64,000 bases of DNA from positions 46,476,966 through 46,540,965 of the forward strand of contig OX393576.1 in assembly GCA_947652605.1 (NCBI GenBank), written 5' to 3'. Source of the DNA: Elmis aenea (taxonomy: Eukaryota > Arthropoda > Insecta > Coleoptera > Elmidae). A program made the position numbers and the translations under genes. The stretch's first letter is position 1, and each line of letters opens with the position of its first letter. The notes beneath the pieces were generated by a model that was not told the DNA's origin, made no database searches, and saw nothing but the letters and a program-made list of their open reading frames with translations. Below, piece after piece: positions 1-64,000 of this stretch.

Positions 1-2450
1 AAAATACTAATTTTAAATATGATATACTCAGCCAAAAGACCACTGAGAAAAAATACGAAGAAAGTGTTTTGGTAGGACAAAAGAATTGAAAGGGAGGCGC
101 AATAAAAGTTGAAATGAAAAAGGGGTACGCAATAAAATATAGAATAGGGAAGCACAAATACAAGAAGGTTGAGAAACACTGATTCTAAGCAGTAAAATTA
201 TAGACCTGTAGCGTCTATAATATTGAAGTTTTATAGATAGATAATCATAGCGACGAATAAACAAAAATGCACAGACTGAAACACAAAACAGGCTTAGACA
301 AAACCGTTTTTTGTCAACAAACATTATTTGCCTTGTACAGCATGAGCCACATATTATGTATATTGGGCGCTGTTAGGATCTCGTAAACCAGGCATGATGA
401 ACTATGGCACGTACGAAAATGTTGCTGGCACGTGAACGATTTAAAGGTGATGTCATTTTATATGCTAACAAATTATTCAAATTTTCTTTTTAATTGTTAC
501 AATTTACAAGCAAAATTTTGTTTTTGCACAGAAAAGAGTAACCACAAACGATTTTCTTGCGTCAGTCAGCACCGGCTCGCATTCTGCACTCTCCTTTTGC
601 TGGCTCGGACGTCAATCGACTACGTATAAACGGTTAGAGAAATTCGGTTAAAATAGACAAAATGTTTGTTCCTATTTTAAAAAGCTACTGCAAGATTCTT
701 TAATTTTTTGAAAACAAGTTATGAAACGCTAGATACAAAATAAAAACTGAAATTATAATTTTCTTTAAATCTGAACTATTTCTGTTGTTTAAGAAAAAAA
801 GTTGTACATTCTTTTACATATAATAGAATGGTGAAATTAAATTTTTATAGTTTATTCAAATAATTAAGTAAGTTGTATTTTAATTATTGTAAATAATATT
901 AAAAAATTTTAGTGTACCTACCTACCTTTAATCTATCAATTATATTTATCAAGCCCAGTGGTGTGTTATTTGTAAAAACCTCATATCAAAATTATAAATA
1001 CGCTCATCCATCAACAAAAATACATTTTTATCTGCCCTGATGACTATCCGATTAAATCCAAATAAAACGCGTGAATTAACAGTATTTTTTAATAAATTGC
1101 TTTATTGAAATCATCTAACAAGCAATGTATTTGTCATCCAAGAATACGTTTGCTTGTGAATCAAATTTTATAATCAAACTTAGAAATAAACTTAAAAAAT
1201 AAACAAAGTGTGAGAATATGTAATATAAGTTATAATAAATAATTAATTTTCAGTTTAAATAACCAAAGTTTGGAACTTTATTATTTGTGAGGTCCAAAAT
1301 CATTTTTCCCAATGACACTATACAGATCATATTCTTGCTTGCTTTGTTAAGAAGCCATATGACGCTGTCGCATAAAGAAATCGGGAGAGATTTCTTTTAG
1401 AACGAGGAGTAAAAATAATCACATTTTCATTAAGGAAGTGAATCGAGCATCCAAGCCAAGGTTTCTGTGACTGACACAGATTAATTGATTTCTAGTGTTG
1501 CCTTTACTTTCATCTTCGTTATTTTGATTTAAAAAATACTTTTTCCATGACTGTTTGATCTATCCACCATTAAGATTTAAAACATTTTTACGTGAACGTT
1601 CTTTTCCACTTGTTTAAGTAAGTTTGCTGCGTAAAATTAGAAACGCTCTTCAAACATAGTTAATATAAAAAGCGATAGTGGACAAAATGAGGATGCATTT
1701 TTCTTATGCACCATCAAACTTTAAATGTCGCGTGAATTATGTTATATTTTATGAAAACTATCGAACTGTTTGTTTAATAAATCATACTTTAAAAATATAT
1801 CTAGTTTTTATTTACGATAAAATAAGCAACAGTATGAAAAATATTTAAGTAAATCTCAATATGGGTGTCGCAAACACCAATAGATATAAAAACACATCTT
1901 TGTTTGTTTTGTTGACTATGAAAAGGTTTAATAAAATAGAGCATGAGAAACTCTAAGATATTACTACTATTTGAAACAGAATTAGATGGCAAGGACCTTA
2001 TTATAATTAGAAACTTCTTACAATTAATATATGATAAATCTACAATAGACTTTAAACGAGCAGTACGCCATTGTTATTTAACGTCTACGCAAAATTAGGG
2101 TTGCCAATTGGTATCTTTTAGAAAAACACGTTTTTTTTACATGATGATACGGTGATAATGGTGAAAAATAAGAAAGATTTACAAATATCGACGTTAAAAG
2201 TTTACAAAACTTTGAAATATGGTGATACAGAAGGGTAGCAAAAATGGATTTTTTTCTTTATATTAAAATGTTGTTACTAGTCCACTACTACTAACTACCA
2301 CTAACCTACAATTTTATTCCAAAATTCTTAAATACCAAGTATTTTTCCAAGATGTCCCCATTGGTGTTTCTTAGTTTCTAACATAAAACATAAGTTTGTC
2401 GTGTTACACACAGTTTCACTATGCTCTGCTTTAGCAATGTATCGCGATAT
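1..2450. other. AT-rich non-coding DNA
   Basis: No coding region with recognisable domains, no paired terminal repeats and no RNA gene is visible here. The short open frames are AT-rich chance frames without family motifs. Probably intronic or intergenic. Confidence 0.5.
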
Positions 2451-2453
2451 ACA

Positions 2454-3304
2454 CTACACCAGTTGAAAAGGTTTGGTCCTCTTGAGCCTTCTTTTCAAAC
2501 CAGCATTATCTAGGAGCTGCAGCACCTTGGTGTTGCGATGGGAGTGAAGTCTTCTCTCGTGCTTTTCTGCGAATTTTGTGATCTCTTCTCTAACGGTTGG
2601 AATCTTCATATCTCTGTGTAGGTAGTCATTACGATTGTACCATGGAGCATCAACAATACCTCGGAGCATTCTATTTTGAAAGACGTGGATCTTATCTATG
2701 TTGCTTTTGGCTGCACATCCTCAGAGCTGAAGTCCAGACTGGCTTAAGGATTTGTTTGTATAGTAGTAACGTATTATGCACAGAAAATTGTGATTTTCTT
2801 ACAATCAGAAAGTACATTTTTTTGTATTTAAGATCAAGTTTTTTTCCTTTTTTCTTTATGTGTTCTTTTGATCGAAGACGAATATCCAGATTCATTCCCA
2901 AGTATTTTGCTGTATCGCAATGTGGGAATTTGGCATTGTTTATTCACATCGAGAATCGTTCGTTTTGCTTGTAGGCAAAGTCAATATGCACTGATTTACT
3001 CTCGTTGATTCTTACTCTCCAACTCTAAGTCCAATCGGTTACTCTGTTGCATGCTTCTTGAAGTTTAGCAGCTAATTCTACATTGTCATCACCAGTTGCC
3101 AAGATTGCTGTATCGTCAGCAAAAGTTGCATTTGTGACGTTTTGAATCTGTAGAATGTCGCAAGTGTACAGCAAGTATTAAATAGGTCCCAAAACACTGC
3201 CTTGGGGTACTCCTGCATTTGTTTTTCCTATGTTCGAGTAATCTCTCTCTTGCTTGACACGAAACATTTGATCGGATATGTAAGATTTTAATGTTTTGGC
3301 ACAA
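2454..3304 (-). pseudogene. Jockey-like LINE reverse transcriptase remnant (3' part of ORF2)
   Basis: Read on the minus strand this is the second half of a non-LTR reverse transcriptase. Motif GVPQGSVLGP lies near 3186-3215 and the catalytic FADDT box near 3108-3126. Then follow a YLGMNLD segment (about 2901), a thumb-like KYKKMYFLI stretch, LLLYKQILKPVW and KIPTVREEITKFAEKHERRL near the 3' end. That order is typical of Jockey-clade ORF2, which would copy its own RNA at a nicked target. Stop codons follow GPI and NAPRYC-like sequence, and the frame shifts several times. The endonuclease half and any poly(A) tail are missing, so it is a dead 5'-truncated copy. The family is sure; the exact clade is inferred. 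Confidence 0.88.
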
Positions 3305-5520
3305 TATTCTTCAGCTTATTCTTTAGTCCTGGAATGGAAATAATTTGAAAGCAGCATCAATGGTATATACATTCGTCAAATCACGCAAAATCAGTTACTT
3401 GGGACATCTGTTGAGATACAAAGAATAAGAACTACTTCAAAATATGTTTGTAGTAAGGTAAAATAGAAGGAGAAAGAGGCATAGGAAGTAAAAAAAAATG
3501 TTGTCTACGAAATATAAGTGAATTTGAAAAAAATGCTTCCACATGATTTCATATAGCAGCCCAAGCGTACATTGTAATAACCGCCAACCTCAATTTAGAA
3601 GGCACTTCAAAGGAAGGAATGATAATATTTATAACAAAATACCAACACTCATAAAACAAAGTATATCTGCTCCAATTACAAATTGTTTTGGATGTATGTC
3701 ATGAAAAAGGTCAAAGTTTAACAACATACTCTTAGCTTTAATACCTCTTTCACTTTTTACCGAGTTTTTAGATATTTTCTGACATCTTTCATAACTTAAT
3801 AAACCTGATGTTTTATCTCTGAAATTACACTCCAGGTAAGTCATCCATCAAATGTAAACTGAAACTGACTCTTCTCTGGAGATTTAACTACGGTCGTATA
3901 CTGATATATTGTATTCATTATTCCATAAAATGGATTTAATGAGCTTCACAAAAGAATTCGACATAAAAAGAACTTTCCGTATTTCACCGGCCTCCTGTTA
4001 GCTGAACAGAAGCGATCTATCATAAATTCGCAAAAAAAAAAACTATTTTGCGAGCCCAACAAGTTTATTTCGTTGCAATTTACTCAGTTGATTTCGTAAA
4101 CAACTACAATATTGCAAGAAAATAAAATCTTTGGCGCTTCAATTGTTGAACAGGTAGCAAATTTATTAGTATTTAAAAACTTTTTGATCATGTAATAGTT
4201 AATTCCTTCGTCTGACGTGTGCCACCAATTGCATTATGAATAATTATTTTTGTTAAAATAACTCGTTCTTACCTATGAAATGATCAATTTAAAATTAACA
4301 AAACAAATAATAAATCAACAAACGTATAGCCATGGAACGACTGCTGTGACACATTATCGATCTAGGTGACCCGATACGCTCACTAATATTGCATTCTACT
4401 TACCTGTATTTGCTAAAAATAGTTATTCATCCTATTTTCGTACGTAGGAACCCAATTAATAAATAAAATATTCAGTTAATTTCCACTTATGTAAAGGATA
4501 AAATTGAATAACTTCAGTTTAAAAAATTGTAATACACAACTCAATGCTTTTTAAGTGTGCCCTATTTTACAAATTTTTATAACGATGCACTAAAATTCAT
4601 TTCCTTCATGAGGCTTAAGGCATTTTTCACGTTAAATTTCATAAAATACCTATTAACCGAACGCTTTCCGTCTTGCTTCAGGGCAGCTTTAAAAGTATTT
4701 AACGCTGCAGTAATTTTAGACGTTGTTTTAATTCAGTTACAAGAATTGTATTTGTAGCCGTTGCGAAAAAAAGATGAAAAAACGTTAGATTAGTAATTCA
4801 ACCTGTAAAAGTTAATGGTAAAGATTAACAACCCATCTCAACCTACAACAAAACTTTCGACATGGGAAGACAAAAAAACAAGATGTAATTTTGATTCTTT
4901 AATGTAATACAATAATAGTAACACCATAAAAATAATAAACAATATGTTAATAGATGTTTAGAGAACATGTAAACAAGCATCTTTTCGCCATATTACTATA
5001 AACACTTTTATATCGTAGTTTCGCCAGTAAGGATTGATAAAGATAACAGTCTGTTCGAAATTACTTGACCGCCATGAAAAGCTTAATATTATACACTAAG
5101 AGTTCGTGAAATTTTAAGCTAGTTTCAAAAATGTTTTCAAATTTTAGATCCTCGTTTCGTGAATCGACGAAAAAAACAAAATTTATTTTTATATTGTTTT
5201 AAGCAGTGATATAAGGATGATGGACATCTTTATGTTTGGGAATTTAAATGACATTTAAATAAGTCCCCTTTTTTCAGATCTTAAAAAGTAAATTAAGTTT
5301 CAAGACTCTTCTAGACTCTTTCACCGTTCCAGTCTTATTTATTTAAGTCGAAAGTCTTTACACTTCTATTGCATTTGGACAACAGATATCAATTTTAAAA
5401 ATATTCAAAATGTATCTAGGCCTATTGAATACTAATTACAATGTAAAGTTACAAAAAACACAAATTAATTCGTTTTAAAATCCTCAAAAATATACTACAT
5501 ATAATAGTGAAATTGTATTT
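3305..5520. other. AT-rich non-coding DNA
   Basis: No gene, RNA or paired terminal repeat recognised. Short open frames, for example 3629-3844 on the minus strand, show no known motif. Confidence 0.45.
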
Positions 5521-5567
5521 TTTGGGTTTTAAGGTGGAAAAAAACACTAGATTCTTGTTTTCTGCTA

Positions 5568-5600
5568 CGTTTCGGTGCGGTTTTGCACCTTTGTCAAGCT
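5568..5600 (-). other. Stem plus GAAACGTAG motif (repeat end, hammerhead-like half)
   Basis: On the minus strand a stem GGTGC (AAAACC loop) GCACC is followed directly by GAAACGTAG. The same layout, a small stem directly 5' of GAAAC, is seen at 14101-14132 (+) and 27975-28007 (-). Here the CTGAnGA box that precedes the stem in the other two copies is not intact (CTTGACAAA instead). Confidence 0.4.
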
Positions 5601-5764
5601 GTTTTTTATATTTTCGCAGTGAACATTATTACAAGTTATTATAAAACATATTGCAATTGTTTCTTGCTTAAACTACTTCTTGACCTATAAGAAAAAATGA
5701 AGTTATGAGTAATATCTCGAAAATAGTAAGTGATAAAAATCGAAAATAACAGTTACATCCTTCA

Positions 5765-6022
5765 TTAAAATGTACCCCAAGAAAGTACTAATAAAATTGA
5801 TTTTATGATTAAGACAACAAAGTAATGAGAAAAAAAAAGAAATTCAACATTTTCATAATTTTTGCTATAACATCTGAAGTACGAGGAATTTTGTACTTTT
5901 AAATTGATTGTAGCTCCTCTCATACTTGGGATTATTTCATTTAATTTAAACAAACCTGTATCTCTTATAATAAGGGTGATCCCCATGCTGAAAATGTAAT
6001 CTGGGACAACCTGTAACAATAA
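5765..6022. repeat. Degenerate repeat ending in GGGACAACCTGTA
   Basis: The end, GATCCCCATGCTG...GGGACAACCTGTA, resembles the end of the GGGACACCCTGTA fold-back family seen at 42329 and 59668. The body (AAGAAAGTACTAATAAAATTG, then TTTTGCTATAACA and TTGATTGTAGCTCC) recurs in the same order at about 14240-14440, so two diverged copies of one repeat are present. Confidence 0.5.
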
Positions 6023-6577
6023 CTGTAACTATAACAAATAAACGAAAAAGTCAAAAATATACCAAAATACGATCAAATTAATTATTTTTTTTATTTGAGG
6101 AAAATTCTGCACCACAATTTTAAAACTTTCTTCATGTAATGAAAATAATAAATATTTTTAAGTCATTCATTTTAAATTTACTATAAATTCAATAAGGTAT
6201 AAATCAAACCATTTTTGAAAATCTAGCCTAATCGTCACTAGCTTTGAAATTATCAGTAATAATTAATGATTAATTAAGTCTGTGCTATTTTGTGAATGCT
6301 AAGAAAATGATTGTAACATGTATAATATAACAACGATTCATTTTAAATGTAATATAAATAAGCATATTTAAAAATTACTCATCATATTATCTGTAAAGAA
6401 TATCTATTGCAGCTAGAGCAAGCAATCTCGGAACTTTCGTCTCTCCATCACTAGCTTTTTTAAATTATTGAATAACATTAATAATTAATTTTTATTATTA
6501 TTAATTATAAAAACTGTTAATGAAAAGACAGGATTCTTGAATCTGGTATAGTTTTTCTGCAATATAGATTTTTCATA

Positions 6578-7327
6578 TACAGGCTGTCACACAAAAAACG
6601 CCGCAAGCTGTAACTCCGTTATTTGTGGTCCGATTTTGGTGAACAAAAAACTAAATGAAATGTCTCCTCAAATACTATAAACTGAATTGGATTTCAATTT
6701 TTTTCAAGGTCAACTTAAATGTCAAACGATCAATTTTTTTCCCAAATGGCACCATCTATTTTTTTTTACTAAATCTGGTAGACATTATTTTTCTGAATTC
6801 ATTGATGTAATCATAAATTAATTTTAGTGTAAAACTGATAAGAAATAAAAAATAAAAGTTTAACTAAAATAGGTTAGGTTTCACAAAATTTTCAAGCGTG
6901 CCGTGGAATACAAAAAAATCTTAATCAACAAATATCATTTAAATACCACACTGATGGTATTTAAATGATATTTGTTGATTAAGATTTTTTTGTTTTCCAC
7001 GGCACGCTTGAAAATTTTGTGAAACCTAACCTATTTTAGTTAAACTTTTATTTTTTATTTCTTATCAGTTTTGCACTAAAATTAACTTATGATTACATCA
7101 TTGAATTCAGAAAAATAATGTCTACGAGATTTAGTAAAAAAAAATAGATGGTGCCATTTGGGAAAAAAAATTGACTATCGTTTGACATTTAAGTTGACCT
7201 TGAAAAAAATTGAAATCCAATTCAGTTTATAGTATTTGAGGAGACATTTCATTTAGGTTTTGGTTCACCAAAATCGGACCACAAATAACGGAGACAGCTT
7301 GCGGCGTTTTTTGTGTGACAGCCTGTA
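6578..7327. mobile_element. Near-perfect 750-bp fold-back element, TACAGGCTGTCACAC ends
   Basis: Two arms of about 370 bp are inverted copies of each other, separated by only about 6 bases near 6951 (CACACTGATGG). The ends read TACAGGCTGTCACAC and GTGTGACAGCCTGTA, and the flanking TA is consistent with a mariner-like TA target duplication. No protein is encoded. The arms differ at only a few visible places (for example GGTGAACAAAAAAC against GGTTTTGGTTCACC, and TGTAACTCC against TGTCTCCG), so the copy is young or gene-converted. Transcription through it would give a long hairpin RNA. Confidence 0.85.
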
Positions 7328-7329
7328 TA

Positions 7330-8350
7330 ATAAAATGAATGATTTTTAAGTATAGATACTATTAATATTGCATGATGATAAAATAGATTTTTTCTCTTTT
7401 AGGGCACAAAAAGTGATTGCTTTAAAAAAAAAACTACATAAGCATTTCTTACGCTACATAAATCAGAGAAATATAATTCGGTCCGGGCACTTGTTGAGCA
7501 TCATGGAACCTGTTGCTCGTAGCCTCCTACAGCTACAGGACAAATAACAACGATTACTTATTTTGTGGTTCTAAAACATTCTAACCACTAAAGTTACCGT
7601 AGTTACATAAACAAAACCTACGTTCGTGTGGCGTGTTCTTCAGTCATGATAATCATTTACTTTATTCTTGAATTTTTCATACGCATGTCCCGAATGTACA
7701 CTAAATATCATGCAACTGTATCCGGTTTTCCTAGCTGTATTGATTTTGTTCTGTGGCTTGATTGACGGGTAGCAGGAGCAGGACTCTTCTACCCTCTGAA
7801 GTGGTCGTTCTATAGCTTTCAACGCGTCATTAAAGCCAGTTAATTTGACAGCAATAATATGCTTGAGCGAACTCACATTCATTCTGCCTCAGTGTACCGT
7901 ATAAACGTGTTTAGTAAAAAACGTTTGGTCAGACCATACTTCACTGATTACAAATTATTCTAGCAAAGTTTGGAAATGTATTTCATTGTTTGCATCCAGC
8001 ATTGTTTAAGCATTTATAATATTACAGCTAGCGAACAGTTTCTGGACACTTTCAACACATTAAATTAAAACAAAAAATTCCAAACTCATTAGAATGAAAT
8101 TTGTTCGCAACAGAATACGTTTAAGCTGTGAGTTGATAAGGGTCACCAATATGCAATATCCTAGGGCGGTTTAAATGGATGCCTTCGGGGTCTAACATAG
8201 TTAATAGCGCTTTGGCTGTCAGCTAGACAAATGTTATAGATTTTAAATAAGTTTCTAAATTCTAACACCGAAGCACTATTTATTAGTCAAACACGTCCAC
8301 CATTTCATCATAGGTACCTAGTAAATTGTACTATTCTTCTTCTTATAGTA
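7330..8350. other. Non-coding DNA, no feature recognised
   Basis: One 80-codon open frame on the minus strand (7640-7882) has no splice context or family motif that I can recognise, so it is not called. No repeats with paired ends were seen. Confidence 0.4.
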
Positions 8351-8640
8351 TACAGGGTGTTTTATAAATATTGCGATAAAATTCAGGTGGTGATTCTTTA
8401 TCGAAAATTAAAGGGGGTCTTTCATCTAAAATTTTTTTCTTAGACGTCTCCTTTCTGAGTTACACCCCCCTAAAGGGGAGTAGTAAAATTAGGTTTTTAT
8501 TTTATTTCTCAAATTTGGATAAATGTAGAAGAATGATATTTGGTAGATGTTTTATACTTAATAAAAGGTTTCCCATAGTAATATTTTCAATCATCTTCCA
8601 CCTTCACAGCGGCTGAAAAGTGCGACCCCTGTTGGTTTTT
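8351..8640. repeat. TACAGGGTGTTTTATAA-ended repeat, one end visible
   Basis: It starts with TACAGGGTGTTTTATAAATA after TA and continues with a body containing AGTTACACCCCCCTAAAGG. The start is that of the TACAGGGTG family found throughout the window. No inverted partner end was identified, so the right boundary is approximate. Confidence 0.45.
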
Positions 8641-9148
8641 TTATCAGAACTTTTTCGTGTGCTAAAATTTTGCAATGTTGCAATTTGCAATTTTGCAATT
8701 TTTATTTTCTTTTTGTGTTCTTTAGTTGTTCTCGTAAAACCTACCGTTTTTAAGTAAAAAATAAAACAAGTCAACAAGACCCATAAAAAAAAAGAGTTTT
8801 TTCGGCCGCTACAGCGTACGAAAAAAATCATTTGCATTAAGCAGAACGGAAAGCGCATATGCGTGTCTGAATATAAGTTCTCTGAGATTATGGCTTGCCC
8901 GCTAAGGGTAGTGACGTAGTGGTCTTAAGGTTGTTAAATGTCAGGTAGTTTATAACCTAATATTTTCGTGTTGATACTGTTACTGAATACTGAATAAAAA
9001 ATTAGTGTTGATTTACGTTATGGTACACGTTATGTAATTAATAATTAATCAATGTTTAAATTTATGAATAAAACATTACAATCGCACAAAAAAAGGTTAT
9101 ATAAATTATGTACAGAATTATGCAAGTACGTTTCCACCGCTAACAGCA

Positions 9149-9352
9149 TACGCCGTCATCTGTCAGTGACAGAATGTCACGTAGTTTCTAACCTATATTT
9201 TTGAAAAAACTAAACATTTAAATTAATTGTTTTAAATTCGATCGCACAAAAAATGTAATATGCACCTTGGCCAAAACGTACTTTTTCGTCCTTGCCAAAC
9301 CAGACGCGGCCGAAAAAGTCGCACGTTTTGGCCGTGATACATAAATAACTAT
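9149..9352 (+). repeat. CGATCGCAC / GGCCAAAAC repeat, partial copy 1
   Basis: Shares CGCCGTCATCTGTCAGTGAC, TTCGATCGCACAAAAAATG, TTGGCCAAAACGTAC and the end GATACATAAATAACTATT with the copies at 27541-27839 (+) and 47809-48143 (-). It lacks the CCTTAGCAACGGCC hairpin half present in those. It also has an extra internal duplication of the GGCC-rich segment near 9290-9330. Confidence 0.65.
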
Positions 9353-10611
9353 TTTATCTATAGGTAAAAATAATAGGAGTTTTAAAATTTGCGACATATT
9401 AACGCTTTAAAGCAGACCTGAGAAAAGAAAGCGAGAATGTATGCAACATTCTCGCTATACACCAAGAGTAATCATGTTTGGTTAAACAACGACAAAATGA
9501 AATAAAATATCTTCAACTAAAAAATTAAAAATGATTCTTACCAATATAAACCAAAGGCAGTGGTGCATCCAGGGTGTCTTATCTTATACTATTGAATTAG
9601 AAGTGCTTTTTTGGCCTTCGTAGGCCTATATAAAGTATAAAGATCGTTCACTAATATTTTCACTTTCACTTCATAAAGCTCACTGAGTTATTTTTCTTGA
9701 GCTCCGCGTTAGATATCTACGACTCTATTTCAAAAATCCCCCTATAATTTTTGTACGGAGTTTTGTAGCTTCCTTGTTAAGATTTGCCACTTTTTTTAAT
9801 TCTACCATACTTTTATTATTTTCCAAGATACGTCAGTCATCCGTGACAAAAACAAAGATTACTTAAAGGAAAAAGTTTAAAATTTACGGTTTTTTTCGAC
9901 TATACTGCGTTTTCCAATGTAAAATTCCAAGGGTATTTGAGATTCACTAAAGTATGTGTGCAAACAGATACTAAAAGCAAGAGCGTGCTTTGTGTCAGCA
10001 TTTTCAATGATCACGTTTAGCTTATCCAGAATTATCATATTAAGGCCTTAGCCTGACAGATTTTATAGAGTAATCATATATGATTAGGAGAATAAAAATG
10101 CATTTTAGTTTCCACCTGAATTATTTTTACATAATTCTATTTACATTTGCATTCATATCTCGTCGCTTGCACATAGAAATTATATTTTTTTTTATGTTTA
10201 AATTAATAACAATGTTATTATGCATCGCATCATATAATGAATATAATATATATAAGGAAAATCGCATTTTGTGGTTAACAGAGCATGAAATGTGATTCTT
10301 ATGAAGCTGTCGAGGAATTCAAAACAGTTACATCGTGTTTTTGATTTTATTCATTACACATCCAAGCCCCACAAGTGCTACTGCAAAATAAAATTTTCCC
10401 AACAAACAATGTTTAATTAAATCCGTATTGTTTTCGGGGAATACAAATAACAAAAAAGCAATTAATTTTAAACAAAAAATATTTGTAAGTTTCTCGGTAC
10501 AGAAGTATCTTTTTCAAGTTTTTATTCGTAAAGGATAGTTTTTCTGCATATAAAAATGTTTTTTTAAATTCCCAATTTATTGTTAAAATTCGGATTCTAA
10601 GTTACAATTTC
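9353..10611. other. AT-rich non-coding DNA
   Basis: No gene or paired repeat recognised. A 71-codon AT-rich frame at 10080-10295 (+) is Phe/Ile/Tyr-rich and looks like chance. Confidence 0.4.
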
Positions 10612-10614
10612 TAA

Positions 10615-11180
10615 AGCCGGATCCACATCAATAAAAATTTATGTTGTACTTTGTATTTCAAATTCAACAAAAATATTTGCGGTGCAAATTTAAATCTGGT
10701 TAAGTATTTTACCACGTAAATAGTTATCTTGTGTGTTGTACGTTGTACGGCCGAATCCGCTTGTGCACGTTTGTTTATGCAGAGCGCAACAGTTTGCTGC
10801 TAGAGAGCCTGTTGTTATAAAATGGAGTGGAGTTTTCACTTTCTTTGTGCGATGTAAATAATCCGATGTAATTATGAACAATGCACATTTCTTTTTTAAA
10901 AAATGAGACATGATCAATCACCCAAACACAGGTATTTACGTAATAAAATGAAACAAAACTACAGATGCACTCAGAATCAAGTCCACATTGACACGACTGT
11001 GCGCCGCAAATCTCTTTGAAGCACGACGGATAGCGTGCGTTGTTCGTCACGAAATTATTTGTGTGCATTTTTATGCGGCGCACAGTCCACAGTCCACACC
11101 AACAAAAATTTCGACGAACACGAGCAAATTTGTGTCAAATACAGCGCACAACGCACATTTTTATTGATGTGGATCCAGCT
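10615..11180. mobile_element. PIF/Harbinger-type MITE, copy 1 (566 bp)
   Basis: Terminal inverted repeats read AGCCGGATCCACATCAATAA at the left and ATTGATGTGGATCCAGCT at the right, with a TAA duplication at 10612-10614 and 11181-11183. A 3-bp TWA duplication is the signature of PIF/Harbinger insertion. It matches the shorter copy at 21147-21544 over both ends but carries about 170 bp of extra internal sequence. It encodes no transposase and would depend on one supplied in trans. Open frames on both strands inside it are by-products of the repeat. Confidence 0.85.
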
Positions 11181-11419
11181 TAACATGTTTCAAGCATTCT
11201 TCATTCATTACATAATAATCTGCTAAACATTTTTTTGTAGATAATTTACTATTATCGCAATTAATAATGTATTTTTGATTTCAGGTAAATATAAACACAA
11301 TTTGGAAGCAAATAAGTGGATTTTTAACTTGGATTCCTTGCAACAAACGGATAGTTAGAAACGTCACACTTAAAGGACTTTTTAAAATTAAGATTAGCGA
11401 AACACAAATCAAAACTACT

Positions 11420-11860
11420 CCAAATGGTTGAGTACAAAATGGATCTAGCTAGGAAGAAGTAAAATGCTACAAATATCTAAATGGACAGGAAAATAAACGA
11501 AAAAAATAGGTTTAGCAACAAGACTGTTTAAGGCAATAAAATAAACGTTATTGGAAAAGGAAATAATCTAATATGCAAATTAATAATCTCATTTTATCCT
11601 ACGAATGCAATATGGGCAAAAAATCATACTGTCAAATTACAAGTGTGGAAATGAAATGTTTAGGTAAAACTGAGGATAACAAAAGTAGTGACGGAATAAG
11701 GGCACAACAACCAAGAGCCACCGTTAAAATTATAAGGAGGACCCCCCAGAAAACCCAATAAATCACGAGTTTAGGAAAAAGTTAAAGAGAAGACGAAGAG
11801 TAGAAAGATGACGTAAAAGTAACTGCCACGAACAGAGAGCTCGAATGGAATTGGGCATTT
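11420..11860 (+). pseudogene. LINE reverse transcriptase C-terminal remnant
   Basis: Frames pieced by eye give a KYLNGQ-like start, LILSYECNMGKKSYC and QITSVEMKCLGKTEDNKSSD. This resembles the YLG...LTYGCESW...QAVEMKFLRK region downstream of the catalytic domain in RTE/CR1-like endonuclease-reverse transcriptases. Several frameshifts and stops break it, and no catalytic YADD box is left. Assignment rests on motif order only. Confidence 0.5.
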
Positions 11861-11899
11861 TATTATTGTTAATCCATAAGTACTCTAAAACAGTAAGAG

Positions 11900-12180
11900 T
11901 GTACAATACATATTAGGGTGGCAACTATTGGCAACCCAGTGGTCTCGTGAAAAGTAAGCTTCTACGGCAAACGCTCGCTGCTCTCTTGTCCAAAGCATTT
12001 TAAGACTTAGGAGGGTTGAAGCATAAATTTCCCTAATACCGCTCTCCTTTGAGACCATCCCCGCCCCACCACTACCTCACCTCGCTGCACCCCTGCCGCA
12101 CCCTGTATTTCTTACATTAAGCAAGATTCATATAGTGGCCTAAATAAAGTGGTACACCCTGTATATAGGTTGATTATGGT
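11900..12180. repeat. Fragments ending in CACCCTGTA
   Basis: Two element ends, GCACCCTGTATTT near 12105 and GGTACACCCTGTATATA near 12155, are right ends of TACAGGGTG-family repeats. Their left ends were not found. The stretch before them is locally GC-rich (about 12050-12100) with no open frame of interest. Confidence 0.4.
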
Positions 12181-12725
12181 CCTATAATAATTTTTAAAAT
12201 TTTACCATAGATTACAAATCATTAACATCCACTTCCGGCTAACAAAAAAAAAATAGTTGAGGATTCCACTGAACTGTCCATTAATTTCCAAACTAAACCA
12301 ATTAAAATCAATTCACTTATCTGCGATGTAACTAAACACAGCGTAGAATGAAAGTGATTTAACTGTGAGCATAATTACATTTGCCATGGATCTAATGTAA
12401 AAAAATGTTGTGTATATTTGTGGATGTTGCGAGATACGTCGATCCCTTATTATTTTATGATACTAATTTTGCTACAATGTACGATAAGTTTAGTCATTAA
12501 ATTGTACAATAGGTAGTAAAACCATCAAAACTGGAATTATCGCCATAAAGGTACATATATCAGCACCCATAAATCAAAAATTTTGAAATTACCAGCGCAA
12601 CAACCAAATTAAAAATAAACGAGACAAAGTACACGTATTTTGTGTATCACTTATTAAACTATTTTGTTAGATTCAACGTAAGACTGGCATAAATAAATTA
12701 ATTTTATACCGTTTTTACTAGTGTG

Positions 12726-13620
12726 CAGAGCTGGGTATGAATACCGAAAAATTATTTAAATACTGAATACTGAATACTTCTGAAAAAGTATTCAAATACT
12801 GAATACTAAATATCCGAAAATAATCAACCAATTTTGAATACTGAATACCAACTAAAAAAAGTATTCGGTAAAGTATTCAATACTATTTTCTGAATACTGA
12901 ATACCAACTAAAAAAAGTATTCGGTAAAGTATTCAATACTATTTTCTGAATATTGAATACTGAATACCAAAGTAAAAAAAACATTTCTAAATTGGTTATA
13001 TTTAAACAACAAACAAAACATATTTACTAGTAGCTACATACCTATAACAAAAATTTGATTACACTATCTGGCTTATACAATTATTAGGAAATTAAAAATG
13101 AATACATGAAGAGAAAGCTATGGCAAAAATTTAAAACTAGCTGGAGACATTCTGCAACTAATAGGTTAATCAAGATTTATTGTAACAAAAAAAAATAAAG
13201 TAAAAGTAAATGAATTTAAATAAATAAATAAAAAATATATAATTGGTTAGAGGTACATATATAAATAAATCTATAATTCTTTGTAAAGAGCCTTGCAATA
13301 TGTAATATACCTACATAACATTTTTAATGAGTTCTCCAAACCTAAAAAAGTAAACAATATTTTACTCAAACAAAATCAATTTTGGATTCATAAATACTAA
13401 AAGTATTCATGGTTACCGGTATTCATGAATACTTTCGGTATTCATGAATACTTTCGGTATAATAATAAAAAAGTATTGAATAGTGAATACTAATAAAGTA
13501 TTCAAGATTTTGAATAAAGAATACTCAAAAAAAAAGTATTCGATTACTGAATACTGAATACTGAAAAAGTATTTTGAATACTATTCAAAATACTAAGTAT
13601 TCGAGTAATACCCAGATCTG
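12726..13620. mobile_element. Non-autonomous hAT element with GAATACTGAATAC arrays (895 bp)
   Basis: Ends are CAGAGCTGGGTATGAATACC at the left and AATACCCAGATCTG at the right, flanked by a perfect 8-bp duplication CTAGTGTG (12718-12725 and 13621-13628). CAGNGNTGGG ends with 8-bp duplications define the hAT superfamily. About 250 bp at each side consist of degenerate GAATACTGAATACC / GTATTCGGTA repeats in both orientations, probably subterminal transposase-binding sites. The middle is AT-rich and encodes no transposase. Confidence 0.92.
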
Positions 13621-13628
13621 CTAGTGTG

Positions 13629-13975
13629 TTATTTTTTCCTCTGCTAAATCAATTTTTTTTTACATCTTGGAGCTACAATAGGTAAAATAACGAACAAACA
13701 TCTTGATATTCTTTGTAACTGCCTCGTTGAACAAAGACATCTTTGATTTTGTCTTTGGGGCGCTGTTCTTTGATTAATACAAATTGAAAAGTACGATGTT
13801 TGTAATGACGATGGTAGCTTACGGTTCATAGGTAAAACTCTCATTTACCGCGATGCCTTTCAAATTATTCAAAAGTAAATGATATTTTTTGACACATGTG
13901 TTAGTTGTCATTTGCATGTCAAGGCGTAAAGACGTGATTTTAATTGATAAAAAGTGCTATAGTTCTTTAGGCTTT
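13629..13975. other. Non-coding DNA
   Basis: A 66-codon minus-strand frame (13644-13844) is visible but matches no family I recognise. No repeats with paired ends were seen. Confidence 0.35.
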
Positions 13976-14089
13976 TCTACATTTTATTAAAAATGTTTTA
14001 TGGTCTTCACTTTTTGTTAAACGATCTTGTTCCTTGATTAACTTCTTAAGTTGTGATGTGGCCATAAAACATTTTTAATAAAATGTAGA
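13976..14089. repeat. 28-bp perfect inverted repeat with about 58-base loop
   Basis: TCTACATTTTATTAAAAATG continuing to TTTTATGG (13976-14003) is the exact inverse of 14062-14089. It lies 12 bases upstream of the CTGAGGA...GAAAC motif and is probably part of the same element. Confidence 0.7.
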
Positions 14090-14100
14090 AAACATCAGCC

Positions 14101-14132
14101 CTGAGGATGCTCAAAAAACTAGTGAGCGAAAC
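14101..14132 (+). ncRNA. Hammerhead-like motif CTGAGGA-stem-GAAAC
   Basis: CTGAGGA is followed by T, then stem GCTCA (AAAAACTAG loop) TGAGC, then GAAACGTAGGATC. This has the order of the hammerhead ribozyme core (CUGANGA, stem II, GAAA). One extra U sits between the box and stem II, and I could not assign stems I and III with a cleavage site, so catalytic activity is unproven. The same extra base and the same downstream GTAGGATC occur at 27975-28007 on the minus strand. Confidence 0.35.
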
Positions 14133-14224
14133 GTAGGATCAATAGACGTAAAAAAATAAAGTATACCGTCCAGTAATTCCAGAGTTTTATTTCTTCGTAT
14201 TTCAACTAATATACAACGGACGTT

Positions 14225-14440
14225 CATATATTCATTAAAAAGTACTCTAAGAAAGTATTAATAAAATTGTCTAATATTTAAAACAAAAAAGTTAGACGAG
14301 AAAAAAAAAATATTTTCATATTTTTTGCTATAACAACTGAAGTATGAGAAATTTTGTACTTTAAAAATTGATTGTAGCTCCTTTTATATAGGATTAATTC
14401 ATCTAATTTAAGCAAACTTGTATATCTCTTGCTAAGTTCA
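14225..14440. repeat. Diverged copy of the 5765-6022 repeat
   Basis: Shares, in the same order, AAGAAAGTATTAATAAAATTG, TTTTGCTATAACAACTGAAG, TTGATTGTAGCTCC and AAACTTGTATATCTC with 5765-6022. No terminal inverted repeats are preserved. Confidence 0.55.
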
Positions 14441-15378
14441 AAATCAAAACGATTTTATACTACTAAAATTTTATTGAATTCACTAGTCTGTCTGTCCTTC
14501 CCACAATACATTCTACTGGTCTTAAAAAATGACAGCATTAGGTTTTTTCTGTACTAAAAACTAAGCTATATAAAGGCAGTTACAATAATCTTACTGAACA
14601 TATACCAAGATTTTTATAATTCATACTTTAATACAATACAGGTCATTGATCATTAAAATTTTATATCAATGAACTCTCGACGAAATGTATCCATTTCAAT
14701 GTGACTTAATAAGGTTATACAACAAAAAAAAAAAAACTTCTTTTGTGACGTTAAAATACCTAACCTATTGATTTTTAAATATAAATTATATTTAATTAGG
14801 CTCTTTAAATTCGATTCGGTTCCGGTACGCATGCAGCTGACAAGTTGAAGTTAAATCCAAACAAGGTTTGTTTGCTGAAATCGAATGCAAAACCAATTTA
14901 ATTGCTAAATCGGCAAATCTTATTACTACTTTCGACTGTTTTCTGTTGAAACAAAGTTGTAATTACAAAACTTGATTATAGCACAACAGTAAAGTTAACA
15001 CTGCAACTCGTGGCACCTTGACAAATTAAGTGAAATCGTATTTTTAAAGAATAGATTAAAGATTTTAAATTTGCAGTTACACATGCTTTTTTATTTAATG
15101 AAGTAATAAACTAGATAATAAATGGCTTTATAGATAAGGTATAAAGAGATATCGGTAACGTACTACGTGAATTACGCCACACTAACTATTATCGTAAAGT
15201 GAAAATATCCGGTAAGGATTTTAAAGCAATTCAAGCATCAGTTAAAAACGAGTTTAACAAAGCAGCACAAAAATTTAAATATTTAATAAAAATAAACTGC
15301 ATTAGATTTAAGCTAATAAGATGGTAATAAATAAATGTGACGCGAATTAAACGTTTGGAAATAGGAAAACAAACTTAA
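14441..15378. other. AT-rich non-coding DNA
   Basis: No gene, RNA or paired repeat recognised. Confidence 0.4.
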
Positions 15379-15823
15379 GGTTTGTTCCAGCGGACCAAAA
15401 TTTACTAGTTCAAGGACTAATACATGAATTGGTTTATGCACATGCGTCGCTGCTGGAACGCTTTACGACATCCTTAACTGTAAATGACATTTGTAGGTAT
15501 TGGGTTCATAAAAATTAGCGCACCGCAAGCGTCAATATTTCAAGAAACCAATACTACATGGGGTTGAGAGGGCGATGCATAGCTAGCAGAGACCACGTTA
15601 GTTGTAAACAGCGCATGCGTGTAATAATACCAGCGCTAGTTCATGTTTTAATCCATGTACTGTTTTGACCGTCCGAAAACGAATCAAAAAGTAGTCAGAG
15701 TGCAGCTGGAACAGCCGACCAACCGTCCAATGAACTATCAAAAACGCTGCTGGAACGCAATATCGATACTGCGCAGAATTCTGTTAGTTCATGGGATAGT
15801 ACATAGAGCTGCTGGAACAAAGC
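15379..15823. mobile_element. MITE with GGTTTGTTCCAGC ends (about 445 bp)
   Basis: The left end GGTTTGTTCCAGCGGACC pairs with the right end GCTGCTGGAACAAAGC. Internal copies of GCTGCTGGAACG occur at about 15450 and 15749. The flanks read TTAA and TTAT, so the duplication is probably TTA (PIF/Harbinger-like), but the exact edge is uncertain. No coding capacity. Confidence 0.65.
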
Positions 15824-15829
15824 TTATAT

Positions 15830-16795
15830 AATCTCAGATCGAGTATAAATAAACATAAAAAATGTTTGTAGTGCAGTAAATTCGTTTAAAAAACGCTTAC
15901 AAAAATGTTTTCAGCAGGAAGGACACAATTTTGAACATTTATTACACTAGTTTAGTGTTTACCGTTGTAACCTAACTAACTTTCTTTTTAAATTTTTACC
16001 GTTTGGTATCGTTTTCAAAGCCTACTAATGTAAAATTTTTAATAAAGTACGCTTTTAAAACAGGTTTGATAAAAAAATTGTTCTTTTGCGATTTTCTTAA
16101 AAATTCTGTTATGTTAGGGTATAAAAGTCTAAGTCGTTGAAAAGAGAAAGAAAATGTCTTTCAAACCGTATAAAAAAATATGTATGGTGCTGATTTAAAA
16201 AAAGCAAATATTCTGTCGTAACTCCTAAAAAACAAAAGAAAACAAAAATTTGACATGAAAATATTTTGGGAAATACTGTATCAAACAACTTTTATTTGAA
16301 ACTTTTTTTGATCATTATTTCCAATAAGAAAATAAGTGGGGGTGTCATAAGTGGTGCCTCACCCTGTATGTAGATGTAAACAAAAAAATATATTAATGTT
16401 TAACAAAACAAAATGTATTAAAATATCATAAATTTTTACGTAATTTATATTTATTAGTTAGAAAATTTGAATCTATAGTTTTTATTTTAATGTCAGATGT
16501 GGTTCCTCTTTTTCGTCTAGAAGAATCAAAAATCCAACTCGCACAGATATGACCCTGCAAATGGAAAAATGAACCTTATAGCTTTATCTGTTAATTCAGG
16601 AACGTCACATTCTGTATTTGCAGCCAAAATGTGATAACGTATTCTCGTTGTATTTATTTCTTAAGCAACTAACAAAGGTAGTTTTAAAAGTTGCTTTGAC
16701 AAAGATTTTTTGATATTCAAAGGGTACCTATAATTATCTCTTTCACTTAATATTAATGTTCAATTCAGAGATACACTCGTACTTTTTCAGTATCA
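15830..16795. other. Non-coding DNA with one repeat end
   Basis: A right end CCTCACCCTGTATGTA near 16358-16374 belongs to the TACAGGGTG-family repeats; its left partner was not identified. Nothing else is recognised. Confidence 0.4.
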
Positions 16796-16803
16796 CTTGT
16801 AAG

Positions 16804-18011
16804 CAGGGTGGATAAAAATCATGATTTTTTTAAAAAAATAAAAAAAATCGATTTTTTTGATTTAAATCAAATGTACCATATTATCGAATTTAGTGACATA
16901 TTCACATGCTATTTCTGTTTTGTGCTAATATATTTAATAACCAATATATTTAATTCAATGGTGAATTTTTGTCAAAATGAAAAATTAAATATAATGATTA
17001 AGAATTTTGAAAAAATCAGTGCTAAATGGTGATGTTTAATTAATTATATACAGGGTGAGTCATAAGTGCGTGATCGGTCGATTGTGGCTAAACGGCTTGA
17101 GATATGAAGTTGATTCAAATGCTATTTTATACAGTTTTTTCTAAACGCAATAAAAATATTTTCAAATATACAGGGTGAGTCACCTTTCTGGAACTAATAG
17201 CAACTTTTATATTTCAAATACAACACCCAATTTTTTATTTAATATTTTTGACCGCCTTAATTTCAGCTTTGCATCAATATAAAGTACTACAGGTTTTTAT
17301 ACGGTGTTGTAAAAAAAAAATTATTTTCTAAATTATTTAAGGTTTTAAGTCTTTGTTTAAAAAATTCTCCTGAAGTTATTTTGAAATACAGAGTTGTAAT
17401 TTGGTATGGACATGCAGAAAAAATTTCTCTGTTCGCTCGATATGAAAAAATTTGATCACACATACAGGGGTGTTTATAAATAGGTGGCAACTTCCATGAG
17501 TTTCAAAAGCTCGTAACTCGATTTTTTCAAATGCAAACCCCTGTATTTTTTTATGTCATCGAATTCGTCTTTAAAAGAGCTTCATATTTTGTTAAGTATG
17601 TCCTATACCCAAAACTCATACTTTTCGAGATATTAGACATTTTTTTTCAAATCGTTATTGAAGCAATAGAGTGCCGTGGAAATTGAAAAAACTGACTGTT
17701 CACTACGCTAACGTCAAAAACTTGTCATTTATATTTTGAATTATTGCATTTCCACAATGAATATTACTTTACAAGAGCAAATTGATATGGTTTATTCACC
17801 ATTTCGTGTATTTAATTACTAATAGTAATACAATTTTGTTTTATTATAAATTAATATTATATTGTACTCACATAATCCGTGATTTAAATTGATAATTTTT
17901 TTTTAAAAATCACTTGATTTAAATCAATGATTTTTTTTTAAAAATCACTTGATTTAAATCATGATTTAAATCGTGATTTAAATCAATTGATTTAAATCTG
18001 CTCAACCCTGC
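16804..18011. mobile_element. Non-autonomous hAT with TGATTTAAATCA arrays, carrying nested repeats (1208 bp)
   Basis: Ends CAGGGTGGATAAAAATCATG and CTGCTCAACCCTG are flanked by an exact 8-bp duplication CTTGTAAG (16796-16803 and 18012-18019). Palindromic TGATTTAAATCA units occupy both subterminal regions, densest at 17880-18000. The middle (about 17049-17860) is filled by inserted TACAGGGTG-type repeats. No hAT transposase is left. Confidence 0.92.
17049..17820. repeat. Cluster of TACAGGGTG-type repeats nested in the hAT, with a transposase start remnant
   Basis: Left-type ends TACAGGGTGAGTCATAAGTG (about 17050), TACAGGGTGAGTCACC (about 17169) and TACAGGGGTGTTTATAA (about 17463) follow each other. 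At 17757 a plus-strand ATG opens MNITLQEQIDMVYS, which resembles the helix-turn-helix start of mariner-like transposases; the frame breaks about 20 codons later. A nested series of insertions is inferred. Confidence 0.5.
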
Positions 18012-18019
18012 TTGTAAGC

Positions 18020-19400
18020 TTTATGAATACTATATGGCAGTAATTTTCACATCATCTAAGGCACTTAAAATTATGTAAATGTTTTTTCAATAAAAATGTA
18101 ATCAAGAAAAACTTCTAGTTCATTCCAAAGTACGAATTAAAAAGTAAGAACTCTTGCATGAAAAGCCAACGAACATAGTGATGGAAAAGAAATTGTGTAT
18201 GATTTCTTTTCAATTCATTACAAAGTTGAAAGAAAAGCCTGGCATAATAGCCTTTAATATAATTTGTGATTTTTATAGAACTAGTCTTATGTCTGAGGAC
18301 AATATTAAACAATTTATTGGGAAATATATAGACCTATACGTTAATTTTTTTTTTATAACAATGATTTCATGCGTTAATAACGCATTGCCGAAAATTGCCA
18401 TCTTCCTCCTAAAGATTTTTCACTTACCCCCTCAGCGGTACGCGTACCACACAGAGAAACAATGCCCCATAACAAATCTTAAAGAAGAAAATGATGTAAA
18501 AGTACCTACATAGAACACTACAACAACCAAAAGATTAAGCATAACAAACAGTAATGTAAAAAAAAGTTATATTAATGCTGATAAAATAAATAAGAATAAT
18601 TGAAGTATATTAAAGACCTAAAGAAGCAGCAATAAAGCTAAAAATAAAGAAGAAAAGCACAAACAGGACAGAACAAAACGTAATTTAAGTTTTGTTTAAT
18701 TAGAAGAGTATAATTTTTGTTACATTAATTAGCGATAAAACCCAACACAATTAAACAAAGTATAAAATAAATGCTAAGAAAACAAATACATCCGCTACAA
18801 AATATTGTTGTTGAACATTAAACACAATTAGAGACATAGGTATTGTGACGGCTGCATTAGTAATATAAATAATTTTAAATAAAATCAATATTTTCAAGTT
18901 ATGCACCTTCAATAATTGTTCTGGCTTCCAAAACTATCGTGGGAATATTAAAATTAAAGAATATTTTTAAACTTAAGTTTGTTTAGTCTGTATCTTATCA
19001 ACTATTTCTTAAAAAACATTAGCTTAGCCATGGTCGGGTTACGTTATTAAATACGTAAATAATACACTCAAAAATAAGGTCAGGGTGTTTGGGGTTGTTT
19101 CGTGGGCATATGGCCTGACTAATAGTAAATGACATCGTAAATTATCGGTACTTGGACCGATGGTATGCTAGCTAGGTCGGCTAAAGAAAGTATGGAATGA
19201 CTTGATGATTGAAATATTGTATGTGAACCACAAACTCAATGAACATTCCTAAGGGAACACCTGTTAGTTTATTAAAAGGGCCATGACCTCTTTCAGTGTA
19301 TGTAATTTGTATCGTTTTTAATGACAATGTTTATTCTTGTAAAATATTAGCATAGATGTAATTTTATTATTATTTGATGTAACTTGAATGCAGTTTAACA
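18020..19400. other. AT-rich non-coding DNA
   Basis: A 119-codon plus-strand frame (18154-18513) shows no recognisable domain, signal peptide or splice context. No repeats with paired ends were seen. Confidence 0.35.
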
Positions 19401-19673
19401 TATTTTAGCGTGTACAACTTTATTTAGGAATTTTGGTGGGGTGAAAACAGGAATCAGTTTTGGTTAGATAATCTAGTTTTGGAGGGGCACAGTCAGTAAC
19501 AAACTAAAACATCCGGATTGCACCCCCTCTGTGCACACAACTAAATAACGAATTAACAAACGACTAAACTTTGTTTTACGCCTTTTTTATTCAATACTAG
19601 GATTGTAATTAGTTCAGAGCGACTAATAGGCGTAGTTTAGCTATTTTTCACCCCACGCTTCCAAAAACATGTA

Positions 19674-19681
19674 TAAAAAGA
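19674..19681 (+). promoter_or_regulatory. Candidate TATA box upstream of the stem-loop array
   Basis: TATAAAAA at about 19673-19681 stands about 30 bases before TTCAACACAG and about 80 bases before the first of four stem-loops. An AATAAA lies downstream at about 20206. Together they suggest a Pol II transcription unit or the promoter of an LTR. Confidence 0.4.
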
Positions 19682-19750
19682 TGTGTATGTCAAAATAAAG
19701 GGGTTCAACACAGAACCACACGACACAATCATACACATTCCACCTGATAT

Positions 19751-20006
19751 ACAGAGCCAGCTTCTGCGGCGAGTTTTCGCTAGATTCTGAAGCTCCTGTT
19801 ATCTTGTAACCCTTTGGGCCATTGCACGTGCAGTTTGGGCGAGTTTTCGCTACGAGAGCACACGGCTCAATTATTTTTATGGACTTTAGAGCGAGGTCTG
19901 CGGGCGAATTATCGCTTATCGATCGACCCCATAAAGTCTTCCTACCAACTCCAACAAAGAGGTCTGATGGGCGAGCTTTCGCTATTCGACAGACCTAGTT
20001 GGAGTT
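19751..20006 (+). ncRNA. Array of four stem-loops sharing a GGCGA-NNNN-TCGCT apex
   Basis: Four consecutive hairpins each present the apex GGCGA-loop-TCGCT, at 19768, 19838, 19903 and 19970 (spacings 70, 65 and 67). The tetraloops are GTTT, GTTT, ATTA and GCTT. Each apex sits inside a different outer stem: AGCTTC/GAAGCT in 1; TTGGGCC/GGCTCAA with GTGC/GCAC in 2; GACTTTA/TAAAGTC with GGTC/GACC in 3; AACTCCAAC/GTTGGAGTT with AGGTCTG/CAGACCT in 4. The outer stems differ in sequence yet all pair, which suggests selected RNA structure. Spacing is not a multiple of three, so this is not a protein repeat. It could be the leader of an LTR retroelement or an independent structured RNA; I do not know a family that matches. 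Confidence 0.6.
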
Positions 20007-20009
20007 TAA

Positions 20010-20160
20010 ACAGATACACACATACACAAACACAATATTTACACCTACACCAACATTTAATTGTACACATAAAACACATAATTTCATACAGACACCAACA
20101 TTCGATTGCACACACAATCACACGTAATTTCATACATACGCATCCACACACATACTCACG
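20010..20160. repeat. CA-rich low-complexity stretch
   Basis: Runs such as ACACACATACACAAACACA recur, downstream of the stem-loop array. They may be part of the same transcript. Simple sequence; open frames here are His/Thr-rich artefacts. Confidence 0.6.
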
Positions 20161-20490
20161 AATCTACGTTAAAACTCCAACTACAAAATATTGAACAAAA
20201 TATGAATAATAAACAACGATCACAAAGTAAATGTTGTTTAATTTCGCCCACCTCACTACCTTACAGCTACTCTAGACCTGGTGCACTACGCTAAACGACG
20301 TGAAGGAGTCCTCCAGAGCATCCGACGACACGAGCCACATCAAAAGCAACAAAACCTTTAAGTAAATAACGACGTTGCATAAGCGCACGTCACAGTATGT
20401 TGACTGGATGCTCTATAAATAACATTTACAAGGCAAGTAAAAGCTGCAAATTTAAATTAAATTACTAGAAATGTACAGGATAACCGGTAA

Positions 20491-21050
20491 ATTCCTCGAA
20501 GGCAATTGCTCAAAATCTGTTGCTCGAATATCAGTTTCTCGAATCTGGTTATTTAAGATTATATTCATCAGGTTCGTTAACATATTATCACACAGGTTGT
20601 GAGACTTCTAACTGCACCCTGACCCTTTTCTTATGTTTCGCTGTCTTTATTTCTCAAATTACTCTTAAGTTCCTCTAAAAGTAATGGGGTCTAATGGGAC
20701 TATTATGACATGTTCGCCACCTTTGTTATGAAATTGTATTAATACGTTAAGACTCAAAATTTATTTATTTATTTTAAAAAGAATTTGATTAGCGAATTTA
20801 TTATTTTTTAATGAATATCGCAAAAACTGTTGATTCTTTTCGAGTTTTTTCATAGAATAGTTGCTCTTAAATCATAGATCATTTTGACTCATTTAATTAA
20901 CTCTGTATCTCTTACCGTTTACGAGATACCCATGCAGTTCACGATAACTGAGACGCTCTGTATAGCAGGAATTATAAAAAATTATATTAAATAAGTAAAT
21001 AAATCATAACTTTGATTTTTTTTTCTCGAGCAATTTACATTCGAGGAATT
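20491..21050. repeat. Possible MITE with ATTCCTCGAA ends
   Basis: Left ATTCCTCGAAGGCAATTGCTC and right GAGCAATTTACATTCGAGGAAT are imperfect inverted repeats. TCTCGAAT/GCTCGAAT units recur near the left end. The interior includes an unrelated fragment (CCGTTTACGAGATACCCATGC). No clear target duplication. Confidence 0.45.
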
Positions 21051-21146
21051 CGCTTCGACTTCTTTTGGAAATGAAAAACTATTCACTTACAAAAATAGAG
21101 CATTTTAGATATATTCCTAGTCGCATTCGTGAACGCAAATGAGTTA

Positions 21147-21544
21147 AGCTGGATCCACATCAATAAAAATGTATGTTGTATTTTGTATTTCAAATTCAAC
21201 ACAAACATTTGCGGCGCAAATTTAAATCTGGTTAAGTATTTTACCACGTAAATAGTTATCTTGTGCGTTGAACGGCCGAATCTGCTTGTGCACGTTTGTT
21301 TATGCAGAACAATGCACTCAAAATCAAGTCCACATTGACACGACTGTGCGGCGCAAATCTCTTTGAAGTTGGCTAAAAACCGACATCGACAGCACGATGG
21401 ATAGCGTGCGTTGTTCGTCACGAAATTATTTGCGTGCATTTCTATGCGGCGCACAGTCCACACTAACAAAAATTTCGATGCACACGAGCAAATTTGTGCC
21501 AAATACAACGCACAACGCAAATTTTTATTAATGTGGATCCAGCT
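21147..21544. mobile_element. PIF/Harbinger-type MITE, copy 2 (398 bp)
   Basis: Ends AGCTGGATCCACATCAATAA and TTAATGTGGATCCAGCT are flanked by a TTA duplication (21144-21146 and 21545-21547). The interior matches the 10615 copy, including GTTAAGTATTTTACCACGTA and TAGCGTGCGTTGTTCGTCAC. It is the shorter version, with a small extra GTTGGCTAAAAACCGACATC. A 145-codon minus-strand frame spanning it is a by-product. Non-autonomous. Confidence 0.88.
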
Positions 21545-21754
21545 TTAGACCTGTATCGTGTATGCTGCACCAAACCGATCGCGAACCTCGAATTGCGAGT
21601 GAGTAGATAACAAACACGTTATTATACCGCTATTACTAATTCTATAACACTGTAGATACAACATTAACCAAATAATAGTAGTTAAAATAAACCACATTAC
21701 TTCGCCCATGCGGCGAAATATAATCCAGGATTATGTCACCTCCAAAGCGTAATT

Positions 21755-21991
21755 TTGATCACATCACCTCCGATTAACGAAGTACAAAAACGTTATCGGT
21801 GGAATCCACAATCCATATTAGCACAAAACAAATATTTCTTACCAACACATTTGGAACCCAGTCAATCAGGCTGTGAATATCCTAAACCTATTGAACCCTC
21901 TAAAAAAAGAATACCAACTGTTTTTTTGCATGTATCTCACAATCATAAAGAAATTGTCGCTGACATTAAGACACTTACCTACACAAGATGA
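21755..21991 (+). pseudogene. LINE ORF1 (gag-like) fragment
   Basis: The frame contains PPINEVQKRYRW and, near its end, KKRIPTVFLHVSHNHKEIVADIK. The latter resembles the stretch before the PRE_C2HC/zinc-knuckle part of Jockey-type ORF1 proteins, which coat the element's RNA. The knuckles themselves are absent. It runs into reverse transcriptase sequence about 20 bases later by an internal deletion. Function assignment is by resemblance only. Confidence 0.5.
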
Positions 21992-23389
21992 ATTTATACC
22001 TAACGTTGATAATGAAATCAATCCAACCTCTCCAAAAGAACTGCCTTCAGTTATCTGTAAGTTTGCAACAAAAAAAAGCACCAGGATATGACCAAATATC
22101 CAACATCATCCTTAAACACTCAACAAAAAAAAAACTTCTGGCATATCTTGCAACACTGCTCAATGCCTAAGGCTAACCTACTTTCCAATAACCTGGGAAC
22201 TTGTTCATATCCTGATGTTTCCAAAACCGGGCACAAACAAGAAATGCCTAACGAGCTACAGACCAATCAGCCTGCTACCCACGATGTCAAAACTCCTAGA
22301 AAAAGTTATTCAGTCGCGACTATCTAAAGAAATGGATCGAATCAACTTGCTACCACATTTCCAGTTCGGCTTTAGAAGTTGACATTCGTCATGTTACCAA
22401 CTGCAACGAATAACTGAAATTATCGAAATTGGATATGAAAGGAAGCAATACACAACGGCGGCCTTACTTGATATCGAACAAGCTTTCGACAGGGTATGGA
22501 CAAACGGCCTCAAATATAAAATACTACTTGATGTTCCTGGTTACCTCAAAAAAATGCTGTGTTCGTTCTTAGAAAATTGCACATTCAAAGTAATAGTTCA
22601 TTCATCAATATCCCCACTCAAAAAAAACATTCAAACAGGAGTCCCACAGGGTAGCGTCTTGGGACCAACGTTATTCAACATCTATACACACGACATACCT
22701 CAAGCTCAAGCAGAACAAGCTCTTTTCGCAGATGATACAGCCCTAATCACGCAAAACGATAATTTACACCAAGCAGTGGAGCAACTGCAATTGGCAGTTA
22801 GCTCAATCGGTAGATGGCTGCAACGGTGGAACCTAACTATTAACTACCAAAAATGTGCAGCCAAAATAATTTCCCTAAGAAGATTCAAGAATCCTGCTGA
22901 AATTCAGTTGAACCAACACACAATTCAATGGAACGGAAATTCCGAATCAATTAAATACCTTGGTAGCCCCACATTGTCAATAAGTTAAACCAAGGATACA
23001 TACGACTGGCCCAAATTTTCCCACTAATCAACAGAAAATCAGCTCTTCTAAATATTAAGTGTTCTTTATTATTATATAAGGCTCTCATAAGACCGTTAGT
23101 CATGTACGCCTGCGTAGTGTGGGGTAACACATGCAAATCAAACTTAAAACATATCCAAGTCCTGCAAAATAAAGTTCTTAGAATTGCAGTCAATGCTGAG
23201 TGGTACGTAAGCAATGCTCAACTCCACAAGGAACTCGGTATTCTAACAATAACCGAATATACTAAAAAGTTAACAGTTAAGTTCCACTTCAACTTGCAGC
23301 ACTGCGAAGGTGCCCACCATTATTTGCTAGGTCGCAAAGACATTCACTCTCGCCTAAAGCGAAGACTGCCCCAAGACCTATACACGTAG
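21988..23389 (+). pseudogene. Jockey-like reverse transcriptase, frameshifted
   Basis: Motifs appear in order in shifting frames: KSTRI/APGYD-like fingers start (about 22070), LTSYRPISLLPTMSKLLEKV (about 22246), FQFGFRS (22360), LLDIEQAFDRVW (about 22465), GVPQGSVLGP (about 22639), the catalytic FADDTALI (about 22725), WNLTINYQKC (about 22828), KYLG (about 22950), then the thumb and C-terminal part with VMYACVVWGNT and VLQNKVLRIAVNAEWY up to the stop at 23387. At least three frameshifts and two stops (after FGFRS, and after the palm) make it inactive. The YADD-type aspartates are preserved. Confidence 0.88.
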
Positions 23390-23470
23390 TGAATTTGTTG
23401 TGAAATGTTCAACCAAGTGTCCTAAGTGTGAGGAATAAGATCCTCTTCGATAAATAAAGCCAATAAACGT

Positions 23471-24446
23471 CTTACAGCTCCGTTATGAATAACGACTAAT
23501 GTCGTTGAACTGACGAATATATATTTTAAAAAAAATATATTTATCCTGTATTTCCTAAGTCCTTTATTGATAAAAATTACATACAGTCTTTTTTACCAAA
23601 CAATTAAATCATCATTGCAAGCGCTGCTTTAATGCAAGTGTGTATAACATTTGTAACTTTATGGTTAACGCTGTACTGAAAACAGACGTAGTAAAATGTA
23701 AATGGGAATATCCCATTACCGATTCTAATTACATACATGCCTTTCATCCTCACCTAAAACTACAAAACTGGCACAGAGTAGAAACAAATACTAGTGCAGA
23801 GCAGATTACAACACCATTACTAACAAAATCAACAGTTCAAATACATAGTGCTAGATATTCTAATTTTTCTTGTTACAATACAATTAATTTTGTATGAAAT
23901 ATGTGCAATTTAGACGTGTTGGTTTGGCGACAATATCTGTAATATGAGTACTACAGAGATTTAACAAATAGGCTATTTGCTTAAAGTAAAAATAAAAAGC
24001 CAAATTAAAGATTATTTTTGGGCTTATGTAAATTCTGATAAATATTTATTAAACATTGTAGAAAAATATTTAATTGGTTATCAGACTTTTATATAGCTCA
24101 AATTTTTCTAAGTTTCCTCGCACAGTCACATATTTTGTTTATTTTTTAAACATTTCTGACTTAACAAGTACCTACATTAAGATGTAAAATGCATTGCTCC
24201 CAAGTTGTACGAACAATAATTAGTGAACTAAGAATCTTCTGCGTAATGCCGGTGTTCATTAATTTGTTCTTAAGTTTGTCTATTTTAACTTGAAACTGGC
24301 GAATGTTTCAGATGACTCAAAATGTTTTAAATTTTTTGGTTGAAAGTTTAAAGTGCTTTATGGTGCATAATTATGCCGATTAATATTTCATTAAAAGCAT
24401 TTAAACAAAGAACAAAAGTTTAGGACATTATGTAACCGTCAAAATA
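23471..24446. other. AT-rich non-coding DNA
   Basis: No gene, RNA or paired repeats recognised. An 85-codon frame at 23640-23897 (+) has no known motif. Confidence 0.4.
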
Positions 24447-25414
24447 TACAGGGTGATTGATTGGGACCGGGCATTAAAAATACATGAAGAATGAAAAACG
24501 GTATTGATCTGAAATTTTGGTTATGACCATCTGATCTGTTTCATGAAAATATTTTCATGATGGCGACACTTCCGGAAATACCGGAAGTTGACGTCTACTT
24601 TCTTATTTCAAATACGGTCTATTTTTTATTGCATTTTTGGATTTAACGCGTTATTTTAGAGAGACTTTTAATAGCATTACCTATACCTAAGTGCAGTCGC
24701 TTTAGATTTTTTGACTTTTTTGATTTTCATCGTGATGCTACCGCCGCCATTAAATTTAGACTATGTATAGAAGAAACCTTGGAGTTCATGCTGGAATTTT
24801 TGCAATCGATGCATTACTTACAGAGTGTCCTAAATTTCATTTAATATAACTTCAGATCAGTAACTCGATTTTTTCGAATACAATGCCCAATTTATTTTCT
24901 TTCATTTTCTAATGCAAAATTAAATTCTGCATCAATCTGTATGCTCGTTTCCTATACCTATCTGCAATAATTTTCGAGTTATTAAGATTTTTTTATAAAG
25001 TTAAAATAAATTGCAACATTTTTAAATATTAGGCCTTAGAAATGACAACAAATGCCAATAATAATAGCTGTCAATCACTTTTATCGCGTTTGTCTAAAGT
25101 ATCCATGAAAATGGAAAATCAAGAGTAATCAAACACATAGTCAAAAAATCTAAAAAACGACTACACTTAGGAAGGTACCTATAGGGAATGCTATCAATAG
25201 TCCCTCTAAAATAACGTGTTAAATCCAAATATGCAATAAAAAATGGAATATTTAAAATAAGAAAGTAGACGTCAACTTCCGGCATTTCCGGAAGTGTCGC
25301 CACCTTGAAAATATTTTCATTAAACAGATCAGATGCCATTATGGTGATAACCAAAATTTCAGATCAATAGGTTTTTTATTCTTCATATATTTTTAATGCC
25401 CGGTTCCAATCAAT
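24447..25414. mobile_element. Fold-back element, TACAGGGTGATTGATTGG ends
   Basis: The left arm (24447 to about 24730) and right arm (about 25120-25414) are inverted copies. Both contain GACCGGGCATT or its partner GGTTCCAATC, the GGCGACACTTCCGGAAAT block, and GGAAGTTGACGTCTACTTTC. The right terminus has lost the last CACCCTGTA bases. About 390 bp of AT-rich filler separates the arms. No protein encoded. Confidence 0.78.
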
Positions 25415-26170
25415 AATAATGTCAATATTACATGTAACACCTAGGTTTTTTATAAAATACCGGTTCTCGGTAGTTAACCTATAAAATATTTATATAATTT
25501 CATACATTAACCAGTTATTGCACAAAATAAAGTATGAAATAAATAAAGGGTGTTTCAACAACTAAAGTAGGATTTGTTTTTTTTAAACAAATTCAAAGAA
25601 TTTCGATAATCAATTTTTTTAATTTTTTTTAGAATAGAGACATACAGATTATGCAAAAAATAGCACATCATGCAAATAACCGCCTCGGCTCTTTTTACGG
25701 ATCGCCACCCTTTTCTTGAAGTTTTGGGTCATTTTTTCGCTCTATCTCAGCATTAGCGGCTTCGACGTAAGCACAAATAATTTATTATTAGTTTTAAAAT
25801 TAAATCGAAATCGAAAATGTTTTTCTCCTGATACTACGAATACACGTGATAAATAAATACGCAATACAATGGCAATATTTGGAAACGTATCGGTAAATCT
25901 GTTTTCATTTATGTAATTTAATACATCCTGAGGAGAACACTCTTTTTTAATAAATCTTGGCAAGGTTTTCAATTCCTCAAATAAAGTCTTGCCATCAATA
26001 TCGCGATTATTAGAATCTTGTGTGTCGCTTAATTATGCAAATAGCATTGCGCGTAGAAAATATTGGCAAATTTATTTCATTTTTCATATAAAAAAAGGCG
26101 CACATCATATTCAGGCGTCCTTGTGCGGTGCACAATCTGCACAATCGCACGGCGCGGCCCTTATTAACCC
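25415..26170. repeat. Non-coding DNA with one repeat end
   Basis: AAGGGTGTTTCAACAACTAAAG at about 25548 looks like the left end of a TACAGGGTG-type repeat without a visible partner. The 26040-26170 stretch is GC-rich for this window (GCGCACATCATATTCAGGCG, CACGGCGCGGCCC) and resembles the PIF-type MITE interiors only loosely. Confidence 0.35.
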
Positions 26171-27540
26171 CCTTTTACTGACCAAATGAATGAGGAGCTT
26201 CAACTTAGGTTGATTTAAGCTTTTTTATTGATGAAAAAAACTGTTGGTTTATTTTCATTATTTGTTTAACTAAGACCTTTAACCTAACTCTCTATAACTG
26301 GTGTAAACAGAATTATACATATTAGGTATTTATGAACGTAGCATTCGTTTTTTACGCGATAAATTTTTCATTCCACACTTCTCACAGACCGCAGGAGCAT
26401 CCTTTAAAATAACGAGATAAAGTATAAAATAGCAAACTATTTCATAGTTTAAAGATTTCTAGCAGATCTTATAATATGAAATAAGCAGTTATTTCATAAC
26501 AAACGGAGTATACGCTTTAGCGATAACATATCCTGCATTTAAATATTAAATATTAAGGCCATTGCCTTCCTACCAATACAAAACTTTAAATTTATATTAT
26601 AAATAATAAGAAAACTATTGTTAAAACATATGAATAAAATTTTTCATCTTTTTCAGGAAACATTTTGTTAGATCCGATTGTTACTAATTACGTAATAACA
26701 TTATACTTTTATACGTTACCCATCCTTCTATCTTTAAAAGTTGGTGAGATTCGCATGTTGTTTACTTTAAAACATAAACCCTGTATATTTCTGCACTGAT
26801 TTATAGTTTGACATTTCTTTAAAAAGATAGTATACGTAAATTATGAAACAGTTACCAAATATCTTGGCTTATAATATTACTCTATTATTTCGTAAACTAA
26901 ATGTTTTGTTTGTTAGCGCACAATATCTTTATTTTGGTGGTAATATTAAGAAGGTATCTGTAGTATAAAACGTCCACTACATGTATAGTTGTATACAAAG
27001 AAAGGATTAAGTAGAAAATGAACTTTAAAACTAAATAGAAAGCCTAATTGAAACAAACTATCATCAACGTCTAATAAAACTTCTGCATTTGGCGTGTATG
27101 TTTTAGTTTTGTAATAAAAGAAGCGATGTGTCGTCGAATGCAATTTATAAACAGCAACGAATTAGAAACAAATGCTCTAGCGCGCGTATACCGCTAATTG
27201 AAACAAATGTAAAACAGCGTCGTATATAGTTAGGAACTTTGTATGAATCGAAAAGTTTCCTTATTTCAAAACAAATAAAACACACGAGTAGGTACGCTGG
27301 TGAATGTTTTGTACATTGGCAGATATTTTTAACTCAAACATTTAAAATGTATTTGGATGTTCATTAAATTTGGATTGTTTACTTAGATCATATTATGAAA
27401 TTGGGGGGCATTCTATGTCTAGTTGGATTACCCAATAATTTGTTTTCGTATAAAGTTGATAAGCCAAACAAAGCAGAGTCTGTGCCTAAATAAAGCTTAG
27501 TAAAATGTTTTTTGTTTTTTAAACTAAATAAAGTAGTTTT
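26171..27540. other. AT-rich non-coding DNA
   Basis: No gene or paired repeat recognised. Confidence 0.4.
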
Positions 27541-27839
27541 TGTGCGATCGTACTAGAAAGAGCTGTTTGACGGACGCGTTAGCAACCATAAAGTACTGCA
27601 TTACCGGCCCTATCCTTAGCAACGGCCGTAAAAGTTACTTTTCAGGCCGTTGCTAAGGAGAGGACCGGTAATGTAGTACATACGCCGTCATCTGTCAGTG
27701 ACAGAATGTCACGTAGTTTCTAACCTATAATTTTGAAAATTACTAAAAATTTAAATTGTTTTTAATTCGATCGCACAAAAAATGTAATATGCACCTCGGC
27801 CAAAACGTACTTTTTGGCCTTGATACATAAATAACTATT
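27541..27839 (+). repeat. CGATCGCAC / GGCC hairpin repeat, copy 2
   Basis: Begins TGTGCGATCGTAC and ends TTGATACATAAATAACTATT. Contains a strong hairpin: CCTTAGCAACGGCCGTAAAA, then GTTACTTTT, then CAGGCCGTTGCTAAGG, bracketed by ACCGGCCCTAT and AGAGGACCGGT. It is the near-exact inverse of 47809-48143 and overlaps the 9149 copy in its right half. GCGATCGCAC-type sequence occurs at the left end and again internally. Class and target duplication are unresolved. Confidence 0.75.
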
Positions 27840-27974
27840 ATTAAGAACAGCTTTTAGATTTTACCTCGATTTGTTGCTACAGAATACTCTAACTATATGT
27901 ATGTAAAATAAACGAAAAAGTTTCTGGTTTTTAAACAGGTTTATTACGTTGCAATTTTTAAAAAGATCCTACAT

Positions 27975-28007
27975 GTTTCGCAGATGTAATTTTATCTGCA
28001 TCCTCAG
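27975..28007 (-). ncRNA. Hammerhead-like motif CTGAGGA-stem-GAAAC, second copy
   Basis: On the minus strand CTGAGGA, one T, stem GCAGAT (AAAATTAC loop) ATCTGC, then GAAACATGTAGGATC. The stem sequence differs completely from the copy at 14101, yet pairs, while both boxes and the downstream GTAGGATC are retained. Two independent stems of the same shape support a structured RNA; cleavage activity is not shown. Confidence 0.4.
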
Positions 28008-28232
28008 GGATATTTCTAAAATTGTTGAAAATTGCTGAAATATTGTTGAAAAATGTTGAATAAGTTAAAATACCATGTTGAAATTGTGAAAAATTGAAAT
28101 ATCAGTTGCTTTTTTAAAAACGTTGAGAAGTAAACTTGAAATTATTCTTATATTGTATTACGAAGATTAGCTTAGGTATTCTTAATTTTAAAACATATTA
28201 AAAATTGTTCTTAACTAAATTTTGGACGATAC

Positions 28233-28366
28233 TTTTTAACAAAACACAAAATGACGGCACAAACACGTTAAAATGTACTGTTAAATTTCATTAAAATGTA
28301 CTGTTAAATTTCATTTAACAGTACATTTTAACGTGTTTGTGCCGTCATTTTGTGTTTTGTTAAAAA
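28233..28366. repeat. Palindrome of about 60-bp arms inside the element
   Basis: TTTTTAACAAAACACAAAAT, then GACGGCACAAACACGTTAAA..., is the exact inverse of the segment ending at 28366. At the centre AAAATGTACTGTTAAATTTC is tandemly duplicated, which leaves one arm longer by 23 bases. Confidence 0.85.
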
Positions 28367-28504
28367 CATGTAGGATCTTTTTAAAAATTGCAACGTAATA
28401 AACCTGTTTAAAAACCAGAAACTTTTTCGTTTATTTAACCTATAATCAAAAACAGGAGAAACCAACTTTATATATGTATGTATGTATGTTTGTGTCCGAA
28501 AAGC

Positions 28505-29045
28505 GTTTCTGTAAATTTACTTGACATTTAGGTTACTTTAGTCGGCTTTGAAGGTTACAGAATCGGTTTTTTGACAGAAAGTAAATTTTCTTAAATGGAA
28601 TAGTAGTGGTCCATGCGGTTATTTAAGTAGAGTATTTTCTGACGAATGTAACAATATCGATAACTTATATATATATATATATATATGTTGGAAGGCTGCT
28701 TCGCAGACTTAAACTATTATAAAATTGTATTTAGATGTCCTATTAATCGTAGTATACGGTGGTTCATTGCGACTACTTATTCCCAAAATTTTTGGATTTT
28801 TTAATTTAATAACTATAGTAGTTGAACTTAAAAGAACGATACTTAATCTTAATATTTTTTCATAATATTTTATGTCTGTGAAGCAGCCTTCCAACACAAA
28901 TATGTTATTGATATTGTTAAATTCGTCAGAAAATATTCTAATTAAATAACCGCTTGTACCACTAACATTCCATTTAAAAATATTGACTTTTTGTCAATAA
29001 ATCGATTCTGCAGCCTTTAAAGCCGATTAAAGTAAACGATTCCAA
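28505..29045. mobile_element. Fold-back with TA microsatellite in one arm
   Basis: The arms (28505 to about 28715 and about 28870-29045) are inverted copies sharing TTAGTCGGCTTTGAAG/TTTAAAGCCGATTAAAG, ATTTTCTGACGAAT/ATTCGTCAGAAAAT and GTTGGAAGGCTGCTTCGCAG/CTGTGAAGCAGCCTTCCAAC. A TATATATA run (about 28664-28686) sits in the left arm just before GTTGGAAGG and is absent from the right. The loop of about 150 bp is AT-rich. Confidence 0.75.
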
Positions 29046-29099
29046 ATATTTTTTAAAGATCAATCAATTATCAATAAGAAAATGTCAAAATATAGAGTG

Positions 29100-29589
29100 T
29101 GTTCCATTTAAAACTATTGACTTATGCATGTTTAAAGTTTAGCCAATTGGACCGGGCATAAAAAACACCCTGTGTATTATTTTAAAAATTTTACGAGCCA
29201 GCAATCACTACGACCCTATTGTCAACTAAAGCATCAATCTATTATTGCTAATTTGTGAAATATGAATAGTTTTTTTAGAGTCCTGTTCCTGTCAATATTT
29301 CCATGAAAAATTAAATAACTCAAAAACGATTAATTTAAGGTTTTTCAAACCTTACACATTATTGAAAGAGAATTTAATTTTTGCTCCTAAAAAATTTAAA
29401 ATATACAGGGTGTTCTATTTAAGAAAACAAAGTTACGTATCAGTGCGCAAAAACAAAAAACTGTTTATAGTTAAAAACAATTTAAGGCCATGTAGTAAAT
29501 GACTACAATCAACTTTCATTCGAATTTTTTTGGTAAAGTTATCGCAAGACGAGATACCGACGCGTTACGTTACTTTACACACTGTATAA
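29100..29589 (-). repeat. TACAGTGTGTAAAGTAACG-ended repeat, copy 1
   Basis: On the minus strand it starts at the ACACTGTATAA end (29589). It shares the CGAGATACCG / TATCTCGTCTTG region, the embedded ATACAGGGTGTTCTATTTAAG and the GGAACAGGACTC-like block with the inverted copy at 62336. A separate CACCCTGTG end at about 29168-29175 precedes it. Non-coding. Confidence 0.6.
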
Positions 29590-29599
29590 TAATGTATGA

Positions 29600-30606
29600 A
29601 ACCACATTTTCTCCGTGTAACACCAGGTGACCAATAACGTGATTCTAAAAGGTATTCCTGGAGGTGATCCTTGGGTGTTCGTGGTCGGAACTCTGTAGGT
29701 GTAAATTGCTTAAACTTAATATTCTAACATTCTTTGGAGTTTCTGACAGTTCATCTTGGATCACACAGAGTTTCAAACAATTTTAGAGGGCTAGTGATTC
29801 GCCTACATAACTGTACGGAAATATTTTTTTTTTAAGATTGTGTTTCTTTTAAATACACATCTTATTATGTTATTACTTATCAATAAACTTTAATTACCAA
29901 CAATACATTACAAAACGCCACACCAATCCAATGCAATGTGGATATAACTGTCACTAAAAGCAATTCCGTGTAGGGGTAGTTTATGTCAGCAACATAACAT
30001 GATTTAGTTTACTGCTCCGAGCAATATGTTTACCATCTTTACCTAAATTTGATATAAATTAAGCAGTTGGGATACTCCACCAAATTGGTAATATTCTTAG
30101 CTAGCTATAAAAATGTTAGCTGCAAATAAATTAAATGCCAATATCAGGTAGTTTATTTACAAAAATGTCATTACGAGTAGACAAACGTTGCAGAACGTAT
30201 CAGTTTCAGCGGTATTAAAGTTTCGTTACCGTTGCAAAAAAAAAAAACTACATACGTCAGTTGCAGCATGCCATACAACTTGTACAGATTTATTTATTTA
30301 GTAATGATACAGGATATGGACAATGTCATTTCATATCTACAGCAAAACTGATAAGAACTTTAAATAAATCTCATACAGCTTGTAATAAGGTTGCCTGCGA
30401 CGAACAACGCCAAAAACTCGATGAACCGAAGCAAACAGCATTAAAACTTTTTCATCTAGGGGCCTAAAATGATAAAACGCAATTCCACTCGATAATAAGT
30501 AAATGGATGCGCTTTTAAAAGTGGTTAAAGAAGGTGCACAGTTATGAAATGAAGAGTACCACTGCTTATTATTTGTGCCTTTCATGGATGGATTACGTGA
30601 AAACCT
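29600..30606. other. Non-coding DNA
   Basis: No gene or paired repeat recognised. Two short open frames (30261-30467 + and 30337-30585 -) overlap on opposite strands and match no family. Confidence 0.35.
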
Positions 30607-30744
30607 TTAGGCCGTTTTCACACACGACGGCAATACCGCTGCCGTTGCCGCCAGCGGTAGCGGCATCAGAAGTCCGAGTCTTTCACACACGACGGCATTA
30701 CCGCTGCCGCTGAATAGTTTGTTTTTAGTTGTGACGATAGAAAG

Positions 30745-30987
30745 ATGTATGCTGCTGTCAACACACGTTATCTCCTTGGGCTAATTTACCTTAGGAAGTG
30801 CAGATGTAATAAAAATAAAAGAAAATACTGGGTTCATCCCCTTTTAAGCATGCGATATTTGGAAGGAAGTTTTTATAGTTTGTTTAAAAAACTTAGAGAA
30901 GATCAATCAAAATTCTTTAATTACTTTCGAATGAGTGCCAATACGTTTGATATTTTGGTGCAATTAGGTATTACAAACAAGTATTAA
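30745..30987 (+). pseudogene. PIF/Harbinger transposase, N-terminal fragment
   Basis: The 80-residue frame contains KYWVHPLLSMRYLEGSFYSL near residues 29-48, then KKLREDQSKFFNYFRMSANTF (residues about 48-69; KKLRED...FFNYFRMS), the typical N-terminal WVHP...YFRMS block of Harbinger DDE transposases. That region precedes the catalytic DDE nuclease domain, which cuts at TWA targets. The frame ends at TAA 30985 and the DDE part is deleted, so it cannot act. The ATG lies about 130 bases inside the element's left end, as in intact relatives. Confidence 0.85.
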
Positions 30988-31167
30988 GCACCAGGATACT
31001 AGAATTGAAGGTGTCGTTTGTTAATGTGGCTATTTTCCAGCCTAGGGGAAATCTTACGATAAACAAACAGTTCTTGTAAAGGGGGTTTTAAAAGTATTTC
31101 GTAATTTTTAATTTTACCAAAAATATTTAGAAGAATGTTTAATAGACCCCAACATATATGTACATTG

Positions 31168-31819
31168 TACATGGTGGCCTATTTTCGATGCCCATACCTC
31201 GGTAATTATCAGAGATAGAAAAAAAAACTATGTACGTGGTCTAGATTTCTTTTTTTGACACGAATTCATTGCCGTAAACAGATTTTTGATATCTTTTTTA
31301 ATTTTCGAAATATAGCCAAAAACCGATTTTCGACAATTTTCAAAAATGGTAAATATCTCGCTTAAACAAAAAGATAGAGAAAAAATCTAAAGATATTTTT
31401 GGCATGGTTTTTTGTCCTTAATAAGATAGCGATGTTCAATTGTTTTTTACTCATACTAATATTGATTTATTACACCTAACTTTGTTATTTTAAATGGCAA
31501 CCACAAGCAAATTATATATTTTTGAAAAGTGCAAAAAATAAGCTTTCGATTTATGTCACAGCCAACTATGGTTGCCATTTAAAATAATAAAGTTAGGTGT
31601 AATATATCAACATTCGTATGAGCAAAAAAAAAATTAAACATCGCCATCTTATTAAGGACAAAAAACTATGCCAAAAATGTCTCTAAAGTTTTCCTCCATC
31701 TTTTCGTTTAAGCGAGATATTTAACATTTTTGAAAATTGACGAAAATCGGTTTTTGGCTATATTTCGAAAATTAAAAAAGATATCAAAAATCTGTTCACA
31801 AAATATAGGCCACCCTGTA
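31168..31819. mobile_element. Fold-back element nested in the PIF element, TACAGGGTGGCCTAT ends
   Basis: The arms are inverted: TACATGGTGGCCTATTTTCG at the left (one base off TACAGGG) and ATATAGGCCACCCTGTA at the right. Internal pairs include CGAAATATAGCCAAAAACCG, TTAAGCGAGATATTT-type and GGTTGCCATTTAAAATAA-type sequences. The centre at about 31500-31570 is unique. The sequence AGCCAACTATGGTTGCCATT recurs at 53628-53650 in another fold-back, so the two families share core DNA. Confidence 0.82.
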
Positions 31820-32499
31820 CTTATATATTATATAACATACATGTGAGACTACAATTTTACATAAACAAATAATTTTTATCTATTACAGTTTTCTATATTT
31901 GTCATTTAAAACACCCTAGATTAGTTTTTATTTGAAAAAAACAGTTCTCATATGGAAACACTGAATGAGAACAAGTACGGCGGCATCCGAAATTGTCGAG
32001 ATCACCGACGGCTGCACAAACCGCTGCCGTCGACGGCGACGGCAATTTGCCGTCCCGCGCCTGTGTGTGAAAGCACCCATTTGATTACATTGAAGTCGGC
32101 AGCGCTGACGCCGACGGCAGCGGTTTTGCCGTCGTGTGTGAAAACGGCCTTACGATTCATCATGAGAAGTTTACATTTCCAAAGTAAGATGTTTTATAGC
32201 TACATTATTCAAAATGTTTACATTATTATTAAATCTGAGAATGTTTTTGTAAAGTTTATCAGACAATGGGAATCCCCAGTTTGGGATTTTACATAGACAG
32301 TAGATCCCGATCTAGTCGATGAGTGGTTAATTAGGACCGACAATTATAAGAGGCAAATCCCAAACAATAAAAAAAATACATAGTATGACAATCAAGTTTC
32401 CCAATGATTTTGTCCTGTTGGTAATAATGGCGCGTTTTGTCTATGAATAATAGAAATACCAATGATGATGTTGAACTATAAGGCGTACTAATTTAAGTC

Positions 32500-33275
32500 A
32501 AATCCTTTGAGTTGTTTGAGACTGATGCTGTTTTGTGCGTTTAAAACATTTGTCGTTTCTCAATTTTCATGATGAAGCAAAAAACCGCGATTAAGTTGTA
32601 AGGTAAATTAAAAAATGTTGCAACAGAAACATTCCAAATGATAAAAAAGCTAAGAAGTCGTTTGTTTATCAAGAAACTGTTCAATAGCACAAGCGGCTTA
32701 AATATAAAAAGAGTCGCTTGAAATCAAGGAAAAAGGCAGGCGCTGTTTTTTTAACATCAAAGGACTAATTCATCACGTATTTCTACCCAAGAGGCAAATA
32801 GTGCATGGCAAATTTTATGCAAAGACCACGGGTAGCTAATTTTTTAAAAAAATCTAGTTTGGTCTTAACTTGACGAGAACACGTCGTGGTTTCTACGGGT
32901 GATATCGATTAACGAGATCGATAAATATAGGATATCGATATTTCGGTATCGACATACTGATATCCGATAGTTCTTGATATCGATTAAAAAAATGAGAGCC
33001 GAGCACTTTTCGATATCGCCCACCCCTAGTGGTTCCTACTGCACTTGTGTCGTACTTTTTGACGAAGAAGAAGTTGGCCGTAGTATAATACTTTCCTTAC
33101 TCACCTGAATCGACACCTGCGAGCTTTTTTTGTCTTCAAAACTAGAATTAAAGTTGCATAATAAAAGATTCGATAATGTACCAATCACTCAAAAAAGAGT
33201 GAGAATCAAATTGATGACTGACTCAACACAAAAATCTTGAGAAATTTCTAATTACAAAATGAAAGATGTAAAGCA
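32500..33275 (+). pseudogene. Decayed mariner transposase remnant
   Basis: Joined by eye in shifting frames, the stretch shows DIKGLIHHVFLPKRQIVHGK (about 32754-32815), which corresponds to the mariner DxxGxxHHEFLPxGxTVN block around the second catalytic region. Further on, about 33115-33180, CELFLSSKLELKLHNKRFDN corresponds to the CDFFLFxxLKxxLKGxRF block after the third aspartate. The reading frame has multiple stops, and the piece in between is replaced by a 135-bp hAT insertion (32894-33028). The catalytic HDNAPAH motif is lost. It cannot be active. Confidence 0.65.
32894..33028. mobile_element. Miniature hAT (135 bp) with GATATCGAT units, inserted in the mariner
   Basis: Ends TACGGGTGATATCGATTAAC and GATATCGCCCACCCCTA are imperfect inverted repeats. 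The flanks GTGGTTTC (32886-32893) and GTGGTTCC (33029-33036) form an 8-bp duplication with one mismatch. GATATCGAT-like palindromes fill the body. hAT assignment comes from duplication length and the GGGGTGGG-type end. Confidence 0.75.
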
Positions 33276-33680
33276 TACAGGGTGCGCCAATAGTGCAATA
33301 TAGTCCATTATTGCCCTTAATGTCAACTTATTAAAAAAAAGTTTTTAATGAAACTTGTAAAATTTCTAGACGTGCATGTTTTAAAATTAGTTTCAAGTAT
33401 ACAGGGTGTTTCATAAAAGTGGGGCGGTACTAAAGGTTGTTTTTTTTAATTGAACACCCAGTATATTTTTGCAATATCGAATTCAGCAAGTCTAAATACA
33501 TCAAAATTCATTTATATTATACAGGGTGCTTTTTATAGATGTGCCAACTTCTTAATTTTCAAACATCAATAACTTTATTTTTTCAATTAGAAATATTATA
33601 AGTTTCATTAAAAACTTTTTTTTGATAAGTTAACATTAAGGGCAATAATGGACTTCACCGCACTATTGGCGCACCCTCTA
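33276..33680. mobile_element. Fold-back, TACAGGGTGCGCCAATAGTG ends
   Basis: Left end TACAGGGTGCGCCAATAGTG and right end CACTATTGGCGCACCCTCTA bound it. The arms include GTCCATTATTGCCCTTAATG and AGTTTTTAATGAAACTTGTA with their inverses. Two further TACAGGGTG starts lie inside (about 33400 and 33520), so smaller elements of the same kind are nested. Confidence 0.82.
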
Positions 33681-33836
33681 TGATCGAGGATGATATTATG
33701 TTGAAGATTCACATTAATACCATTTTAGTCACACGAAGGGTACCTTTTTTATTTTAGTAATCCATACACTTTGTGGTTACACTGTGTATAACCCAAAAGT
33801 TTGGAGTTTTATTGGGTCACATGACCATTATACTAA

Positions 33837-34520
33837 CCCTTAACTACGGAGGTAAAAAAAACTTACACTTCTACCTATGTAGGTCCACTTTAAAGGATAA
33901 AAATGTTATCTTTAAGAAATTAAACAACTTTTAACTTACAAGTTACTTACGTGCATTTTACAAATAAAATGCATTATAAAAATTACTTAATAATGCTTAT
34001 TTTTAGTAGTGCTTATCGATGTTACTAATATAACTGATAATGGAACATGCGTTTTTTTAATAAGAAAAAAATAAAATAAACAAGAATCTAAATTTTTTTT
34101 TCAAACTAAAAACTTATAAAATAATAATTTGTGTACTTTCCTCATGCAGCCAGTACCTATTGGTTTAGATTAGAGCATTGGATACCAATCGGCCTTTTGC
34201 ACTCAATACAGATATGCTGAATTTTTCTGAATTTTCTTGATGGACGAACATAGCATAATTTACGATTGGATCTTTCAAAATTTGGTCAGAATCGATCTTT
34301 AGAAAAATTAAAAACAACTACCGGTGTTGGTCCCCAGGACCAACAAATAAAATTAAAATCGCTGTGCTTACTGTTGCACGTTCCACTTACATGTGGTGTG
34401 CAATTATGCCCTCCGGGCACTTATCACTGACCGGTGGAAAGGTACCAGACCGACCGCCGCCGCCGGCTAATGTGAATATGCTCAAGAATAATAACAATTC
34501 AAAACGTCGGTAGTTAAGGG
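33837..34520. mobile_element. Non-autonomous piggyBac-like element (684 bp)
   Basis: Ends CCCTTAACTACGGAGGT and CGTCGGTAGTTAAGGG are inverted repeats beginning CCCT, as in piggyBac. TTAA flanks the right side (34521-34524) and CTAA, one change from TTAA, the left (33833-33836). The right third has an unusual GC-rich block with GGTTGGTCC-type palindrome (GTTGGTCCCCAGGACCAAC, about 34325-34345) and CCGACCGCCGCCGCCGG (about 34450). No transposase remains. Confidence 0.8.
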
Positions 34521-34524
34521 TTAA

Positions 34525-35380
34525 CCATGTGTCACTATCTTACCCAGAGTTAATCAAAATCTAACCTGAGTTTCCCTATCTTGCCCAAACTACCTTTGTG
34601 AGTAGGTACTTATGTGACGAGCGCAACCATTTTTTTTAGTAAATCTCTACAAAAATAACATAAATTTTGCTAACACAATCGCCATGTCTAATCTTATTAA
34701 GAGCCAATCGCTTAACACAAGTTACTCATAAAATGGAAACTTATAATATGTTATTTGCATATAACTTTAAAAATAGTGTAATTTTTTAATTTAAATCTTA
34801 ATATCTATCATATACAAATAAATATACATGCTGCAAATTTGGGAACATATTTATTTTACAATCTATTTACGGTCCTGCTAACTCATTTATTCATGAACCT
34901 GTCAAAGTACTGTTAGTTTCATATAAATCACTAAACGTATGCTTTATCAACTTGCACATGCTCGATTTTGCATGTAGTGTTTGTCGATAAATACTGAAGG
35001 TTTATCCTTGTCTAAAGCATTACAGAATGAAGATCGAATACGTCTTTTGTCTTAGGTATAGATTTTATCAAGCAGATGAAAGATATTCTTGAAATTTTGA
35101 TTTGTTATCAACAGAATTTCACACATAACACATAACTGTCAACATCACAATGTTTAAATAACTACTAATTTCATTCAACACAGCTGGTGTTTCGGTTTTT
35201 ATATTAAAAAATAAAATATTTTCTGGATTTTAAAATTTAATCAAGTTGTTCATTGGTAGGAGACTTCAAAATAAATTCAGAAAAACATATTTTCGATTAT
35301 ATTATTTATGTCTAATTATCACAAAACGTTTTACTTTTGGAAAATACATTAATCGATATTTATCTTTTAAAATACTAATT
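34525..35380. other. AT-rich non-coding DNA
   Basis: Nothing recognised. Confidence 0.4.
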
Positions 35381-35382
35381 TA

Positions 35383-35572
35383 AAATTTATAAACACTCCA
35401 TTAACTTTTCAAAAGCATTAATGGTTCCCAAGTGGTTAGAGAGCTTACCAACAGCATTAAATTTCAAACTGTATGCGAAATGTGGTCCTGTTTCATCTCT
35501 GATAATAGCTATCCAATCACTGTATGGCTTGTCCCACGATACCTGCTCTTATTGCCAATTCACTTTCGCTTT
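35383..35572 (-). pseudogene. Short coding-like fragment of unknown origin
   Basis: One minus-strand frame reads EQVSWDKPYSDWIAIIRDET and onward GPHFAYSLKFNAVGKL for about 50 codons, preceded by an in-frame stop. A second frame upstream reads QSESELAIRAGIVGQ. A TTTACAG acceptor-like site precedes it and GTAAGC follows GTTG. The composition looks like protein rather than the AT-rich noise around it. I do not recognise the family. It could be a decayed gene piece or a frameshifted exon. Confidence 0.3.
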
Positions 35573-35579
35573 GCTGTAA

Positions 35580-36403
35580 AGAGATTGGCAAATTAATGGA
35601 ACTGGCAATTCTCTTAATTGTTTAGGTAAAATAAATTTGAAATCATTAAACGTTTTTGTTTACCTTTAAGTGATTCTAACAATTTTCAAATTAAAATTTA
35701 AGAAAGTCGAATAAGTCAAACTTAAAATTTATTTTATACGCCGACAATCTCTTTCAATAGATTAAGATTGGAAGTAAAATGCACCAGGTTGCGATTTTTC
35801 ACATTAAAACATATATAATTTTATAAACGGTCGATCGCCATAATCACCACAAACTTTTGAATCAGCGAGTGCGAGTATACAAAAGCGAATTATGGCGGCT
35901 ATTTCTGAAGAGAAAATTTTGGAGAATGTTTCCCAAAATTACCGAAACACTTCAAAATATACGTACTTTTGTATTCATATTCTAAAATTTTGTGGTTTTT
36001 GACCTCGGTACCTTCATAATTTTTTTAATTGTATGCAGTCAAACATGCACTTCTTTCGGAAAGGTATAGTTATTTTTTAATTATGCTTTCCACTTTTTTC
36101 TATCTTTATTTGCTTCCCCTTTCTTTTTATTTTTGCCTCACTTTGTTTTCTGTTTGTCCTTTTTCTCCCCACTTCGTTTTCCTTCAATCTTCATTACCTA
36201 ATTTCTTCCATTTCGCAGATCTACTTTTTATCATTAGATGTTTCAGCAAACTTTTTCTTTGTATCTTTTAGGCTCCTTCTTTATTTTTATCATACCTGAT
36301 CTCATCAATAAGATCATACTATTATTCTTAAAAAATTATCTTCCTGGTGTGTAATCCTTGTTTTTGCTTTTAATGTGTAATATTGCGTTCGTGTCGTTAA
36401 ATA
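35580..36403. other. Non-coding DNA, pyrimidine-rich part
   Basis: Position 36080-36270 is a T/C-rich low-complexity stretch whose open frame (Phe/Leu/Ser) is an artefact. Nothing else recognised. Confidence 0.4.
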
Positions 36404-36545
36404 CACAGTCTGACAATTAAGTTCATAGACCGTAAAATGAAAATAAACAACTTTATTCAGTTTTTAAATTTCATTTATTCGAAATAATCTCTTTTCAATT
36501 CATTGCACCTGTGACGTCTATCTAATAGTGCAGTGTTTTTCAACC
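36404..36545 (-). pseudogene. mariner 3' end: transposase tail and terminal repeat
   Basis: On the minus strand the frame ends LLDRRHRCNELKRDYFE then stop, matching the conserved RxxKCIELxGDYFE tail of mariner transposases. It is followed by the untranslated tail and the terminal repeat, which on the plus strand reads ACACAGTCTGACAATTAAGT (36404 on), the classical mariner end. The other end and catalytic domain are absent. A broken copy. Confidence 0.75.
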
Positions 36546-36948
36546 TCTGTCGCGGAAAATAAAATCATAAATATTTAAATAGTTTTTGCAAAAACGCTAC
36601 GTTTGAGATTCGAGTTTAAACATAGAGATCTCGCTTATAATAATTGCTAGACTATGGGTTTAAATTCGGCAAAGTTGCAAAATTCGGTGCTTATTAATAA
36701 TCTTCTTAAAAATCGTCAATCTATAACACCTTTGGATTATGAAATATATCAAATGTCTGAAACATTGCCTAAGCAATGTTTTAAGAATAAGTTTAATCAC
36801 TTATTTATTCTAGGTCATTCGTTTTTGTTTAACGGCAATCAACTTTAATTTTTTCTTTAGGCGCAATTTTTGCCATTTACTAATGTAGAAGTAAAATACC
36901 ATGTGTGATAAATCAATGAATAGAAATAGAAATGGCCGCACTTGTAAG

Positions 36949-38121
36949 CAGGGACTAAAAACGAAAAAAATTCCGTTCGTTTCTGTTCGGAACGAAAACG
37001 AAATATATCGTTTTCGTTCTTTTCGCTCTAACCGAAAAAATTCTTTCTTCGTTTTCGTGAACCGAAATAATAACGGTTAAAACCGGTTTTACAATATTTT
37101 TTTGTCGTCAAAAAATCAATTTTTTTTTCAAGTCACTACAACGCTCTATAAATACGGTAACAATATTTGCGTCTCAACTAAAATATAAACGATGAAGATG
37201 GGGTTTGATGCTCACGGACAGCATATTTTAGACTGGCGAACCATCGCCATATTAAATTTACCAAATCGTTAAACACATTAACATTTAATCATTTTATTAA
37301 GTATAACACCCGTAAGGTGCAAAAACACAACGTGATTAGGTTAAATTAGACACACGATATTTATCTAAAAATATGAAAATATAGCAAGTGCTGTTTTAAA
37401 TTTGTTTTAGTACTAAAAGTCCATGCATTTGAATTAAATAAGATCCTGCTGCAATTATTTAAAAAGACAAAAGAATGAATTTAAGTGGATAATTTACTAA
37501 ATGTTATAAATAAAAAAGATATTTAAAAAAAGCTTGAAATATACTTTAACTTTATAGTTTGTACATACCATACAATATGCATTTTCACGTTCCGTTAAAT
37601 CTTACTAGCAACACATCTTCCAACAAATCTTCTTTTACATTAGTCCTTTTCGAAGTAAGAATAAATTTTACTATTATTATGTCTAAACGCAAATAAAATA
37701 TACACATTGATAATATATATCCAATCAAGTGTATATTTTATATTGATAATCTAAAAAACAAATTAGAAATAGAGAATATCTGTACCGTTAATTGTGTTAC
37801 ACGAAATTGCAAGTATAAACAATAAAGTTGTTAATACATATTCACGTAAATATATGGAAAAAAGTGAAGCTCACTTATTTCAAGAGATTTTTTACTGCCT
37901 CGTGGAGTCTCCCCAGCACGGAAGGTACATTCGCGTTTGTGTTTAACAAATAAAATTGACATAGCGACAAAACCGGTTAAAACCGGTTTTGGAAAATATT
38001 TATTTCGTTTTCGTTCTTGAACGAAAAATAATAATTTCGTTTTCGGTTTCGTTTTCGTTCTTAAAAAAATTTCGGTTAATTTCGTTTAACGTTTTCGTTT
38101 TCGTTCCGTTCTCAGTCCCTG
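36949..38121. mobile_element. Non-autonomous hAT with CGAAAACGAAA arrays (1173 bp)
   Basis: Ends CAGGGACTAAAAACG and GTTCTCAGTCCCTG are flanked by a perfect 8-bp duplication CTTGTAAG (36941-36948 and 38122-38129). Both subterminal regions repeat TTTCGTTTTCGTTC / GAACGAAAACGAAA many times, with AACCGGTTTT palindromes at about 37080 and 37975. The middle of about 850 bp is AT-rich and encodes nothing recognisable. The duplication is identical to that of the 16804 hAT. Confidence 0.93.
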
Positions 38122-38129
38122 CTTGTAAG

Positions 38130-40266
38130 TGCAGCAACGAATGTTAGAGCAACTAATCATTTTGAAGTCGCTATATTCGGGAATAGATTTGTCCCATAAA
38201 CAAGGATATTGTTAATAATACTTTGAAAATCGTTAGAACATCTATTGAGGACATGATCAATTGGAAATCGATGACAAACAAATGTATATTATTTGTCTAT
38301 TATGACAAATACGCGCTGTCAAAATATAAAAGTATGGTCAAGTACCGCATTTTTATTATCAAAAGTTGGCAGGTGATGTCAGTGTCACGACATCGCTAGT
38401 GTCACGGCACTAGCGTCATGAGTGACATCGTGGCATCGCGACATCAGGCTGTTCAGACAACGGCACTATACATTTGATGCCACGGCATCCAGTGTCACCA
38501 TGTGAACGAGGCTTTACATATCAAACATTTTTGGTGGTATTGAAAAATGTTGTCGGAGCGTTTATTTGTTATTTAGATTTTCTTCCAGTTTGCAATCTTT
38601 TGCAATTATTGTTCCTAAATATTTAAAACTTGCTACCTTTTCCATGCTCTCGCTTTTTTTTTGTTCTTATGTAAATGTAACCGTTGAATGGTTTTTTCAC
38701 TGAACCATTTTAATTGCCGTTGTTACGTAAAATTTAAGAAATATTCATGCAAATATCGTTCAAACTGTTCTAAAATAATCTACTATCGAACAATTACTGT
38801 TTAACATTTTACTTTGGTGGACCTTAAAAATAATATTAAAAATGCATGGCGTCCTATCACACGTCCAGGGGCAGTTGCTTCCTTCCGCCTGTCCACCTTT
38901 CTTCTTCGCCAAAATCAAATTACATTCAAACTTATTTAAAAAATGCAGATATGTTATTTACCCCATACGCTGATTTTCTGTTTTAAAGAAATATATTAAC
39001 AGTACAATGTACCTCTTAATTACTGTATTGTTGTAGTAATAACCTTAGGTTAGGCGTTCACCTAAAACGTCAGATCGATTAAGGTATTTAACTGTCTAGT
39101 AAATTCCATTATGTTGCGTTATTGTTTACTATAATTGGTTGGCTTTGTCTTCAAAAATTGAAAACTTTTAACTTGCATTTTCTTGAAATTTGTTAAACCA
39201 TACGTTTTCTCTTATCTTGCAAATAAAAATTGTTATTTTTTAAATCTACGATTTCTTTAAAATATTAAGACAAAAAAATATTTATTATAAGGCGCCGTTT
39301 AATTATCTTTAGCAAAATTTAAACATATAAAAGTATCTAGATGCTTTAACCCTAAAAATTTTGAATGATAAACGCATTTTAATTAATGGATTTCCTTTTA
39401 AAAAATCGTTCGATATGTTATTAATTATTTAGTAAAGGTATACTAATAATGAAACCACTTCCCATAGGTTTGTTGGATTAATTCTCATCAAATAAATGTG
39501 CTCTACTGTGGTAGCTTCACTATCAAATACTACCTGTTAACTCGATCAATTGTCGGAAGTTTGTTATTGCTAGTTTGAATTTAAGTGAACTATTTTATTC
39601 AAAGGTTCAACCACCTTAAAAAATTGTACATGATCCCTTTCGCTACGACGATCCTATCTGCTACGACGTCTCCGCTAGTTAAACAGAGAGCGCAAAAATC
39701 GTATTTTTCTTTTACCTGAACTAGATTGCAAACTAAATATCAAAAGGGCTGTTGTTTACGATGAATAATAGCGATAGCAGTGTATTCTGAAAATTCTGCC
39801 ATGTTCTTTGAATACCACAGTTACATTTTACCTTATTTATTATTTGTCTCAAATACGTTTGTCGATGTACAGTAGTTTTGAACACTGCAATAAATAATAG
39901 CAAAATTAATTTGTGTTCCTGGATGTGAAACGCCGTAATACCTTCGCCCAGATGGTCAAACATATGTCCTTCTTTGAAATTTTGATAATTCGTGTTAATA
40001 TTTCAGTGACTGATAATTTATAAAACTTTGCTTCAAAAATCACTTTTAAATAGATTTTAAGAATTTTTACCTGATGACATGTGCAATATATGACAATTTA
40101 TCAAAACCGCAAGTTAAAAATAAGTTTACCGAGTTTTGCGGAGGTCGCCCGTCTCAGCGAAAGGCTTAAACGCAAAAAACTATCAAACAATGCCATAATT
40201 TTTCAGTAATTATCAAAAACTTACCAGATCTTGTACTAAAAATTAAGGAGGTTAACCCTTAAATAT
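38130..40266. other. Non-coding DNA with a MITE-like fragment
   Basis: Position 38370-38515 holds alternating GTGTCACGACATCG / GTGTCACGGCACTAGCGTCA units and ends CACCATGTGAACGAGGCTTTA, resembling the GC-rich end of a PIF-type MITE; its partner end was not found. The rest is AT-rich with no gene. Confidence 0.4.
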
Positions 40267-40268
40267 TA

Positions 40269-41203
40269 CTACCTGCGTCCGAAAATATGGTATACATTAA
40301 GAAAAAAAAGTGGGCATAACAAAAGTAATACTATATTGGTCTTTTTTGTTTTTGTTACTAAATAGGTGGTTGTTAGGCAACTAATAAACAAATGGCACGC
40401 AAATAGTTTGGCATATGTCAAAAATAATTCACAGGAAAAAAAATCGCGTATTTTAGACAAATTAAGTGACACCTGCTGTTCTAACAAAATGGCGAATTTT
40501 GATCAAAATTGTGTTGAATTGAAAAGAAGAAGTTCCACATCAAAGCAACTGGCACTTAACCAGCGTAATATCTAGTATACTCTAAAAAAAAAAAAAAAAA
40601 AAAACCATAAGTCACAAGCACAAACCAATTTACGTACAACAAGATAACGCGAAACCCCATTCCTCCGATGATGATGATGAAGATATTGTAGCAGAAGGCT
40701 TTAGAGATGGCTGGTCTATTCGACTTAAATCACAACCGCCAAATAGTCCAGATTCTTATCTATTGGATCTTGGATTTTTCAATTCTATATACAACCTTAC
40801 AACATACAGCTTCACCGAATACAATCGACGAATTGATTGAATGCATACAAAATGCATTTAATGCAATAAACATTCAAACCCTTGATAATGTTTTTCTAAC
40901 ATTGCAAACTTGTCTAGAAGCAACCATGTTAGCAAAAGGAGGGAATTCCTATAAGATTCCGCACATCAATAAGGCAAAACTTCATCGTGGGGGCCATAAC
41001 AAACATTATCATGTCCCATAGAAGCTGTGGAAACAGCCACGTCTTTGTTAAATTATAACTTTTTGTATTATTCTTTGTTTTACTGGATATTTGTAACTAT
41101 TTCATAAATAAATTCATTCTAATTAATTAAAATTGTAAATGTATATCATATTTTCGGACAAGAAAAAAATCAAAATGTATACCATATTTTCGGACGGAGG
41201 GAG
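40269..41203 (+). mobile_element. Plant-type (Stowaway/DD39D-like) mariner element, decayed (935 bp)
   Basis: The right end, read inward, is CTCCCTCCGTCCGAAAATAT and the left end is CTACCTGCGTCCGAAAATAT (two mismatches), each flanked by TA. CTCCCTCCGTCC is the hallmark end of plant Stowaway MITEs and their mariner partners. The repeats extend through ATGGTATACATT. The right end is additionally duplicated (a second TATTTTCGGAC at 41147). Inside lies the C-terminal half of a transposase of the plant mariner type. Flanking sequence is continuous with ordinary insect-type repeats (a mariner starts 22 bases after it), which argues against a stray plant contig. Confidence 0.85.
40618..41021 (+). 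pseudogene. Plant-mariner-type transposase, C-terminal catalytic part
   Basis: Frame 1 (from about 40628) reads IYVQQDNAKPHSS, which holds the second catalytic Asp, then GWSIRLKSQPPNSPDSYLLD with LGFF following, which holds the third Asp. By my count 40 residues lie between the two; in plant mariners it is 39, and a run of GAT codons here may explain one extra. After one frameshift near 40790 the tail reads LTLQTCLEATMLAKGGNSYK and IPHINKAKLHRGG, the LTLQxxM...GGNxYKIPHMNK block specific to plant-type mariners. The N-terminal DNA-binding part is not convincingly visible, and a run of 21 A at about 40586 precedes it. Dead copy. Confidence 0.83.
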
Positions 41204-41225
41204 TATTTAAATTGGGGAATATATA

Positions 41226-41912
41226 CGAGGGGGTACCCAAAAATAACCGGAATAGCATTGCCGTGGGCGGAGCTTGTGTAGCACGCATTTCTGCCGCTAG
41301 GAGTGTATAGCGCAACTCATTGCCAGTTCAGTGCCACCTGTGTTGTCGACCTGGCTTGTTCTGTTCATCTGCAGTGATTGTTTTTGCTAGCGCTGTTTTG
41401 TTCTTTTTTCGTTTTTGTTTGTTCCCCCAGGTCAGACCGTCAATAAAACCTTTTATTTGGAGGTTTTAAGAAGATTACGCAACAGTATCCGTCAAAAAAG
41501 ACCCGAATTGTGGCAGACAGGAGACTGGTTCTTCCACCACGACAATGCACCTGCACACACAGCCATCTCTGTTAGACAGTTTTTGGCTAAAAATGGCATG
41601 GTTCCGCTGCCCCACGCACCTTACTCACCTGACCTGGCTCCGTGCGACTTTTTCATATTTCCACGCATGAAAAGGGGCATGAAAGGACACCGATTTGACA
41701 ACATCGAAGAGGTCAAGAAAAAAACGAGGGAGGAGCTCTCAGCCATTTCTAAAGATTTTAAAAAATGTTTCGAACAGTGGAAGCACCGGTGGGACAAATA
41801 ATGTATTAGTTGTAATGGAGAGTATTTTGAAGGGGATAACGTTGTTTTGTAAAAAATTTGATAATATGTAGCTTTAAAAAAATAATTCCGGTTATTTTTG
41901 GGTACCCCCTCG
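41226..41912 (+). mobile_element. Internally deleted mariner (687 bp) with intact ends
   Basis: Ends CGAGGGGGTACCCAAAAATA and its exact inverse TATTTTTGGGTACCCCCTCG extend to ACCGGAA, flanked by TA on both sides. An intact relative is about 1.3 kb. The DNA-binding domain and first part of the catalytic domain have been deleted. Intact ends mean it could be moved by a related transposase. Confidence 0.93.
41415..41801 (+). pseudogene. mariner transposase, C-terminal catalytic fragment
   Basis: An open frame of about 128 codons encodes VPPGQTVNKTFYLEVLRRL, WFFHHDNAPAHTAISVRQFL with the second catalytic Asp, PHAPYSPDLAPCDFF with the third Asp 34 residues later (the D34D spacing of mariner), then RMKRGMKGHRFDNIEEVKKK and FEQWKHRWDK just before the stop. 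The frame is open to its natural end apart from one short residue gap, so this part decayed little. The helix-turn-helix domain and the first Asp are gone, hence no activity. On the opposite strand a 111-codon frame is a shadow. Confidence 0.9.
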
Positions 41913-41924
41913 TATGATACAAAT

Positions 41925-42330
41925 AAACAGGGTGTTCGAAATTCTACAGTCAACATGACAAAATGCTATCAGACTATAAGATTAAAAATTTTTCGCCGTA
42001 TTTAAAAAAATGAAGTTGATGGGTCTGAAGAGACGAAACGTTGTTGGAAATTCTATGTTATCTCAAAATATAAAGCGTAAGAAGTTGCCATGGAGAAGTG
42101 CTTCCAGATTGTCGATATCTTAAAAAATGTAGGAAATGGGGCAAAAAAAAGAAAATCAATTTTTTCAGTTTTTCTTGAATAACTTTTGAACTAAAACAGC
42201 TATGAAAATTTTCTTTGCAGATATTTGTTGAGCATCTAATTTCGCAACTTTGCCCTAATTTAACCGACCTCGTAGCTCTTAAGATAAGCGAGATCCCCAT
42301 GCATTTACTCGAATTTGGGACACCCTGTAT
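41925..42330. repeat. Half-length copy of the GGGACACCCTGTA fold-back family
   Basis: Runs from ACAGGGTGTTCGAAATTC to GGGACACCCTGTATATA. It matches the right arm of 58164-59668 closely, including TGGGTCTGAAGAGACGAAAC, AAAGCGTAAGAAGTTGCC and AACCGACCTCGTAGCTCTTA. It has no inverted partner, so it is either an ancestral single-arm form or a deleted copy. Confidence 0.75.
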
Positions 42331-42525
42331 ATATTCTAGAATATTATTGATGTTACAGTTTTAATCATTATGTAATAATTACAAACGTGTGTCTTATAAT
42401 TGTGAGTTAAATAGACTGGATGTATTTAATTAAAATAAAATCGTTTCTTGCAGCACTCTTTAACTTACAAATTGTAATTAAATACTGGAAGTTGATAATT
42501 ACCATATATTTGGGTTGGGTGTACA

Positions 42526-42882
42526 CAGTGGTGAGCTGTAGGGGGCTCGCGGAGGCTCGCGAGAGCCCTTTGTTAAATTATTCCTTAATTTGCGAGCCCC
42601 TTGTTCTTCTTGTTAACCATTTTCTCAAGAAAAAATATATCTTAAAATCATTGTCATTACATACATTTGTAAAGCGACGAAGTCATGCCTATCAAGCAAA
42701 GACGATTAAATTTAGAATAACCCGTCGCACATTAGAATTTTTTGAATTATGTACAATCACTCGATTATTCACGTTTGAATTTAAAATGCCATTTTTTTTT
42801 CCAACATATAATTAACATTATTTTTTTGTTTTTATTTAACTATGAGCGAGCCCTTTGTTAAAAATTTCATAGCTCACCACTG
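42526..42882. mobile_element. Non-autonomous hAT (357 bp), CAGTGGTGAGCT ends
   Basis: Ends CAGTGGTGAGCTGTAGG and AGCTCACCACTG are inverted and flanked by a perfect 8-bp duplication GGTGTACA (42518-42525 and 42883-42890). The left end has a GGGGCTCGCGGAGGCTCGCG block and the phrase GCGAGCCCTTTGTTAAA occurs near both ends. No transposase sequence is recognisable. A 131-codon frame running through it from flanking DNA is chance. Confidence 0.92.
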
Positions 42883-43121
42883 GGTGTACAATCATTTGTG
42901 TTATAGAGTCTTTAATTACAACAGTCAAACTGTGTATTACCAACCACCTCGGCCTGTCTAAACATTATGTTTAACACAAAAGGCCAGTTTTATGAAACAT
43001 CTTTTGCATCAGGTGTTATTACTTTTTATTTTATTAACAAATTACCAGTTGTCGTGGATAAAACCAACACTGTATGTAATGATCTTAGTAGTATCTAATA
43101 TAATCATGTATTTTGTTTTAG

Positions 43122-43310
43122 GATGCTTGCTGGAGTGGCAAGTCGGCACATGTCTACTCGGCGCCGGGGCTCATCACCGATGGTGCGCGTCGCCGAGGAT
43201 ATGCCGCTGCCGCAGGGTAGCCGGTATGCAAGACGCCGCCGAGCCGTCACCACCTCCGATCACAAATCATGCGCTCTTATTCAGACGCGCCTCAAACTCG
43301 GAGATATCAT
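43122..43310 (+). CDS. Candidate host protein-coding exon (internal), gene unidentified
   Basis: The stretch is strikingly GC-rich (runs such as CGGCGCCGGGGC, GCCGCTGCCGCAGGG) in an AT-rich region. It is preceded by a pyrimidine-rich tract with TTTTGTTTTAG acceptor and followed by a consensus GTAAGT donor at 43311. The open frame reads MLAGVASRHMSTRRRGSSPM, VRVAEDMPLPQGSRYARRRR and AVTTSDHKSCALIQTRLKLG then DIM. Basic, no membrane segment, possibly a regulatory or disordered N-terminal region. In this frame one base precedes the ATG and two bases are left at the end, so both introns would be phase 2. I do not recognise the protein. A second overlapping frame across it is Cys/Arg-rich and looks like a shadow. 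Confidence 0.6.
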
Positions 43311-43941
43311 GTAAGTGCAATGAAAATGTATGACCATCGGATTCTCAGTGCCCCAAAACATCGTATTTTGCTTATTTACAAAGCCATTCAGATAGAAATG
43401 GGTTTCATCGTCCATCGTCCATGATTAGATTGTGAATAAGATTGTGGTCTTTTCTAGCTATCTTTTAAATATGTACCGCATAATTTTGCTGTTGCTGATA
43501 ATCTATCGGTTTAAATTTGTTTGCCTTTTGAACCTGAAATGGGTTAATGTGCAACGAAGTCCGTTAGATTCTAAGCTCGCGAAAACGTCTTCGAGTGCAC
43601 GTTCCTAGTTTTTTTCTGAATACTATACTGCACATGTTTAATATTTTCCTGCGTAGATACTAAACATGGTCCGGCTCGTATCACTGACAGACCTATGTTG
43701 CTGGAAATGTTGAAGCAAGTGAAATATCGCTAGTTGCGTGGGCGTCTTCTTGACATGAAAAAAGCGTGTTTGTTCTTTGCGTTAAAACAATACCATGATC
43801 TTAAAATTTGTATGGGTAGCCCTTAGTAAAACTTCTGAAATAAAAATATATATTAACAAAGAAACTTACCGAATTTTTAAATGGTAATGCGATTTATCGG
43901 TTACACCGTATTATCAGTCCAATGAAAATTAACAAGAGAAA
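43311..43941. other. Intron-like non-coding DNA
   Basis: Follows the donor site directly. No second exon or repeat is recognised before the hAT. Confidence 0.4.
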
Positions 43942-43949
43942 CTTTTATA

Positions 43950-45263
43950 CAGGGCCGGTCAAGTGGGGGCTGCAGTGGGTGCAATTCACCCGGGCCTTCG
44001 ACTTAGGGGGCCCCAAAATGGCATGTATAAATAGATTTTGTAAATTTTGTGCCACCGAAAAGAAATTATTTATCAAGTGTAATAAAATGAGGACTTTCAA
44101 AATAAAAAAAAGGCTAACGTAAAGTAAAATTTGCTTAAAACAGTGAATAAAAAGGGCTGAAACAGAAGATGTAACGCAAGAAATACACAAGAAGATAATA
44201 ATAAACTATTAACTTCAAATACATGACACTAGAATCAGCTTTTTTACTTATAAGATCATTTTAACACGTACCTTAACATTACAAATACTGATTTTGAAAA
44301 ATTATTAAAAGTAAAGTTAAACAATTGTTCAAGAATTAGGAGTTAATGCGGAGGTTCCTACCCATCGTGTCTATAAAAAATAAAAAAGTTTTTTTAATGA
44401 GATAGGTAGTACTAATGAAACTTTGGATGACCCTGTAGAAATTATAAGATTTTTTGTTTTATTCCTTTATCGAAATTTTGGTTTCTCAAATAGACGAACG
44501 ATTTATATCAGTTTCTTAAATTTTGGAATATTATAAAATATTGAATTTTTTCGTCAAAGAAAATTGCTCTCATGGACTGTTAAAAGAATATGTAAACAAA
44601 CTTTGTGAAAAACTTTTGGATGTTCTAGTTGAAGATAAAGCATTTATAAACGAAGTTATTTAATATAAAATGTAATAGAATAAAAATCCCCGTTCAAAAT
44701 CAAACCATTAACCTGATTAAATGTATCCTATAAAATGATTATTATAAAATTTTCCCCAATATTTACATTGCACTTAGAACACTTCCGGTAACTGTGGCCA
44801 GTGCAGAACGCTCGTCTAATAGATTAAAGTTATTTGAAAATACCTCAGATATACGATTTGTCAACTCTCAAGAGAGACTTAATTCTTTAGCAATATTATC
44901 CGCCGAAAATACAGAAGATGAAATGACAGACTTTGAAGATATAATTAAAAAATTGACTGTTTAATGCCAAGCATAAAATAATAAAACTCTTGCAGAATAA
45001 AACAAATAATTTATTAGTGTGGTTTTGTTGTGTTGTAGTAAAGTTCATTATGTTGTGCAGTAATTATCAACCCGAAATATTGGATATTAGAATAACTCTG
45101 TGAGATTTTTATCCTAATTTATTACAATTTTATATTAGTTACGTATTCATTTAATAGCTCAAATTTTATTAATTCTATGTAATTATTTTCCAAATAAATT
45201 TTTTATAGGGGGCCCCAATAACGTTGTTGCACCCGGGCCCCGATATATAGATGACCAGCCCTG
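43950..45263 (+). mobile_element. hAT element with residual transposase (1314 bp)
   Basis: Ends CAGGGCCGGTCAAG and ATGACCAGCCCTG are flanked by a perfect 8-bp duplication CTTTTATA (43942-43949 and 45264-45271). GGGGGCCCCAA and CACCCGGGCC recur at both subterminal regions in inverted order. It still carries fragments of its transposase, best preserved at 44755-44964. Compared with the other hATs of the window it is the only one with protein sequence left. Confidence 0.93.
44755..44964 (+). pseudogene. hAT transposase C-terminal dimerisation domain (hATC)
   Basis: 69 codons, open to the stop at 44962, encode PNIYIALRTLPVTVASAERS then SNRLKLFENTSDIRF and QERLNSLAILSAENTEDEM. This is the hATC block, in which LPVTVASAERSFSxLK and RLNxLALLSIE are diagnostic. 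It mediates dimerisation of hAT transposases, mostly of the TTF-type/MYM zinc-finger relatives. Upstream, broken pieces such as CQRKLLSWTV/LKEYVNKLCEKLLD are visible at 44540-44660, but the zinc finger and the catalytic core are mostly lost. In the usual F of AERSFS the copy has N (AERSSN), one sign of decay. Confidence 0.85.
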
Positions 45264-45539
45264 CTTTTATAGTACAATTGTCTTTTGTCTTCTTTTTGAT
45301 AAACAGTCACAAAAGAATCTCGGCAGATAGTTTATTGAAGTTGTTTGTCAATAAATCTAAAACCATAAGTTGAAAATACTGAAAAGCTTGAAAATATCCA
45401 ATTGAGATATTTTTTAAAGGTGGAAATGTATTAATATTTAATTTTGTTTTAATAGATGTTATTTTTGTTATAATTCGTTGTTTCTAAGTGACTGTAACCA
45501 GAAGATAAACGTTTAAGGTTCATTTAAAACCGGTAAACT

Positions 45540-46296
45540 TTCGCCACCTGTAGGAGCGTCTCGTAACATCCACGCGGTGTGCACAGTTAGCCGTTTTGAA
45601 ACAGCGTCGCGACGCCTATATACATTACGAAGACCTACAGTACAAACAACTTCCACTAGATAGCGATGAATGTTCGAATTCGTTTTTGAAATTTAGCAGA
45701 GACAAAAACTTTTCGTCCTACGATTCCATCCTAGCAAAATTAATATTAAGAAGGCCAAAATGTTGTTTAAATTATAGTGTATGTCCCAAGTGTACTAGTC
45801 TGAAAGGCAGTTACATTAGTAACGCTGTGAGACTGTTGTTGCAACTTGGCTGAAAGTGATTTTTGGGGGTAAATTTCGTTCAAATAGCGTTAGAAAATAC
45901 CTTAACTGCATTACGCCAAGTGGGTCTAAGTCCGGACCGGCGCCGGACTCCGGTTTACCTACATTGCGGAAAGCAGAGCGCAGGATCACGCCACGTCAAG
46001 AATCGGCCGTGTCGAAGGGTTCGTATACTATACTGCAGCAAGTTTGGTGTGAACGAAGCAATACGAAGAGATCTGAAAAGTTTTTGACCCTGAAAGAGTA
46101 CGGGTGCGGACTGACACCAGCAACGTTGTGTAAAAGACAAAAATACGTGAAAATGTGGTGTTGTGTGCCGACGCTGGGGTGTTAAGTGTTATCGGTGCTG
46201 GGAAGTGTCGTTGGCGCGAAGGATGACGCTGGTCAGTGTCTTCCGGAACAGCGACTACTTCAACAGTTCACTCCGCACTCGCACACAGTAACACAA
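45540..46296 (+). other. Candidate 5' untranslated part of a first exon, GC- and CpG-rich
   Basis: The block from about 45540 to 46340 has clearly higher GC and CpG (GTCCGGACCGGCGCCGGACT) than the DNA around it. It contains several short frames on both strands that stop without known domains. It ends at an ATG with fitting AACACAAAATGG context. I infer a promoter-proximal first exon. The transcription start is not resolvable; no clear TATA box was seen. Confidence 0.45.
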
Positions 46297-46335
46297 AATG
46301 GAGGCATGCTGCTGTAAGAGCACTCGGAAAAATCA
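46297..46335 (+). CDS. Candidate first coding exon, MEACCCKSTRKNQ, gene unidentified
   Basis: ATG in a good context (ACAAAATGG) opens 13 codons, MEACCCKSTRKNQ, followed immediately by a GTTAGT donor at 46336, ending in phase 0. A cluster of three cysteines followed by basic residues is typical of palmitoylated, membrane-anchored N-termini. It could be an alternative start of a signalling protein. The rest of the protein lies outside the window or was not recognised. The 43122 exon ends in phase 2, so the two would not share the same downstream exon directly. Identification is inference from exon shape. Confidence 0.45.
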
Positions 46336-47808
46336 GGTTAGTTTAAGCATTGATCAGGACGCCTAACAGTCCAACAAAGAAACCATTTAAATATTGCACG
46401 AGGAGACGGGAATCAATGCCTGTAAAAGTCGCATTCGGGGGGTGGCGATGCGGAATTCTGCAAGCTCGGTGTCCTGCAGCTGAGTGTTTTTTACATTGAT
46501 CTCTGTGACCCATATAATAAATGACACGGGGCGGACTCTTAACCGTCGATTACATTCCTTGCCGTTTACACTACGATATTACCGACTAAATAGATTTACC
46601 TAGAAAGACTTAATAAACTATTTCATGACCTCAATATAACGGAAATACCGCAAACCGAACATTCATGAATGAATTTCCAAACCGCTTAAAGCTTGCAGCG
46701 TCTATTTGATCTTATGCACCTACACATTTTTCTGTTACCCAATTTCTTTTTATCTAGACTACATTATCTATAAGTTCTGTATTATCACGGGCGCTTTACA
46801 ACGATAATCGATTTAATCATGACATTTTACACCATCGTACTGTTACACGTGGCAAGAACATATATTTCATCGTCGAATCGATTCGGTCCCTAGACTTACT
46901 TTTGCTGTGTAAAAATGATTTAGATTGTTATTTTATCAATATTTTTTGCATACCAACAGCGTTGTGTACCACGTACTATCTTTTTTGTATTTAGCTAAAA
47001 AGTTATATATGTAGGCATAAGAACGTTCTCGAAGAGATACAGTAGAGAGAAACAAATTTACACCATAAACAAATTTTTAAAAGACTTTTTGGATTCTTTT
47101 ATTTATAGAATGCAAATAATGAAGCCATCTAGAAACTCAGATAGTATAATTTAACTACATATAAATATATCATAGTTTACCCGATTGCACATAGATTTGC
47201 TGTATCAAAATGGAACATTATTACATGTTGTTTTGGTCTAAAATTTCCAAAATTAAATAAACATAATAAGTACTTATAATACAAGAAAAACTCCCCAGCC
47301 GTATAAATTATTAATTATAAGAGAAAGAGCTTTCGTGTATGTTAAATTAGGTTTTACAAAACATATATTTAATTGTTTTTCAAAAAATAATCTTTTTATT
47401 TTTATTCCGTTAAATGTTTTTACAAAAGGGTCCATTGTTTCAAATACATTAATTCAATGTTCTTTAAATATCTTACACATAATGTGTGCCCTCACTTTTT
47501 TTTGCGGGAAATGAAAACAAACCTTAAATCATTCAAAGAAGTCTGAAAAATTATGCAATGTCAGAAAGCATTTAAAAGGTTAGTAAAAATATTGAATAAA
47601 CTTTTTACGATGCAAATAATGTACAGATAAACAGAAGAAATTCGATTTTGCTGATATTTTTTTAAATTTTTATATGGAAGCCCTTTAAATTACCCATCAT
47701 ATGATAGATAATTAAACTTTCTCTTGCGAGAAACTTCTGTGTGAAAATAGTAAAAATTTGATCCCTAAAAATAGTCTGTGAATAAAATAATAAACCGAGG
47801 GTAATAAA
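46336..47808. other. Intron-like non-coding DNA
   Basis: The first 200 bases remain GC-rich (GGGGGGTGGCGATGCGGAAT), then AT-rich. No exon, RNA gene or paired repeat was recognised. Confidence 0.4.
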
Positions 47809-48143
47809 ATAGTTATTTATGTATCAAGGCCAAAAAGTACGTTTTGGCCGAGGTGCCTATTACATTTTTTGTGCGATCGAATTAAAAACAATTTAAATTT
47901 TTAGTAATTTTCAAAATTATAGGTTAGAAACTACGTATTCTGTCACTGACAGATGACGGCGTATGTACTGCATTACCGGCCCTCTCCTTAGCAACGGCCG
48001 TAAAAGTTACTTTTTCGGCCGTTGCTAAGGGTAACGGCCTGAAAAGTAACTTTTACGGCCGTTGCTAAGGATAGGGCCGGTAATGCAGTACTTTATGGTT
48101 GCTAACGCGTCCGTCAAACAGCTGTTTCTAGTACGATCGCACA
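47809..48143 (-). repeat. CGATCGCAC / GGCC hairpin repeat, copy 3, with expanded hairpin
   Basis: Inverse orientation of 27541-27839. The CCTTAGCAACGGCCGTAAAA hairpin is doubled: CCTTAGCAACGGCCG..CGGCCGTTGCTAAGG is followed by GTAACGGCCTGAAAAG and another GGCCGTTGCTAAGG. The outer arms GTACTGCATTACCGGCCCTC and GGCCGGTAATGCAGTAC also pair. Dinucleotide make-up is far richer in CpG than flanks. Confidence 0.75.
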
Positions 48144-48544
48144 AAAAATATTTTTTATCATTTACCCTAGCATATAATATTTTGCACTGAAAGATTTAGC
48201 CTAAAAACTCATTAGCACGTCAAAAATATATTTGAATCTGTTATGTAATCTAGTGAATATTTTTTAACTATTTTACATTTGGGAATGTGTGATCAACGTA
48301 CAAATAGGTACATATACTTTTCAACAGATATCGCTTATTCATTGTCATAAAACTGATGTACTCCATAATAGGTAACTGTTCTATATTAGGGCACTTTACT
48401 GTACCTATAAAAAAAGAATTTATAAAACAAGAAAATAAATTACTAAAAATAATATAATATAATTTAATAAGTTTATCGAAAAAAAGTCAAAAAGTTTCTA
48501 TTGATTGGAAAATTACTCCTTTTTCTTCTTTATTTTTCCCGTAG

Positions 48545-49330
48545 GCCCTGAAACGTTGGGTCCTCTATACATTTAGGAGCTGGTCACGATCAGCAGCCAT
48601 ATACTTGACTTGTCTTACGTCTTTCCTTCTACCTTTTATTCTTCTTTCCAAGCATTCCTCGTATGTTTCTCGCGGCCTTCCTCTACTTCGTTTCCCTTCT
48701 GGTCTTGCTTCCAGCACTCGTGTAGGTATCTATTTCCATGCATTCTCAATACATGCCCGTACCATTTCAATTATCTTTTCTCCACTTTATGTAATAATGG
48801 TTCTATGTCTGCAACTTTTTTATTGTTGTGTTTCTTACGCGGTTTCTTCTAGTTATTCTTGCCTCAAAAATTTTGATAGCTGTTAATTTGCTTCTGGTTC
48901 AAGTCAAACTTTCTGATCCATCTGTTAAGGTGGGTACGTAAGTATTCTTTTATCCGATCAGCTCTGTTTGCATTCTTTATTCCTTCTTTCAGATTCATTA
49001 ATGAACTGCATAGTATACTTTACTTGCTTTAGTAATTCTCTTTAGAATTTTTTGCTCGATTATTATATATCTACTATTATAATCGCTAAGTGTGCACAAT
49101 TATTGACCAATTTTACCGCAATATTCTCGTGTCTTCTTAAGTTCTTTGTTATCCCTAATACTTGCTCTTCCACGTTTTTTTTTTTATTTTTCGCCTTTCG
49201 ATAACTTTTTTCCATTAATCGATTATCTGTTGAATTTTTGTATTTAATTCTGCTAATACATAGTACTATGTCGTCTGCATATGCAAGACTTTTAAGCTTT
49301 ATCTAGATTTCAATTTCTCCTGTAACGTTA
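48545..49330 (-). pseudogene. RTE-like LINE reverse transcriptase remnant
   Basis: On the minus strand LAYADDIVLCISRIKYKN holds the catalytic YADD (about 49271-49290). Later come LTDGSESLT and IKIFEARITRR-like sequence, corresponding to LTYGSETWTL...FERKILRRI of RTE-type enzymes, and a MAADRDQ end. In between are many stops and frameshifts. On the plus strand it reads as long Ser/Phe-rich frames (48605-48886), which are shadows. 5'-truncated and dead. Confidence 0.65.
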
Positions 49331-50280
49331 AGTTTAGTTTTTTCAACGTCTTGCAAAATCTGATTGATTAGTTATAAACTTTTGTCTATTAGAAACTGCA
49401 CGACTATTTTATTGCAAAAAAAAGTGATAAGCAAATGAAATACATTTTTGATTGTATAGATCCAAAGCACAATCAGAGGGTTAAACTGTTATATCTTTTT
49501 CATTTTAAACACATTAATTTTAGTTGCTTTTATATGCCATTAGTGAAATGAGCATTCAACAAAAACAACCAAATTGATCGTATACAAAAACAAATTTTGA
49601 CTAGAGGTTACATTTAAATTTCTATGCGACAATATTTAAGCGGCATGTGACACAACAGGACATGAAAGAGGACGATAACGCTGCCCTACATTGAAACCCC
49701 ACACCAACCATGTTGTGGAATATCACGCTTGGAAACCTACCGCTCGTATTTAATCTAATTTAACATAGCCAGTCGTTGTTCACTTGCAGACGTACAATAC
49801 AGCTGTTGTACTAAAAACTAGCCAAACGTGCAACCACGGGGACAATACTGACTGTTCATAACTGCAATAATTGAATATGCTGCAAACAAACAATGGCATA
49901 ATCGAAAACGACTCGCTCCAAATCCTGCAAGGTTAATTTGATATAGGTCAACATTTTCAAAGCCTTACTGACTTTGAAAACAAATTGAACAGGATATTTA
50001 TGTCATCATAAAGAGAATGGAGATTTAAAAATTTGTTAGGAGTAAAAGGATGGTTAAGTAAGCAAAAAAATGTGTTTTTATGTGCATAGATAGAATCTAA
50101 AAAAAAACAAAGGCGCATTCCACATCTTTTTCCATGTATGGAACTCAACCCAGAACTTAAAGAAACCCAAACTATCAATCTTGTAACTCCAAAATTAAAG
50201 CAGTGCCTTTCTACGGAAGCAAAACATAGCTCGTTACCAAAGCTCTAAGCGAAAAAACACAAGTTTTTATGAACAGATAA
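49331..50280. other. Non-coding DNA
   Basis: No feature recognised; a moderately GC-richer stretch at 49600-49960 has no intact frame. Confidence 0.35.
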
Positions 50281-50560
50281 TGCCTAAGTCGTATCACGAG
50301 AGTCAGATGGCTACAATTTATTTACAATACACAGCTATGGAAACTGGCAAAGATATACAGTTGAACAAATATTGAAAAAGGGAATCATGGAAAATGAGAC
50401 GCCCAAAAATCACGTGGTGACGGATTGTCCTAAATGAAGGCAAGGAGTCAGGCAAGATGTGGCGAGAACTAAACCCCGTAGCCAAATGTAAGACATAATA
50501 AAAAGGTATTGTGAAAGCCATGCCTTTAACAAGGTTAAAAGAACTGTGGATGGCATGGGA
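50281..50560 (+). pseudogene. LINE ORF2 C-terminal remnant
   Basis: A frame read by eye gives RPKITWWRIVLNEGKESGK and WRELNPVAKCKT, which corresponds to the RPKxTWxRTV...W.EL...A.DR..WR tail of LINE endonuclease-reverse transcriptases. Stops interrupt it and no catalytic motif is present. The upstream LRWLGHV-like part is recognisable only weakly (VRWLQF-like). Small, old fragment. Confidence 0.5.
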
Positions 50561-53296
50561 CGTTACTACATATTTTTTTAATGTAGAAGACTAATACATC
50601 TTCCCTTGAAACTAGTTTAGTTGTTTAATTAAAAAAATCTCTTTCATATAAAGTCATGGTCAACCAGAGCTTCTATTTAAAAAATATATAAATTTATTTC
50701 ATATCTCGAAAGTCAAGGTCCCTTAAACCATTTAATTTTGTTTTTAAATTAAGCATAGAAATCTGTATAAAAATCTTCATAACATTTGGTTCTATTTTAA
50801 TAAATAATGAAGTTATAGTAAATTTTCAAAAGTGATGAAATTTCATTTTTCGTCTATTGTGCCAAAATAGAAAGCAATATAAAAAATCTGATTACATAGG
50901 CGTTCTTTACTCAAAAAATTAGCCCAAGGGACCGATATGAGATTTTCACTAACTATTACGGTAACAGAGATATCCCGTAAAACATTTGAATTCAGTCCAC
51001 CCTGTATATTGACGTTTGCTATAAACTTTCGCTACAAGCATGTATTTGTACAGAGGCGAGTTTAATTACTACATGTATCAGTAAATTTATCTCCACGTTA
51101 TCAGATCATGCAGCATTTATTTAACAAAAAACTATAAACGAAATTAATAGCAACCCCTCTCATTCCGCTCATTACACTTTACGGGTTCAGTCTGTTCACG
51201 TGGAAATTCACAGTAACCCAGAGGACGGATTTTACAGGTGAAAGCTCACATAAATGGCACATTCATCGATAAACATAACTTTTTTGAGCTTTGGCATTAC
51301 TGTTTAGAAGAAGACTTGGATAGTAATTTAATACATTATAGTCGCCAACTATAAACTACTATAAAGTAAACTATGTAAGCATTGTATAAAATGAAATAAC
51401 ATCCTGTTGGTTGTTTTAATATTAATTGCTAAAGGATGCAAAAAAATCACAGAAACCTACATAATCGATTTACTGGAGATAACTTTGTTAATCACTTGAT
51501 AAAATCGGTATACAGTAATCAGTTTAAAGTGTTACATACCGCTTTAGTAAATGCTTTATGTAGATATTAGATAATATAGTTTTCAATCATAATAAACGCT
51601 TATTTTAAGTGTTAGACAAATACAATATTCACATGATAAACATTATCTAAACAAAAATAGCCCCTTTGAACATGCTCTTAATGATTACGATTAAATATTA
51701 CTTCAAAATCGAATCTGCATTATTAAGATGATAATTTATTTCATATTAGTAAGTTTGAGGACTAAAATCAAGCTAAGCTTAAATTGTTGCTGATGCAGGT
51801 AAACTGTATGTTGCTTGTGGCACATAATTTAAATAATAGTTCAACTGGAAGTCGACTACTTTCCATTAAAACTATAATTTGGATTAAACTTTTGACGAAA
51901 ACTACTAATTAGTTAGTTTCACTTCAAACTTCAAAGTGTTACTAATTATCTTTTTAATGGCTGATTAGTCCTCTTTTGTGACACTGAAAATTAGGTTTAC
52001 GTTAATTTGTTTTTGCGGATCATTATTGCAATAAAATTAACAAATTTTGTAGCTACTGTTGTTTATTTGTTAGGTCTTAATTTTTCAAAATGCAATTTAA
52101 AAAAAGGACATGTTTTAAATTAAACAAACTGGAAAAAAACTTAGCATTTTAAGAGCATGTTTAAATATTTGTTATTAACAGCAAACAAATACATTGAACA
52201 AACGCATGTTCCAATAGTAAAGGATCGCCTCTATTAGCTACTGTCAACTGAAACTAAATATTTGTAGAAAAAGGCTCCAAAACAAGTCAAATTGTTGGTA
52301 TTTAATAGATACGTGACTTAAGCCCCAAAAGTTTGCAAACCTCTGCTTAAATGATACGTTCTCTTTACGCTTAAAAGCATTTTGTTTTACTTTGATTCAT
52401 TATCATATTCCGAACTTATTAATAGATACATTTTAAAAACTGTGTAATTGTAAGATAGTTAACCCTTTTCCCTTTGTATCATAAATCTACTTTGTCTTAT
52501 TGTTCTAAAACAGGGTTTGTACTAATAAAGCGTTATCATTCGTGATAAAATGTTTAGTCTAATTAATTTTAATTAGCAAACCCAATTATACACAGCAAAA
52601 CACCTGTCGTCGATCTCATTGACAAAAACGCGTCTATATCTTTGTTTACGAGCTCATGTAAAATTATGATCCAGTACAGTTTTCGTTTTTGTCGAGTGTA
52701 AGCGTTTGACTGTATGTGTGCATGCAAACAGTTGATACATCAACTGTAAGTGCTACTTAATCAGTAAAATGAGGTGTGAAAGTGGAATTATTTACACGAG
52801 TGTCAGGTATGATAAAAAAATACATTATGTATAATGTATGTAGATGAGATATTTCCACCATTCTTGCTGGATTGAAAACGGTATCTCTTCTAACAGTGCC
52901 TACACAGCTTTTTTATTATTCAAACATATCCGATAGAGCAGCGCAGTGCTTTGTGGTATTTTAGAAAATCACAGCATGAATTTTACACAATGGACGGAAG
53001 GGAATAATTACGCGGGCTAGTTACTGACATGCAACGACTTTTAAAGGAATTTTTCCTGGAATTCGTAGGGTTGATCCTTTATCATTAGACTGTTAGTATT
53101 TTTACTGGTCAAAAGACGTAAATTCTAGTTATTTTATGCGCTAATAAGATCGGGGGCTAGTTATTTGTTCATTAATAAAACTGTTGCACAGCGGCTGCGT
53201 GTTTAATTTATTGTAAAGTATTATCAAAGTGACTGTATTCACAAATTGAAATTTGTATCTCGGTACAAACCATAAATTTTGGGACATTTTAAGTCT
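50561..53296. other. AT-rich non-coding DNA with one repeat end
   Basis: CAGTCCACCCTGTATATTG at about 50994-51012 is a right end of a TACAGGGTG-type repeat. No gene, RNA or complete element otherwise. Confidence 0.4.
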
Positions 53297-53973
53297 ATAA
53301 TGGTGATTCATATAGAAGGGCCAGTATTGGGATCTCATAAACGGTAAAAGCTACGAAAAAGTTTGAATTAGACAAATTTTTCCCTATTCTGAAACCTCCT
53401 TATTGATGCTTTAATGTTTTAAGAAAGTACCATGGCACGCTAGATAATAAACTAGGATCATAATAGGCATGTTTTTTTAAATCGTTAATAACTCGGTTAT
53501 TCTTGATGGTACAGAAATATTTTTGGGGACTTTTTGATAAATTTTATTTTTTTTGCCTAAATATCAAAATAAATACATTAACCTTATACTGTAAAAAAGA
53601 GTGGAAAAAATGCTTTTTCATTAGGTCATAGCCAACTATGGTTGCCATTTAAAAAAAAAATACAAGTTGTATTTCATTTAACAATTTAAACAATATTGAA
53701 ACAAATTTTACAGTGCGTAGAAAAAAATGTTTTCCAAAAATATTTTTGTACCATCAATTATAACTAAATGAGTTTATTATTAACGATTTATAAAAAAATG
53801 CCCATTTTGATTTTTTATTTATTATTTAGCGTGCCGTGGAACGTTTTTAAAACATTAAAGCATCATTGAATAGGTCTAAGAAAGAAGAACAATTTGTGTA
53901 ATTTAAACTTTATTGTAGCCCTTACCGTTTACGAGATCCCAATAGTAGCCTTTTCATGTGGACTACCCTGCAT
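53297..53973. mobile_element. Fold-back, CAGGGTAGTCCAC end
   Basis: The arms are inverted: left CAGTATTGGGATCTCATAAACGG, right CCGTTTACGAGATCCCAATAG. Both contain TGCTTTAATGTTTT and CATGGCACGCTA/TAGCGTGCCGTGG. The right terminus is CTACCCTGCATATT; the left terminus has decayed. AGCCAACTATGGTTGCCATT at 53628 is shared with the fold-back at 31168, as a common core. Confidence 0.72.
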
Positions 53974-54070
53974 ATTCAGTTTTACCGCATTCTAACATCG
54001 CACCTCTAACATCGTAATCTCTGAAAATAAACAAATAGCTTTCAAAGACGTCATAACATAGTGTTTTTTT

Positions 54071-54430
54071 CTTTTTTTTACGACCTCTTCTGTAACTGAC
54101 TATTACTGTATAGTGTACAACGTTCCTGCATAAATAGAAGTTCCTTACGCACGGTAAACAAAAGGCACAGTTTTCTAGAATTTATCAAAGTAGGCTCACT
54201 TTTTTCTTTTTTTTACGACCTCTTCTGTAAATGACTATTACTGTATAGTGTACAACCCTCCTGCATAAATAGAAGTTCCTTACGCACGGTAAACAAAAGG
54301 CACAGTTTTCTAGAATTTATCAAAGTAGGCTCACTTCAAACCCAACTTGCATGCATAGTAAGTGGGCCCTTACACACGGCAAGCAAAAAGCACAGTTTTC
54401 TAGAAATGATTAAAGTACACTTAGTCAAAA
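54071..54430. repeat. Tandem duplication, unit about 135 bp, plus a third degenerate unit
   Basis: ACGACCTCTTCTGTAA..GACTATTACTGTATAGTG.. through GGCACAGTTTTCTAGAATTT and AAGTAGGCTCACTT occurs at 54080 and again at 54215 almost unchanged (AACTGAC against AATGAC, CGTTCC against CCCTCC). A third unit from about 54338 keeps only the TTACACACGGCAAGC / GCACAGTTTTCTAGAA part. The high identity of the first two suggests a recent duplication. Confidence 0.85.
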
Positions 54431-56250
54431 TTGATCATTTACAGCGTGCGTATAAGTGGGTTAACTATTAGCCAAAACGCCAATTAATTCGTATATATTA
54501 TGTGATCGTAGAAAAAGTATAGTACAAAACTCGAGTGTAAAGCAATTAAGCACTCGTGGAAATACGGACTCCCCACTATGCGGCTCGATGCTCGATTTTT
54601 CTACTCTTGCGTAATATGCTTCTTACAACTCTTGTTGTGTAATATACATTTAACTCTTAACACTGCAGAAAACAATTTTGGACACAACAATTAAACCTGA
54701 TACTTGTAATAAATTTTCTTGGGAAAATCGTGTCCAAGCCACATATATTTGTCATATATGTAGAACTAAAGAATGTAATTCAGATAAAGTTATTTGTTTT
54801 TAAAGATGCTAGAAACCAAATACGCCACGCGGCCGGTCGGGTAAAAATAAGGGGTGCGCCCGCTCGAGAGTTAATTGTAATCCGACAGTGTAAAAAGGCT
54901 GACAAATGTTGTTTTTTAAATAAATTTGACGAAAGTAGTATGCTTAAGTACTAAAACTTACGAGAGATTGGCAAATACTATTTTGAAAAATTCAAATAAC
55001 TAATTTAAAAATAATTACTTTTTGTCAAAAACTGTTAAGAATCAAAATTGATTTATTATAAAAATAAAAAATTTACATATTTCACTGAATAGCATAACAT
55101 AAATTACGTAGACAGACAATTTAACATTTTTTGTCAAAATATATCAAGATTCTGCCCTTAACGATAAGACAAAGTTCATTGAATTATTACGGTTAGTTAA
55201 AAATAAAACCTTCAGGTGTAAGTAAAAATAAAACGATCGATAGCGTATCAGGTGTGTAGGTATCTATGCGTGTGTGTTTCACACAACAATTAACGTAGAA
55301 TAGCACACTTGGTGTAATCACAAAGTTCTAAAATCAAATTATAGTATTTAAAATATGACTAGTTTGCTATACATTCAAGTAAAAATTCTTAAGAGAAGTC
55401 TTCATCACAGTTTTATGAAATAGCAAATAGTTTCCTTGTCGCGTCCCGCAATTACAAATCTGCATTCTTTGTATCAGATAAGTCTATAATAAATACAAAC
55501 CCATTATTCGTCGCCAATAATAACAAAAGTATGGCAAAATTAGCCTAGCGTTGTCACGTTGATTAAGATGCTAACATACTTTATAATAGGCAGTTCCAAA
55601 AAAAACTAAATTGTAAAAGTTCTAACCCCAAATCCTACATAACATGAGAGAATAATAAATTTTGTTTAAAAATAATATAAAGAAGGTAAATTATTTGTAA
55701 TTTACCTTTGTTTCGAAGGATCTTTAGTCAAAATGCTAAACCAGTTTCAAGACTCTCGTCTCTTCATAAGTTTCAATCTTAATCAAAAAGATGTAGCCTC
55801 GGATGTAGCATTCCAACGAGAGATACTTAAAAAAGAAGATAAATGATTTATAATTCATCTTACGTTGATAAGTGCATCAATTAAATAAGTCTAGCATTTA
55901 TCGTATATTCTTGACTAATTTGCGAGCAACAAGGACCGATCCATTGGTCCATGAATTTGAATGATGGCCAGAAAAACGACCATCGCAAGTTGAGTTATTT
56001 TCCATCTTCTTTTAATCCCGCTGATCGTTGAAAAGTCTTCAAAATTACATTGTTTTAAAAAGTTATTTTTTTTTAATTTATTAGCATTCGTTGCAACTAA
56101 CTCTTTTGATGGAAACAAAATTTAAGTTTAATTTGTTGCTCATTTAAACTTTGCTTTTACGAATAAGACATACTAATGAAACTGTATAGTGGGCCCTCGC
56201 TTAACGAGGACAATTGATTTTTTTATGGATATTTTTGTTTACCGAATATA
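54431..56250. other. AT-rich non-coding DNA
   Basis: No gene or paired repeat recognised. The 74-codon frame at 54730-54954 has no motif I can name, although the CCACGCGGCCGGTCGGG part is GC-rich. Confidence 0.35.
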
Positions 56251-58157
56251 TACAGGGTGCACCACGACCCTGAGATTCTTCGATAGCTCCTTTATTAATG
56301 AAAATACCAAAAAATGTTTAATACAAATATTGTGCGAACCTATTTTCTACATAAACTAAAATTATTTTCAAATATACAGGGTGTTTCGTTTGACCGGCAC
56401 ATATCAAAATTTAATTTTTTTAAATAGAACACCCTGTATATTTTTACATTTTTGGATTCCTCTTAAAATTTACTTTAAAAAATGTTTAAGGTGGTATGGG
56501 TCTTAAGTTAACCGTTTTCGTAAAATTTATATTTTTGTGAAAATTTTGAGCGATAGAGCACTTTCAATTTTTTTTTACATTAAAGTTATTTAAAAAAGCG
56601 GCAAAATTTCGTTTTAAATTGAGATTGACAATAGATTAATTAACACTTTGCGCTAGCTACATTTAAAAAATATTATACAGGGTGTTTTTTACGCTTGGTC
56701 AAACTTGTGAAACTTTAAACATCGATAAGTCATTTTTCTTAAATGCAACACCCTGTATATTTTTACATTTTCTTGTAGAGAATTTAATTGTCTTTCGAAA
56801 TTATTAAGCATGTCCTATACCTAAAGTTAATATTTCTCGAGCTATCTCGATTTTTATTAGTATTACTAAGGCAATTAAAATATTTTAAAGTGGGCCATGG
56901 ACGTGTCGTAATTTTTCAAAGAATTTTTAAACAAAAGAATAAAAAGAGCTCCAACTTTAACTTTAGTCCGATAATGTACCCCTTTTCCCCGAAATTTATC
57001 GTATAAATTGTTTAAAATTATATCCTTGTTCATGTTCTACGCACAGCCGTAGATGTTGTTTCAAAGACTCTAACACTCTTGATAACATTTCGGGGGTTAT
57101 ACCATTAAAAGCAACACAGCAAGTACTGCAGTTGCCGAACACAAAATATCCTAATAGATGGATAGGGCGATGTATACCAATCTTCTAGCCACCTAGGTCA
57201 CCTGATCTTACCCCTATAGATTTATTTTTGTGGGGACCCATAAAACAAGTGTATCAAGACCCCCCACAACTGCTGAAGATGTGCAGAACAGGATTCGTGT
57301 TGCTTTTGATGGTATAACCCCCGAAATGTTATAAAGGGAGCTAGAGTCTTTCATACAAGGTCTACGGCTGTGCGTAGAACAAGGACATAATCTTGAACAA
57401 TTTATACGATAAATTTCGGTAAAATGGGGTACATTTTTAGCCTAAAATCAAAGTTGCAGCTCTTTTTATTCTTTTGCTTAAAAATTCTTTGAAAAATTAC
57501 GACACGTCCATGGCCCACTTTAAAATATTTTAATTGCCTTAGTAATACTAATAAAAATCGAGATAGCTCGAAAAATATTAACTTTAGGTATAGGACATGC
57601 TTAATAATTTCGAAAGACAATTAAATTCTCTACAAGAAAATGTAAAAATATACAGGGTGTTGCATTTAAGAAAAATTACTTATCGATGTTTAAAGTTTCA
57701 CAAGTTTGACCAAGCGTAAAAAACACCCTGTATAATATTTTTTAAATGTAGCTAGCGCAAAGTGTTAATTAATCTATTGTCAATCTCAATTTTAAACGAA
57801 ATTTTGCCGCTTTTTTAAATAACTTTAATGTAAAAAAAAATTGAAAGTGCTCTATCGCTCAAAATGTTCATAAAAATATAAATTTTACGAAAACGGTTAA
57901 CTTAAGACCCATACAACCTTAAACATTTTTTAAAGTAAATTTTAAGAGGAATCCAAAAATGTAAAAATATACAGGGTGTTCTATTTAAAAAAATTAAATT
58001 TTTATATGTGCCGGTCAAACGAAACACACTGTATATTTGAAAATAATTTTAGTTTATGTAGAAAATAGGTTCGCACAATATTTGTATTAAACATTTTTTG
58101 ATATTTTCATTAATAAAGGAGCTATCAAAGAATCTCAGGGTCGTGGTGCACCCTGTA
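56251..58157. mobile_element. Long fold-back element with residual mariner-like transposase (1907 bp)
   Basis: Ends TACAGGGTGCACCACGACCC and GGGTCGTGGTGCACCCTGTA bound two inverted arms of about 850 bp (to about 57105, from about 57309). The arms agree closely, giving the same 72-codon frame on opposite strands (56788 + and 57402 -). They contain further TACAGGGTG ends of smaller repeats (about 56376, 56670 and inverses). The unique middle of about 200 bp encodes transposase sequence, and the arm edges contain the 3' end of that same gene in both orientations. Confidence 0.88.
57106..57412 (+). pseudogene. mariner-like transposase, C-terminal fragment
   Basis: The frame reads NRWIGRCIPIF, a stop, then PPRSPDLTPIDLFLWGPIKQ, in which the third catalytic Asp precedes LFLWG as in the insect elements with RSPDLTPLDFFLWG. 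Further on come TTAEDVQNRIRVAFDGITPE and, after another stop, ESFIQGLRLCVEQGHNLEQF to the natural end at about 57412. The DNA-binding domain and the first two acidic residues are missing. The inverse of its last 100 bases is present at 57010-57100. Dead copy. Confidence 0.8.
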
Positions 58158-58163
58158 TGTATA

Positions 58164-59668
58164 TACAGGTGTCCCAAATTCGAGTAAATGCATGGGGATC
58201 TCGCTTATCTTAAGAGCTACGAGGTCGGTTAAATTAGGGCAAAGTTGCGAAATTAGATGCTCATCAAATATCTGCAAACAAAATTTTCATAGCTGTCTTA
58301 GTTCAAAAGTTATTTAAGAAAAACTGAAAAATTTCATTTTCGTTTTTTGGCCCTATTTCCGACACTTTTTAAGATATCAACAATCTGGAAGCACTTCTTC
58401 ACAGCAACTTCTTACGCTTTATATTTTGAGATAACATAGAATTTCCAACAACGTTTCGTCTCTTCAGAACCATCATCAACTTCATTTTTTTAAATACGGC
58501 CAAAAAATTCCAATCTCATAATCGGATAGCATTTTGTTTTCTGATTTCAATGATATATGACACTTAATATCTTAAATAATATTTTACCACAAAAATTTGA
58601 GAAAAACTCATTGTGTCTAATTTTTGGATCAAATTATCTTGTACAAAAAAAAAGCAAAATAAAAAACAAAATATTTTTTTTTTGTTTTCTTGTTGTTCTG
58701 TTAAAACTGTCACTTTGACATTAATATGATCTTGATTAATTGTATAATTTGCAACCAGCTAGAAACTGTTTGATATTTGTGGTTTGTTCGCAATTTTTAT
58801 TTTCACTATGTTCTGGTAGTACATTTTTAAATTATTTATTTATTCGCTATCCCTTCGTGTATTGCGAAGTATTGTTAAAATAATTTTCGTCAATTATGGA
58901 AAATAAAATGTGATACAAATGTATTATTGCAATTGATTTTAATGAAGTATTGAATAAACTGTTGAAAATAAAAAAGCATGCCATGAGAAAACAAAATTTT
59001 GTGTATATTATGACATTTCTCGAATTCCTTAAAAAGTGTTGATTGCCATATTTAATTTAAAAAAAGCACAAATTCAAAGATTTTCTTGCTGGTTGCAAAT
59101 TATACAATTAATCACGATCATATTAATGTCAAAGTGACAGTTTTAACACAAGAATTAGAAAACAAAAAAAATATTTTGTTTTTTATTTTGCTTTTTTTTT
59201 GTATAAGATCATTTGATCCAAAAATTAGACACAATGAGTTTTTCTTAAATTTTTGTGGTAAAATATAATTTTAGATATTAAGTGTCATATATCATTGAAA
59301 TCAGAAGACAAAATGCTATCCGACTATGAGATTAGATTTTTTTCGCCGTATTTAAAAAAATGAAGTTGATGATGGTTCTGAAGAGACAAAACATTGTTGG
59401 AAATTCTATGTTATCTCAAAATATAAAGCGTAAGAAGTTGCCTTGAAGAAGTGCTTCCAGATTGTCGATATCTTAAAAAGTGTCGGAAATAGAGCCAAAA
59501 AACGAAAATCAATTTTTTCAGTTTCTCTTGAATAACTTTTGAACTAAGACAGCTATCAGATATTTGATGAGCATCTAATTTCGCAACTTTGCCCTAATTT
59601 AACCGACCTCGTAGCTCTTAAGATAAGCGAGATCCCCATGCATTTACTCGAATTTGGGACACCCTGTA
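58164..59668. mobile_element. Fold-back element of the GGGACACCCTGTA family (1505 bp)
   Basis: The left end TACAGGTGTCCCAAATTCGA and right end TCGAATTTGGGACACCCTGTA bound two inverted arms of about 590 bp, with about 320 unique bases in the middle (58760-59080). The arms carry the CTGAAGAGACGAAAC phrase in inverse orientations (58443-58460 and 59375-59392; the right copy reads GACAAAACATTG). It lies 6 bases from the end of the previous fold-back. No coding sequence; short frames inside come from the repeat. Confidence 0.88.
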
Positions 59669-62335
59669 TATATTACTGTTAAATATTAGTCGCATGACTT
59701 GAATACGCCAAAAGGTAACTGTCAGAGAACCAGTTAAGTCCTTACAGAACACGTTATTCGCTAATAACAATATTTTTAACAGGACCGTTCGCCACAAAAG
59801 TTTATATTTAAAAAACATTGGTTTTGACTTGGCTGTAGATAAACAGGTTATCTATGCACAATTTTTATCCGGCCAGCGAGACCTAAAGATTAAATTTTTA
59901 AAACTAAATTAATTTTATGGCAATATTATGTAGAAACAGGAAACTTATTTTATTTTCCGACACTGTCAAATCATCTTAAATTCTGAATTTAATTACCTAT
60001 TCCAAGATTTTGAGAAGAAAGCGTCCCTTTCGATTTATTTTCTTCGCGGTTTTAATCACTAATATCGAAAACGTACCAGAAAAGTTTCAGATGGTGCTTT
60101 TAGATGAAGGGGCCAGATATAAAAAAAAAAATTGAGCATGGCATCTTTATACGACTTTTATAAAAAAAATCTTAATGCGGAGGAATTTCCGGGTTTAATT
60201 GAACATACAAAAATTGTGTATTCTTTATTCGATTCAACATATATACATGTGAACAAATGTTCTCAAAAATGAAGTTCCTCAAATCAAAATACCGAGTAGA
60301 ATAACTGATGTGCATTTGGAAAACAACTTTCGTTAAAATACAATAGAAATTCAACCAGACATCAACTTTTTGTACAAATGTCGCATAATATGAAATTTTC
60401 TTATTTTTTTATTTTTCGTTACGATATCTATGGTGCAGTGTCGAGAGCTAGTCTAAATTAGTGTTTTTTTTTATAGTTTTCTTCATTTTACTGTTTAATT
60501 ATTCGCCAAAGGAAAATAATAATCTTTGTAATTATGACAAAAATTTTAATTTATTACATTTAAAAAGTTTCTCAAAAATTTAACAAATAAAATAAAAAAT
60601 TACGCAGTTTATCAAAACTTTCAAGCATTATGAAAATGATATTTAACCAACGTGGCCCACAGACGAAACATGGAATTTATTCTAACCCCTGACTTTGCCC
60701 AGCCCTGAACCGCAACATCTAGATCATTGGTAATTCGCAAGTAAATACTTGCTTTTTCAGGTAAATTTTCAATCAAACTCTACGAGCATTGATAAATCAG
60801 CAACTTTATACTTGTATGTACAAGCGATCTAAATTAAACACAAACGATTTTAGGTTAGGTTTTAAAAATATACGGGATAACAACATACACAAAAGTTTTA
60901 ATATATTAATGTTTCTGTAAGACTGTAAGACATATTTAGACATTAAACAAATTCTAAAAATTTCTTAATATTTAACTTCCTTTCAAAAATTTAAAAGTGT
61001 TGATAAAAACTATATACCTACGAAACAAATCTTGCGGTACCCATACAAGTTCTATTTCAATCATTTGTATATTGTTCCTGTATAATTTGGCCCAACTATT
61101 TATATTAATTTTTTTTAGTAACCAATATATCAGTCTCCCCCCACTTAAAATCAATCAGCCGCCCACTATTTTATTATCAGTGGTATAGTTCTAAAAATAC
61201 ATCTACCCACACTATGATATCAAACCGCCCATACATTCAAAGCTTGAGTTACAATGATAACTTGATAACTATCTTTTTTATACTTCAGCATTGAGTTTTC
61301 CTCGAAAATTTAACAAAGTAGATAGTCATTTTAATATGCAATAAACAACAAAAATCAACAAAATTGTTGTAACAACATATTACACTCGTATTAATTGTAG
61401 ACGTTCTTTAACCACAAACACAAAATTTCTTATGAACCTAATTAGTTTAAAAAGAATTAAAATTTTAAATTATTAAGTACATAGTTGGTCAATGACTTTT
61501 ATTTATTTTTTATATAAACAAGTTATATTTTTGTTGTTTTGATAATGATTAAAATACGTTTCCGTTGTTATAGGTGTTAAGGATAGTACGAAACTTTCAG
61601 ACATAGTTAACGGTCAGAGACAAATAATTGATCAAATGAAACAATATTGAAGTGCTCTTATTTAATGCCAAAATTTTCTATTGCTTTTGTTTTAAATTTT
61701 TGGTTTAACACAATCTAACCATAATTTTTTTAATTTATAAATTGCTTGCAAAAGTTACGTTCAGTTCGGGAGATTTTTAACACACTTGCTACATAATGTA
61801 CCTACAAGCAAAAATCGATTTACTTTGATGCATACTTTAATCAAAAAGTAGTAAAAAAAACATTTTTTAATTAATATTACTGTACTTTTTTAATATATAA
61901 AAAATATAAGATGATTTTAAAGTAGATAAGTTAGTTTTACGTTGTTTTACTTTCAAATCATCAACTGTAGATTTAAATTTTAACATTAAATTTCGATAAA
62001 TTCTAAAAATTTTGGATAATTGCTTGCATTATTAAAGTGATTTATAAATTTACATTTGATATATTTTTTAAATAATGCTATTGACGATGATATGAGAGCC
62101 TGGTTAAGCATTTCTACAAGATATTCTTCATATAACAAGTTATTTGTAATTAAACTTATTTACATTATATGTTTGTATTTAAACAATTATAATATATAAA
62201 AATTAGTTACAGAACCAATTAGTGTCTAAATTCGTCTAATATAATCAGCAATATGAACGAAATAACGTCAATGAACGAATTATTGATTAATTGTACCATA
62301 AAAGTTATCGTTGTAAATGCATTTAATTAAAATAC
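59669..62335. other. AT-rich non-coding DNA
   Basis: No gene, RNA or paired repeat recognised in about 2.7 kb. Confidence 0.4.
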
Positions 62336-62760
62336 ATACAGTCTGTACAAAAGGTAACGTAACAGATCAATATCTCGTCTTGTGAAATTTAAAAAACAAA
62401 AAGTTTTAATAAAAGTTGTTTGTGGTCATTTAGATTATTTTCAACTATACACAGCGTTTTGTTTTTGTGCACCGATACGTAACTTTCTTTCTTTAAACAA
62501 AACACCCTGTATATTCTATAAGTTGTAGATGTAAAATTGAATTCTCATTAAAAAATAAATAGGTTTTTGTATCTAAAATCAGTCGTTTTAAAATTATTTA
62601 AGTTATTATAAAAATATTGACAGAAACAGGAGTCTAAAAAAATAATGATATTTCACAACTTGGCTATGTCAGAACGAATTCCTTTAAAACTTTGTAGGGC
62701 AACAATAATAATAATAAAACTTTAAAATAATACATAGGGTACATTTAGTCAAACTTCAAA
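62336..62760 (+). repeat. TACAGTCTGTACAAAAGGTAACG repeat, copy 2
   Basis: Matches the inverse of 29100-29589: GTAACGTAAC, ATATCTCGTCTTGTGAAATT, AAACAAAACACCCTGTATAT, GACAGAAACAGGAGTCTAAA. Boundaries at the right are approximate. Confidence 0.6.
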
Positions 62761-62965
62761 CACGAATAAGTCAGTTTATTAAATTGTGTTTGTATCCGTA
62801 AATTATCACAAAACCGCAATAACTCGAGATATAAATACTTATTTTAAACATAATTGCCCTTCAAAAGTTTTGAAGATAATTACGATATTATTAAGAAAAT
62901 TTAAAAATATACAGGTAATTTCAGTTAAAAAACTGACTTATTCGTGTTTGACTAAACACTTAAAT
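62753..62965. repeat. Small fold-back, about 40-bp arms
   Basis: GTCAAACTTCAAACACGAAT followed by AAGTCAG is inverse to CTGACTTATTCGTGTTTGAC at 62930-62955. AT-rich loop. Confidence 0.6.
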
Positions 62966-63129
62966 AACTCAAAAACGGCTGCTTTTAAATACATAAAACC
63001 TATACAGGGATGCACAAAAGTATGGAAACAGACAAATATCTAGAATACTATTGCAGATATAACAATAAAAGGTTGTATCTGAGGTATTGGTATTTTTCGG
63101 ATTCGATGAAAATATTAAGGTTGCAATGA

Positions 63130-63640
63130 GACTTCCGATCCAACCGGAAACGTACTCAAACTTAATAATTTTAAATAGAACTCTCTGTTTATTTTTACAT
63201 TTTTGGATTCCACTTAAAATTTACTTTTAAAAATGTAAAAGGTTGTATGGGTCTAAAGTGAACAGTTTTCGTTAAATTCACATATTTATGAACATTTTGA
63301 GCGATACAGCACTTTCATTTTTTTTATCATTTAAATTATTTAAAAAGGCAGTTGACTTTAGTTTGAAAATTGGATTGGCAATAGATTATTTAACACTTTG
63401 CGCTAGCTACATTTTTAAAATATTATACAGGGTGTTTTTTACGCTTTGACAAACTCATGAAACTTTAAACATCGATCACTCGTTTTTCTTAAATACAACA
63501 CCCTATATGTTTTTACATAGTCTTGTAGAAAATTTGAATGTTTTAAAAAAATATTCACCATGTTTCATCCCTAAAACTGATATTTTACGAGATATCGCGA
63601 TTTTATTGTAAATTATTAAGACAAAGTAATATTTTCGAAT
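63130..63640. repeat. Partial copy of the 56251-type fold-back arm
   Basis: Contains TTTACATTTTTGGATTCC, TTTGAGCGATACAGCACTTTC, TTAACACTTTGCGCTAGCTAC and ATTATACAGGGTGTTTTTTA in the same order as 56440-56760, diverged. No inverted partner in the window. The last 360 bases of the window hold nothing recognised. Confidence 0.7.
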
Positions 63641-64000
63641 AGGCTAGAAAGAAGACAGCGGTAATTTTGAAACAATTGAAAGATAAAAACAAGAAAGTTG
63701 TAATCTATCTTTTCCTCACATATTTTCGAAATTTTTTATACTTAATGTAGATGTACTTTTACCAATCTTACGTTTATATCTAGGTTTCTTATCAGGGCCA
63801 CAATATTTTTCATATAATTGATTTTGATCGTTTGCAGTTTCTTAAAAACCGACTGATAATATATTGAGTAAACGAAAAAAACGCTGATTAAACAAAAGTC
63901 ACTAACCAGTCTAACCAGTTTAACCGAAAACTATACTGTAGTAACACAAAAAAAATTAGTTTATAGGATTTAGTAATTGTCCCATCACACTGGTCCAATG

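Follow-up and report, generated by a model that had tools for sequence, protein, structure and literature searches.

In the window, the whole 64,000-nucleotide stretch of DNA analysed here, we identify a 935-bp insertion that we regard, at a probability of about 0.9, as a non-autonomous, internally deleted DD39D (Guest/PlantMar) mariner, resident in an arthropod-like genome and amplified in trans. We base this reading on its copies, their ends and target sites, a shared deletion, a longer relative and its position in transposase trees. The parent type would have been an element of ~1.69 kb, bounded by inverted ends of 30 bp, inserted at TA sites and encoding a transposase of ~440 residues. One copy would have lost ~759 bp, including the first catalytic Asp and most of the DNA-binding region, possibly through abortive gap repair, and this short form would then have been cut and pasted to many places with transposase supplied in trans. 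The cut-and-paste chemistry itself is suggested by the family and the fold.

Structure of the insertion

Excluding the TA target sites, the window copy spans 40269-41203 (935 bp) and has inverted ends of 30 bp; with TA included, the arms at 40267-40298 and 41174-41205 are 94% complementary over 32 nt. Read inward, the right end is exactly CTCCCTCCGTCCGAAAATATGG, and the left end is CTACCTGCGTCC, with two positions unlike the right end. The preliminary description had reported TA-adjoining ends, one differing at two positions, and its placement proves right almost to the base. The features are as follows.

40267..41205, + strand: whole insertion, a DD39D mariner shortened to 935 bp by deletion, with a TA at either end
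40267..40268, no strand: TA target site, left
40269..40298, + strand: left terminal inverted repeat, CTACCTGCGTCC...
40489..40569, + strand: what is left of transposase residues 1-27 (identity to P0001, 81%)
40570..40612, + strand: A-rich internal-deletion junction, where L081 is ~759 bp longer
40625..40801, + strand: remnant with the second and third catalytic Asp, 40 residues apart in the window copy
40643-40645, + strand: second catalytic Asp
40667..40678, + strand: four successive GAT codons, where most copies have three
40766-40768, + strand: third catalytic Asp
40794..40997, + strand: C-terminal remnant in another frame, NTIDELIE ... GGNSYKIPHINK
41133..41159, - strand: end core repeated in subterminal position; over 27 nt it is 89% complementary to the left end
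41174..41203, - strand: right terminal inverted repeat, CTCCCTCCGTCC... read inward
41204..41205, no strand: TA target site, right

When P0001, the closest database protein, is searched by tblastn against the whole window (E ≤ 0.01), matches are found only at the element (best E 9e-35), and the protein from residue 299 onward aligns at 40625-41050 in more than one frame. This pattern indicates that the window copy is without the first catalytic Asp and most of the DNA-binding part, and that the remainder is out of frame. QQDNAKPH starts at 40637 and the same frame runs through to QPPNSPDSYLLDLGFF with no gap; GGNSYKIPHINK is also ungapped and lies in a different frame, the change falling between ~40785 and 40818. 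All the motifs named in the preliminary description are thus present, whereas the gaps it wrote in QPPNSPDSYLLDLGFF and GGNSYKIPHINK are absent. A Pfam scan of the two broken frames of the element gave nothing above cut-off, and in the window neither Rfam (at the gathering threshold) nor a tRNA scan gave a match. A coding function for the window copy was rejected on account of the deletion, the broken frames and the lack of a third-position excess among copies (23/42/36 differences by codon position in one 195-nt coding stretch).

The spacing between the second and third Asp is 40 in the window copy and 39 in both L081 and the majority sequence of 40 aligned genomic copies. Among 179 database proteins fetched, 160 fit the pattern, and 146 of these have a spacing of 39. 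A fourth GAT codon occurs in the window copy, L003 and L030 (3/40) and is absent from the other 37, which bears out an earlier guess that the GAT run explains the extra residue. We therefore reject spacing 40 as a new class, as it amounts to one extra GAT codon.

Copies in the genome and a longer relative

Counting copies, as had been proposed in the preliminary description, shows that at least 40 places in the genome (516 Mb, 302 contigs) match the 935-bp form at E = 0 with 91-100% identity, the window's own included. These are the best-scoring 40 of 84 candidate places, and the 40 that were scored, so that the copy number is a lower bound biased to close copies and the uniformity of the copies is partly selected. 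They are spread over nine contigs, C1 to C9, of 32-73 Mb each. The end pattern, allowing up to three mismatches, has 65 + 63 = 128 matches in the genome, and the reversed control has 0 and 0. With the P0001 match and the 40 places at E = 0, these counts put the element well outside what chance would yield. Pairing the 100 listed ends gives 36 pairs (72 ends) and leaves 28 single; 34 of the 36 paired elements span 894-962 bp, with one of 1319 bp and one of 1690 bp.

All 40 copies were retrieved with flanks and aligned. Measured against the majority sequence, the copies differ by a median of 1.8% and the window copy by 2.4%. The right end is CTCCCTCC in the window copy and in 25/40 copies (exact 12-mer), and the left end is mostly CTACCTCC (29/40), its commonest form among the aligned copies being CTACCTCCGTCC (29/40). 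By a simple rule, TA flanks both ends in 31 of the 40 copies; in most of the other nine, as judged by eye, an end is damaged or the alignment does not reach it. Past the motif LGFFNSI, 29 of the 40 copies have the length of the window copy, eight have four more bases, two have eight more and one has one fewer, so the frame break is mostly, not wholly, common to the copies.

The deletion junction is common to 40/40 aligned copies, with an A-rich tract that varies in length. A single internal deletion shared in this way probably reflects movement in trans, and it is most simply explained if a single deleted ancestor was multiplied by transposase made elsewhere. An ungapped comparison of the 100-nt flanks revealed no alike pair among the 40 copies. 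Separately, we observe that L009 (on C4) and L022 (on C8) have identical 12-nt flanks on both sides, and that in L062 the left 300 bp match until, from about 1797, unrelated sequence interrupts the copy.

The 1690-bp element, L081, has ends as in the short form and TA on both sides. It holds a nearly whole transposase (P0001 residues 1-266 at 90% and 254-440 at 80% identity) with all three catalytic Asp, yet the reading frame is broken by an in-frame stop codon and by a frameshift. The majority sequence of the short copies aligns to L081 at 1-319 and 1079-1690 (90.6 and 90.7% identical), from which it follows that the short form is ~759 bp shorter internally. The family shows cleanly, within one genome, a longer element together with its deletion derivative in amplified form. 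Against our reading count the broken transposase of L081, the one longer relative among the paired elements, the partly selected uniformity of the 40 copies, and the 28 listed ends noted above that lack a partner. The 1319-bp element, L082, is a short copy enlarged by ~390 bp of inserted sequence; this insert (603-992 of L082) is bounded by inverted GGGTAGTTCACACGGTGACTTTTAAAGTC and is apparently a small element nested within.

Placement among DD39D transposases

The C-terminal remnant was compared with 5.8 billion proteins, yielding 89 matches among 114 candidates. The top match, P0001 (441 residues), is 87% identical over 95% of the query, as against 65% identity for Hamiltosporidium and 44-52% for named plants. 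P0001 carries an N-terminal DUF7769 (PF24964; E 3.3e-10), a region that the window copy has lost, and its N-terminus is 90% identical to L081; going by the database relatives, we read DUF7769 as a mark of the DD39D/Guest family. The predicted structure of P0001 (mean pLDDT 84.9, pTM 0.64) retrieves the Mos1 transposase first in Foldseek (E 3.7e-12), and a search of its sequence against the PDB up to E 1 gave no Mos1 match. A sequence from the beetle Trypoxylus dichotomus matches 74% of the P0001 query at 62% identity, and among prokaryote genome contigs and viral contigs no relative was confirmed. Three DD39D transposases (P0109, P0127 and P0160) are labelled as coming from Cyanobacteriota and Nitrososphaerales MAGs; in the tree they lie within or close to the plant portion, and they are probably eukaryotic DNA in those bins.

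Identity, motifs and fold agree with the original assignment to DD39D, the plant mariner/Stowaway family. Likenesses to DD39D/Guest (GT), alias PlantMar, are the spacing of 39 in L081 and most copies, the CTCCC ends, the TA sites, the QQDNA, QPPNSPD and LDLGFF motifs, and DUF7769 in the closest transposase; differences are the arthropod-like host and the position apart from the plant clade, together with the deletion, the missing first Asp and the spacing of 40 in the window copy. The available text of a 2020 survey (PMC7325037) gives PlantMar a length of 2-6 kb, whereas L081, at 1690 bp, falls below that range; we take length as typical of PlantMar and not as defining it. Plant Stowaway MITEs share the Stowaway-type CTCCCTCCGTCC end, the TA site, the non-autonomous state and the many copies of fixed length, but here the length is ~935 bp, transposase remnants are retained and the host is arthropod-like. 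It is safer to call the window copy a deletion derivative of a DD39D element. The DD34D mariner Mos1, the top structural match of the P0001 model, is alike in its DDD chemistry, by inference, and unlike in its spacing (34 versus 39).

Trees were rooted at midpoints, most of their rows are without a named host, and DD34D, DD37D and DD41D references are not among the rows. In a first tree by a quick method (101 rows, being 100 of the 179 proteins and the window copy), the element pairs with P0001 (support 94) within a 14-row set that includes four Hamiltosporidium rows (96), and one branch separates off 17/17 named plant rows (99). The groups for the AU tests were chosen after this tree had been seen. 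On a 62-row tree, also by the quick method, constraining the element to group with the plants lowers the log-likelihood by 90 units (p-AU 7.6e-8); the loss is 342 units (p-AU 2.3e-73) when P0001, P0002 and Hamiltosporidium are constrained along with it. A 58-row tree by a careful method, with L081 added and the Hamiltosporidium rows P0063 and P0079 dropped, recovers the plants (99/98) and the window copy with L081 and P0001 (100/96), and the window copy and L081 forced with the plants give p-AU 1.4e-5. The separate clade of 17/17 plant rows is common to the 101-, 62- and 58-row trees.

A further short tree covers the C-terminal region only, with few columns, for 68 hand-chosen of 291 proteins and the window copy. 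Its 25-row clade (96/93) includes no row from a named plant or oomycete; it is made up of the window copy, one row of Trypoxylus dichotomus, five of Hamiltosporidium and 18 whose source is not named. In the same tree 17 of 18 plant rows form one clade (99/91), and a Cuscuta row lies outside it and also away from the element. This row, P0281 (Cuscuta campestris), groups with the oomycete Albugo and one unnamed row (97/77), which may be contamination or another lineage.

These results bear on the proposal, made in the preliminary description, of a horizontal transfer from plant to insect. The ends and motifs are indeed of plant mariner/Stowaway type, and according to the accessible text of PMC6696609 bamboo Ppmar2 starts TACTCCCTCCGTCC, with an end given there as TACTCCCTCCGTCCCAG. 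However, the low identity to named plants, the separate clade of 17/17 plant rows and the rejection of the element-with-plants grouping (both p-AU values above) make it very improbable that this arthropod recently acquired the element from a flowering plant, and a sampled flowering-plant donor is rejected by the trees and AU tests. The alternative in the same description, a little-described animal lineage, fits the clustering with beetle and microsporidian rows; a shared donor other than a plant is also conceivable. Taken together, the trees and the rejected plant grouping place the element in an arthropod-associated branch of DD39D/Guest (PlantMar), with no recent transfer from a sampled flowering plant.

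That branch could owe its arthropod-microsporidian composition to horizontal transfer between arthropods and microsporidian parasites, or from another non-plant donor, and not to descent, a proposal to which we give slightly less than even odds. Hamiltosporidium rows lie in the clade of the element in both the first and the short tree, and transposon exchange between microsporidia and animals has been argued in print (PMC4202319, from the portion available); on the other side, the roots are midpoints, hosts are not named for most rows, and the Hamiltosporidium records could contain DNA of their Daphnia host. This proposal concerns origin and is compatible with the deletion-derivative explanation.

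The portion of PMC7325037 available to us gives PlantMar plant or oomycete hosts, confining it to a few oomycetes and the flowering plants without any later move back into other hosts, and the excerpted PMC9777934 has GT mainly in plants. A DD39D element in an animal is not new in itself, as the available text of PMC8472432 reports DD39D/GT among bees, including an incomplete 2381-bp element of Lepidotrigona ventralis hoosana with a CTCCC start. That element, compared by its description, resembles ours in its insect host, incomplete transposase and CTCCC start, and differs in length (2381 versus 935 bp). Host range is a finding about the DD39D family, already contradicted by these bee reports (PMC8472432, as far as its available text goes). 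Dozens of copies in an arthropod-like genome, and a clade shared with a beetle and microsporidia, also speak against restriction to plants and oomycetes and open the direction of the switch between plants and non-plants to testing. For a joint arthropod-microsporidian DD39D clade we found no description in the open-licence literature. A few animal and chromist hosts are reportedly listed in the main GT paper, by Wang et al. in 2021.

An arthropod-associated lineage weakens the plant-only picture of the family. It is an evenly balanced question, in our judgement, whether DD39D, instead of being a plant family, is an old eukaryotic lineage that has its own arthropod-microsporidian branch, has passed between animals and their intracellular parasites, and includes the elements of flowering plants as a single offshoot. 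If true, this would contradict the published view of a one-way switch that left the family restricted to plants and oomycetes.

Host sequence and neighbouring repeats

TTAGG is the usual telomere unit of insects and arthropods, and TCAGG is known from beetles. The start of contig C3 (L045 1-2115) consists of ~2.1 kb of TTAGG repeats passing into TCAGG, with some TCGGG; such an array was present in one of 20 contig-end stretches fetched. This array, with the animal-type mariner beside the element, points away from a plant or oomycete host. Contamination of the assembly, or a chimeric junction with plant DNA, draws on the plant-like ends and nothing else, and it is opposed by the spread of the copies over nine contigs (32-73 Mb each) with 100-nt flanks that are unlike in ungapped comparison, by the C3 array, and by an animal-type DD34D mariner remnant adjoining the element. 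We regard it as having practically no chance of being correct and reject it on the contigs and flanks; the earlier view that contamination is less likely is strengthened by the copies on many contigs and by the 128 ends against a control of 0.

The adjoining remnant, a degenerate DD34D mariner directly beside the element (window 41391-41801, + strand), matches Mos1 at E 2.1e-22 and DDE_3 at E 7.7e-5, below cut-off; its identity to P0001 is 20% over 102 residues. On C3, the telomere-like array adjoins a long GACATATGACAT-type satellite. Elsewhere in the window we observe a reverse transcriptase remnant at 22383-23389 (+ strand) in two overlapping frames, the first matching RVT_1 (E 1.4e-22) and the second without a match, and a 135-bp unit present twice, head-to-tail, with 97% matches, at 54065-54336.
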